This document shows, in pieces, positions 1 to 37,035 of a DNA stretch of 37,035 nt. A program made the position numbers and the translations under genes. Source of the DNA: Thermoplasmata archaeon (GTDB lineage: Archaea; Thermoplasmatota; Thermoplasmata; Thermoplasmatales; Thermoplasmataceae); NCBI GenBank assembly GCA_021816745.1, contig JAKAWY010000007.1, forward strand, positions 1 to 37,035. Reading direction: 5' to 3'. Numbering within the stretch: the first letter of the stretch is position 1; the number at the start of each line of letters is the position of its first letter. A model generated the notes under the pieces. The model had not been told where the DNA came from and searched no databases. It was given only the letters and a program-made list of their open reading frames with translations.

Positions 1-2
1 AT

Positions 3-16
3 AAAAAAATATATTC
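3..16 (+). promoter_or_regulatory. TATA-like box of the M20 peptidase gene
   Basis: The A/T run AAAAAATATATT lies about 25-30 bases before the ATG at 37. This is the spacing expected of an archaeal TATA box driving a leaderless mRNA. No Shine-Dalgarno sequence is visible before the ATG. Only 36 bases upstream are in the window, so the BRE cannot be judged. Confidence 0.5.
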
Positions 17-36
17 CACCTCAGTATAGTGGATTT

Positions 37-1230
37 ATGTCCCTTATAGATATGGAAGACCGCGAATTCATAATTGAAATTGCAAAGAGGATAATACCTG
101 TCAAATCAATCAGTCCTGCATCCGGTGGAGAGGGAGAATCAAAAAGGGAAAAGGTACTTGAATCAATTCTTACTGAATTGGGATACACCAATTTTACCAG
201 TTACGTTACTACCGACAATCAAAACTTTGAAAGACCCAGTCTTATCTTAAAGGTTGGCAATAAAGAAAAAACAGCATGGATTGTATCACATATTGATACA
301 GTGCCTGAAGGAGACCCTAAGCTTTGGACCAGGGAACCATTTTCAGTAACCGTGGAAGGAAACAGCATCTATGGAAGAGGGACCTCTGATGATGGCCAGG
401 CAGTATTCCTTTCTATGCTTCTTCTGAGGAGAATAAAAGAAAGGATAAATGATCTTCAGTATAATCTCGGAATAGCCTTTGTTGCAGATGAGGAAGTTGG
501 AAGTGCTTATGGGATTCAGTTTCTGCTTGAAAAAAATATCTTCAAGAAAGAGGATCTCATATTTGTTCCGGATGCAGGATCAACAGATGGAATGGATATT
601 GAGATTGCTGAAAAAAGCATACTATGGATGAAATTTTTGGTAAATGGCAAACAGTATCATGCCAGCATGCCCCAGAATGCAGTAAATGCAAACAGGGATG
701 GAATGGAGTTCATTTTACAGCTCGACAGGATGCTGCATGAAAAGTATTCTGAGAAAAATGAAATTTTCAATTACCCCTATTCAACCTTTGAACCAACCAA
801 ACATGAGAAAAATGTTGACAATGTGAACACGATTCCCGGAAGGGAAGTATTCTATATGGATTGCAGGATTCTTCCTGAAATTGACGTGGATCACATAATC
901 GATGAGGTCAACATAGCAATATCTGATTTTGAGCAGACTCACCAGTCAAGAATTAAGATGGAGCTTGTACAGAAAGAACAGGCTGCTATTCCAACTTCAC
1001 AGGATTCTGAAGTTGTCAGGAAACTGATTGATGCACTAAGAAAAAGAGGTCAGGAACCAAGAATTTATGGAATCGGCGGGGGTACATGTGCTGCATTTTT
1101 CAGAAGAAAGGGGATGAATGCTGTGGTCTGGTCTACCACGGTTCCAGAAGTAGCTCATCAGGCGGATGAATATTGTGTGATCGATCACATATTACTGGAT
1201 GCTGATACCTTCACTGAAATTATTTTCTAA
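37..1230 (+). CDS. M20 family metallopeptidase (ArgE/DapE/carboxypeptidase type)
   Basis: This 397-residue protein is a di-zinc amidohydrolase that would cleave a peptide or N-acyl amino acid bond in the cytoplasm. The signature runs in order: H85 in SHIDTVP, D118 in GRGTSDDG, the catalytic/metal pair E152-E153 in VADEEVG, D179 in VPDAGS, and a C-terminal histidine near 374 in EVAHQADEY. The segment between about 195 and 310 fits the dimerisation (lid) domain inserted in M20 enzymes. No signal peptide or membrane segment is seen. The family includes ArgE, DapE and dipeptidases; the substrate cannot be read from the sequence, so DapE or ArgE should not be assumed. The gene has its own promoter and is convergent with the nadM operon, two bases away. 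Family assignment is secure, substrate unknown. Confidence 0.92.
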   Translation: MSLIDMEDREFIIEIAKRIIPVKSISPASGGEGESKREKVLESILTELGYTNFTSYVTTDNQNFERPSLILKVGNKEKTAWIVSHIDTVPEGDPKLWTREPFSVTVEGNSIYGRGTSDDGQAVFLSMLLLRRIKERINDLQYNLGIAFVADEEVGSAYGIQFLLEKNIFKKEDLIFVPDAGSTDGMDIEIAEKSILWMKFLVNGKQYHASMPQNAVNANRDGMEFILQLDRMLHEKYSEKNEIFNYPYSTFEPTKHEKNVDNVNTIPGREVFYMDCRILPEIDVDHIIDEVNIAISDFEQTHQSRIKMELVQKEQAAIPTSQDSEVVRKLIDALRKRGQEPRIYGIGGGTCAAFFRRKGMNAVVWSTTVPEVAHQADEYCVIDHILLDADTFTEIIF

Positions 1231-1232
1231 TT

Positions 1233-1748
1233 TCATTCATCATCTGACATGGACAAATCCTTTAACCTGGAAACACCATCAATTTCCCCAATAATATTTA
1301 CCACCTGTTCTGTGGTGTCTTTTTCCCATTTTCCACCATTTATTATTTTTTCCCGGATTCTTGTTCCGGACCATTCTTCTCTATTAATAAGACCAAGGGA
1401 ATTTACCTCGTAACCCTTCTCGATAAATAGTCTTTTAACCAGCGGATTATTGGTATAAACTGAATCAAATTTTGGCGTTAGCGATTCCACATGGGCAACC
1501 CAGAGTGGATTGGAATTTACATCTTCTATTGGAATTATGTAAAAATTGAATATCCCCATGGATTCAAGTGAATTTGAAACCATTAAGTGCCTTTCGCCAG
1601 CAGTAAATGGATTCTGCAATGTGTGAGAATATTGTGCACTTCCAATACCGATAATAACAGATGAATGTTTCTTCAGTATTTCCTTTATTATTTCAAGGTG
1701 TCCGTTATGAAAAGGCTGGAATCTTCCAACAATGAATGCTCTGGTCAT
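1233..1748 (-). CDS. nadM: Nicotinamide-nucleotide adenylyltransferase (archaeal NadM type)
   Basis: This enzyme joins NMN and ATP to make NAD, the last step of NAD synthesis. The 171-residue product opens with the nucleotidyltransferase signature GRFQPFHNGH (residues 8-17; the HxGH pair is H14 and H17) and carries the second signature SGTRIR at 127-132. Length matches the compact archaeal enzymes. I chose the ATG at 1748 over an ATG nine codons upstream. It puts the glycine-rich signature at the normal distance from the N-terminus and overlaps the stop of the upstream gene as ATGA, indicating translational coupling. It is the last gene of the aminotransferase - membrane protein - nadM operon. 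A link between the aminotransferase (possibly acting on aspartate, a precursor of the pyridine ring) and NAD synthesis is only a suggestion. Confidence 0.93.
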   Translation of the reverse strand: MTRAFIVGRFQPFHNGHLEIIKEILKKHSSVIIGIGSAQYSHTLQNPFTAGERHLMVSNSLESMGIFNFYIIPIEDVNSNPLWVAHVESLTPKFDSVYTNNPLVKRLFIEKGYEVNSLGLINREEWSGTRIREKIINGGKWEKDTTEQVVNIIGEIDGVSRLKDLSMSDDE

Positions 1749-2740
1749 GGTTTCATCTCTCCTATCATATGGCAATCTATCATATCTGTGTTTTCAAATA
1801 TAAACCAGTTTAATACACTGGTTAAATTTTCAGCAATAAGATTCGAACTATCAATGGAATTTTTTAGCTGTTTCATGCTTTCAAGAGGGAAAGTGTCAAC
1901 AGCTTTGAAACTTATGGATGTTCTGTCCATTATAAGTGTTACAGTATCCTGGGATGAGTGGATAAATATCTTCCCATTGACCAGAAGATCATAGTTCCTG
2001 ATTTTCCTGCTTTTTTTGCCTTCGTTAGGAAACTCCGGAAAATCGACTTTAATTGTTTTATTGAAAAATATATGGTTTAAAACATCATAGATTCGATCCT
2101 GAATGTAGTAAGAGTCTGGCAATTCACTTCCTGAAAGATTATCGGATCTTTCGAGTCCGGTACCCCTGATCAGGTAACTTTCATATTCCTTTAAGACAGT
2201 CATTTTCAATTCAGTGCAGCGGTTAACTGAATCCATGTACCTTCTCCATTCTTCTGAAAGATCTGTTTCCTGATCTTTTATATGATTTTTTACTAAATCC
2301 GACCACACAGGATTTGAATCCACGGGCGGAAGAGGTATATTCTCTTCATTTTTTCTGAATTCAGGAATGTGTACGATGCTATCTATCATGTCTTTTGCAG
2401 CCTTTCGAAGAATAGCATAATGCCTGGATTTCATTTCCTCAATTCTTCTCAGGTTTGTCATATCCTGAACCATGTTTTGTATTTCCAAAGTTTCTTCGGA
2501 ATTTTTTTGTTCTTTCTTATCCTGATTGGATTTGGGCCTTTTCTGTGTGGTGTTAAAATCCAGCATATGATTAATGGAACTCGTCATTTCACCTTGGAAT
2601 TTTTCAAGTTCGACCGTCATTTCTTTTAATAATTTATCCATATTATTTTTGATTCTGTTCCTGTCTAAATATAAATATAAAAAAAGTATAACAAGAACTG
2701 AAAGGGTAATACTTCCTATGACTATGGATGCCAGGCTCAT
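1745..2740 (-). CDS. Membrane-anchored coiled-coil protein of unknown function
   Basis: I do not recognise this 331-residue protein. Residues about 5-25 form one hydrophobic segment (ending FLYLYLDRNR) that could be a signal anchor, with the rest probably cytoplasmic because positive residues follow it. Residues about 30-130 are rich in E, K, Q and M and look coiled-coil, with a polar stretch near 66-85. The C-terminal half is a soluble domain with alternating hydrophobic and charged residues and no motif I can name. The only two cysteines lie in this half and form no visible metal site. The gene starts five bases after the aminotransferase stop and its own stop overlaps the nadM start (ATGA), so the three are almost certainly co-transcribed. 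Confidence 0.75.
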   Translation of the reverse strand: MSLASIVIGSITLSVLVILFLYLYLDRNRIKNNMDKLLKEMTVELEKFQGEMTSSINHMLDFNTTQKRPKSNQDKKEQKNSEETLEIQNMVQDMTNLRRIEEMKSRHYAILRKAAKDMIDSIVHIPEFRKNEENIPLPPVDSNPVWSDLVKNHIKDQETDLSEEWRRYMDSVNRCTELKMTVLKEYESYLIRGTGLERSDNLSGSELPDSYYIQDRIYDVLNHIFFNKTIKVDFPEFPNEGKKSRKIRNYDLLVNGKIFIHSSQDTVTLIMDRTSISFKAVDTFPLESMKQLKNSIDSSNLIAENLTSVLNWFIFENTDMIDCHMIGEMKP

Positions 2741-2745
2741 GGTTA

Positions 2746-3903
2746 TTATCTAACCTCTGTCATTTCATTCATCAGATCCTTAAGAAGTTCAAGTCCGGTT
2801 TTAATTGTATCCATATCTGTGGCATAAGACATCCTGAAATGGAATTCCCCCTGGCCACCAAAAGCAGAACCTGGTGTAATAATTAACCCCTTTTTCTGGA
2901 GGGCGATATTTGAAAACTCAACAGAACTCATGTTGAGATTGTATTTTGGGAAAACGTAAAACGCACCACCAGGAGTTACCAGTTCGATATTAGGAATTTC
3001 CTTAAGTTTCTGGATCATCAAATCTCTTCTCTTTTCAAATGTTCCTTTCATCTTTATAACGAAATCAGTATCTTTTAATGCCTCCAAAGCTGCCATTTGA
3101 GATATGGATGGAGCACATGTAATGGTCTGCTGCTGGAACTTGTCAGATGCATTAATTACGTCTGTGGAAGCAACCATATAGCCGATCCTCCAGCCTGTCA
3201 TGGCATGACTTTTTGAAAATCCACTTAGGATTATGGTGTTATGTAATTCTGGGTCAAGTTCAAGTGGGTCCTGTACCTGACCTTCAAAAACAAGTTCCTC
3301 ATAAATCTGGTCCGTGATTAGATAAATTTTATTCTCAATGCATAGTCTCTGCAATTCCTTAAATTGGTCAGGAGTAAACACCTTGCCTGTAGGGTTTGAA
3401 GGATTGGATATAATGACTGCTCTTGTCTTGGGAGTGATTGCAGACTTTATATTATCAATGTTCAGTGAAAAATCATCATTAGATTCAACCGTGACGGGTT
3501 TAATACCGTATATTTTCGCTATCTCAGGATATGATAGATAATAAGGTTCTGGAATAATTATTTCATCTCCAGGATCAGCAGTGGAAAGAAAAGACAGATT
3601 TACAGCAAATTTTGTAGGAGAAACCAGCACGTTGTTCTGGGTTATTCCGTATTTTCCATTCCCAGAAACTTTCCTTGCAATTCCTGCTCTCAGTTCAGGA
3701 AATCCCTTGGAAGGTGTGTAATGGGTAAATCCCTCCTTTGCCTTCTGGAACGCAAATTCAATCTCAGCATCTGGAGTCGTAAAATCGGGCTCTCCAATTC
3801 CGAAATTGTATATTTTCTTTCCTTCTGATTTTAGCCTGCTGGCCAGATTTGATAATGCTACCGTAGTAGATTCTGAAATATCACTAACTCTTCTTGAAAT
3901 CAC
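2746..3903 (-). CDS. Class I/II PLP-dependent aminotransferase (aspartate aminotransferase-like)
   Basis: This 385-residue enzyme moves an amino group between an amino acid and a 2-oxo acid. Visible fold-type I features are GEPDF (37-41), SNPSNPTGK (166-174), D198 and Y201 that contact the PLP ring, the Schiff-base lysine K231 in SGFSKSHAMTGWR, R239, and a C-terminal arginine in HFRMSYATD that normally binds the substrate carboxylate. The pattern is that of the subgroup I-gamma aspartate/aromatic aminotransferases common in archaea. Exact substrate is not decidable. It is the first gene of the operon with the coiled-coil protein and nadM, and is divergent from the MFS gene at 4059. An A/T-rich box TTAATAA about 25 bases before the ATG could be its promoter. 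Confidence 0.9.
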   Translation of the reverse strand: MISRRVSDISESTTVALSNLASRLKSEGKKIYNFGIGEPDFTTPDAEIEFAFQKAKEGFTHYTPSKGFPELRAGIARKVSGNGKYGITQNNVLVSPTKFAVNLSFLSTADPGDEIIIPEPYYLSYPEIAKIYGIKPVTVESNDDFSLNIDNIKSAITPKTRAVIISNPSNPTGKVFTPDQFKELQRLCIENKIYLITDQIYEELVFEGQVQDPLELDPELHNTIILSGFSKSHAMTGWRIGYMVASTDVINASDKFQQQTITCAPSISQMAALEALKDTDFVIKMKGTFEKRRDLMIQKLKEIPNIELVTPGGAFYVFPKYNLNMSSVEFSNIALQKKGLIITPGSAFGGQGEFHFRMSYATDMDTIKTGLELLKDLMNEMTEVR

Positions 3904-4010
3904 GAATTTAAATTGCTAAAAGGTTATTAACAGTTTTCAAAAGAGAATAATAAAAGTGACAGTCAGAATACTTAAAATCGGTATCACATTGCAACAATGC
4001 CTCATCTGCT

Positions 4011-4043
4011 TAGTAATTAATTAAGTAATTTTTAATTAGTAAA
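4011..4043. promoter_or_regulatory. A/T-rich repeat region in front of the MFS exporter gene; possible promoter/operator
   Basis: The stretch holds two direct copies of AGTAATT about 7 bases apart, the palindrome TAATTAATTA, and TTTTTAATTAG. The last sits about 27 bases before the ATG at 4059, at TATA-box distance. Such repeated A/T-rich motifs are typical of archaeal Lrp-type operators, and an Lrp-like regulator lies at the other end of this gene. Binding is inferred. Confidence 0.3.
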
Positions 4044-4058
4044 CTTTACTTCACCTGC

Positions 4059-5528
4059 ATGGAAAAAAGACCAATCTCTGAAGGGATGATTATACTGACA
4101 GTCATGATTGGAACCATGATGGCGGCGGTAGATTCTACCATTGTCCTTCTTGCTTTACCTTATATTACACTTGATCTAAATACAACAATTGAAACATCCA
4201 TATGGGTAATTTTGATTTATTTGCTTGTTACAGCAGTATTGACCACACAAATGGGTTCTGTTGGTGACAATTTCGGGAGATCCAGAGTTTTTAATCTTGG
4301 ATTTATCATTTTTACCGCCTCTTCAATAGCCTCTGGCTTTTCCAGACCTTTTATGGGTCTAAGTGCAATTGATTTTCTTATCACAATGAGAGCTGTCCAG
4401 GCAATTGGTGCTGCTATGCTTCAATCCACATCCTCTGCCATAATCTCAGATCTGATACCGGGCCATAGAAGAGGAAGGGCATTTGGTTTCACAGCCATGG
4501 GGTGGAATATTGGAGGAACTTTGGGAATTGTGCTTGGCGGCATTATAACTTATAAGTTGGGATGGCAGTATATATTTTTCATTAATGGGCCTATTGGAAT
4601 AGCAGGTTATGTCCTGAGCAAGCTATACATTCATGACGAATTTAAGGAAAGGAAAAAAATTGACTTCATTGGAATAATAACACTGGCACTGGGGCTTCTC
4701 CTTATTTCTTATGGAGCTCTGGAGATTTCAACCGGGGCCTCAAGAGTTTCCATATTGACTTATATGGGTACAGGACTGATTTCAATTATTTTATTTATTA
4801 TAAACGAAATGAAAACAGATCATCCTTTAGTGGATTTCAAGGCCTTTAAGTCGAGAATGCTGGGGCTCTCCCTGGTAGCATCATATTTTCAGGCTACCGG
4901 TTATTTAGCCGTGGTGTTTGTTTTGATTCTTTACCTTCAGGGAGTCAGGGAATTAAATCCATTGGCTGCTTCTATTTACCTGGTACCCGGATACATTATA
5001 GCAAGTTTTCTTGCTCCAAAAATGGGTACTTTTGCAGACAAAATTGGCCCTACTCTTTTGGCAACCATTGGCATATTCCTAATGATGGGTGGAGTTTCAG
5101 TCTACTTACTGCTTGGATTGCAAACCAATTTGCTCGTGCTGGTAGCTGGTTCCATTGTTGCAGGAATTGGAGGATCCATGTTCTGGCCTTCTAATATTAA
5201 AGCTGTAATGGGAGCGACCAGTACAAAAATTTACGGATCCATTGGTGGACTGCAGAGAACCCTTTCAAATATTGGAACTCTTACCAGTTTTGTTCTGGCC
5301 CTCACTATAGCTTCCCTATCTGTGCCCAGAGGACTTGTTTATGGAATTTTTGTAAACGGGGGAAAAAACGCATTGACCACTACAGACATGAATCTATTGA
5401 TCGGTGGGTTCAGGTCTGCATTTCTGTTATCCATAGTAGTACTGTTTTTTGCTGGAATATTGTCGTATTCCAGAGGTTCTTCAGTCAAGAAACAGGATGA
5501 AAAGCAAAACAGGGATAGTTCAACATAA
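4059..5528 (+). CDS. MFS multidrug exporter, DHA2-like (14 TM)
   Basis: This 489-residue integral membrane protein would export drugs or other small molecules in exchange for protons. The first helix carries MMAAVDSTIVLLALP, a form of the acidic motif seen in DHA2 (14-helix) drug:H+ antiporters. It is followed by the MFS motif A between helices 2 and 3 (GSVGDNFGRSR). Hydrophobicity suggests about 14 helices, with the cytoplasmic link DEFKERKKIDF near the middle and a charged, lysine-rich tail. The start is the only reasonable ATG after a good upstream TATA-like element. It is convergent with the AsnC/Lrp-like regulator gene with 11 bases between the stops, which makes that regulator a candidate controller. 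Substrate is unknown. Confidence 0.88.
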   Translation: MEKRPISEGMIILTVMIGTMMAAVDSTIVLLALPYITLDLNTTIETSIWVILIYLLVTAVLTTQMGSVGDNFGRSRVFNLGFIIFTASSIASGFSRPFMGLSAIDFLITMRAVQAIGAAMLQSTSSAIISDLIPGHRRGRAFGFTAMGWNIGGTLGIVLGGIITYKLGWQYIFFINGPIGIAGYVLSKLYIHDEFKERKKIDFIGIITLALGLLLISYGALEISTGASRVSILTYMGTGLISIILFIINEMKTDHPLVDFKAFKSRMLGLSLVASYFQATGYLAVVFVLILYLQGVRELNPLAASIYLVPGYIIASFLAPKMGTFADKIGPTLLATIGIFLMMGGVSVYLLLGLQTNLLVLVAGSIVAGIGGSMFWPSNIKAVMGATSTKIYGSIGGLQRTLSNIGTLTSFVLALTIASLSVPRGLVYGIFVNGGKNALTTTDMNLLIGGFRSAFLLSIVVLFFAGILSYSRGSSVKKQDEKQNRDSST

Positions 5529-5539
5529 AAAAATTTTTT
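5527..5539. terminator. Symmetric A7T6 tract between convergent genes
   Basis: Seven A followed by six T lie between the two stop codons, beginning inside the TAA of the MFS gene. Read on either strand this gives an oligo-T run right after the stop codon, and archaeal RNA polymerase terminates at oligo-T. It probably ends both transcripts. Confidence 0.5.
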
Positions 5540-6316
5540 CTATGAAACAAAATCATAATCGTAAACAACCATTACGTCGCTATCGCCTTCAATTTCCCTT
5601 ACTCTTTTGATAATATCCTTTGATGAATTAAGACTGTCTGCAAAGCAAATAAATATCCCTGTATTTTTCTCACCGATCTGAATAATCAGGTTATTTTCCA
5701 GAATTGGTTCTATCTTTGGTGTATTATGGGAAAAAATGGCAAAAATAACCGAAGTTGTTTTGGATAGATCTATAATGGGTATAACTGAAATGAGTCTGTT
5801 TTTTATAAGAAATGAATACCGTCTCTTGACCCTCATGGATGGCAGATTGAGTTCTTTTGCAATATCTGCGATCTTTGCTTTTGGTGATTTTCTGAGCTGA
5901 TCCACAATAAGCATGTCGATAGAGTTGGAATTGGCCCTGTACCTCTCTGCCAAAGGGGTGTATTTCATAACGGGCTCTCCCATCGTTTTAGAAATTTTGG
6001 CAATTTTTTGGTCCACCTCGTCTATTGTATCTCCGTATAATCCAAACAATGTTATTCTTTCAAGGCAACTTACCTTAATGAAATAATCCGTTTCCACATC
6101 TACGTCTGATGAAAATGCAACTATACTGGTGATTTTTCCATAAAGTGCAGGGGTTGCATGAACAGTATAATTTTTAACAACACCATCCTCAGTAAGTTTT
6201 GTAATTCTATAATTTAATGTCTGGGCAGAAATGCCAATATTTTTTGCAATAAGTCTCTGCGTCATCCTTCCGTCACGCAGTAAATTAAAAAGGATTTTCG
6301 TATCTATATCGTCCAT
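5540..6316 (-). CDS. AsnC/Lrp-like transcription regulator with two winged-helix units
   Basis: The 258-residue protein has a first Lrp-type winged helix at residues 1-50 (DIDTKILFNLLRDGR, then a recognition helix around ISAQTLNYRITKL). A ligand-domain-like segment follows at about 60-120. A second winged helix lies at about 131-180 (SIDMLIVDQLRKSPK, then ADIAKELNLPSMRVKRR), and a second sensor-like segment at 185-258. Classic Lrp has one HTH and one RAM domain in about 150 residues, so this is a tandem duplication in one chain. It would act as a DNA-binding repressor or activator in the cytoplasm. The target is not shown by the sequence; the adjacent MFS exporter, mazG-like gene or its own promoter are natural candidates. 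The RAM domains are divergent, so the ligand is open. Confidence 0.8.
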   Translation of the reverse strand: MDDIDTKILFNLLRDGRMTQRLIAKNIGISAQTLNYRITKLTEDGVVKNYTVHATPALYGKITSIVAFSSDVDVETDYFIKVSCLERITLFGLYGDTIDEVDQKIAKISKTMGEPVMKYTPLAERYRANSNSIDMLIVDQLRKSPKAKIADIAKELNLPSMRVKRRYSFLIKNRLISVIPIIDLSKTTSVIFAIFSHNTPKIEPILENNLIIQIGEKNTGIFICFADSLNSSKDIIKRVREIEGDSDVMVVYDYDFVS

Positions 6317-6426
6317 TTACTGAACAAATACAATCGATTATTAAAGGTTATAGATTTAATTCTATGTGGAAGAAAATTAGTGTAAATTTATAAATGAACA
6401 ATTAAAATAAAAACCTTTAAACTAAT

Positions 6427-6442
6427 ATATTAAAATTAATAT
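6427..6442. repeat. Inverted repeat ATATTAA-AA-TTAATAT upstream of mazG-like gene
   Basis: This is a perfect 7-base inverted repeat with a two-base spacer, 20-36 bases before the ATG at 6463. It therefore covers the TATA-box position of a leaderless promoter. It sits in the 146-base divergent region between the Lrp-like regulator and the mazG-like gene. It could be a regulator operator, or chance in a very A/T-rich stretch. Confidence 0.35.
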
Positions 6443-6462
6443 CCAAAATCGAATCATATATT

Positions 6463-6867
6463 ATGGACATGAATTTTGAAGATTATTCCCGGCAAAGAAA
6501 GCGGACAGAAATCGATGATAGGAAAATGATCAATGATACCAATCATACTCATTTTGATTTCATGAAATCCATGGAAGGTATTGGAATGGAAAATTGCACC
6601 TATGGAAAACTGATGAACTGGTCAATGGGTCTGGCCGGAGAAAGTGGAGAAGTTGTGGATATTCTAAAAAAAATTCTTTTCCATGGCCACCCGATTGAAA
6701 AAGAGAAATTATTAAAGGAACTTGGTGACATACTCTGGTATTTAGATGCCATAGCCAGCTCACTGGGCTCTTCGCTTAATGAAATTGCAGAATTAAATGT
6801 TGAAAAACTTAAAAAAAGATATCCGGATGGCTTTTCTGAGGAGAAGAGCATTAATAGGAAAGAATAA
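6463..6867 (+). CDS. MazG-like nucleotide pyrophosphohydrolase
   Basis: This small all-alpha NTP pyrophosphatase-type protein (134 residues) would cleave non-canonical or excess (d)NTPs to the monophosphate. The MazG pattern is clear: GLAGESGEVVDILKK supplies the first ExxE-type metal site, ELGDILWYLDAIA supplies the ExxD site, and NVEKLKKRYPDGF is the conserved family ending that packs the last helix. The first 35 or so residues (rich in D, R, K and M) precede the domain and may be partly outside it, so a later start cannot be excluded. The ATG at 6463 fits a leaderless promoter. The gene lies divergent to the Lrp-like regulator and 38 bases before the next MFS gene. Nucleotide preference is unknown. 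Confidence 0.85.
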   Translation: MDMNFEDYSRQRKRTEIDDRKMINDTNHTHFDFMKSMEGIGMENCTYGKLMNWSMGLAGESGEVVDILKKILFHGHPIEKEKLLKELGDILWYLDAIASSLGSSLNEIAELNVEKLKKRYPDGFSEEKSINRKE

Positions 6868-6877
6868 ATTCAACAAT

Positions 6878-6891
6878 TAAATATTAAATAT
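6878..6891 (+). promoter_or_regulatory. TATA-like box of the second MFS gene
   Basis: TTAAATATTAAATA lies about 15-28 bases before the ATG at 6906, with no Shine-Dalgarno sequence between. This suggests an independent leaderless promoter rather than read-through from the mazG-like gene alone. Confidence 0.4.
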
Positions 6892-6905
6892 ACATATTCC
6901 TTAAA

Positions 6906-8201
6906 ATGGAAGGTTTCTCCAGTAATGATCCAATTAAGAAAGAAAAAATGAAATTATTCCATAAAGTATTTTTAAGTTATATAAGCCAGAGTAGCGCAAT
7001 TCAATCTGCTTCAGGGGTTGCCCAGATATGTATAACCTGGTTTGTTTACGTTGCAACTAAATCAGCCATTGATGTTGGGATTGTTGCAATAATTGAATCG
7101 CTTTCCATATTAATAACATCGCTGCCTGCCGGGATCGCAGTAGACAGGATTAACCGGGGGTTGTCTCTTCTTATTTCTACCGTAACTGGTGTCACTGTCT
7201 TCGCGTTGATGGCCTGGTATACAGAATTTTACGGTTTTGATCTTTTTATAATAATATCTTTAATGATAGTATGGTCGGCATCATCAGAATTATACCGTTC
7301 ATCAAGCAGTTCAATTATACCGGATTTGGTGGAAAAGAGTAATTTGCAGAAGGCAAATGGATACAATGATTCCATTTCCCGCAGTATCAGGGCAGTATCT
7401 AATGCACTGGCTGGAGGTCTCATAATATCTTTTGGTGTAGTTACCGGGTTTGTATACAGTACAATGGCATATGTAGCTGCTGCGATTTTAATTCTTACAC
7501 TTATTTATCCATATTCAAGAAAATTCGACGAATCAAAATTGATAAAAGCAGTCCAGAGAAAAAGTGCAATTAAGGAGTTAAAAGAAGGATTCAACTGGCT
7601 GAGGGGAGAAAAGGGATTAATGCAACTTACCTTTTCAGCTACAGTTACAAATATTTTCTACACATTGCCACTCGCATTCCTTGTAATTTACGTAGTTACT
7701 GGAATTCATGCCAGTTCACTTATTTATGGGATTGTCCTCGCAATATTTGCTTTGGGTTTCATCATAGGATCCATAACATCAGGCCATCTGGGAATAATGA
7801 AACACGCTGGAAAGATTTGGGTTTTAGGGCCAATATGCTTAGTTGGCCCCTCTTTTTTTATTCTTGGCATTTTTCCTTCACCTGCAATTTCAATATTATT
7901 TTTACTTATTATCGGAATTGCAATTGGCTTTTCAGGAAATACCTGGATTACAGCTGCCCAGAATATAGTACCTGAAAATATGAGGGGAAGATATTTTGCA
8001 ATTGATGGGGTATTAAGCTTTTTAGGAGGTGCACCTGCAATTACTTTGGGTGCAATTTTGATTTCGTACTTTGGAATTGCGTCTACATATATCATAAGCG
8101 GGATTTCTCTTATGATTGCCGGATTATTTTTTCTACCCATGAAAAGTTTATGGAATTTGGATGGAAGTTATCGCCCCCCTGATAGCGTAAAACAGCTTTG
8201 A
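6906..8201 (+). CDS. MFS transporter (MFS_3 / macrolide-enterobactin exporter-like)
   Basis: This 431-residue integral membrane carrier has about 12 hydrophobic helices. After a polar N-terminus of about 25 residues comes a first helix with the phrase ASGVAQICITWFVYVATKS. The motif-A-like loop SLPAGIAVDRINRGLSLL lies between helices 2 and 3, and a central cytoplasmic loop near 205-230 contains KEGFNWLRGEKGL. The second half has ENMRGRYFAIDGVLSFLGG. The last two phrases are typical of the MFS_3 group that includes EntS and MefA-like exporters. Substrate cannot be deduced. It sits downstream of the mazG-like gene on the same strand but has its own A/T-rich promoter element. Confidence 0.85.
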   Translation: MEGFSSNDPIKKEKMKLFHKVFLSYISQSSAIQSASGVAQICITWFVYVATKSAIDVGIVAIIESLSILITSLPAGIAVDRINRGLSLLISTVTGVTVFALMAWYTEFYGFDLFIIISLMIVWSASSELYRSSSSSIIPDLVEKSNLQKANGYNDSISRSIRAVSNALAGGLIISFGVVTGFVYSTMAYVAAAILILTLIYPYSRKFDESKLIKAVQRKSAIKELKEGFNWLRGEKGLMQLTFSATVTNIFYTLPLAFLVIYVVTGIHASSLIYGIVLAIFALGFIIGSITSGHLGIMKHAGKIWVLGPICLVGPSFFILGIFPSPAISILFLLIIGIAIGFSGNTWITAAQNIVPENMRGRYFAIDGVLSFLGGAPAITLGAILISYFGIASTYIISGISLMIAGLFFLPMKSLWNLDGSYRPPDSVKQL

Positions 8202-8291
8202 ATTATTTTTAAATATATATTTTGTAACATTTGTTCATAAATTTGCAGAAATAGCATAAACATGTGGGAATAGGGTACAAAAAGGTAATTA

Positions 8292-8304
8292 ATGTTTAAA
8301 ACAT
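8292..8304. repeat. Inverted repeat ATGTTT-A-AAACAT before the PP2C gene
   Basis: This is a perfect six-base inverted repeat around one central A, ending nine bases before the TTG start. It lies in the 112-base gap 8202-8313, which otherwise shows only A/T-rich promoter-like sequence (around 8209-8224) and no ORF. It may be a regulator site in the leader; the evidence is only the symmetry. Confidence 0.25.
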
Positions 8305-8313
8305 CATCTGAAG

Positions 8314-9123
8314 TTGAAACCGACTATTGATGGATTAAAAAAAAGGTTATCTCTGGAGGAAAATTCACTCCGGATATCCAGAGTAGCGGATGAAAAGACT
8401 CCAACCAATTCGACTAAAGGCGTTATGTATGAAATGATTTCTGATATGGGGAAAGTCAGAAATAACAATGAGGATACATGCGCTGTTTCTCAATTTCATT
8501 TATTTAAAGAGGGTCATGATAACCAAATTTTAGTGGCTGCTGTTGCGGATGGAATGGGTGGACTGGAATCTGGAGAGAAAGCAAGTTATACTGCCATTTC
8601 TGAAGTAATGGCATATTTAAGCAACGATCTTGCACTGGCTGTCAGCACCAAGAACAAGGAGACACTCCTGGAATTTGCAATTAGAAGGGCAAATGACAAA
8701 ATCATGGAATTTAATGCCGTCCTTGATGCAGATAGAATTATGGGAACGACGATGGTTCTTGCCATGGTGATAGATTCAACACTATATTTTGCACATTCTG
8801 GCGATTCTGTGATATTTCATTACAACGGAAAATTATCACAGGCTAACCAAATTCATAGGATGAAGAATAGTAATGCATTATTTTCATGTCTTGGACTTGG
8901 GAAAGATATGAAAGTTGAAACAGGATCTTTCCCTTTGTCCAGTGGAGAGTCATTTTTACTTTGCTCCGATGGACTTACAGATATGGTTAAAAATCCACAG
9001 ATTAAAAAAATAATTGCATCAGAACCCGAATCTCCCTTAAAGGTGGTTGAAGATCTTAAAACAGAAGCCCTGAATAATGGTGGTATTGATAATATTTCCA
9101 TTGTTTATGGTTTCATGAAGTAA
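8314..9123 (+). CDS. PP2C-family serine/threonine protein phosphatase
   Basis: This metal-dependent (Mn/Mg) phosphatase removes phosphate from Ser/Thr residues in the cytoplasm. The 269-residue product shows the PPM core in order: VRNNNEDT (D54), VADGMGGLESGEKAS (D79), AHSGDS (D164), LLCSDGLTDMV (D219) and GGIDNISIV (D259), so all metal aspartates are present. The start is uncertain. The TTG at 8314 gives a 37-residue leader before the PP2C domain, whereas the ATG at 8425 (M38) would begin just before it. The ATG at 8292 is out of frame. No protein kinase or regulatory partner lies nearby. The gene end overlaps the convergent aldo/keto reductase gene by 11 bases, and seven T directly follow its stop. 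Confidence 0.9.
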   Translation: MKPTIDGLKKRLSLEENSLRISRVADEKTPTNSTKGVMYEMISDMGKVRNNNEDTCAVSQFHLFKEGHDNQILVAAVADGMGGLESGEKASYTAISEVMAYLSNDLALAVSTKNKETLLEFAIRRANDKIMEFNAVLDADRIMGTTMVLAMVIDSTLYFAHSGDSVIFHYNGKLSQANQIHRMKNSNALFSCLGLGKDMKVETGSFPLSSGESFLLCSDGLTDMVKNPQIKKIIASEPESPLKVVEDLKTEALNNGGIDNISIVYGFMK

Positions 9124-9958
9124 TTTTTTTCAAAAGATCAAGATCTTCATTACTCAATGTATACGAATCAAATTTACTGTTTTCAATAACGTGATCTGAC
9201 CTGGATGCCCTTGGAATTGGAAAAACGTTTTCTCCTCTTGACAGCAACCAATTTAAGGCCACGTGGACAGGTTTTGCTCCTTTATGTGATTCTATAATTT
9301 TGGCCATAGGGGAATCTGTTCCTTTAATGTTAACCAGTTTTCCGTGTGCCAATGGGTAGTAAGCTAAAACTGCCATTCCGTTTTCCTTGCAATAATTTAA
9401 CAGACCATTTTCCTCAATATCCCGATCAAACAGATTGTAACTCATCTGGGTTGAGACTATTTCATGCTTTTTCATTACCGATACCGCTTCTTTGGTTTTT
9501 GCAAGATCAAAATTACTAATTCCTATATACCGGATTTTTCCATCGTCCACCAGTTTTTCCATTTCTTTCATGGTTTCCGAGATTGGAACAAAAGGGGAGG
9601 GAAAGTGTATCTGATAAAGATCAATATAACTTGTTCCAAGTTTTTCAAGGCTCCTCAAACATGCTTTTCTTAATTTTGATGGTTTAAGATGATTAGGAAA
9701 AGCCTTGGTTGCAATAAATAATTTTTCTCGTTCTTTATCTGATATTGCATCCCTGACCACTTCCTCAGTACCGTATAGTTCAGCAGTGTCGATGAGATTT
9801 ATGCCATTGTCAATACCAGATTTCACAGCATCAACATTTGTTTTATTGATTCCTTTTAAATGTAATTTTCTTGCAGTAATAAAGGCCGGATCATAATAAG
9901 TTCCCATTCCAATGGATGAAACCTTTTGGCCTGTTTTGCCAAATATTTTATATTCCAT
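9113..9958 (-). CDS. Aldo/keto reductase
   Basis: This NAD(P)H-dependent carbonyl reductase of the TIM-barrel AKR family has 281 residues. The catalytic tetrad is in place: D57 in NLIDTAELYG, Y62 in the same motif, K85 in ATKAFP and H118 in LYQIHFP. GISNFD and the C-terminal PIPRASRSDH (the NADP 2'-phosphate-binding loop of AKRs) are also clear. I chose the ATG at 9958, with the protein beginning MEYKIFGKTG, because this is the usual AKR N-terminus. A TTG five codons upstream at 9973 is the alternative. A TTATTAAA box lies about 25 bases upstream of the chosen ATG. Substrate is unknown; YakC/Tas-type enzymes are the closest general class. Confidence 0.9.
   Translation of the reverse strand: MEYKIFGKTGQKVSSIGMGTYYDPAFITARKLHLKGINKTNVDAVKSGIDNGINLIDTAELYGTEEVVRDAISDKEREKLFIATKAFPNHLKPSKLRKACLRSLEKLGTSYIDLYQIHFPSPFVPISETMKEMEKLVDDGKIRYIGISNFDLAKTKEAVSVMKKHEIVSTQMSYNLFDRDIEENGLLNYCKENGMAVLAYYPLAHGKLVNIKGTDSPMAKIIESHKGAKPVHVALNWLLSRGENVFPIPRASRSDHVIENSKFDSYTLSNEDLDLLKKITS
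9124..9130 (+). terminator. T7 run directly after the PP2C stop codon
   Basis: Seven T follow the TAA at 9121-9123, suitable for archaeal intrinsic termination. The run lies inside the 3' end of the opposing reductase gene, so it is also coding sequence on the other strand. Confidence 0.4.
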
Positions 9959-10021
9959 ATAAACTGGAATCAAAATTGTTTAATAACATTTTGAATAAAT
10001 AATAGATTATGAAAAAAATAA

Positions 10022-10519
10022 TCAATCTGTGAATGTGGCACTAAGAAAATTCAGAATCATAGAAATTATCAAAAGGTAAAATCCAAAGCTGAAACTATAT
10101 GAAAGGATGTAATTATTTTTGATCATTTCATTCATTCCCTCGTAAAAGAAGTATATTGTACCCAATACGGCCAACCCTCCAATAACTGAATTTACCTTGG
10201 CACTGGATTTAAAATCCAAGGCCAGCAGTAATGTGGATGTACCAGCTGAAACTGTTGCCAGGAGAAACAGCGCAAATGAAAACACCATATAATTTATTAC
10301 ATTTTTCAAACCTGTATCCCACCAGTAGGAAGAACCAGAATTAAAAGGAGAAAAAGAAGTGAGGCCCCATAAATAGTAATTTATATGATACCCAGAAAAT
10401 GTATATAAATACTGATTAGTAAAACTTTCACCCAGATAATATGATAATAATAAGATTAAAAATGAAATGATTGAAAATGCTAATGCCACTTTTCTGGATT
10501 TACCCACGGTTGTCATCAT
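10022..10519 (-). CDS. Small membrane protein of unknown function (4 TM)
   Basis: I do not recognise this 165-residue protein. Four hydrophobic segments stand at about 11-30, 77-97, 111-127 and 140-160. Between the first two is a loop of about 45 residues rich in Y, S, W, N and F (for example NYYLWGLTSF), likely on the outside. The start has two tandem ATGs (10519 and 10516) and A/T-rich TATA-like sequence 15-30 bases upstream. It lies alone between the aldo/keto reductase and the VOC gene. The 135 bases separating it from the VOC gene (10520-10654) contain no ORF, only A/T-rich promoter-like sequence. Confidence 0.65.
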   Translation of the reverse strand: MMTTVGKSRKVALAFSIISFLILLLSYYLGESFTNQYLYTFSGYHINYYLWGLTSFSPFNSGSSYWWDTGLKNVINYMVFSFALFLLATVSAGTSTLLLALDFKSSAKVNSVIGGLAVLGTIYFFYEGMNEMIKNNYILSYSFSFGFYLLIISMILNFLSATFTD

Positions 10520-10654
10520 ATACCAGATTTATATAAATTATTTATAATTTAGCTTCTCCTTTTTTGAATTTAGAAATTTTTTGAATTCAAATTCCCAGAT
10601 TGATTTAATTTGGAACAATGAGTATTTTGTAAAAAAATAATTAAAATCACAAGA

Positions 10655-11047
10655 TTAAAAAAATTCAAGGTCCTCAGAAATTTTTTCCTTATGACGAGAA
10701 AGGTCCTGATAATAACCGAGTTTATTCCCCCAGGGATCATCAAAGTTGCACCATCTGACTACACCTCTTATTTCTTCCAGTCGTGAAATTTCCACCCTTA
10801 ATTCATGAATTATCCTTGCCCTGTATTCCTGAATGTCGTCAACTGCAAACCTAATCCTGCCGGAAAAACCTTTTTGTTCGTGCATTCCTTTTCCATTAAC
10901 CTGTATAGTAATGGCTGGTGTGATGATCCATTCAATCAAATCATCATATGGAGTATTGTCAGGCCCCCTCCCTATGACATTGGTATACCAGTCTGATGCC
11001 CTCCTGATATCGCCTACTATGAATTGAATGGTAACCCCTTCTATCAT
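10655..11047 (-). CDS. VOC (glyoxalase/bleomycin-resistance-like) superfamily protein
   Basis: The 130-residue length and the paired beta-alpha-beta-beta-beta layout fit the vicinal-oxygen-chelate fold. Features are the opening IQFIVGDIRRASDWYTNVIG, the middle RIRFAVDDIQEYRARI, and the ending FDDPWGNKLGYYQD, a very typical VOC C-terminal phrase. The usual metal ligands (H/Q in strand 1, E in strand 4 of each half) are not all obvious, so it may bind a ligand without acting as a glyoxalase I. Function is unassigned. The gene follows the CinA-like gene after 26 bases and has AATTAATATATG about 27 bases before its ATG, so it probably also has its own leaderless promoter. Confidence 0.75.
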   Translation of the reverse strand: MIEGVTIQFIVGDIRRASDWYTNVIGRGPDNTPYDDLIEWIITPAITIQVNGKGMHEQKGFSGRIRFAVDDIQEYRARIIHELRVEISRLEEIRGVVRWCNFDDPWGNKLGYYQDLSRHKEKISEDLEFF

Positions 11048-11073
11048 AATTACATAATTTAAGAATGCATATA

Positions 11074-11841
11074 TTAATTTTTATTGATTTTATCTAATTC
11101 CAATAAGATCTCATGCTTCATGTCCTGTGCAATAGTTTCAAGTTCCTTCCTATTTTTCCCAAAACCATATATTTCCACGGTAATCATCGGTATAGATTGT
11201 TTAATAGATTCAGGGTGGGTCTTTATGTTCAAGGCATCTTCATGCTTTTCCATCACATTTTTAACAATAGGAGAAATGGTACTCTCCATAACTCCGGACA
11301 ATTGAAATTCTATTGAATAATAAACCATTCCAGAGGATCCAATTGTATTAGAAATTTCAGGAAGCATGGCTCTCATTTCCGAAGGAACACCAGGAATTGA
11401 AAAAATTATTTTTCCTTTGTGCCTGATATTCATCCCGGGGGCTGTTCCCACAGTGTTTTTAATGATCCCAGCAGTCACAGGCATCATTGCCATTTTGATC
11501 CTTTCAGGCGTTAATTCCAATCCCCTCTTCTTAAATTTAAACTCTATAGCTTTGAATGCCTCTTCATTTTTGGTAAGCTCATATCCAAGATGTGATGCAA
11601 TGCTGCTGATAGTAATATCATCCACAGTAGGCCCCAATCCACCGGTAGTTATGATTACGTCTGAATTAGCTAAAAGAAATTCAAGTGATTTTCCAATATC
11701 ATCAGGGATATCCCTGCAGGATAACACGTAATTGATTCTGAACCCCATGGATGTAAAAAATGAACTGATCTCAGATGCATTCGTATTTACAGTTCTACCT
11801 TTCACAATTTCATTTCCAATGGAAAGTATTGATATATACAT
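11074..11841 (-). CDS. CinA N-terminal (molybdopterin-binding/MoCF-like) domain protein
   Basis: The 255-residue protein begins with ISILSIGNEIVKGRTVNTNA and carries TTGGLGPTVDD (residues 65-75). This is the hallmark of the MoaB/MogA-like domain found in CinA (COG1058). The NMN-deamidase (CinA C-terminal) domain is absent, as in many archaeal homologues, so this is the stand-alone form. In CinA proteins this domain has ADP-ribose pyrophosphatase activity, which would fit NAD metabolite recycling; a molybdopterin role is less likely given no other cofactor genes here. The start is the ATG at 11841, 18 bases after the stop of the 33-codon ORF upstream. Confidence 0.85.
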   Translation of the reverse strand: MYISILSIGNEIVKGRTVNTNASEISSFFTSMGFRINYVLSCRDIPDDIGKSLEFLLANSDVIITTGGLGPTVDDITISSIASHLGYELTKNEEAFKAIEFKFKKRGLELTPERIKMAMMPVTAGIIKNTVGTAPGMNIRHKGKIIFSIPGVPSEMRAMLPEISNTIGSSGMVYYSIEFQLSGVMESTISPIVKNVMEKHEDALNIKTHPESIKQSIPMITVEIYGFGKNRKELETIAQDMKHEILLELDKINKN

Positions 11842-11859
11842 TTCTCCATCACCCGAAGC

Positions 11860-11961
11860 TCAAAATGGGGCATTGTTTAAAAAACTCACGTAAAACATAA
11901 TAGCCGCCGTAAGGATCACAAGTCCAACAACAAAGATCATTTCCTTTGTTCTCTGGTTCAT
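11860..11961 (-). CDS. Putative 33-residue single-pass membrane microprotein
   Basis: A short reading frame begins at the ATG at 11961 and ends TGA at 11862-11860. It encodes a basic N-terminus (MNQRTKE), one hydrophobic helix of about 20 residues (MIFVVGLVILTAAIMFYVSFL) interrupted by no charge, and a short polar tail (NNAPF). The order positive-hydrophobic-polar is that of an N-in membrane peptide, and a chance ORF would rarely give this. It lies 18 bases upstream of the CinA-like gene on the same strand. An A/T-rich CATAATATG box lies about 20-30 bases before the ATG. The length is too short for Sec61 beta or SecE. Function unknown. Confidence 0.45.
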   Translation of the reverse strand: MNQRTKEMIFVVGLVILTAAIMFYVSFLNNAPF

Positions 11962-12036
11962 GATTCATTATTTCATTCTGACATATTATGACTCTTAATT
12001 TGTTGAACTGAATTGTTGAAATTCTTAATCAAAATA

Positions 12037-12048
12037 TTTATTTAAATT
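12037..12048 (+). promoter_or_regulatory. TATA-like box of the DUF211 operon
   Basis: TTTATTTAAATT lies about 42 bases before the ATG at 12084, predicting a start site near 12068 and a leader of about 16 bases. The leader contains AGGTG at 12072-12076, eight bases before the ATG, which matches the archaeal anti-Shine-Dalgarno (GGAGGTGATC). Confidence 0.45.
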
Positions 12049-12083
12049 CAACTATAACCTTCAATAAGAATAGGTGCAATGGA

Positions 12084-12368
12084 ATGAATATAAGGAGGCT
12101 AATTCTTGATGTTGGAAAAGGCTTAACCAAGCCAACATTGGTTGATTTATCAAAAGCAATCAGTTCAGTGAAAGGTGTTGATGGAGTTAACATCAGTGTC
12201 ACAGAAATAGATATAGAGACCATGGGATTGAATGTCACCATTGAAGGATCTAACATTGACTACGAAGACGTGATAAAGGAAATTGAAAATTCAGGAGCAG
12301 TTGTTCATTCAGTGGACGAGCTTGCCGTTGGATCAAAACTTATCGAGAATATAAGGCGTGAAAATTGA
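12084..12368 (+). CDS. DUF211 family protein
   Basis: This 94-residue protein matches the archaeal DUF211 family: the opening NIRRLILDVGKGLTKPT, then GVDGVNISVTEIDIET, then the ending GAVVHSVDELAVG. Members have a ferredoxin-like, ACT-like fold (established for the family) and often occur with membrane transporters; their role is unproven. Acidic residues cluster in the middle (VTEIDIET) and at YEDVIKEIE. It is the first gene of the plus-strand run. Its stop TGA overlaps the TTG start of the next gene as TTGA, so translation is coupled. A regulatory or metal-sensing subunit role for the neighbouring VIT-like protein is an inference. Confidence 0.88.
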   Translation: MNIRRLILDVGKGLTKPTLVDLSKAISSVKGVDGVNISVTEIDIETMGLNVTIEGSNIDYEDVIKEIENSGAVVHSVDELAVGSKLIENIRREN

Positions 12369-12889
12369 GTAACAGATTTCTGTTTCCTGTTGCCATTGGA
12401 CTCATTGATGGATTAATTACTGCACTAATTATTGCAAGCCACGCTATTTTGAACGATCTTTCCATTTCCGAATTTGCAGCTATACGCATATCCGGGGGCT
12501 CTTCACTTGTGGGAGCTACAAGCTATCTTGTGGCAGAGTATGGAAGGAGGAGGACTGACATGGTCAGAGTGGCAAGGCATCTGAACCCCGGGAATCTTAG
12601 ACCAAGCAAAAACAGATTCGTCAGATTGGGAATACTGTTAGATTCAGTTACAGGAGGTGCTATTGCCCTTGGAATGGGTTTTATAGGTTCTATGATTCCT
12701 TTAATGTCATATTCGGTTTTTAATATGAATCCGTACATTTCACTGGGAATAACTTTTCTTGCACTCGGGATCACTGGAATTTACATGGGAATGGAGGCGG
12801 AAGGTAGTTCAGTAATGTGGGTCACTGCGCTTATCCTGGTAGGGATAACCATGCTTTTCCTTGGTAATTACCTGAGGATATTTCAATGA
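12365..12889 (+). CDS. Short VIT1/CCC1-like membrane protein (putative metal-ion transporter)
   Basis: This 174-residue, five-helix protein has hydrophobic segments at about 5-28, 38-56, 92-115, 123-142 and 148-170. The first helix contains GLIDGLITAL, resembling the GLxDGLVT signature of VIT1/CCC1 iron/manganese transporters. The second ends with GATSYLVAEYGRRR, resembling their Ser/Met-rich EY motif. VIT1 has an extended helical metal-binding domain after helix 2; here that region is reduced to a basic loop of about 35 residues (RRRTDMVRVARHL to FVRLG). The start is a TTG overlapping the DUF211 stop. The end overlaps the next gene (ATGA). Family call is moderate, transported ion unknown. 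Confidence 0.65.
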   Translation: MSNRFLFPVAIGLIDGLITALIIASHAILNDLSISEFAAIRISGGSSLVGATSYLVAEYGRRRTDMVRVARHLNPGNLRPSKNRFVRLGILLDSVTGGAIALGMGFIGSMIPLMSYSVFNMNPYISLGITFLALGITGIYMGMEAEGSSVMWVTALILVGITMLFLGNYLRIFQ

Positions 12890-14313
12890 AAAAAGCAATT
12901 GAAATAACTACATTTTCAGCGGGACTTTTTTATTTATTTTCTATCTTTGCATTGTTTTACCAGGGTGATATACTGTTATCTTTTGGTGCAGATAATACAT
13001 TCTACATCATTGTAGCACTGGTCACAGCACTCCCAATTCTTGATTCGATAATTTCAGGGATTGACAGTCGTCTTAAAAGATATCCATCAGCTGCATTTGT
13101 TGCATTGCTTCTTATTTTTATTGTGATGGATTTTGAATATTTCATTCCATTATTGATGCAGTTAATCTCTCTCTTCCTTGTAATGAGATATATTCTGACT
13201 GGAAATGCAAGGTGGAAATACCATTTTGGATATATTTTATTTATTGTCGCCATTTTCTTTATCTCAAGCCTGGCAAGAATAGTTTTAACAGAAAATATAC
13301 CGCAGATATACGTGTTCAGTTTTACGGATGATGCCAATCTGTTGGGTATACCATTAATTTTTCTGGGAGGGATAACTATTTCCTCTCCCCTCATAATTGT
13401 TTTTTCCATAAGTATCCAGTTTACAGTTATATTGATGGCTATTGGATTCTTCCTCATTGAGAATTACCATGAGATAGCTTCAATCTCAAAAAATAACAGA
13501 AAAGGATCCATAGGAATAATATCGATGTCATTTACATTGCTTTCATGCCAATGCGAAACCATATCTTCCGTGATTCCTGCATTCAGTGCAGAATTATTAG
13601 GCCTGATATCCACACCTTTAATTCTGGAGAGTCTCGTACTGACTTCCGGTACATTTATTTTAATAAGAAGGCAAAAAAAAGGAATTAAACCAGCTTTTTT
13701 TGATAAAATGTGGAACTTAAATCCAGGTTCCAAAATCATGATTCCCACTTTGATACTGTTGTTAATCTTATCTCCGATATTCATTACCCTAGTTTCAATT
13801 CTAGGGTTGCAGTCGAACCTTTTCATTTATATTCTGACTAATTTGGGAGTTTTTTTAATATCATTCCTTCTTTTTTTGATTTTTGAAAAATTGCTTCCGA
13901 TGAAAGCATTAAACATAGGAATAATTGGAAAAATAATTGTTTCCATAATTATTGCCGCATCAATGATTATCTGGTATCTACCCACTGTTGTTTTTGATGT
14001 TACATCTAACGGCCTGGAATATGGCCTGATGGGAGTTGTTTCATTTATTTCAGGATTTTTATTATTCTTAATCACAAGATCCATGGAAAAAAGTGTGAGG
14101 TCCGTCACCTATGAATTTGTAACAGGAATGGTTCCTACTGTATTCGCCATAATATTTTATTTTCTTGCAGTGACAAATACCCCTATCTGGTTGAATTACT
14201 CATTATCCGATGAATTGATTTTTACTCTTTCAGTCCTTGGAGTCACACTTATTCCTATGTGGATTTCAGTAAATTATTCCATATATTCTATGATGTGGCA
14301 TAACAAATCCTAA
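12886..14313 (+). CDS. Polytopic membrane protein with a Cys-x-Cys motif, unknown function
   Basis: The 475-residue protein has about 12-14 hydrophobic helices, a basic loop at 201-207 and another at 261-268. Between them is the striking intramembrane-looking phrase LLSCQCETISSVIPAFSAEL (C221 and C223), which looks like a conserved functional site. Other soluble loops are short. I do not recognise the family. A Cys-x-Cys plus Glu at the mouth of a helix suggests metal (copper, iron) or redox chemistry, but this is inference. Its ATG overlaps the stop of the VIT-like gene (ATGA), so the DUF211, VIT-like and Cys-x-Cys genes form one coupled unit. The next gene starts 26 bases downstream. Confidence 0.75.
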   Translation: MKKAIEITTFSAGLFYLFSIFALFYQGDILLSFGADNTFYIIVALVTALPILDSIISGIDSRLKRYPSAAFVALLLIFIVMDFEYFIPLLMQLISLFLVMRYILTGNARWKYHFGYILFIVAIFFISSLARIVLTENIPQIYVFSFTDDANLLGIPLIFLGGITISSPLIIVFSISIQFTVILMAIGFFLIENYHEIASISKNNRKGSIGIISMSFTLLSCQCETISSVIPAFSAELLGLISTPLILESLVLTSGTFILIRRQKKGIKPAFFDKMWNLNPGSKIMIPTLILLLILSPIFITLVSILGLQSNLFIYILTNLGVFLISFLLFLIFEKLLPMKALNIGIIGKIIVSIIIAASMIIWYLPTVVFDVTSNGLEYGLMGVVSFISGFLLFLITRSMEKSVRSVTYEFVTGMVPTVFAIIFYFLAVTNTPIWLNYSLSDELIFTLSVLGVTLIPMWISVNYSIYSMMWHNKS

Positions 14314-14339
14314 AATATGAAATTCAATTTAAGGAATAC

Positions 14340-15161
14340 ATGAATATTTCTTTTTACAGTGATAAAAACCACTTATTCCCTCTCCTTTCAGATGATGGGA
14401 AAACCGTTATGTTACGTGAGAGTGTTGAAATCAACGCTTTTTATGCGAATTTTGATCATTATATGAAAATGTTCGGCAATGGAGATTCAACAAAGATCGA
14501 ACCGAATGCAGTGCCGATTAACCCTACAAAGATATTATGCCCTGCCGTTAATTTCATATCCCATTCATCAGAAACAAAAACAAAATCACCTGAATCACCA
14601 TATTTTTTTACTAAATTCAATGATTCAATAACGGGGTACAAAGACCCTATACTGCTTAGAAAATCAGTAACTGAACTGGATTACGAAGGGGAAATTGCAG
14701 CCATCATCGGAAAGAAAACAAAAGATGCATCAATAAAAAATGCACTGGAATCAATTGTGGCTTTAGCTGTTGTCAATGATGTCAGTGCCAGGAACTTACA
14801 GGAAAATATCACTCCCGGTTTAGGAAAAAACTGGATTCTCGGGAAGGCCCAGGAATCATTCCTCCCAGTATCTGCATGGGTTCATAAATGGGATGGTTCT
14901 GACGTTGAAATCGTTACCACTGTGAATGGAGAGAAAAGGCAGTACGGAAAAATTTCAGAAATGATATTCTCGTTCCCGGAAATGATATCTTATCTTTCAA
15001 AACATATTACGCTTTCACCTGGAGACATTATACTCAGTGGAACCCCTAAGGGTGTTGCAAAATCCGGAAAATTTCCCTATCTCAAGAACGGTGACAAGGT
15101 TAAGGTATCCTCCAGTAGAATTGGATACATTGAAAACACGGTGAAGTCGGTTGATTACTGA
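14340..15161 (+). CDS. Fumarylacetoacetate hydrolase (FAH) family enzyme
   Basis: The 273-residue protein carries the FAH C-terminal domain. The metal-ligand phrase DYEGEIAAIIGKK is at 114-126 (E116, E118). The third metal ligand is D147 in VVNDVSARNLQ. The end of the active site is LSGTPKGVA near 233. An N-terminal region of about 65 residues precedes the domain. The family hydrolyses or decarboxylates beta-diketo or oxo acids (fumarylacetoacetate, acylpyruvates, oxaloacetate, 2-hydroxyhepta-2,4-diene-1,7-dioate), so the substrate is open. The stop overlaps the 293-codon gene downstream by 11 bases. Why a metabolic enzyme is coupled to a DNA-translocase-like ATPase gene is not clear. Confidence 0.9.
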   Translation: MNISFYSDKNHLFPLLSDDGKTVMLRESVEINAFYANFDHYMKMFGNGDSTKIEPNAVPINPTKILCPAVNFISHSSETKTKSPESPYFFTKFNDSITGYKDPILLRKSVTELDYEGEIAAIIGKKTKDASIKNALESIVALAVVNDVSARNLQENITPGLGKNWILGKAQESFLPVSAWVHKWDGSDVEIVTTVNGEKRQYGKISEMIFSFPEMISYLSKHITLSPGDIILSGTPKGVAKSGKFPYLKNGDKVKVSSSRIGYIENTVKSVDY

Positions 15162-16032
15162 AATTGAAAAAAAATCTATTGAAGGTCTTTCCCTTCCGTT
15201 TGATCCTGTACTATTTGATATCCCAGATTCTAAATTTACGCTGCGTGAAGATCCTAACAGGCACACAACATTATTACAATCGTTTAAGATAGATAACAGT
15301 GAAGTTTCTGTTAAATCATTTTTCATGGACTGGTTTTATTACGGCTTTCCCAAAAATATGATGAAGACTGCATCAGAATATTTCAGCAATGGCAGGGCAA
15401 TCCAGCTGGAATTTTCCGGGAGAGTTTATAATTGCTTCATAGGTGAGGATTATAAAGGCAGGAGTTCAGCCTGTATCTTCTTGAATGGAACCTGCCTGGA
15501 ATTTAGATCTAGTAATTTGAATGAACAACTTTTACAAAACCTATTTTCCAGAGCAGAACAAAAGTTAATTTCCAGAGGAACCAGATTTCATGAAAAATCA
15601 TTCTACGCCACCCATATGGGGACATATTCGTGGTTTGAGGATGAGAGGATAGGACGTCTAAGCTGGAAAGATTCCGCATTGTATTCCATTGGAGAGTTTG
15701 ATTCAGATTCGACAGGAATACTGCCCGGTCTTCATAAAATATCAATATTCAAAAACAAACACAATGAATACCTATGGCTTGACGTGGCGGCAAAGGCCAA
15801 AGGTGTCAGGAACCTTTCATACAGGTTTAATTTCCGTGGCAACCTGTTCACCGAGAATTTAAAGATGAATTCGTGGAGAGTTGCTATTCTATCTCAAAAC
15901 GGGCCCGCCCTCATGGTTAAGGAAACCCCTTTTTTCAGGCATATAATGGCTCTTCCTGCAATTGAACCTGGAGATCTGTGGAAATATGTGGACATTATCG
16001 AAAACTTAAATTTTGACCCATTTATGCCTTAG
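15151..16032 (+). CDS. Unrecognised 293-residue protein coupled to a HerA/TraG-like ATPase
   Basis: I do not recognise this protein. It is soluble, without signal peptide or membrane segment, with mixed alpha/beta composition and many aromatic residues. One stretch (FSGRVYNCFIGEDYKGRSSA) is strand-rich. The start is a TTG at 15151 that overlaps the FAH stop. There is no ATG before the DWFYYGF region about 55 codons in, so an overlapping TTG is the best available choice. The stop TAG at 16030-16032 sits one base before a GTG, the likely start of the ATPase. This tight arrangement suggests a partner or regulatory subunit of that ATPase, but no sequence motif proves it. Confidence 0.7.
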   Translation: MITEIEKKSIEGLSLPFDPVLFDIPDSKFTLREDPNRHTTLLQSFKIDNSEVSVKSFFMDWFYYGFPKNMMKTASEYFSNGRAIQLEFSGRVYNCFIGEDYKGRSSACIFLNGTCLEFRSSNLNEQLLQNLFSRAEQKLISRGTRFHEKSFYATHMGTYSWFEDERIGRLSWKDSALYSIGEFDSDSTGILPGLHKISIFKNKHNEYLWLDVAAKAKGVRNLSYRFNFRGNLFTENLKMNSWRVAILSQNGPALMVKETPFFRHIMALPAIEPGDLWKYVDIIENLNFDPFMP

Positions 16033-16033
16033 G

Positions 16034-17902
16034 GTGCCATATCGATATAAAATCGGGATACCACCGAAGAGGGTGAGTTATCCAGGAATCGAAATTGGCA
16101 CCATGGGTAGCGGAGAAAAAGCTGTTATCCCGGAAAATGAACTGATGTTTCACACCCTTGTGTTAGGCAGAACTGGAACTGGAAAATCCAACCTTCTTAA
16201 AATTTTATTTAATTGCATTTCAAGGGATGATAATAGCAACATAATCCTGGTGGACTTTCACGGTACACTTTCCAGGGAAATAATTTGCATGAACCATGGT
16301 AAAAGATTAGTGTTTATTTCACCGGGCGACCCAAAAAGCAATGAATTTAAAACCAGGTTAAATGTGCTAAAAGGTTCAAACTTATCTCCAGTGATGCTCT
16401 ATAACATCCAAAAAATATTTTCCCAGGAAGATTCCCTATCATCAGGGACATGGGGGCCAAGGCTACAGACCGTAATGACATCTGTTTTGCGTGAAGTGGT
16501 CTTAAAGGATAGTGATTCGACTCTTTCTGATTTTTTATCCACATTGCTTTCCAAGGAAAAAATGAACGAACTAATCACAGGCATCAGGGGAGATACAAAA
16601 GAAGTTCTAAGGGGCCTGGTGAAAAGATGGGAAAACTGGACGGAATATTCAATGAGCACTGTAAATAAACTTCTACCAGTATTGTCAGATCCAGAGATAA
16701 GTCAAATTGTCTCTTCCCGAATAGAATCTTTTGATCTGTACGGATCACTCCTGGAGGGTGGTAAACTGGTGGTTATTGATGTATCCAAAACTGTTCATTC
16801 AGAACAACAGGGAAGAGTAGTAGCCTCAATGCTTCTAAACAGAATTTGGGCAGATATTCTTAAAAATGGTATGCCACACAAGACAATCCTGATGGTTGAT
16901 GAATCCCAAAACCTGAATTCATCTTTACTGTCAGAAATTCTATCAGAGGGTAGGAAATTCAATTTTTTCATAATGCTGGCCTCCCAGTATCTGGGACAGC
17001 ACAATGATGAACTTATAAATGCCATCATGTCCAATTGCGGACATATCTATGCCTTCAACATGTCAGAAGGGGATTCACAAAGAATTTGCAAACTGTTCTC
17101 CGATGACAGAACAAGAAGAAAAGTGATGAACTCCATACTAATGGGACCATATCACGACGTCACCCATATTAACAATCTGAACGAAAATGGAGTTTCAGTG
17201 AGAGGCTTTACCCCTTATCCTGTTCAATTAAATATTGACATGAAAAAATATGACGATTCGGTAAAGGAAAGCCTTAGGAAATATGGGAACGGGCCAGATG
17301 AAATAGTGATCACTCCTGATACTGTTGAAAAAAGCATGCATCGCCAGATGCAGGAAAGATTCAGGGATTATCTTGGGAGGAAATCCATACCTTCTGAATT
17401 AGAGGAAAAAACTGGACTAAACAGAGCAGATCTGGTTTATTATGCTGGATCGACACCCGTTATGGTGGAAGTTGAATTATACGATACCACCAGATTTGAA
17501 AGGAGCATCAAAAAAGCCTGCAATTATAGCAATTCTTTTCTTATATTCCTATGCGCGGAGTATCAGGGAATGAATCTCTATTCAAAATTCAAGGATAGTG
17601 AGTTGTTGATAAAAAATCTGGACAGAATGAAAGCTTTAGGAGATAAAACTTTCATGGATCTGGAAAAAATATCCATAATTGAAGAAAGGAAAAATTCATA
17701 TTTTCTTATTAAGGATGGAAAATACCGCAGGTGGAAACCTGAATATGCACTTACAGAGACATCATTCAAGATTTCACCTGATATACATGGAAGTGAAACA
17801 TTGAATATATTAAGGGAAATGAGAATTTCCAACACACATGTGTACAGGTTTAAGGTGGATTCTGCTTATAAAACGTCCTTTCTGAATGATTTGTTTATTT
17901 AG
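16034..17902 (+). CDS. HerA/TraG-like DNA-translocase ATPase with C-terminal nuclease-like domain
   Basis: This FtsK-HerA superfamily ATPase has 622 residues from the GTG at 16034; a TTG at 16013 would add seven. In TTG-based numbering, Walker A is GRTGTGKS at 52-59, the HerA-type strand LVDFHG is at 79-84, and Walker B is ILMVDESQN at 292-300. The phrase LSEGRKFNFFIMLASQYLGQ (310-329) and the sensor region after it are typical of VirD4/TraG and bacterial T4SS-like DUF87 proteins. Residues about 440-520 look PD-(D/E)xK-like: a helix (MQERFRDYLGRK), D473 in RADLVYY, E486-V-E488 in VMVEVEL, then a hydrophobic strand. No membrane helices are seen. It may unwind or translocate DNA and cleave it. 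NurA is not found next to it. Confidence 0.85.
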   Translation: MPYRYKIGIPPKRVSYPGIEIGTMGSGEKAVIPENELMFHTLVLGRTGTGKSNLLKILFNCISRDDNSNIILVDFHGTLSREIICMNHGKRLVFISPGDPKSNEFKTRLNVLKGSNLSPVMLYNIQKIFSQEDSLSSGTWGPRLQTVMTSVLREVVLKDSDSTLSDFLSTLLSKEKMNELITGIRGDTKEVLRGLVKRWENWTEYSMSTVNKLLPVLSDPEISQIVSSRIESFDLYGSLLEGGKLVVIDVSKTVHSEQQGRVVASMLLNRIWADILKNGMPHKTILMVDESQNLNSSLLSEILSEGRKFNFFIMLASQYLGQHNDELINAIMSNCGHIYAFNMSEGDSQRICKLFSDDRTRRKVMNSILMGPYHDVTHINNLNENGVSVRGFTPYPVQLNIDMKKYDDSVKESLRKYGNGPDEIVITPDTVEKSMHRQMQERFRDYLGRKSIPSELEEKTGLNRADLVYYAGSTPVMVEVELYDTTRFERSIKKACNYSNSFLIFLCAEYQGMNLYSKFKDSELLIKNLDRMKALGDKTFMDLEKISIIEERKNSYFLIKDGKYRRWKPEYALTETSFKISPDIHGSETLNILREMRISNTHVYRFKVDSAYKTSFLNDLFI

Positions 17903-17937
17903 CTGTAGTCAGTCTTAAAAAATAAAAAAACAACAAC

Positions 17938-17962
17938 ATAAATATAATGTCCTTACATAAGG
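17938..17962 (+). promoter_or_regulatory. Promoter and CCTTA-CA-TAAGG palindrome of the DEAD-box helicase gene
   Basis: CATAAATATAATG at 17938-17950 looks like a TATA box. The imperfectly spaced palindrome CCTTACATAAGG follows at 17951-17962, about where an operator between TATA and start site would lie. The gap 17903-17997 has no ORF. The mRNA would have a leader of about 30 bases before the ATG at 17998. Confidence 0.35.
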
Positions 17963-17997
17963 ATTCACAGTTAGTTCTGTAAAGAGTAGAGTTGAAA

Positions 17998-19257
17998 ATG
18001 GTAAAATTTGACGAACTAGGATTGAAAAAAGAACTGGTGGATTCACTAAAAAAAATAAAATTTACTGAAACCACTGATATACAAGAAAGGGTAATACCCA
18101 TAATTCTTGAGGAAAAGTCTGTTATTGCTAAATCCAGAACAGGTAGCGGAAAAACAGGAGCATATCTCATTCCACTGATTAACCTGGCTAAGGCAGGTAA
18201 AGGAACAAAGAACCTTATTCTTCTTCCCACAAGGGAACTTGCAATACAGGTACAGAATGTGTTTGAAAAAATAGCAGAACCAATGGGGCTTTCTGCCACA
18301 CTGGTTTATGGAGGAGTTTCAATGGGAAGGCAGGCTGAAGAACTTTCTTACGGGCCTGAATTTGTTATAGGAACCCCTGGAAGAATTAAGGACATGTTCG
18401 AGAGGGGACATCTGAAACTACCAAAAATTGACAAGGTTGTACTTGACGAGGCAGATCAGATGCTTGATATGGGATTTTACGAGGATGTTTCTTACATAGT
18501 TGATAAAACTAGCAAAGAAAGAAAAGTCTATCTTTTCTCAGCCACGATGACCGATTACGTGAAGGACATTTCATCAAAATTCATGGATGATGCCGAGACA
18601 ATTAATTCATCTGAGGACAGGATGCCGGCAGACATCAGCCACACATACGTAGTATCCGAAAGGAACATGAAATTCGGTTTTCTTATTAAATACATAGAGG
18701 AGCAGAACCCTGAAAAAGCAGTAATATTCTCAAACACAAAATCAGGTGCATCCTTTATCAGCAAACGCCTTAGGGAAAGCGGATACAGGGCAGTTCAGAT
18801 ACATGGTGATCTGACACAAAAACAGAGAGAGATGTCTATTAAGAGCTTCAGGAAAGGGGAAAGATTTCTCATTGCCACCGATGTTGCAGCCAGGGGAATG
18901 GATATTCCTTCCATTACTCACATTATAAACTATGATCTTCCCAGAGAGCAGAAATCATACGTCCACAGGGTTGGAAGAACTGCAAGATTTGGAAGAAGTG
19001 GAAATGCCATGAGCATTATACTTCCTGAAGAATCATCTATGCTGGGAAGAATCAGGAAAAGTGCCGGAATAGAGATAAGCAAGCTACCCTTTGAAGGACA
19101 GCCCAATGAAGTCAGGGAAGACAATTACTATGGAGACAGGCGCGGTCCACGAAGAGGCTCAGGAGGCGGCAGCCGACAGGGGAGTGGAAGGAAGAGATAT
19201 GGCGGCGCATCATCTCCCAGCAGATTCGGACGCGGCGGTGGAAAAAGGAAATCCTAA
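17998..19257 (+). CDS. DEAD-box ATP-dependent RNA helicase with RG-rich tail
   Basis: The 419-residue enzyme unwinds RNA or remodels RNPs using ATP. Helicase motifs in order: FDELGLK and DIQERVIP (Q motif), SRTGSGKT (46-53), PTRELA, GTPGR, DEAD (150-153), SAT, NTKSGASF, HGDLTQ, ATDVAARGMDIP and HRVGRTARFGRSG. After about residue 375 the protein ends in a low-complexity R/G/S tail (RGPRRGSGGGSRQGSGRKRY, then FGRGGGKRKS), a nonspecific RNA-binding extension. I used the ATG at 17998; a TTG two codons upstream is possible. Archaeal members often act in ribosome assembly or cold adaptation; the sequence does not say which. It is probably transcribed alone. Confidence 0.95.
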   Translation: MVKFDELGLKKELVDSLKKIKFTETTDIQERVIPIILEEKSVIAKSRTGSGKTGAYLIPLINLAKAGKGTKNLILLPTRELAIQVQNVFEKIAEPMGLSATLVYGGVSMGRQAEELSYGPEFVIGTPGRIKDMFERGHLKLPKIDKVVLDEADQMLDMGFYEDVSYIVDKTSKERKVYLFSATMTDYVKDISSKFMDDAETINSSEDRMPADISHTYVVSERNMKFGFLIKYIEEQNPEKAVIFSNTKSGASFISKRLRESGYRAVQIHGDLTQKQREMSIKSFRKGERFLIATDVAARGMDIPSITHIINYDLPREQKSYVHRVGRTARFGRSGNAMSIILPEESSMLGRIRKSAGIEISKLPFEGQPNEVREDNYYGDRRGPRRGSGGGSRQGSGRKRYGGASSPSRFGRGGGKRKS

Positions 19258-19324
19258 TCCACTTTATATTTATTTAAATTGTAATTAGCAATACATTTTT
19301 TTAATCCCCTGCAATTCACAGTCC

Positions 19325-20659
19325 ATGGATAAAACTTTGGAGAACATAATCGAGCTTTCCCATCACGTGAGAGAACACGTTCCATCACAATCTTCCCTGG
19401 AAGAACTCAAGAAAAGAGTTGCTGATATTGCAATTACAAGTTATGGCGCATTCAATGCCACTCCTGTTAAATTAGCAATGAATGCACTGATGCCATCATC
19501 AGGGAACAGAAATTCCACCGTATTCTTTACCAATAACAAAATTTCCACAGAAAATGCAGCTTTTATAAATGGAACCATGACAAGGTATCTTGATTATAAC
19601 GATACATACCTTTCAAAGGAGGCTTTGCACCCATCTGACAATATTCCTCCGATTATAGGGATGGCAGAAGGTGGAAGCCATTCAGGTATTGACATTTTAA
19701 AATCAGCCTATGTGGCGTACAATGTAGTATGTGGTCTATCTGATGCGGTATCCATCAGGGACAGAGGCTGGGATCATGTCACTTATATCAGCATTTCTTC
19801 TGCTGCAGGAATGTCTCACCTTCTTGAACTAAATCATGAGAAATTCTCCCATGCAATGAATTTATCCATTAATAATAACATAAGCATGAGGCAGACCAGG
19901 GCTGGAGAGCTCAGCATGTGGAAAGGTGCAACAGCAGCCAACGCATGCAGAAACAGTGTGTTTGGAGTCAATCTCGCCGAAAAGGGATTCACCGGCCCAG
20001 CTCCCATCTTTGAGGGGGAAATGGGTTTCTTCAGGCAGGTTTCCGGAGAAATGTCACCAGATTTCGTGACAGACCATATGGGAAAAACCATGATCAAGAA
20101 CTATCCTGTTGAGTACCATGCCATGAGTGCAGCTGAGGTTGCTGAACAGTTGAAGGATGAAATAACCGGTAAAATTGAGTCTGTAGATGTTGAAACCTTC
20201 AGGGTTGCCCATACCATCATTGTGAAGGATCCGGAAAAATTAAGGCCAAAGACCAGGGAAACTGCAGATCACAGTCTTCCTTATATTATTGCATATACAC
20301 TGAAGTACGGGGCCCCCACTCCAAATTCTTATGATGATAAGTTCCTCAGGGATGAGACTATTTTACACCTTATAGACAGGATGAAATTTACAGTCACAAA
20401 GAAATTCGACAGTATGTATCCTGAATACCTTCCTGTAAAGATCGAGGTGAAGACTGACAGGGGTACTTTCAGCAAGGAACTGGATGCTCCAAAGGGACAC
20501 AATAAGAAGCCTTACACATGGGATGATCTTAAAGTGAAAGCATCAAGAATGATGGGTGAAGACTCAGCCAAAGAATTGATTAATTTGTCCAGATCTTTTG
20601 AAAAGAGATCACCTGAAGAGTATCTGGAGGTTCTCAGGAATGTCAAGACTCAGAGATAA
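19325..20659 (+). CDS. prpD: MmgE/PrpD family protein, probable 2-methylcitrate dehydratase
   Basis: The 444-residue protein is a MmgE/PrpD member: an all-alpha first domain (with FINGTMTRYLDYNDTYLS and HPSDNIPPIIGMAEGGSHSG, the family active-site loop) and a smaller second domain containing NYPVEYHAMSAAEVAEQL. PrpD dehydrates 2-methylcitrate to 2-methyl-cis-aconitate in propionate degradation. The family also includes cis-aconitate decarboxylases and other hydro-lyases, so the assignment leans on context: the next two genes are prpB and a citrate-synthase-type gene. The ATG follows A/T-rich sequence 19290-19303 at leaderless-promoter distance. The prpB start lies inside its 3' end. Confidence 0.85.
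   Translation: MDKTLENIIELSHHVREHVPSQSSLEELKKRVADIAITSYGAFNATPVKLAMNALMPSSGNRNSTVFFTNNKISTENAAFINGTMTRYLDYNDTYLSKEALHPSDNIPPIIGMAEGGSHSGIDILKSAYVAYNVVCGLSDAVSIRDRGWDHVTYISISSAAGMSHLLELNHEKFSHAMNLSINNNISMRQTRAGELSMWKGATAANACRNSVFGVNLAEKGFTGPAPIFEGEMGFFRQVSGEMSPDFVTDHMGKTMIKNYPVEYHAMSAAEVAEQLKDEITGKIESVDVETFRVAHTIIVKDPEKLRPKTRETADHSLPYIIAYTLKYGAPTPNSYDDKFLRDETILHLIDRMKFTVTKKFDSMYPEYLPVKIEVKTDRGTFSKELDAPKGHNKKPYTWDDLKVKASRMMGEDSAKELINLSRSFEKRSPEEYLEVLRNVKTQR
20626..20640 (+). promoter_or_regulatory. Shine-Dalgarno sequence that fixes the prpB start
   Basis: GGAGG at 20626-20630 lies nine bases before the ATG at 20640, within the end of prpD. It supports that ATG over an upstream in-frame ATG at 20598. 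Confidence 0.6.
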
Positions 20660-21530
20660 TATTAATTCTGGGCCATCAGGCCTCAGGAAAATGCTGGGAA
20701 AGGGAATTATTGCATGTCCAGGCGTATTTTCCGGAATGACGGCCATAATGGCAGAAAGAGCCGGATTCAAAGCTGCATATCTGTCAGGTTCCGGGGTTGC
20801 CGGAATGATGGGTATACCTGACCTTGCAATGACCACTATGGATGAAGTATCTATGGATGCCAGGAAAATAATTGAAATATCTTCATTACCACTTATAGTG
20901 GACTGTGATACAGGATTTGGAGAAACAATCAATGTTACCAGAACCATCAAGGTGATGGAATCCACCGGTGTTGCTGCAATCCATCTGGAAGATCAGATCC
21001 TGCCAAAAAAATGTGGCCATCTTGCTGGAAAGGAATTAGTTCCGGTGGAAGAAATGAAAGCTAAACTCCAGGCTGCAGTTTCCGCCAGAAAAAACAAAGA
21101 TTTTACCATAATAGCCAGAACGGATGAAAGATCTGTAGGTGGTTTTGATAGCGCAGTTGAACGTGCTAAAGAGTATATCGCTTCTGGTGCAGACTGCATA
21201 TTCCCTGAAGCATTGCAAAGTGTTGAGGAGTTTAAGGAATTCAGGAAGAAGATTCCTGGATTTCTATTGGCCAACATGACTGAATTTGGGAAAAGTCCGT
21301 TACTTTCAGTGGATGAACTGGGAAAACTAGGTTATGATATTGCATTATTCCCGCTTACTGCCTTCAGGGCTACCATTAAAACTGCAGAAGATGTATATGA
21401 AAAACTAAAGAAAGCAGGTTCCCAGAGAGGGTTTATAAATGACCTGATGAGCAGGGAACACTTTTATGAAGTAATTGGATACGCGGATTACGAGGCTGAA
21501 GATTCAAGCCTTGCAAAAAGGAGAGCATAA
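20640..21530 (+). CDS. prpB: Methylisocitrate lyase (isocitrate lyase/PEP mutase superfamily)
   Basis: This enzyme splits 2-methylisocitrate into pyruvate and succinate. The 296-residue TIM-barrel protein shows the metal-binding DCDTGFGE (D88, D90), LEDQILPKKCGH with the catalytic Cys (KKCGH at 123-127), and IIARTDERSVGGFDSA. This combination is typical of PrpB; larger isocitrate lyases have an additional insertion that is lacking here. It overlaps the prpD gene by 20 bases with a clear Shine-Dalgarno sequence, and ends two bases before the next gene's start. Substrate could also be isocitrate or an oxaloacetate-type 2-oxo acid, but the operon favours methylisocitrate. Confidence 0.9.
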   Translation: MSRLRDNINSGPSGLRKMLGKGIIACPGVFSGMTAIMAERAGFKAAYLSGSGVAGMMGIPDLAMTTMDEVSMDARKIIEISSLPLIVDCDTGFGETINVTRTIKVMESTGVAAIHLEDQILPKKCGHLAGKELVPVEEMKAKLQAAVSARKNKDFTIIARTDERSVGGFDSAVERAKEYIASGADCIFPEALQSVEEFKEFRKKIPGFLLANMTEFGKSPLLSVDELGKLGYDIALFPLTAFRATIKTAEDVYEKLKKAGSQRGFINDLMSREHFYEVIGYADYEAEDSSLAKRRA

Positions 21531-21532
21531 CT

Positions 21533-22597
21533 ATGTCAGATGAAATTATTGTTCCAAAAGGACTTGCAAATGTTGTTGTAGATTCCACATCTATTGCCAC
21601 CACCGGAGCTTCCGGAAATCTTCTTTACAGAGGATATCGTGCAGTTGAACTTGCTGAAAAGAAAACTTTTGAGGAAACAGCTTATCTTATTGTTAATGGT
21701 AAACTTCCAGACAAGGAAGAACTGTCCAGATTCAGGAATGAACTGTTTTCCAATATGAAAGTTTCAAAGGAAGTCCTTGACATAATGAAGATCATCAAGG
21801 AACATGATATTATGAGAAATATACGATCCATGGTATCCCTGTATCCTTATGCAAAAGGAAATGATCAGTCATTATTTACCCAGATGGAGGCAAAGCTTCC
21901 GCTTCTTTCTGCATATTCTGCATCTGCATTTCTTGGAACTCCCGTTAAAGAACCCACCGGGGAAGGTTTTTCACAGAAATTCTTTTCATTGATATCAAAT
22001 GGCAATTCTAAAAACTGGAGATCTTTTGAGAAACTGATGATTCTATACCTGGAACACGAATTCAATGCGTCCACCTTTGCACTAAGGGTATCTGCTTCTA
22101 CCTTAACCGATCCTGTTTCTGCAGTAACATCCGCTCTGGCAACGCTGAAAGGCCCCCTGCATGGTGGAGCTAATTCTGAGGTGCTGACTTATCTGGGTTC
22201 CATTGAGAATGAGGCAGATGCAAAGAAGTTTATTGAGGGTAAACTGGAAAGAAAAGAGAAAATAATGGGATTTGGTCACAGGGTATACAAGAAGAAGGAT
22301 CCAAGGGCCCAGTTTGTCAGGGAAGAACTTGGCAGGATTGCACCTAAGGATCCAAAATACGTTGCTGCTGAAATGGTTGAGAATTACATGTTCGAGAAAA
22401 AAGGACTTCCAGCCAACGTGGATCTGTATGCTGCAGTGCTTATGGATTATCTTGGAATTAATGAGATGTTCTATCTGCCAGTGTTTGCATGTTCCAGAAT
22501 ATTTGGATGGAATGCCCATTATTTCGAGCAGCTGAAGGATAATAAGATAATAAGGCCAGCATCCAGTTACAGCGGGCCCGAAGAGAGGGGACTCTAA
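21533..22597 (+). CDS. Citrate synthase / 2-methylcitrate synthase
   Basis: The 354-residue enzyme condenses acetyl-CoA or propionyl-CoA with oxaloacetate. The catalytic histidines are in LHGGANSEV (H210) and GFGHRVYKKKDPRA (H249). H175 in EHEFNASTFALRV and the catalytic aspartate in PANVDLYAAVL (about residue 298) are also present. It belongs to the short, dimeric type found in archaea and Gram-positive bacteria, which often serves both the TCA and methylcitrate cycles. Its position after prpD-prpB favours propionyl-CoA, but specificity is not decidable by sequence alone. AAGGAGA at 21518-21524 is a Shine-Dalgarno eight bases before the ATG. The last codons overlap the convergent JAMM gene by four bases. 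Confidence 0.92.
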   Translation: MSDEIIVPKGLANVVVDSTSIATTGASGNLLYRGYRAVELAEKKTFEETAYLIVNGKLPDKEELSRFRNELFSNMKVSKEVLDIMKIIKEHDIMRNIRSMVSLYPYAKGNDQSLFTQMEAKLPLLSAYSASAFLGTPVKEPTGEGFSQKFFSLISNGNSKNWRSFEKLMILYLEHEFNASTFALRVSASTLTDPVSAVTSALATLKGPLHGGANSEVLTYLGSIENEADAKKFIEGKLERKEKIMGFGHRVYKKKDPRAQFVREELGRIAPKDPKYVAAEMVENYMFEKKGLPANVDLYAAVLMDYLGINEMFYLPVFACSRIFGWNAHYFEQLKDNKIIRPASSYSGPEERGL

Positions 22598-22956
22598 ACT
22601 ATATTTATTTTTATTTCTCTTCCTTCTCTGTCGAAAGCCCTGAAATTATCCAGGTTGTAAGGGGATCCAACGATTAAATGTACAGGCCCGCTGTTGGAGA
22701 ACATATGTAAATCTTCATCCGAGGGCCTGAGTACACCATTAGGATGTGAATGCACAGATCCAACCACAGAAAAATCAATGGGCTTGCTGAACATCCACAT
22801 AATGGTATGGCTGTCACCGTTAACTGTTCCAGGTAGAATGGATATTTCATAGATTACCTGATGTTCTGCCCTCAGCATGGCACCAAATTCCTTAGGGTAA
22901 ATATCCTTGGAAGCCTCCATAATCATACTAAGCAATCTTCTTCTAATTGACCACAT
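22594..22956 (-). CDS. JAMM/MPN+ domain metalloprotease (JAB1-like)
   Basis: This 120-residue single-domain protein has the full JAMM zinc site: E23 (in PKEFGAML), then H69-S-H71-P and the closing S79...D82 in GSVHSHPNGVLRPSDED. These are the ligands of zinc deubiquitinase-type isopeptidases. In archaea, single-domain JAMM proteins remove SAMP/ubiquitin-like modifiers or process related beta-grasp proteins. No ubiquitin-like protein gene lies nearby. The gene begins 14 bases inside the NAD kinase gene on the same strand, so it is likely co-transcribed and coupled. It is convergent with the citrate-synthase gene. Confidence 0.9.
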   Translation of the reverse strand: MWSIRRRLLSMIMEASKDIYPKEFGAMLRAEHQVIYEISILPGTVNGDSHTIMWMFSKPIDFSVVGSVHSHPNGVLRPSDEDLHMFSNSGPVHLIVGSPYNLDNFRAFDREGREIKINIV

Positions 22957-23764
22957 CTTTTAACAACTTCTCCCTTAATTTTGTATAGAAATCCCTCTTG
23001 AATGTAATGAATCTGTAAGGTTTTGAACTGCCCGTAATAGTCACTGTGTCCCCATCCCTGACCTTTATCTCCCTCTGGCCATCAAGAATGATCACGGAAC
23101 TGTTGTCTTTCCCCACCACATTAATCGAGAGAACAGAACTTGAAGGCATCACCATGGGTCTAATCCTCAGGGTGACAGGTGCAAGATAAGAAACCACCAT
23201 GGCCCGGGTCTCCGGCATGACAATGGGGCCACCTGCACTTAAGGAGTAAGACGTAGATCCCACCGGAGTGGCAACAATAACTCCATCCGCCCTGGTCCGC
23301 TCAACAAATTTACCATCGATATTCAGTTTAAAATTTCTGACCTTTGAAATAGCATCAGAATGGATTACAGCCTCATTAAGTGCGTATCCAACCATCTTGC
23401 CGTTCACGCTGATTTCAAGCCTCATTAATTCGGCAAATTTGTATTCACCTCTAACAATCCTGAATATGGTGTCTTCAACCTTTCCAAGTTCCACTTCGCT
23501 GAGAAATCCCAGTGAACCCATGTTGATTCCCATCATGGCTCCCCTTGCATACTGGGCTGCCCGTAAAACAGTACCATCACCCCCTATAATAAAGAGGATG
23601 TCTGCTTCTATATCACGAATGTCCACAAATTCTGGTGCATTTACATAACCTTCCAAACCATTTTCATAAACCCTCTCCCAGTCATTTGGCAGAATCCTGT
23701 CAATTCTTTCAAGAATATTTACGCATCTTGGACAATCTTTTCTAACGACATAAGCTATTTTCAT
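22943..23764 (-). CDS. nadK: NAD(+) kinase
   Basis: This enzyme phosphorylates NAD to NADP. The 273-residue protein shows the diagnostic GGDGT (61-65, D63 the catalytic Asp) followed by VLRAA, the NE-containing LNEAVIH, and the GSTSYSLSAGGP binding loop. A CPRC pair at 11-14 near the N-terminus is unusual and may be structural or redox-sensitive. It begins in an ATGA overlap with the inositol-phosphatase-like gene, and the JAMM gene starts inside it. In Methanocaldococcus jannaschii an IMPase-like phosphatase domain and NAD kinase are one fused protein with NADP phosphatase activity; here the same order is preserved as two genes. Confidence 0.95.
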   Translation of the reverse strand: MKIAYVVRKDCPRCVNILERIDRILPNDWERVYENGLEGYVNAPEFVDIRDIEADILFIIGGDGTVLRAAQYARGAMMGINMGSLGFLSEVELGKVEDTIFRIVRGEYKFAELMRLEISVNGKMVGYALNEAVIHSDAISKVRNFKLNIDGKFVERTRADGVIVATPVGSTSYSLSAGGPIVMPETRAMVVSYLAPVTLRIRPMVMPSSSVLSINVVGKDNSSVIILDGQREIKVRDGDTVTITGSSKPYRFITFKRDFYTKLREKLLKDVVN

Positions 23765-24534
23765 CTTTCTTTTGCTCCAATTAATTTGGATTTTGCATGG
23801 GATAGCGCAATCATGTTTCTCCTGCTCCGCACGTCAAGATCCATATTCAATATGTTTCCTTTTTCATCAAGAACTGTTCCACCGGTCTCCCTTACCAGAA
23901 GGATGCCTGCGGCTATATCTACATTCCTAAGTTTTTTCTCACTTCCTAAATATGCTACTGAATCAAGGGAACCATTGGCCAGCAATGCCAACTCCATGGA
24001 TGCACATCCAAAAATTCTCAATCTCGTGACATCATCAATCAAATATTGTGGTACGGAAGAAGGGTCCATGGTATATGTCACAGCAGTTCCAGTCATCTTG
24101 TCAGTTTGTGGAAGCTGGATATTATTCCTGAATGCCCCCTTTCCTTTTTCTGCCCAGAAATAATTTGAAGTGGGAAGGTTGAAAACTAACGCCTCGTTAA
24201 TGCTGTTGAAGTCCTTTCCCATAATTGCCAGAGAAATAGAGTATGCCGGAATCTGGTTTTCTGCATTAAATGTTCCGTCAAGAGGATCAATAACAATATT
24301 ATCTTCAAAGCCCCTGTCCACGAAACCTCTCTCTTCACTCACTATATTGAAAGGAAGATTCAATTCTTCTATTCTGTTAATAATTGCATCCTCACATAAA
24401 CTGTCCAGGGTTGATGTCAGAGTACCGTCAGCCCCCATTCCTGTGTATCCCACACGGTCGGATTTATTGAATAAGCTGTTAATCTTTCCTGACAATTGAT
24501 TACCAGTGACTATGAATTCCTTAAGAAATGGCAT
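23761..24534 (-). CDS. Inositol monophosphatase/FBPase-like phosphatase (possible NADP phosphatase)
   Basis: The 257-residue protein is a Mg-dependent phosphatase of the IMPase superfamily: VSEERG with E67/E68, IDPLDGTFN (D83 to N90) and a C-terminal metal aspartate in RNVDIAAG near 208. Archaeal members are usually bifunctional inositol-1-phosphatase/fructose-1,6-bisphosphatases; others are NADP phosphatases. Coupling (ATGA) to the NAD kinase gene argues for the NADP phosphatase role, or for a bifunctional enzyme. A TATA-like sequence lies in the 30-base gap 24535-24564 after the rpoD stop. The length agrees with the family. The class is firm and the physiological substrate is inferred. Confidence 0.9.
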   Translation of the reverse strand: MPFLKEFIVTGNQLSGKINSLFNKSDRVGYTGMGADGTLTSTLDSLCEDAIINRIEELNLPFNIVSEERGFVDRGFEDNIVIDPLDGTFNAENQIPAYSISLAIMGKDFNSINEALVFNLPTSNYFWAEKGKGAFRNNIQLPQTDKMTGTAVTYTMDPSSVPQYLIDDVTRLRIFGCASMELALLANGSLDSVAYLGSEKKLRNVDIAAGILLVRETGGTVLDEKGNILNMDLDVRSRRNMIALSHAKSKLIGAKER

Positions 24535-24564
24535 GGGATAATAAGTTAAAAAAGGTTAATAAAT

Positions 24565-25428
24565 TTAGTCAGCAAAGGAAATGCTGTCAAGAAGATGAGT
24601 TAATCTTTCCGGGATTCTCTTTAAAGCAACATCCAATGCTAATTCTGCTGGAATAGATCCATCCGTTTCGAAATGGAAAATAAATCTGCTTTCATCCTCA
24701 TCAAATAACAGCTTTGATTCGTTGACAACTCCATTTCTTCTTGCCCTATTTATATAGATCATCAATTCCCTTGAAGGAACATCGTCAGATAGAACAATTT
24801 GTGTTGAGTCCTCAGAAACAACTGCACCTGGAAATTTAGATTTGATGACTTCAAAACCAGGATTATCTGCTTTATTTATGAAATATTCCCTGTGAATCTT
24901 GTAGGAAACTCCAGAAGTAACCTGCCATTTTACATGTTCACTGCCTCTTCCAAGATAGGCTTCAGCAGTAACCAGTAAAGCCTGGTTAGAACCAAGTTTG
25001 ACAATAGGAATATCCATGTCTGTAGGGACTAGATCAGTATTGCCTGTGAATGGAAGTAAATCAGCACTGGTAACTTCAGAGGGGCCGGTTTTGTTTATGT
25101 TAAAGGTAACAGTGCACAAACTGCAACCCTTTCCGCCACAAATACAATCATCCCTGAAATTCATTTTCAGGTCTGTCTTGAGTGGAATGAGTCCAATCCT
25201 GTGCGCCACCATTTCATCAAAGAGTGGTAGGGACGAATCAAAAACATTCCCACTGGAATCCCTGATCTGCCCATGCCTGAAAACAACCTTGTCGATGGCT
25301 AGCTTTGGAATATCATTAACCAGGGTTCTCCTGATCATGTTCGCCTCAGCGTAGTTAATGTTGTCAATTTCGAATCGAATAAATCTTTCCTTATTCTCAA
25401 TTACTTTAATGGTGGGTTCACCAGTCAT
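24565..25428 (-). CDS. rpoD: DNA-directed RNA polymerase subunit D
   Basis: This is the archaeal RNA polymerase alpha-like subunit (homologue of Rpb3) that nucleates assembly. The 287-residue protein has N-terminal alpha-type dimerisation sequences (NYAEANMIRRTLVND, HRIGLIPLK) and a zinc-type motif C95-x-C97-x4-C102-x2-C105. After C105 there is no further cysteine, so the Fe-S cluster domain found in Sulfolobus RpoD (which has four Cys) is not functional here, although the insert region is present (about 180-220). Its ATG overlaps the rps11 stop by one base. It is the last gene of the rps13-rps4-rps11-rpoD operon. Confidence 0.96.
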   Translation of the reverse strand: MTGEPTIKVIENKERFIRFEIDNINYAEANMIRRTLVNDIPKLAIDKVVFRHGQIRDSSGNVFDSSLPLFDEMVAHRIGLIPLKTDLKMNFRDDCICGGKGCSLCTVTFNINKTGPSEVTSADLLPFTGNTDLVPTDMDIPIVKLGSNQALLVTAEAYLGRGSEHVKWQVTSGVSYKIHREYFINKADNPGFEVIKSKFPGAVVSEDSTQIVLSDDVPSRELMIYINRARRNGVVNESKLLFDEDESRFIFHFETDGSIPAELALDVALKRIPERLTHLLDSISFAD

Positions 25429-25811
25429 CAGACTCTCCTGCCTCTTTTTCCACCTTTTTTCTTGGTACCATCATGTGGCACTGGGGTGACTTCTTCTATC
25501 CTTACAATCTTGAAACCTGCCCTTGAAAGAGCTCTGATTGCTGATTGAGCGCCCGGTCCTGGTATCTTAGATCTGTTCCCACCAGGGGCCCTGACTTTGA
25601 TAATCAGGTCAGTAATCTCTTTTTCCCTTAGTTTCTCAGAAATCAGATCTGCTGCTTTCATTGCAGCATATGGACTGGACTCGTCTCTGTCATTTTTCAC
25701 AACCATTCCACCAGTGGCTTTGGCAAGTGTTTCAGCACCGGTCTGGTCAGTAACTACAATGATTGTATTGTTCTGTGATGAATATATGTGAGCTATACCT
25801 GTTTTATTCAT
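25428..25811 (-). CDS. rps11: 30S ribosomal protein uS11
   Basis: This small-subunit platform protein of 127 residues has the archaeal form [17 protein letters not shown] at the start, [20 protein letters not shown] in the middle, and the long basic tail [20 protein letters not shown]. The start overlaps the rps4 stop (ATGA) and the stop overlaps the rpoD start, so all are co-translated. Confidence 0.97.
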
Positions 25812-26410
25812 TCGGATTTCATCTCCTTAGCAGCGTCAACTTTCTCAGCAGACTCTTCATTCTTCTCTTCTTTTTCCACAGTTCCTGCAATAAGTTTCCT
25901 TACAGGGTGCATGTCATCAGAAAATGGAGATTTTCCAGTATATGAAATTGAATCCTCTTCAAGTGATTCTACGAGTAATCCTGGAACAGTAACTCGTCTA
26001 CCGTTGAGCAATATATGACCATGAGTAATCATCTGTCTGGCCTGACCAATGGTAACAGAAAGGTTTTTCCTGAATACAACTGTTTGAAGTCTTCTTTCAA
26101 GCACATTTTCCATATTTAATGAAAGAATGTCATCCAGAGATGTATTTCCGGAAATAATTCTGTACCTGTTTAATCTGGAAAGCAAAAGATTAAGCTGTTT
26201 CATTGCAACAGGATCATTTGATCTTATCCTGGCTTGAAGCTGTCTTGCCTGTGATCTTATGGAATCAAGCATTGCCTGACTTTTCCATAATTCCTTTTTG
26301 TTTTTAAGACCATAGGTATTCATTATGATTCTTTCGCTGTCAATTCTGGCTTTTTCCCAAGGATGCCTTGGAGTTGAATATGTTTTTTTAGGAAATTTCG
26401 GGTCTCCCAT
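25808..26410 (-). CDS. rps4: 30S ribosomal protein uS4
   Basis: This primary 16S rRNA-binding protein has 200 residues. It starts [22 protein letters not shown]-like, as archaeal S4 does. It has an S4 RNA-binding domain near 120-150 ([20 protein letters not shown]). The last 30 residues are a charged E/K-rich tail ([13 protein letters not shown]), longer than in many homologues and probably disordered. It follows rps13 after five bases. Confidence 0.96.
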
Positions 26411-26415
26411 CTAAA

Positions 26416-26880
26416 TCACTCCTTCTTCCTCTGCACACCAACAGAAAGACCTTTACGTCCATTACTTCTGGTTCTCTGCCCTCTTACCTTGTGCTTGCCT
26501 TCGTGCCTGATCCCTTTATAGGATCTCATTTTCTTCAAGGCGTTAATGTTGTCCTGTATCTGAACATCAAGGTCATTGGTAACAAGATTCATGTTTTTTC
26601 CAGTAACTGGATCAAACCTGTTGTTGAGCATCCAAGAAGGTATGTCAGAATATTCCTGAGACTCTACAAAGTCTCTAATTTCCTGAACTTCATCCTCAGA
26701 TAGATCTCCTATCTGTTTATTTTGGTCAATCTGAAGTTTTTTGATTATGGTTTCAGATAACCTAATTCCAATCCCCTTGAGGTCCGACATGGCCAGGACT
26801 ACATTTCGCTCGCCTTTAAGATCTTTGTTTGCAATACGTACTATGTACTGAAAGTCTTCTTTCTTATCTTTTTCGGCCAT
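26416..26880 (-). CDS. rps13: 30S ribosomal protein uS13
   Basis: This small-subunit head protein contacts the 50S subunit and tRNA. From the ATG at 26880 it has 154 residues: YIVRIANKDLKGERNV, the helix-hairpin-helix GIGIRLSETIIKKLQID, and the conserved basic C-terminus IRHEGKHKVRGQRTRSNGRK. I chose this ATG because GGTGA lies five bases before it. The ATG seven codons upstream (26901) has no such signal. Archaeal S13 is extended at the N-terminus compared with bacteria. First gene of the rps13-rps4-rps11-rpoD operon. Confidence 0.95.
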   Translation of the reverse strand: MAEKDKKEDFQYIVRIANKDLKGERNVVLAMSDLKGIGIRLSETIIKKLQIDQNKQIGDLSEDEVQEIRDFVESQEYSDIPSWMLNNRFDPVTGKNMNLVTNDLDVQIQDNINALKKMRSYKGIRHEGKHKVRGQRTRSNGRKGLSVGVQRKKE

Positions 26881-26938
26881 TATTTCACCGTCCCATGACA
26901 TCCGTTAAATGTCAATCTTTGAGGCTCAGGTTCATTAT

Positions 26939-26952
26939 TAAAATATATATAG
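26939..26952 (-). promoter_or_regulatory. TATA box of the rps13-rps4-rps11-rpoD operon
   Basis: Read on the minus strand the sequence is CTATATATATTTTA, a near-ideal archaeal TATA box. A start site about 25 bases downstream gives a leader of roughly 35-40 bases to the chosen ATG, consistent with Shine-Dalgarno-led translation. Confidence 0.65.
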
Positions 26953-27042
26953 TCTTTTTGCAAGATCCAGTAAAGTTGGTGTACAGGATTTACCGTAAAA
27001 TCTGATGTTACAAATAATGTTTAAAAAAATATTCATGTTAAA

Positions 27043-27453
27043 TCAAGGTATTGAATTTAACAGTTGCTTTTTGATTGATGCTGGAATTTGTGTTTTTTTC
27101 AATGATTCGTCAATCCAAACCAGAACAATTTTTCCTGTAGCAAAAACTTTTCCAGTTACATGATCTGAAACTTCATGGAGAAAAACGCAATGAGAATTAC
27201 CTGCTTCACTAATCCAGGTAATAATTTCCGGATGATCTTCGAAATGAAGCGGCGCTTTGAAATCAGCTTCTGCAAATTTTACGACGAAAGCAACGTCATT
27301 TGAATCAAAACCATTTAAAACTTCCCGGAAAAATGCAATTCTCCCCAATTCGAAATACGTAAAATAATTTGCATTGTTAACATGATTCAATGCGTCCAAA
27401 TCACCGAACCTCATTTGAATTTTGAGATGTAGTTTTTTTTCATCTGCGGACAT
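27043..27453 (-). CDS. Hotdog-fold acyl-CoA thioesterase (4HBT/YbgC-like)
   Basis: The 136-residue protein has the 4HBT signature QMRFGDLDALNHVNNANY (residues 13-30) with the active-site Asp at D18/D20 followed by HVNN. The FELGR phrase after it and the C-terminal strands (VFATGKIVLVWID) complete one hotdog unit. It would hydrolyse acyl-CoA to free acid and CoA; chain length is not decidable. The ATG at 27453 follows a TATA box (27478-27488 plus-strand coordinates) about 27-30 bases away, so the mRNA is leaderless. A TTG eight codons upstream at 27477 overlaps that box and is unlikely. Confidence 0.9.
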   Translation of the reverse strand: MSADEKKLHLKIQMRFGDLDALNHVNNANYFTYFELGRIAFFREVLNGFDSNDVAFVVKFAEADFKAPLHFEDHPEIITWISEAGNSHCVFLHEVSDHVTGKVFATGKIVLVWIDESLKKTQIPASIKKQLLNSIP

Positions 27454-27477
27454 GGTTTTCCTTAATTTCAATCTCAA

Positions 27478-27488
27478 CTATATTTTTT
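27478..27488 (-). promoter_or_regulatory. TATA box of the thioesterase gene
   Basis: AAAAAATATAG on the minus strand lies about 25-35 bases before the ATG at 27453. The spacing fits a leaderless transcript and helped fix the start. The rest of 27490-27686 is A/T-rich and shows no ORF or hairpin that I can support. Confidence 0.5.
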
Positions 27489-27686
27489 TGCTTCTTATTC
27501 TGTTCCGGCATTTAATGTAGCAGTATGAAAACTCGTTAAATTATATCCTTGGGTTTTAAAAAGTATGCTAACATTTAATTTGCATTTAAAAGCTGTCTAA
27601 GATTGCCTAAATTAATTTTAATAATACCTTCATAATAATTTTTTTTATAATATTTAAGTATGTCTGGATATTAATTGAATGCTGGA

Positions 27687-27699
27687 AAGTATATATAGG
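27687..27699 (+). promoter_or_regulatory. TATA box of the SRPBCC-like gene
   Basis: AAGTATATATAGG lies about 25 bases before the ATG at 27718, with no Shine-Dalgarno sequence between; this is a clear leaderless promoter. Confidence 0.65.
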
Positions 27700-27717
27700 T
27701 TAAAAAAATAATCTCAA

Positions 27718-28494
27718 ATGAAGTATTCATTTTCCACAAGTATATATTTTCCCATGCCGCCTCCGGTTGTTTCGGAATTTGTTACGAACCCATGGTTATT
27801 CTTTAACCCAACAGGTCATATAACTGTGTTAAAGAAGATAACAGATGAAAAATGGGATATCTGTTTTAACCTGCATATCGATCAGTCCAGGGGAAATGCA
27901 TTCTATGGTACAATGGATGGACCCACTAAAAAGGGAAATGATCTTTTTTACGCTGCAAAATCCAATGAAGATGAAATTAATTTTGTGTTAAAGGCATCTT
28001 TCAAGACTACACCCACTGGTACAGATCTTGAATTAGCTTTTGACGTTGTTACCAATTATGCATTTTTTGACAGGTTTAAAGGTGAAAATTTTTCACTAAC
28101 TCCTGAACATATTATAAAGAGACACCTTTCTGAAAGAATACCTGAAATTTTGAACATAGTAAACTACAGGGAACAGGGAAGAGAATTTCTCCTTGAAACT
28201 GCTAACCTTTCAGGTGCACAGGCAATTCCATTTTTGAAAAGCAAAGCAAGGGACATTAAAAACTGTATTGTGATAGGTACTTCAAAAACAATGAAATTCA
28301 CTATTATTGTTTCAAATGAACAATTTGACAATATCAATGCTGAATCTGGAAATACACAGACTTTTGGAGGAGAAGCAATACTTGATATCCTTAACAATAC
28401 AGATATATTCCTGATAGGTATTTACGATGTTTCCGCTTCGAATCAGGTCAGGGAATTAGTGGAAAAACAGTACGAGAAATCATTATCAGCATGA
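27718..28494 (+). CDS. Putative SRPBCC (START/CoxG-like) domain protein, function unknown
   Basis: The 258-residue soluble protein looks like an SRPBCC ligand-binding fold in its first 150 residues. It starts with a beta strand (MKYSFSTSIYFPMP), then an alpha region with VVSEFVTNPWLFFNPTGH, and then a run of antiparallel strands (WDICFNLHID, NFVLKASFKTTPTGTDLELAFDV) ending in a helix IIKRHLSERIPEILNIV. Residues about 160-258 form a second alpha/beta region (AQAIPFLKSKARDIKNCIVI, then TMKFTIIVSNEQFD) that I do not recognise. No signal peptide or membrane segment is seen. The fold call is from pattern only. It stands alone, 95 bases before the tRNA gene. Confidence 0.55.
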   Translation: MKYSFSTSIYFPMPPPVVSEFVTNPWLFFNPTGHITVLKKITDEKWDICFNLHIDQSRGNAFYGTMDGPTKKGNDLFYAAKSNEDEINFVLKASFKTTPTGTDLELAFDVVTNYAFFDRFKGENFSLTPEHIIKRHLSERIPEILNIVNYREQGREFLLETANLSGAQAIPFLKSKARDIKNCIVIGTSKTMKFTIIVSNEQFDNINAESGNTQTFGGEAILDILNNTDIFLIGIYDVSASNQVRELVEKQYEKSLSA

Positions 28495-28556
28495 TTTCTA
28501 TTCCAATAATAGATCTATCCCGTTTATCCACATTCCATTAATTTTACTATTAGAAA

Positions 28557-28568
28557 GGTTTAAAATTG
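28557..28568 (+). promoter_or_regulatory. TATA box of the tRNA gene
   Basis: GGTTTAAAATTG is centred about 27 bases before the first tRNA base (28590), the standard archaeal spacing. Confidence 0.5.
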
Positions 28569-28589
28569 TTGTACATATCAGGGAAAAAG

Positions 28590-28663
28590 GGGGTTGTAGC
28601 TTAGCTAGGTAGAGCGCCTGGCTCATAACCAGGTGGTCATTGGTTCGAATCCGATCAGCCCCA
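28590..28663 (+). tRNA. tRNA with CAU anticodon (elongator Met most likely; Ile2 not excluded)
   Basis: The 74-base gene folds into a full cloverleaf. The acceptor GGGGTTG (28590-28596) pairs with CAGCCCC (28656-28662), with discriminator A at 28663. The D arm is GCTT/GAGC. The anticodon stem CCTGG/CCAGG closes the loop CTCATAA (anticodon CAT at 28624-28626). The T arm is ATTGG-TTCGAAT-CCGAT. There is no intron and no encoded CCA. The anticodon stem lacks the three consecutive G-C pairs typical of initiator tRNA, so it is not the initiator. CAU with a modified C34 could also be tRNA-Ile2; the sequence cannot exclude it. An oligo-T (28690-28694) follows as a likely terminator. Confidence 0.93.
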
Positions 28664-28715
28664 TTTAAAAAAAGTCACCAATTTCCTGATTTTTAAAATA
28701 TATGGAGAGAGGGAT

Positions 28716-30701
28716 TTACCATATGTTTACCCTCTTTGTACTATTTGAGTTTTTATCACAGTTGAATGAATCAAGGAAGTTTTCATGCATATATGCAGGA
28801 ATTGTGCCTCTATAGACCACAGGTGAATGAGGATCCATTGTTATGCTAAGTTTAAGGTACTCATCTCTCTCATGATATTTCCAGAGCTGGGAGAAAGAGA
28901 CGAAAAACCTTTGTTCAGGAGTCATTCCATCTATGGGACCTGGCCTTCCATCCCTGTGGAATTTTTTCTGAAGGGCTTCATATGCAATACTAACTCCACC
29001 GATATCAGCAATATTTTCACCTAATGTCAATTTTCCGTTAACATTTAAACCCGGCAAAGGCTCAAATGCACTGTACATTTTTTCTATTTCGGTAGAAAGT
29101 TTTTCAAATTTTTCTTTGTCAGTTTCTGTCCACCAGTTATTGATATTCCCGTTTTCATCATAATTTCTTCCCTGATCATCATAACCATGTGTTATCTCAT
29201 GTCCTATAACAGCACCAATGGATCCATAGTTCACAGCATCGTCCATATCAGGATCGAAACAAGGAGGCTGTAATATTCCTGCTGGAAAAACAATTTCATT
29301 GTCTGTAGGTGAAAAATAAGCATTAATTGTGGGAGGTGTCATATACCATTCATTTGGATCCACATCAGTTCCTACTCTGGCGTACACCCTATTCATTTCA
29401 AACTGGGTGCTTCTTAGTATATTGCCAAATAGATCATCCTCCTGAATCAAAAGAGAAGAATAATCTCTGAAATTATCCGGAAATCCGAGCTTTACTCTTA
29501 ACTTTGAAAGTTTTAACAGAGCCCTTTTTCTTGTTTCCTCCTCAAGCCATGGAAGTTTTTCCAGCCTTTCATGGAAGGTTTGTAAAATATCATTTACCAT
29601 TACCATTGATTTTTTCTTTGATTCCTCTGTAAAATATCTGGAAACAAAAATGCTACCAAGGGCCTCTCCCACATAAGCATCTACCAGTGATACTGATTTT
29701 TTCCATCTTTTACCCTGAATGGGCTGACCCATTAATTTTTTACCATAAAAATTAAAATGTTCTGTATCGGCTGCACTGTGGAGATAAGGAGCTGCAAAAG
29801 TTATTACATTCCAGTAAAGATATGATTTAATCTTATCAAGATCGATAACATCCATTATTTTGTTTATGTATTCTAAAACTTCAGGTTGTCCAACGATTAA
29901 ATAAGTTATTTTTGGGATACCGAGTTTACTGAAATATGCCTCAAGTTTCAGGTGCTTGAATTTGTTCAATGCATCCTCATAATCTATCTTGTTGTAATTT
30001 TTTTCGTCATCTCTTAAATCTGCTCTTGATCTACTAATTTTTGCTATTCCTTCTTCAATTTCCAAAACATTTCCTGAAATTTTTTTGGATTGATCATTGG
30101 AAAAACCATAAAGATTACACATATTCTCAATATGGTCAGCATAATCTTTTTTAATTTGCGCAAATGTAGATGACAAATAATATTCCCTGTCTGGAAGATT
30201 TAACCCACCCTGAACCAGGTACAGTGTATATTTGGAACTGTCTTTTTTATCAGGTGATGGATCTGTTGAATAAAACACCTGTATTCCAAGTGAATGGAGA
30301 TTGATAATTTCATTAAGTAATTCGTTTCTATCAGAAATTCTGGTTATCCCATCCATGATGTCTTTTATGGGCTTGAATCCAACTGTTTCCAGTTTATCAA
30401 GATTAATGACTGACTTGTGAAAGTTTCCAAGCATTCTAGCCAAATCGCCCTGAATTTTTCCGGATGCGGATTCTTCCAGGATTTTTCCAAGAAGGTATAT
30501 ATTCCATTCATACATCTCAGTCATAGTTCCATAACTGGATTTATCTTCAGGAATAGGTGTCTCCTTTAACCATTTACCATTTGAATATGTGTATAAGTCA
30601 TTGCACGGTTTTGCACTTTTATCCATATATAACGCTGAAAATTTAGGCGCCTGAGGTTTTATATCCACAATCGTTGCGTTTCTCGGACTGTTCTCTTCCA
30701 T
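28716..30701 (-). CDS. M13 family zinc endopeptidase (neprilysin/PepO-like)
   Basis: This 661-residue oligopeptidase has the complete M13 core: NAYF (460-463), the zinc site HEITH (501-505), third ligand E562 in GENIADIGG, and the family N-terminal phrase KPCNDLYTYSNGKWL (32-46). It has neither signal peptide nor transmembrane helix at the N-terminus, so it is probably cytoplasmic, unlike neprilysin. The usual C-terminal C-x-x-W is present as a variant (NIW, Cys missing). The family is bacterial/eukaryotic and patchy in archaea, so lateral transfer is likely but unproven. A GTTTAATACG box (minus strand) about 25 bases before the ATG suggests a leaderless promoter. Confidence 0.95.
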   Translation of the reverse strand: MEENSPRNATIVDIKPQAPKFSALYMDKSAKPCNDLYTYSNGKWLKETPIPEDKSSYGTMTEMYEWNIYLLGKILEESASGKIQGDLARMLGNFHKSVINLDKLETVGFKPIKDIMDGITRISDRNELLNEIINLHSLGIQVFYSTDPSPDKKDSSKYTLYLVQGGLNLPDREYYLSSTFAQIKKDYADHIENMCNLYGFSNDQSKKISGNVLEIEEGIAKISRSRADLRDDEKNYNKIDYEDALNKFKHLKLEAYFSKLGIPKITYLIVGQPEVLEYINKIMDVIDLDKIKSYLYWNVITFAAPYLHSAADTEHFNFYGKKLMGQPIQGKRWKKSVSLVDAYVGEALGSIFVSRYFTEESKKKSMVMVNDILQTFHERLEKLPWLEEETRKRALLKLSKLRVKLGFPDNFRDYSSLLIQEDDLFGNILRSTQFEMNRVYARVGTDVDPNEWYMTPPTINAYFSPTDNEIVFPAGILQPPCFDPDMDDAVNYGSIGAVIGHEITHGYDDQGRNYDENGNINNWWTETDKEKFEKLSTEIEKMYSAFEPLPGLNVNGKLTLGENIADIGGVSIAYEALQKKFHRDGRPGPIDGMTPEQRFFVSFSQLWKYHERDEYLKLSITMDPHSPVVYRGTIPAYMHENFLDSFNCDKNSNSTKRVNIW

Positions 30702-30800
30702 AATCTTGCAAAGCCTTTATCGTATTAAACAGTTCACCAAAATCTTTGAAAATAGACAGTTTTGATGAAAAACTTTTAGCCTCTCGATAGATCATTATAT

Positions 30801-31727
30801 ATGTATTCACCAAAGTCCAAAGAAGTTTTTAAAATATTCAAAGGTCTGGAAACAGTTGATGGTGCAGGTGTAAGGCTCAGAAGAATGTTTGGCGGAATGA
30901 ATACAGTTAGAATTACTGATCCGTTTCTTCTCCTGGATCAATTTGGCTCCAGTATTCCATCTGAATATTCAGCAGGCTTTCCATGGCATCCTCACCGTGG
31001 TATAGAAACAGTGACATATCTCCTTGAGGGAAAAGTGGCCCATGAAGATAGTGAAGGCCATTCTGGGACTATTTATCCCGGAGATGCTCAATGGATGACC
31101 TCTGGGAGCGGTATTTTTCACCAGGAAATGCCAGACAGTATGAAATTACAGGATTATGAAAAATTAAAATTAAATGGTACTGTCAATAACACGGTGAAAG
31201 GATTGCAGTTGTGGATAAACATACCATCTTTACAGAAAATGGAGACTCCTGCTTATCGAAGTCTGACCAGGGAATCCATCCCAGTGATAGATGACAAAAA
31301 TGGCAACAAAGTTCACATCATTGCGGGTGAATATGAAAAGGTGCGCAATGAACTTCCAATGAAGCCTGCAATTGATCCAGTGTATATAGATGTGGAAATG
31401 CCGCCAGAGTCTTCCTTTACCTTTGCAGTCAAAACCGGACACACTTCTTTCCTTAATATGATATCAGGTGAAATCCGTGGGGTAAGAGGAATTGAACAAC
31501 CTGTCCGGGAAAACACAACACTGGTTTTTTCCAGAGATGGAAGTGAAATTAAAGCTTTGACTGAAAATGAAAGGGCAAGATTTATTATTGTCTCAGGAAA
31601 ACCGCTTAACGAGGAAATTTATTGGAATGGGCCAATTGTGATGAACACCGAAGAGCAGATAATGGAAGCACTCTCTGATCTTAGAAATAATAAATTTGTA
31701 CGTGAGAAAAATCCCATTATGGGATGA
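30801..31727 (+). CDS. Pirin family (cupin) protein
   Basis: The 308-residue two-cupin protein has the pirin metal site: H63 and H65 in PWHPHRG, then H107 and E109 in GIFHQEMP. The spacing is close to that of human pirin (56, 58, 101, 103). Bacterial and archaeal pirins include quercetin 2,3-dioxygenases and iron-containing redox sensors; activity is unknown here. It lies between two divergent/convergent minus-strand genes: upstream is the M13 gene (divergent, 99-base gap 30702-30800 carrying both promoters), and its stop abuts the homoserine dehydrogenase stop with no gap. Confidence 0.92.
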   Translation: MYSPKSKEVFKIFKGLETVDGAGVRLRRMFGGMNTVRITDPFLLLDQFGSSIPSEYSAGFPWHPHRGIETVTYLLEGKVAHEDSEGHSGTIYPGDAQWMTSGSGIFHQEMPDSMKLQDYEKLKLNGTVNNTVKGLQLWINIPSLQKMETPAYRSLTRESIPVIDDKNGNKVHIIAGEYEKVRNELPMKPAIDPVYIDVEMPPESSFTFAVKTGHTSFLNMISGEIRGVRGIEQPVRENTTLVFSRDGSEIKALTENERARFIIVSGKPLNEEIYWNGPIVMNTEEQIMEALSDLRNNKFVREKNPIMG

Positions 31728-32651
31728 TCATGCCAGTGTGATTATGTCATTTAGTACAGCACCGGCAGTCTCTACTGGCCCATCTGTATCTTCTGACACT
31801 GTGACCGTAGACCTTCCAACAAATCCCATTCGCATTGACATAGCCATTGGATCGAGTCTAAGGAAAGAATCTCCCGTTTCCAGTGATTCAATTCTTGAAG
31901 TGACAGTAAATTTCTCATCGATACCAGCTGTAACTAGTAACCTCATATTTTTGTCAGGTGAATTTCTAATACCCTCATATTTTAGATCCTTCAGCCTTAA
32001 ATTCTGGCCAAAAATTGCATTACTTATGATTATTGCCTTTCTTGCTGAATCAAGTCCGGTTAAATCATCTGACATGTCAGTCTCACCAATTCCCTCTTTA
32101 ATAGCCATTTTGCAGGCCTCATCAAAAGATATGCCTTCAGTAATCATCCGCATTACATAGTTGGCTGTAAGATTTACAATTCCCTGAAAATAATTGCATT
32201 GGAATCCCTGTAAAGATGAATTTAGAAGACTGAAAATAGGCAACCCGCCAGCCACCGTAGCTTCAAAAAGCATCCTTTTTCCTGTTTCATTTTTCTTAGC
32301 CATTATTTCCTGCCAGTGGTTTGCCAACCCGGACTTGTTGGCTGATACAACATCTGCCCCTTTTTCAAATGCTTTCCTATAGGTTTCAAGTTCCATTTTC
32401 CCGTCTTTTGAAGCGGTCCTCAGATCCACATATATGTCAAAATCTAATTCATCAAATGATTTTTTCTCTGGATGTTCAGATGGTGAATTTAAAAAATTCA
32501 ACACATCAGTTTTTTCCAGATGTTTCCCGGTAATCTGGCCCCTGCGATTCTCAATTCCAGCAACTGTAAATGGCATATCCCCGCTGTAAATCAAATCCAG
32601 AAGGTTTTTACCAACATTTCCAGTTCCTGCTATGAACACTGAACGCTTCAA
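31728..32651 (-). CDS. hom: Homoserine dehydrogenase
   Basis: This enzyme reduces aspartate semialdehyde to homoserine with NAD(P)H in threonine and methionine synthesis. The 307-residue monofunctional form has [12 protein letters not shown] (Rossmann GxGxxG), SANKSGLA with N105 and K106, [10 protein letters not shown], and the catalytic-domain phrases [30 protein letters not shown]. The ACT domain of longer enzymes is absent, so it is probably not inhibited by threonine through that domain. It starts at a TTG that overlaps the gyrA stop as TTGA, so it is translationally coupled to a DNA topoisomerase gene, an unusual pairing. Confidence 0.93.
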
Positions 32652-35035
32652 GCCAGATCAACCTTTCCTACCGAGATAACCTCATCACCCTCTTCCAGGT
32701 TGATAATTGTAACACCCTGTGCATTTCTTCCGATGGCCCTGATTGAAGAAACCGGAGTCCTGAGAGTTTGTTCCATCCTGGTCATTACAATAATTTCGTC
32801 ACCTTCAGAAACAGGCATTGAGGAAACTAGCTTACCGGTTCTCTTGGTAATGTTCATTATTTTAATTCCAGAAGATCCACGGTGATGTGGGGTAAACTCA
32901 ATTTCAGGCGTTTTCTTACCCAAACCCTTGGCTGATATGGTAAATACATGTTCTCCGGGATTCAATGGGAATGCATTAAGAACTGTCTCATTAAGCCCAA
33001 TCCTCATAGCTTTTACACCCATGGAAGTCCTTCCAGTAGTCCTCATTTCAGCAATCCTGAATCTTGATGCCCTACCGGTATCTGAAACAATCATGGCATC
33101 CATGCTGCTGTCAGCAAAGAAAACTGAGGAAAGGCTGTCTCCATCTTCAAGCCTGATTGCCCTAATTCCCACAGATCTTATATTCTCAAATTCAGAAACA
33201 TTTGTCTTTTTGATAAGACCATGTGTGGTGGCCATCATAATGTATCCGTCTATTGAAAATATTCCACGCAGCATATGAGATATGTTTTCGCCGGGCTGCA
33301 GATTGAAGAATGTGGATGCTATGACACCAGCTCCCCTTCTGCTCTTGCTTTCAATGGAGTAAGCTTTGATACGGTATACTCTTCCAGAGGAAGTAAAGAA
33401 TAAAACAGGATCATGTGAACTGCAGTATACAATATCTCTCACCTGGTCTTCGTTCCTTACACTGGTCTGTACACCTCTTCCGCCTCTTTTCTGTGACCTG
33501 TATTCATCCAGTGTTACCCTTTTAATGAAACCCTTGTCAGTAAGGATAAGAACTGAATCTTCAACTGGAATGGCATCCTCCATGTTTATAATTCCAATTT
33601 CACCCTTTATAACTTCAGTCCTTCTTTTGTCTCCGAATTTTTTAATTATGTCCTGAAGGTCTTCAATAAGAATCTCCCTTCTCAGTGAATCCTTCTGAAT
33701 AATCTCCTCAAGCTTAGTGATGCCGGATTTTACCTCAGCCAGTTCTTTCTGGGTTTTTTCTCTTTCAAGCCCCGTAAGTCTCTGCAGACGCATTTCCATT
33801 ATGGAATCGACCTGCCTGTCTGAAAGCGGAAAGTTTGATTTTAGGTGTGCTTTTGCCTCGGCAGAATCCTTGCTTTTCCTTATTGTATTAATTACAGCAT
33901 CCAGGTTATCCAGTGCTATGTTGAGACCTTCCAGAATGTGTTCTCGTTCCTTGAGTTTGGCAACATCAAACTGACTTCTTTTAAGGATGACATTTAACCT
34001 GTGCCTTATGAAACTGTCGATCATTTCCTTAAGGTTCATCTGCTTTGGCTGGTTGTCTTCCAGTACAAGATTGATAATTCCAATGCTCTGCTCCAGTTCG
34101 GTGTGCATATATAGCTGGTTAAGAACCATCTCCTTCAGATCATCATCGCTTACTTTTATTACAACCCTCATACCTTCCCTGTCACTCTCATCCCTGATGT
34201 CCGTGATTCCTGTGATTATTCCATCATTGAGCTTTTTGGCAAGTTTCTCCAAAAATAGTGATTTATTTACTGAATATGGCAAACTGGAGATCACAATGTG
34301 TTTCTTTGTGGACAGGTCAACTACTCCTCTGGTTCGTACCTTTCCCCTTCCATTTGTATAAGCATCCATGAGTTCCTTGCTGAACCATAGAATACCTCCA
34401 CCCGGGAAATCAGGCCCCTTAATATGGGTAAGCATATCCTCCACAGTGCAGGATGGATTCTTTACTGCCATAATTGCAGCATTGCACACCTCATTGAGGT
34501 TGTGAGGAAGCATGTTTGTAGCCATACCCACAGCAATTCCTGAAGTCCCGTTCAATAACAGGTTTGGCACTCTGGAAGGCAGGTATTCAGGTTGCTGAAG
34601 TGTCCCATCAAAATTCAGGTAAAATGGTACGGTTTCCTTGTCAATGTCTTCCAGCATAGCCTCTGACAGTTCAGAAAGCCTGGCCTCAGTATACCTCATG
34701 GCTGCAGGTTCATCCCCATCTATGGACCCGAAGTTCCCCTGGCCGTCTATGAGCATATACCTCATACTGAAATCCTGGGCCATTCTGGCCATGGCATCAT
34801 ATATGGCACTATCCCCATGTGGATGGTATTTACCCATGGTTTCTCCTACTATCCTGGCTGACTTTTTGTATGGCTTGTCAGAAGTAAATCCATTTTCATA
34901 CATTGAAAATAGAATTCTTCTCTGAACAGGTTTTAACCCGTCTCTCACATCCGGAATGGCCCTGCTGACAATCACACTCATTGCATAATCCAGGTACGAC
35001 TTCTTCATTTCACTATCAATATGTCTTGTTTCCAT
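32648..35035 (-). CDS. gyrA: DNA gyrase subunit A
   Basis: The 795-residue protein is a bacterial-type type IIA topoisomerase subunit A. It has the helix-turn-helix and the [10 protein letters not shown] phrase (33-42). The catalytic tyrosine Y115 lies in AMRYTEARL after R114, and a C-terminal six-bladed pinwheel follows. The GyrA box is QKRGGRG at 515-521. This seven-residue box marks it as gyrase, which wraps DNA and introduces negative supercoils, and not as topoisomerase IV. It follows gyrB by nine bases. A strong Shine-Dalgarno (GAGGTGAT) overlaps the gyrB stop. Bacterial gyrases in archaea are the product of lateral transfer (established for Thermoplasmatales and others). Confidence 0.97.
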
Positions 35036-35038
35036 GAA

Positions 35039-35046
35039 ATCACCTC
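35039..35046 (-). promoter_or_regulatory. Shine-Dalgarno of gyrA overlapping the gyrB stop
   Basis: On the minus strand, GAGGTGAT matches the 16S anti-Shine-Dalgarno (GGAGGTGATC) across eight bases. It ends three bases before the gyrA ATG (35035) and contains part of the gyrB stop codon. Ribosomes ending gyrB are placed to start gyrA. Confidence 0.7.
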
Positions 35047-36976
35047 AAACGTCTATGTCCTTGACGTACCTTGCATTCTGCTCGATGAATATTCTCCTTG
35101 GTTCAACTTTTTCACCCATAAGTATGGAGAACATCCTGTCTGCCTCTTCAACGCTGTCTATGTCAACCTTAACGAGTTTTCTTGTATCAGGATTCATTGC
35201 AGTTTCCCATAACTGGTCACCATTCATTTCTCCCAGACCTTTGAATCTCTGGATTATTACATTTTTACCCATGCTCTTTACAACATCATTCATTTCTTCT
35301 TCTGTATAGACATAAACCACTTTATCCCCTTTCTGGATCCTGAAAAGTGGCGGTTCGGCGAAATAAATATTTCCGTTGGTGATGAGTGATCTTGAGTGGC
35401 GGTAGAAAAACGTCAGTAGCAGAGTTCTTATATGTGCTCCATCCACATCAGCATCAGTCATTATGATGATCTTCCCGTACCTCAATTTCTTAAGATCAAT
35501 TTCATCACCTATACCGGATCCAAGAACTGCTATGAGATCCCTTATAATTTGATTTGAAAAAGCCTTGTCATCGCTTACTTTCTCAACGTTCAGGATTTTA
35601 CCCCTCAACGGTAAAACGGCCTGGAATTCCCTGTTCCTTGCCTGTTTGGTTGAACCTCCTGCTGAATTACCCTCCACTATGTACAACTCAGACTTTTCCT
35701 TGTCTGTGGATGAACAGTCTGAAAGTTTGCCAGGAAGCGTGCCACTCTCCAGGGTTGTTTTTCGTCTTACAAGTTCCCTTGCCCTTCTTGATGCCTCCCT
35801 GGCCTCAGCAGCAAGCATTGCCCTCTTAACGATCTTATCCGCGTATGCAGGATAACTTTCAAGAAACAACTTCATGGTGGATTCCACCATGGACTGGACG
35901 ATTCCTTTAACTTCACTGTTGCCCAGTTTTGCCTTTGTCTGGCCTTCAAACTGGGGATTCATCATCTTCACATGAACTATGGAAACTATTCCCTCCCTGA
36001 TATCTTCACCGATGACAGTATCAATTCCCTTGTAAGTGTCCTTTTTCCTGGCAAAATCCAGCACGGCTTTTGAGAGGCCAGCCTTGAATCCTGCGAGATG
36101 TGTTCCACCCTCAGGGGTTCCTATATTGTTTACAAATCCCTCAATAATCTCACTGCCTGAATTAGTATACTGTAGTGCATATTCCAAAATTATGCCGTCT
36201 TTCTCAGATGTTTCATGAATTGTGCTGCTGAGTAATGGATTTTCCCCTTCGGAGATATATGCCACGAATGCAGAGAGGCCCCCATCGAAATGAAAAGAGT
36301 TTACATAAGAATCAGATTCATCTGAAAGAATGAAGGTGATGTTTGAATTCAGGAATGCCAGTTCTCTAAGCCTTTTTTCAAGTATCTCCCTTGAAAATTT
36401 CAAAGTCTGGAATATTTCAGGGTCAGGCCAGAATTTGGTCACAGTGCCGGATTTATCAGGCATGTTCAGTTTGATTCCCATGCCAGTAATCTCATCAGGA
36501 GTTCTCTTAGCTATGGTTCCCTGTGTGATTCCCTTGCTGAATTCCATGGAATACATAGACTCAGGTTTTTTAACTACAGCAACTAATCTTGAAGAGAGTG
36601 CATTGACAACATGAACACCCACTCCATGCAGTCCTCCTGTTATTTTGTAAACCTTCTTGTCGAATTTAGCGCCGCTATGCAATTCCGTTAAAACAATTTC
36701 GAGGCCAGGCTTTCCATATTTTGGATGAATATCAACAGGGATACCCCTTCCATTATCCTCTACCGTAATACTGCCATCTGTTCCTATGGTGACATAGATA
36801 TGATCCCCGTAACCTGCCCCAGCTTCATCAACACTGTTGTCCACCACTTCATAAACCATATGGTGAAGTCCTTCTGTACTGGTATTTCCGATATACATGC
36901 CAGGAACTTTCCTGACAGCTTTTAATCCTTCCAGCACCTCAATTTTAGATGCGTCGTAATTATCCAATTTAACCAT
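35045..36976 (-). CDS. gyrB: DNA gyrase subunit B
   Basis: The 643-residue ATPase subunit has a GHKL ATP site with E43-V-V-D46-N (EVVDNSVDEA), DNGRGIP, GGLHGVGVHVV and a TOPRIM domain (EGNSAGGSTKQARNREFQAV and TDADVDGAHI). The C-terminal QRFKGLGEMN is intact. It has the shorter form lacking the 165-residue insert of enterobacterial GyrB. It is first in the gyrB-gyrA-hom operon, and a TTTATAA box about 23 bases before the ATG suggests a leaderless mRNA. ATP-driven supercoiling through the A2B2 complex is known for the family. Confidence 0.97.
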   Translation of the reverse strand: MVKLDNYDASKIEVLEGLKAVRKVPGMYIGNTSTEGLHHMVYEVVDNSVDEAGAGYGDHIYVTIGTDGSITVEDNGRGIPVDIHPKYGKPGLEIVLTELHSGAKFDKKVYKITGGLHGVGVHVVNALSSRLVAVVKKPESMYSMEFSKGITQGTIAKRTPDEITGMGIKLNMPDKSGTVTKFWPDPEIFQTLKFSREILEKRLRELAFLNSNITFILSDESDSYVNSFHFDGGLSAFVAYISEGENPLLSSTIHETSEKDGIILEYALQYTNSGSEIIEGFVNNIGTPEGGTHLAGFKAGLSKAVLDFARKKDTYKGIDTVIGEDIREGIVSIVHVKMMNPQFEGQTKAKLGNSEVKGIVQSMVESTMKLFLESYPAYADKIVKRAMLAAEAREASRRARELVRRKTTLESGTLPGKLSDCSSTDKEKSELYIVEGNSAGGSTKQARNREFQAVLPLRGKILNVEKVSDDKAFSNQIIRDLIAVLGSGIGDEIDLKKLRYGKIIIMTDADVDGAHIRTLLLTFFYRHSRSLITNGNIYFAEPPLFRIQKGDKVVYVYTEEEMNDVVKSMGKNVIIQRFKGLGEMNGDQLWETAMNPDTRKLVKVDIDSVEEADRMFSILMGEKVEPRRIFIEQNARYVKDIDV

Positions 36977-36994
36977 GTTCGGTATACAATGTAG

Positions 36995-37004
36995 TTATAA
37001 AAAC
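36995..37004 (-). promoter_or_regulatory. TATA box of the gyrB operon
   Basis: GTTTTTATAA on the minus strand lies 18-28 bases before the gyrB ATG at 36976, at the leaderless-promoter distance. The remaining 31 bases to the window end are A/T-rich only. Confidence 0.5.
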
Positions 37005-37035
37005 TTGCCCAGATTCAGATTTTTAAAGCGTTTTT

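Follow-up and report, generated by a model that had tools for sequence, protein, structure and literature searches.

A translationally coupled DUF211-VIT1-like gene pair joined to an apparently relocated candidate respiratory copper factor in a Thermoplasmatales archaeon

Results

Gene organization of the locus

The DNA analysed here, a stretch of 37,035 nucleotides referred to as the window, comes from a draft genome of 1.30 Mb that is 79% complete. Three genes in the window, listed in Table 1, follow one another and encode a DUF211 protein, a short protein of the VIT1/CCC1 fold (hereafter VIT) and a membrane protein that we named CX. An earlier note on this DNA had described them as three overlapping genes, and both the reading frames and the two stop/start overlaps were found exactly as claimed. 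The overlap between the DUF211 and VIT genes has the general form NTGA, with TTG, GTG or ATG as the start codon, and is kept in all 13 of the DUF211-VIT-CX loci that hold both genes, the window included; the TTG start of the VIT gene is therefore no artefact. The overlap between the VIT and CX genes is shared by the window and several relatives, not by all of them, and loci of the E-plasma type show a gap of about 60 bases at this point. The relatives of the locus include Thermoplasmata metagenome-assembled genomes (MAGs), one Cuniculiplasma sp. MAG and the E-plasma genome. For later comparisons, we named the window's family f1, another family of the same order f3, the window's genus g1 and a second genus g3.

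Elsewhere in the window (15151-17902), the gene of an orphan protein of 293 aa, for which no family match was found, overlaps that of a HerA/TraD-like ATPase of 629 aa (PF01935, E 8.5e-12).

Table 1. Positions of the genes and motifs of the DUF211-VIT-CX locus within the window
Feature	Position	Strand	Description
DUF211 gene	12084-12368	+	94 aa; small soluble ferredoxin-fold family; PF02680, E 1.1e-32
TTGA overlap	12365-12368	+	VIT start codon over DUF211 stop
Short VIT1/CCC1-fold gene	12365-12889	+	174 aa; membrane protein, five helices
ATGA overlap	12886-12889	+	VIT stop / CX start
CX gene	12886-14313	+	475 aa; multi-spanning membrane protein, nameless family
CX subfamily	12886-14313	+	Oxidase-side; apparently relocated beside DUF211-VIT
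C221-Q222-C223-E224 codons	13546-13557	+	Invariant; middle of predicted helix 208-234

The short VIT1/CCC1-fold protein

The resemblance of the second protein to VIT1/CCC1 transporters, already proposed in the earlier note, is weak when the single sequence is considered, becomes clearer in its relatives and is firm at the level of predicted structure. When compared with profiles, the window VIT remained below the cut-off of PF01988 (9.7 bits against 28.1; E 0.93) and reached an E of 0.016 with TIGR00267, while 10 of the 13 aligned VIT relatives matched PF01988, the best with E 1.2e-5. The AlphaFold model, built from 13 sequences (pLDDT 85.6), was superposed by VIA on EgVIT1 (6iu4) over 170 of 174 residues with Z 17.1 and rmsd 4.7, the next unrelated row having Z 7.6. 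On this model, the five-helix VIT1 fold can be firmly assigned to the window protein.

In the same model, helices 2 and 3 (residues 36-73 and 80-118) are joined directly by a basic linker of about six residues, and the metal-binding domain is therefore absent. The model and its comparison with EgVIT1 thus agree with the earlier proposal that the protein is devoid of cytoplasmic metal-binding helices and carries a short basic loop instead. The cytoplasmic metal-binding domain of VIT1 is described in the available portion of PMC10794610.

The fold is shared with EgVIT1 (6iu3, 6iu4), and so is the DG motif of helix 1: D15-G16 is invariant, D15 being found in 30 of 30 sequences, and is aligned to the SDG of EgVIT1. 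Apart from the linker that stands in place of the metal-binding domain, an apparent difference concerns helix 2, whose transport-path residues in EgVIT1 we take to be E72 (Glu) and M80 (Met). The columns facing them, in an alignment that is weak and non-significant, hold Ser46 and Tyr54 in the window protein and Ser/Ala and Tyr/Phe in the family; given this seeming replacement, transport by the window VIT is uncertain. The proteins of NCBIfam TIGR00267, a model of 171 positions covering short archaeal proteins, are likewise short and without a metal-binding domain, although the window VIT scores far under the cut-off of that model.

The first contig scan, performed with the VIT alone, gave no matches. 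The same genome also encodes a second, long VIT1 of 335 aa (contig G000:C93; L001, 1042-2046), in which an N-terminal ferritin-like extension can be recognized by eye.

The DUF211 protein and its pairing with VIT

The identification of the upstream gene as DUF211, also made in the earlier note, is clear, since PF02680 was matched over model positions 1-88 of 89 with 112.4 bits against a cut-off of 22.1. Across 16 aligned DUF211 proteins, L8, D9, V10, K12, P17, V35, D43, T46, G55, H75, S76, D78 and G83 are invariant. In comparison with DUF211/COG1888 proteins of solved structure (2x3d, 2raq and 3bpd), the window protein is a clear member with nothing unusual about it, and what is new in this case is its coupling to a VIT. 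In the accessible part of PMC9425974, COG1888 is listed as uncharacterised and is linked to ArsR regulators in Thermococcales.

Gene searches were performed in 61 genomes, namely the genome of the window and 60 relatives. The short VIT was found in 34 of them, all belonging to f1, and DUF211 lies directly upstream in 33 (29 of the 30 loci fetched, and four further genomes judged by coordinates); in the remaining genome, G011, the contig breaks off at this point. DUF211 is likewise absent from the three f1 genomes that have no VIT. Outside f1, a VIT adjoins DUF211 in one of 25 Thermoplasmatota loci (L106, from another family), 30 loci having been fetched in all.

Additionally, DUF211 was matched in 25 haloarchaeal plasmid records, and 14 of these were inspected. 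In 13 an annotated VIT1/CCC1 gene stands directly downstream of DUF211, in several cases overlapping it or separated from it by a few bases; in the fourteenth (Haladaptatus; L176, 1655-2362), DUF211 is followed just by broken VIT-like frames. The linkage of DUF211 and a short VIT that the earlier note had drawn from one locus is thus upheld in both groups, and the two genes constitute a conserved, translationally coupled and old archaeal pair.

A calcium/cation P-type ATPase or a sodium:calcium antiporter is encoded beside or near DUF211-VIT in eight of the 14 inspected plasmid records (L169, L171, L173, L176, L177, L178, L180 and L181). These neighbours hint at a role of the pair with Ca2+ or Mn2+, and together with the haloarchaeal recurrence they lead us to regard DUF211-VIT as an archaeal two-gene unit in a cation-transport setting. 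No description of the pair was found in the open-licence literature searched. For DUF211, an archaeal family that has three solved structures but no function assigned in that literature, the pair offers a testable partner.

The CX family and its conserved CQCE motif

For 38 members of the CX family, no match to Pfam or NCBIfam was obtained beyond isolated chance hits, and searching the PDB sequences with the family profile at E 10 retrieved nothing. The CX model has intermediate confidence (pLDDT 78). Its best Foldseek match had an E of 0.48, and its best VIA match, to a part of a transhydrogenase, had Z 9.5 over 115 residues, which is chance-like for a helical protein; assignment to a known fold was therefore rejected, and likenesses to heme A synthase (Z 6.0) and ferroportin (Z about 6) were dismissed as chance-like too. 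It is important to mention that a missing structural match does not make CX a new fold.

The 38 members were aligned (identity to the window CX down to 18%), leaving out fragments, the near-duplicate loci L070, L082, L089, L091, L092 and L095, and the duplicates among L035-L043. Nine positions are invariant in all 38: C221, Q222, C223, E224, N193, P231, W363, M382 and G390. No conserved His column was observed. The motif CQCE occupies positions 14-17 of a predicted helix of 27 residues, and E192-N193 occupies positions 16-17 of the preceding one. The earlier note had singled out residues 221-224 as an unusual intramembrane C-Q-C-E site and had asked whether the CxC is kept among homologues; the predicted mid-helix position agrees with the former, and the motif is kept not only in the 38 aligned proteins but also in all eight distant CX proteins from f3 genomes, which lie outside the alignment, are encoded beside the oxidase and have no cysteines other than these two. 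This degree of CxC conservation far exceeds what chance would give. Judged by its sequences, CX is a genuine family that is large in this order.

A search of plasmids with CX gave no match, and no description of the family was found in the open-licence literature searched. CX is not described in the available portions of PMC3750248 and PMC12808453; a figure in the accessible part of PMC12524180 shows a hypothetical-protein box in the sulfocyanin cluster of Acidiplasma, which may or may not be CX.

Genomic neighbourhoods of CX and co-occurrence with COX1

The surroundings of CX were examined at 40 loci, over up to 15 kb each; five of these are DUF211-VIT loci. Among the other 35, at least one gene for COX1, COX2, CtaB, a cupredoxin, sulfocyanin, Rieske protein or SoxC-type cytochrome b is present in 29, and such a gene is the direct neighbour of CX in 24; the six loci without any of them are L064, L066, L068, L070, L077 and L086. 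Two main gene orders can be observed. The first is small protein - COX2 - COX1 - cupredoxin - CtaB - CX - Rce1-like, and the second is sulfocyanin - Rieske - SoxC cytochrome b - CX. CbsB and OdsN of Sulfolobus, from the soxLN neighbourhood, are conceivable relatives of CX. At one locus (L076), CX is adjoined by a YHS-domain P-type ATPase and an archaeal TRASH-domain regulator; YHS and TRASH domains both occur in copper handling.

Using the family profile, CX was detected in 46 of the 61 genomes, comprising all 37 of f1 and all nine of f3, and in none of the 15 genomes of families f2, f4, f5 and f6. COX1 was detected in 43 genomes, every one of which has CX; three genomes have CX without COX1 and 15 have neither (Fisher p 1e-11 for co-occurrence in the 61 genomes, uncorrected for kinship). 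Linkage points the same way: of the COX1 genomes, 30 fall outside g1 and g3, and in 27 of these CX and COX1 are no more than 15 kb apart, as against none of the 13 inside the two genera. For this count the first piece was used where COX1 is split (G005 and G015), and the weak short COX1 of G009 and G038 was omitted. Among relatives, then, CX is associated with a heme-copper oxidase both by position and by co-occurrence.

The association has its limits. Across a broader set of 194 Thermoplasmatota genomes, 83 have COX1 and 19, all of f1, have CX; 68 of the COX1 genomes are without CX. CX therefore goes with one oxidase lineage and not with oxidases generally. Moreover, four near-complete genomes of one genus (G016, G034, G151 and G206) have CX and no COX1; in two of them, G016 and G034, CX is found with sulfocyanin, Rieske protein, SoxC-type cytochrome b and a NapH-like ferredoxin membrane protein (L084 and L089).

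Cox11 is absent from all 61 genomes searched. The SCO1 profile gave weak matches in 24 of the 61 (best 24.8 bits), mostly to frames of 152-194 aa and in one case of 92 aa; we read these as probable peroxiredoxin-like cross-matches and rejected the idea that SCO1 handles copper in these genomes.

Apparent relocation of CX to the DUF211-VIT pair

CX adjoins DUF211-VIT just in g1 and g3, that is, in 13 genomes; the other 21 f1 genomes with the pair carry CX elsewhere, mostly with respiratory genes. The earlier note had interpreted all three genes as one metal-handling module and had looked to their neighbourhood in related genomes to decide the matter. Of that interpretation the DUF211-VIT pair stands, while CX proves not to be a general third member, and an ancient three-gene module was rejected. 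The locus is two things joined.

In the six oxidase operons of g1 and g3 that were read (L147-L151 and L156), the Rce1-like gene comes immediately after CtaB, and the CX that separates the two elsewhere is missing. G019 and G022 likewise have an oxidase operon without CX, and their CX is elsewhere in the genome. In the CX tree, the DUF211-linked proteins form one clade (support 100/100) apart from the clade linked to SOX genes (100/99) and fall on the oxidase-linked side, where their exact sister is weakly supported (81/37). The simplest reading is that the CX copy of the oxidase operon moved into the DUF211-VIT operon.

An additional oxidase-side CX was observed in G004 on a contig of 5.7 kb (L066; G004:C209), nearly identical to that of L064 in G022, which belongs to another genus. 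Since the contig is short, this copy is probably a contamination of the bin or a recent transfer.

Comparison with known copper and oxidase factors

The available part of PMC9145763 describes Cox11_CtaG as a factor for CuB insertion whose copper motif is a CxC. CX too has a CxC and keeps company with heme-copper oxidase genes; however, Cox11 is small and single-spanning with an outside domain, whereas CX is polytopic, unrelated in sequence (none of the 38 members matched PF04442 at E 0.1) and predicted to hold its CxC inside the membrane. Polytopic copper-related factors of bacterial oxidases are represented by Caa3_CtaG and CcoA (accessible parts of PMC9145763 and PMC5829832). CX is likewise polytopic and encoded with an oxidase, but its 38 members have no Pfam match except for one isolated chance hit.

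A further parallel is offered by the CxC of CX, which is predicted to lie within one membrane helix, the Asn and Met lying in other helices. P1B-type copper ATPases carry the intramembrane residues CPC, NY and MSS in a comparable arrangement. CX has no ATPase domain and no homology to these enzymes, and the likeness is an analogy only.

Discussion

The account that we prefer, and put forward tentatively as quite possible, is that two units share one transcript: a VIT1-fold carrier gated by DUF211, and a relocated CX that has a metal site within the membrane and assists the biogenesis of respiratory copper sites. The first unit would be a divalent-cation/proton exchanger that lost its own cytoplasmic metal-binding domain and is made from one coupled message with the soluble DUF211, which most likely docks on the cytoplasmic face of the VIT and gates or feeds the carrier. 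In CX, C221, C223, E224 and N193, probably with E192 and M382, may form a putative intramembrane site for Cu(I) or a different soft metal; copper as the substrate is something we infer from the neighbouring genes. By moving or handing over Cu(I), CX would help to build the copper centres in the heme-copper oxidase of Thermoplasmatales type and in its cupredoxin, and the sister subfamily may serve the complex of sulfocyanin, Rieske protein and cytochrome b. In an ancestor of the window's lineage, the oxidase CX copy would have left the interval between CtaB and the Rce1-like gene and come under DUF211-VIT. As a guess, the joining may have been favoured in a metal-rich acid habitat, where the proteins for exporting metal and for supplying copper to respiration would be made together.

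The main rival to a biogenesis factor is CX as a true subunit, that is, a permanent structural or electron-transfer component of the oxidase and of the SoxC-type complex, which might for instance replace subunits III and IV. Its place inside respiratory gene sets would suit such a role, and Cuniculiplasma oxidases are without subunits III and IV according to the available portion of PMC5155288. However, CX is kept in genomes whose COX1 frame reaches 829-841 aa, a length like that of a COX1-COX3 fusion, accompanies two different complexes, offers no conserved His for heme and, in the 13 genomes where it adjoins DUF211-VIT, is encoded away from the oxidase. We thus consider a subunit role rather unlikely.

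It is also unlikely, and somewhat more so, that the metal of DUF211-VIT is also the one that CX transports or senses and that all three proteins form one system. The stop/start overlap, present in the window and in several of its relatives, and the gene order kept in 13 genomes speak for this, and a change of partner after the relocation is conceivable; the location of CX elsewhere in the 21 other f1 genomes with the pair, and its descent from the oxidase-linked side of the tree, speak against it. A thiol-redox function of CX, acting during assembly on the cysteines of CuA or cupredoxin sites, appears improbable: cupredoxins are among its neighbours and the distant members have no cysteines outside the CxC, but CQCE is predicted in the middle of a membrane helix and not at a surface, and the invariant Glu after it, with invariant Asn and Met in other helices, looks more like an ion site. 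Transport or insertion of heme is very improbable, since no His is conserved among the 38 CX proteins and the SOX-type copies do not lie beside CtaB, the heme O synthase, even though CtaB is the direct neighbour in ten oxidase-type loci.

A bolder form of the preferred copper-biogenesis account is doubtful. According to this, CX would constitute a new, non-ATPase class of Cu(I) delivery through CQCE that replaces Sco and Cox11, and in one lineage it would be co-produced with a DUF211-gated cation exporter. If true, CX would carry Cu(I) to the oxidase, cupredoxin and sulfocyanin of Thermoplasmatales, and copper for respiration would be provided together with divalent-metal export in that lineage. 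DUF211 and VIT1 are known families; the novelty lies in their conserved pairing and in the CX family, possibly as a new class. In two Thermoplasmatales families, every COX1 genome examined has CX, in most cases next to the oxidase genes, and the protein is a concrete candidate for copper insertion in archaea that have no familiar Sco and Cox11.

Finally, a NapH/MauN-like polyferredoxin membrane protein of 640-740 aa is encoded directly beside CX at L086 (3640-5823), with relatives at L084, L087, L094 and L095. This protein might reduce a metal or quinone in the pathway to which CX belongs.

Follow-up and report, generated by a model that had tools for sequence, protein, structure and literature searches.

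In an acid-loving archaeon of the order Thermoplasmatales, two neighboring chromosomal genes encode a VirD4/TraG-class ATPase with a C-terminal PD-(D/E)xK-type domain and a 293-residue partner protein. We propose that this pair is the DNA-loading and DNA-cutting module of a T4SS-like (Ced-like) DNA exchange machine of the Thermoplasmatales, a reading to which we assign a probability of roughly 0.45. The computed support consists of the VirD4/TraG-class motor, the fused PD-(D/E)xK fold, the co-inherited partner, and a VirB2/VirB6/VirB4-like cassette in the same genome. Members of three families of the Thermoplasmatales (here called f1, f3, and f4) carry the module, which occurs in most genera and in single copy.

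Archaeal conjugative elements and the Ced/Ted systems have no recognizable relaxase (PMC9905601). A cutting activity is therefore needed, and the pair may be what cuts and loads the DNA that archaeal cells exchange with one another. In the mechanism that we envision, the ATPase would form a ring and translocate DNA, and the nuclease domain would nick or cut DNA to create a transferable end, which in bacteria is the relaxase's job. The partner would bind the motor or the DNA substrate as a relaxosome accessory or loading factor, and the motor would pass the DNA to a VirB4/VirB6-like channel encoded elsewhere. More tentatively, and with the odds against it, the fused nuclease and the partner might replace the relaxase in euryarchaeal chromosomal DNA exchange, and a relaxase-free enzyme for coupling and cutting might be common in principle to the chromosomes of Thermoplasmatales and the conjugative plasmids of haloarchaea. 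As a motor of the coupling class that has a predicted nuclease built in, is found order-wide, and has an echo on those plasmids, the ATPase offers a concrete candidate that can be tested. The class of the ATPase and its presence in Cuniculiplasma were already known; the nuclease fusion and the partner appear to be new, as we found no description of either in the literature that was searched.

The window, meaning the whole 37,035-nt stretch of DNA that was analyzed, corresponds to contig C15 in a genome that is 79% complete. Within it, the genes for an FAH-family enzyme, the partner, and the ATPase form a head-to-tail trio with tiny gaps (Table 1). The FAH gene overlaps the partner gene by 11 bases. 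The GTG start of the ATPase lies one base past the partner's stop codon, a spacing that had been noted in the original prediction and that agrees with the coordinates of the open reading frames. This GTG also agrees with the starts of the homologs (MPFRY...), although the longest frame, of 629 residues, begins at position 16013.

Table 1. Positions of the genes, motifs, and conserved residues in the window. ATPase residue numbers count from the 629-residue frame (16013-17902).
Feature	Position	Strand	Evidence or remark
FAH-family enzyme (fumarylacetoacetate hydrolase)	14340..15161	+	Pfam FAA_hydrolase, E 1.3e-57
293-aa partner	15151..16032	+	ORF, TTG start; TAG stop at 16030-16032
ATPase, 622 aa from GTG	16034..17902	+	VirD4/TraG class with C-terminal PD-(D/E)xK-type domain
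Walker A, GRTGTGKS	16166..16189	+	G52, G57, and K58 invariant in homolog alignment
DFHG motif	16253..16264	+	D81 and H83 invariant; most homologs read DPHG
Walker B, D296-E297 (MVDE)	16898..16903	+	Invariant in homolog alignment
Predicted PD-(D/E)xK core	17315..17593	+	AlphaFold model, fold search, invariant columns; carries H443 and D491 besides the four residues below
D473	17429-17431	+	Invariant, PD-(D/E)xK core
E486	17468-17470	+	Invariant, PD-(D/E)xK core
E488	17474-17476	+	Invariant, PD-(D/E)xK core
K501	17513-17515	+	Invariant, in helix after ExE

The genes around the pair are metabolic. In several genera the FAH gene lies directly 5' of the pair, irrespective of which of the two genes comes first; its product is probably a metabolic operon-mate that stands outside the mechanism. 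Among the window proteins scanned, no integrase, relaxase, or VirB gene was identified, in line with the original prediction that no conjugation gene is near. A VirB4/VirB6/pilin-like cassette is present elsewhere in the same genome, although it is absent from the scanned window proteins. The numbers of promoter-like and terminator-like signals were no higher than in shuffled sequence, and the inverted repeats were scattered and imperfect.

The ATPase core had been predicted to be intact, and GRTGTGKS, DFHG, and MVDESQN were all found. The protein scores beyond the cutoffs of two Pfam families, DUF87 at E = 8.5e-12 and TrwB_AAD_bind at E = 5.4e-6, and thus combines the marks of a VirD4/TraG motor: a RecA-like domain, intact Walker A and B motifs, and a TrwB/TraG-type profile match. 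In a tree of ATPase domains, made by a quick method and with long branches flagged, it groups with the TraG of haloarchaeal plasmids, the TraG-like proteins of CPR bacteria, and the VirD4-like protein of an f3 VirB cluster (SH-aLRT, 98%), apart from VirB4 and from the HerA of the same organisms. The nuclease-fused ATPases of f1, f3, and f4 fall into one group (SH-aLRT, 83), within which each family clusters as vertical descent predicts. The tree therefore agrees with the earlier view that the protein is nearest in wording to VirD4/TraG-type DUF87 proteins and not to classic HerA. The label "HerA/TraG-like" holds for its TraG part; "HerA-like" was loose, since the tree places the ATPase with the VirD4/TraG coupling ATPases.

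The likeness to the VirD4/TraG/TraD/TrwB coupling proteins thus lies in the P-loop motor, the TrwB_AAD_bind match, and the position in the tree. In contrast to them, the window ATPase has no membrane anchor, lies outside a VirB operon, is fused to a nuclease domain, and has a new partner. A simple hydropathy scan predicted 0 transmembrane (TM) segments in the ATPase; haloarchaeal TraG likewise has 0, so an N-terminal anchor may not hold as a criterion in archaea. The scores against the NCBIfam models of HerA (20.9 bits; cutoff, 970) and CedB (24.2 bits; cutoff, 700) were far too low for membership. CedD was the best NCBIfam match, a point of likeness to the Ced/Ted systems (CedA, CedB, CedD, CedA1), as is the similarly composed pilin/VirB6/VirB4-like cassette in the same genomes; the score of 29.7 bits versus a CedD cutoff of 600 is a point of difference. 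In the passages of PMC11868833 that were consulted, the Ced ATPases are VirB4-like and a nuclease domain is not described. The T4SS parts listed for Cuniculiplasma divulgatum include a TraG/TraD/VirD4 ATPase, CSP5_0791 (arCOG04816) (PMC5155288), which is likely the ortholog of the window ATPase because of its map position.

The chief rival to the DNA-transfer reading is stand-alone repair or recombination, in which the translocase-nuclease would act on broken or branched chromosomal DNA in the manner of HerA-NurA or AddAB, with the partner as an end- or junction-binding subunit, independently of DNA transfer. We consider it unlikely. HerA-NurA is indeed another case of a motor of the FtsK-HerA superfamily coupled to a nuclease, families f3 and f4 mostly have no detectable NurA, and the order-wide, single-copy, apparently vertical pattern, together with the lack of linked transfer genes in the window, would suit a repair function. 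However, a canonical NurA-HerA locus with Rad50 is already present in the same genome, on contig C2, and its HerA carries a different Walker A motif (AQTGAGKS). The window ATPase belongs to a separate clade with the conjugation-type motors, and its nuclease domain is fused and of the PD-(D/E)xK type rather than NurA. No NurA gene neighbors the window ATPase; HerA and NurA both sit on contig C2. The idea that the window ATPase substitutes for HerA was dropped when the family search found HerA beside NurA in this genome.

For the C terminus of the ATPase, the predicted fold is that of a PD-(D/E)xK nuclease. The AlphaFold model of residues 395 to 629 (pLDDT, 86) has an alpha-beta-beta-beta-alpha-beta core, and about 45 of the best 50 PDB matches in a fold search were PD-(D/E)xK proteins, although the matches were individually weak (E = 0.003 to 0.1). 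The search returned R2 endonuclease, YaeQ, SPO1766, SfsA, McrC, and type II enzymes. It also returned two Holliday junction resolvases, Hjc and RecU, and Bax1, a repair nuclease; these three are a further point in favor of repair. The original prediction had seen a restriction-endonuclease-like fold here from a D473...E486-x-E488 pattern. The model supports the fold, and the pattern was borne out: across 41 homologs there is no variation at H443, D473, E486, E488, D491, or K501, in a region with a mean column identity of 32%, which places the pattern beyond chance and leaves none of its acidic residues variable. The Pfam family CoiA_nuc gave weak matches in 5 of the 41 members (best E = 8.8e-4). 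Membership in Replic_Relax (PF13814) was not confirmed; there was no match among those listed for the organism's own genome, the f1 genomes, or the 41 members. In homologs from f3 and f4 an additional stretch precedes the nuclease-like domain, and that of f4 is winged-helix-like (HTH_45, E = 0.02, below the cutoff).

With Hjc, RecU, Bax1, CoiA, YaeQ, and R2 endonuclease the domain shares the core topology and the placement of the D...E residues. It differs from them in its fusion to a translocase and in its predicted active site, where an invariant Glu, E488, stands in place of the usual (D/E)xK lysine (ExE) and an invariant Lys, K501, lies in the following helix. This replacement is a point in favor of the view that the pair is left over from an ancient conjugative element and has been domesticated; its nuclease domain would no longer be catalytic and would only bind DNA, and the pair would serve the segregation of chromosomes or plasmids. 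The presence of a similar fusion on haloarchaeal plasmids also fits. We consider this improbable. The invariance of D473, E486, and E488 across distant genera argues for retained metal binding, and ExE is an active variant in BamHI, which makes nuclease activity plausible for the window domain.

A parallel on haloarchaeal plasmids links such a fusion with an operon for transfer. In Haloterrigena, Natrinema, Halomontanus, Natronorubrum, and Halorussus, plasmids carry overlapping genes for a VirB6-like protein (6 to 7 TM segments), a VirB4-like ATPase (2 TM segments), a soluble protein of 375 to 399 residues, and then a TraG-like ATPase of ~1,020 residues (TM counts were checked on three). This ATPase (e.g., JMJ58_RS20930 of pHTS138), annotated as a "TraM recognition domain" TraG, resembles the window protein in being of the VirD4 class, in its C-terminal H...PD...ExE...K pattern, and in having directly upstream an overlapping gene whose product is soluble. 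It differs in being ~400 residues longer, plasmid-borne, and inside a VirB6-VirB4 operon. The match between the haloarchaeal C-terminal profile and the window domain was moderate (E = 8.9e-5; 60% probability), whereas four unrelated controls gave E values of at least 0.12. The soluble protein upstream of the haloarchaeal ATPase had no detectable homology to the 293-residue partner.

The partner appears to be a new, well-defined protein family, and its confidently predicted structure has no counterpart among solved folds. The original prediction had found no recognizable family, and indeed there was no match in Pfam, PADLOC, or PHROGs and only a chance-level match in NCBIfam. The protein is predicted to be soluble, and its AlphaFold model has a pLDDT of 91 and a pTM of 0.90. 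There was no meaningful match to this model in the PDB or viral fold libraries (best query-normalized TM-score, 0.24); Foldseek matches to RseB and sliding-clamp-like proteins were discarded because of query-normalized TM-scores of ≤0.23. Alignments revealed invariant residues (K55, D60, P67, K68, G98, Y101, G113, E117, W161, E163, R166, W172, and Y224) and two conserved motifs, KEFFMDWFYxGFPKNLM and WFEEERIxRLxW. Profile self-alignment gave no internal repeat. We also considered that the partner is a detached N-terminal domain of VirD4 and rejected this, since there was no profile match to the N termini of the f3-cluster VirD4 or CPR proteins, or to the haloarchaeal upstream protein.

The coupling of the ATPase to this protein, which had been proposed from the window, is that of true partners. 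A profile search found the partner in 35 of 300 genomes of the class, almost all from f1 and f3. Among 61 relatives, the 33 with the partner all have the ATPase (Fisher P = 6e-6, uncorrected for kinship). In these 33, by a tally made by hand, the two genes touch (less than ~100 bp apart) in 19, lie on the same strand within 5 kb in 5, and are on different contigs in 9, so that adjacency is the usual state. Both routes to refutation named in the original prediction, variable acidic residues in the nuclease-like domain and separation of the two genes, thus failed. At 24 loci from the collection of genome contigs, the pair is contiguous or overlapping except for one gap of 1,074 bp and one of 83 bp. 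Contiguity is maintained in both gene orders (partner-ATPase, 14 loci; ATPase-partner, 10 loci), and the order differs by genus. In some genera, among them g6 (apparently Thermoplasma), the ATPase is present but no partner could be detected.

The module appears to be vertically inherited, and the pair diverges no faster than most of the neighboring metabolic genes. Conservation across the Thermoplasmatales and apparent vertical descent make a mobile defense island unlikely. Defense against viruses or plasmids, in which the motor would recognize and pump foreign DNA and the nuclease would degrade it, is quite improbable: ATPase-nuclease pairs are common among defense systems and the best PADLOC match of the ATPase is mad8 of the MADS system (E = 5.4e-17), but no other mad gene or defense module is present in the ten neighboring window proteins scanned, the tree is of the vertical-descent type, the pair is kept in most genera with an ordinary rate of change and no unusually fast divergence, and there is no match in phage records. 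Thus, of the suggested "chromosomal DNA-processing or defense unit," the chromosomal part stands, and defense is disfavored by the tree, the divergence, and the metabolic neighbors.

For the DNA-transfer reading, the channel would be supplied by genes elsewhere. Contigs C9 and C44 of the same genome encode a ~99-residue protein with 2 TM segments, a 318-residue protein with 6 TM segments, and a VirB4-like protein, and these genes match the pilin/VirB6/VirB4-like cassette that C. divulgatum carries intact. The window pair is not linked to this cassette. Strict co-occurrence of the two was not seen: three genera (g10, g18, and g19) keep VirB4 and/or VirB6-like genes and lack this ATPase; the channel can therefore exist without the ATPase, which is not an obligatory part of it. 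Family f3 has, besides this ATPase, a second VirD4-like ATPase inside its VirB cluster.

Outside the order, the 293-aa partner of the window ATPase had weak matches (E values of 1e-9 to 2e-8) in a family of the same class (f15); these are possibly distant homologues.

In the window's own genome (G000), the Ced/T4SS-like cassette comprises a 99-aa protein with 2 TM segments, a 318-aa protein with 6 TM segments, and a VirB4-like protein, and it is divided between two contigs by the contig ends. The VirB4 sequence is strongly divergent inside the genus, with a within-genus mean identity of 33% versus 49% for the window ATPase. In the HerA of Thermoplasmataceae, the first Gly of the Walker A motif is replaced by Ala (AQTGAGKS).

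Family f3 (L242 to L248) has a compact archaeal T4SS-like operon encoding a small 3-TM protein, a 343-aa 8-TM protein, a 196-aa 2-TM protein, a VirB4-like protein of 527 aa, and a VirD4-like protein of 679 aa that lacks the nuclease domain. In family f4 (L249 to L253), a VirD4-related ATPase of 844 to 998 aa lies within a conserved cluster with a multi-TM protein of ∼270 aa and proteins of ∼250 aa. In CPR bacteria (L148, L150, and L151), the genes after a TraG-like ATPase that has the same GSWGPRLE motif encode four small membrane proteins, which look like VirB2/VirB6-type components.

Elsewhere in the window, the consecutive MmgE/PrpD, PEP-mutase/isocitrate-lyase-like, and citrate-synthase-like genes resemble a methylcitrate-cycle cluster.

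Locations of the additional features
Feature	Location	Strand	Basis
Weak partner-family matches (f15)	G132:C6:270723; G317:C15:4073		
Ced/T4SS-like cassette, G000 (loci L254, L255)	C9:1-1860; C44:23824-24417		
HerA adjoining NurA	L263:3636-5075; also L262		
T4SS-like operon of f3, example	L242:4977-10545		
MmgE/PrpD, PEP-mutase/isocitrate-lyase-like, and citrate-synthase-like genes, consecutive	window 19325-22597		
DNA gyrase A and B genes, side by side	window 32648-36976	-	Pfam
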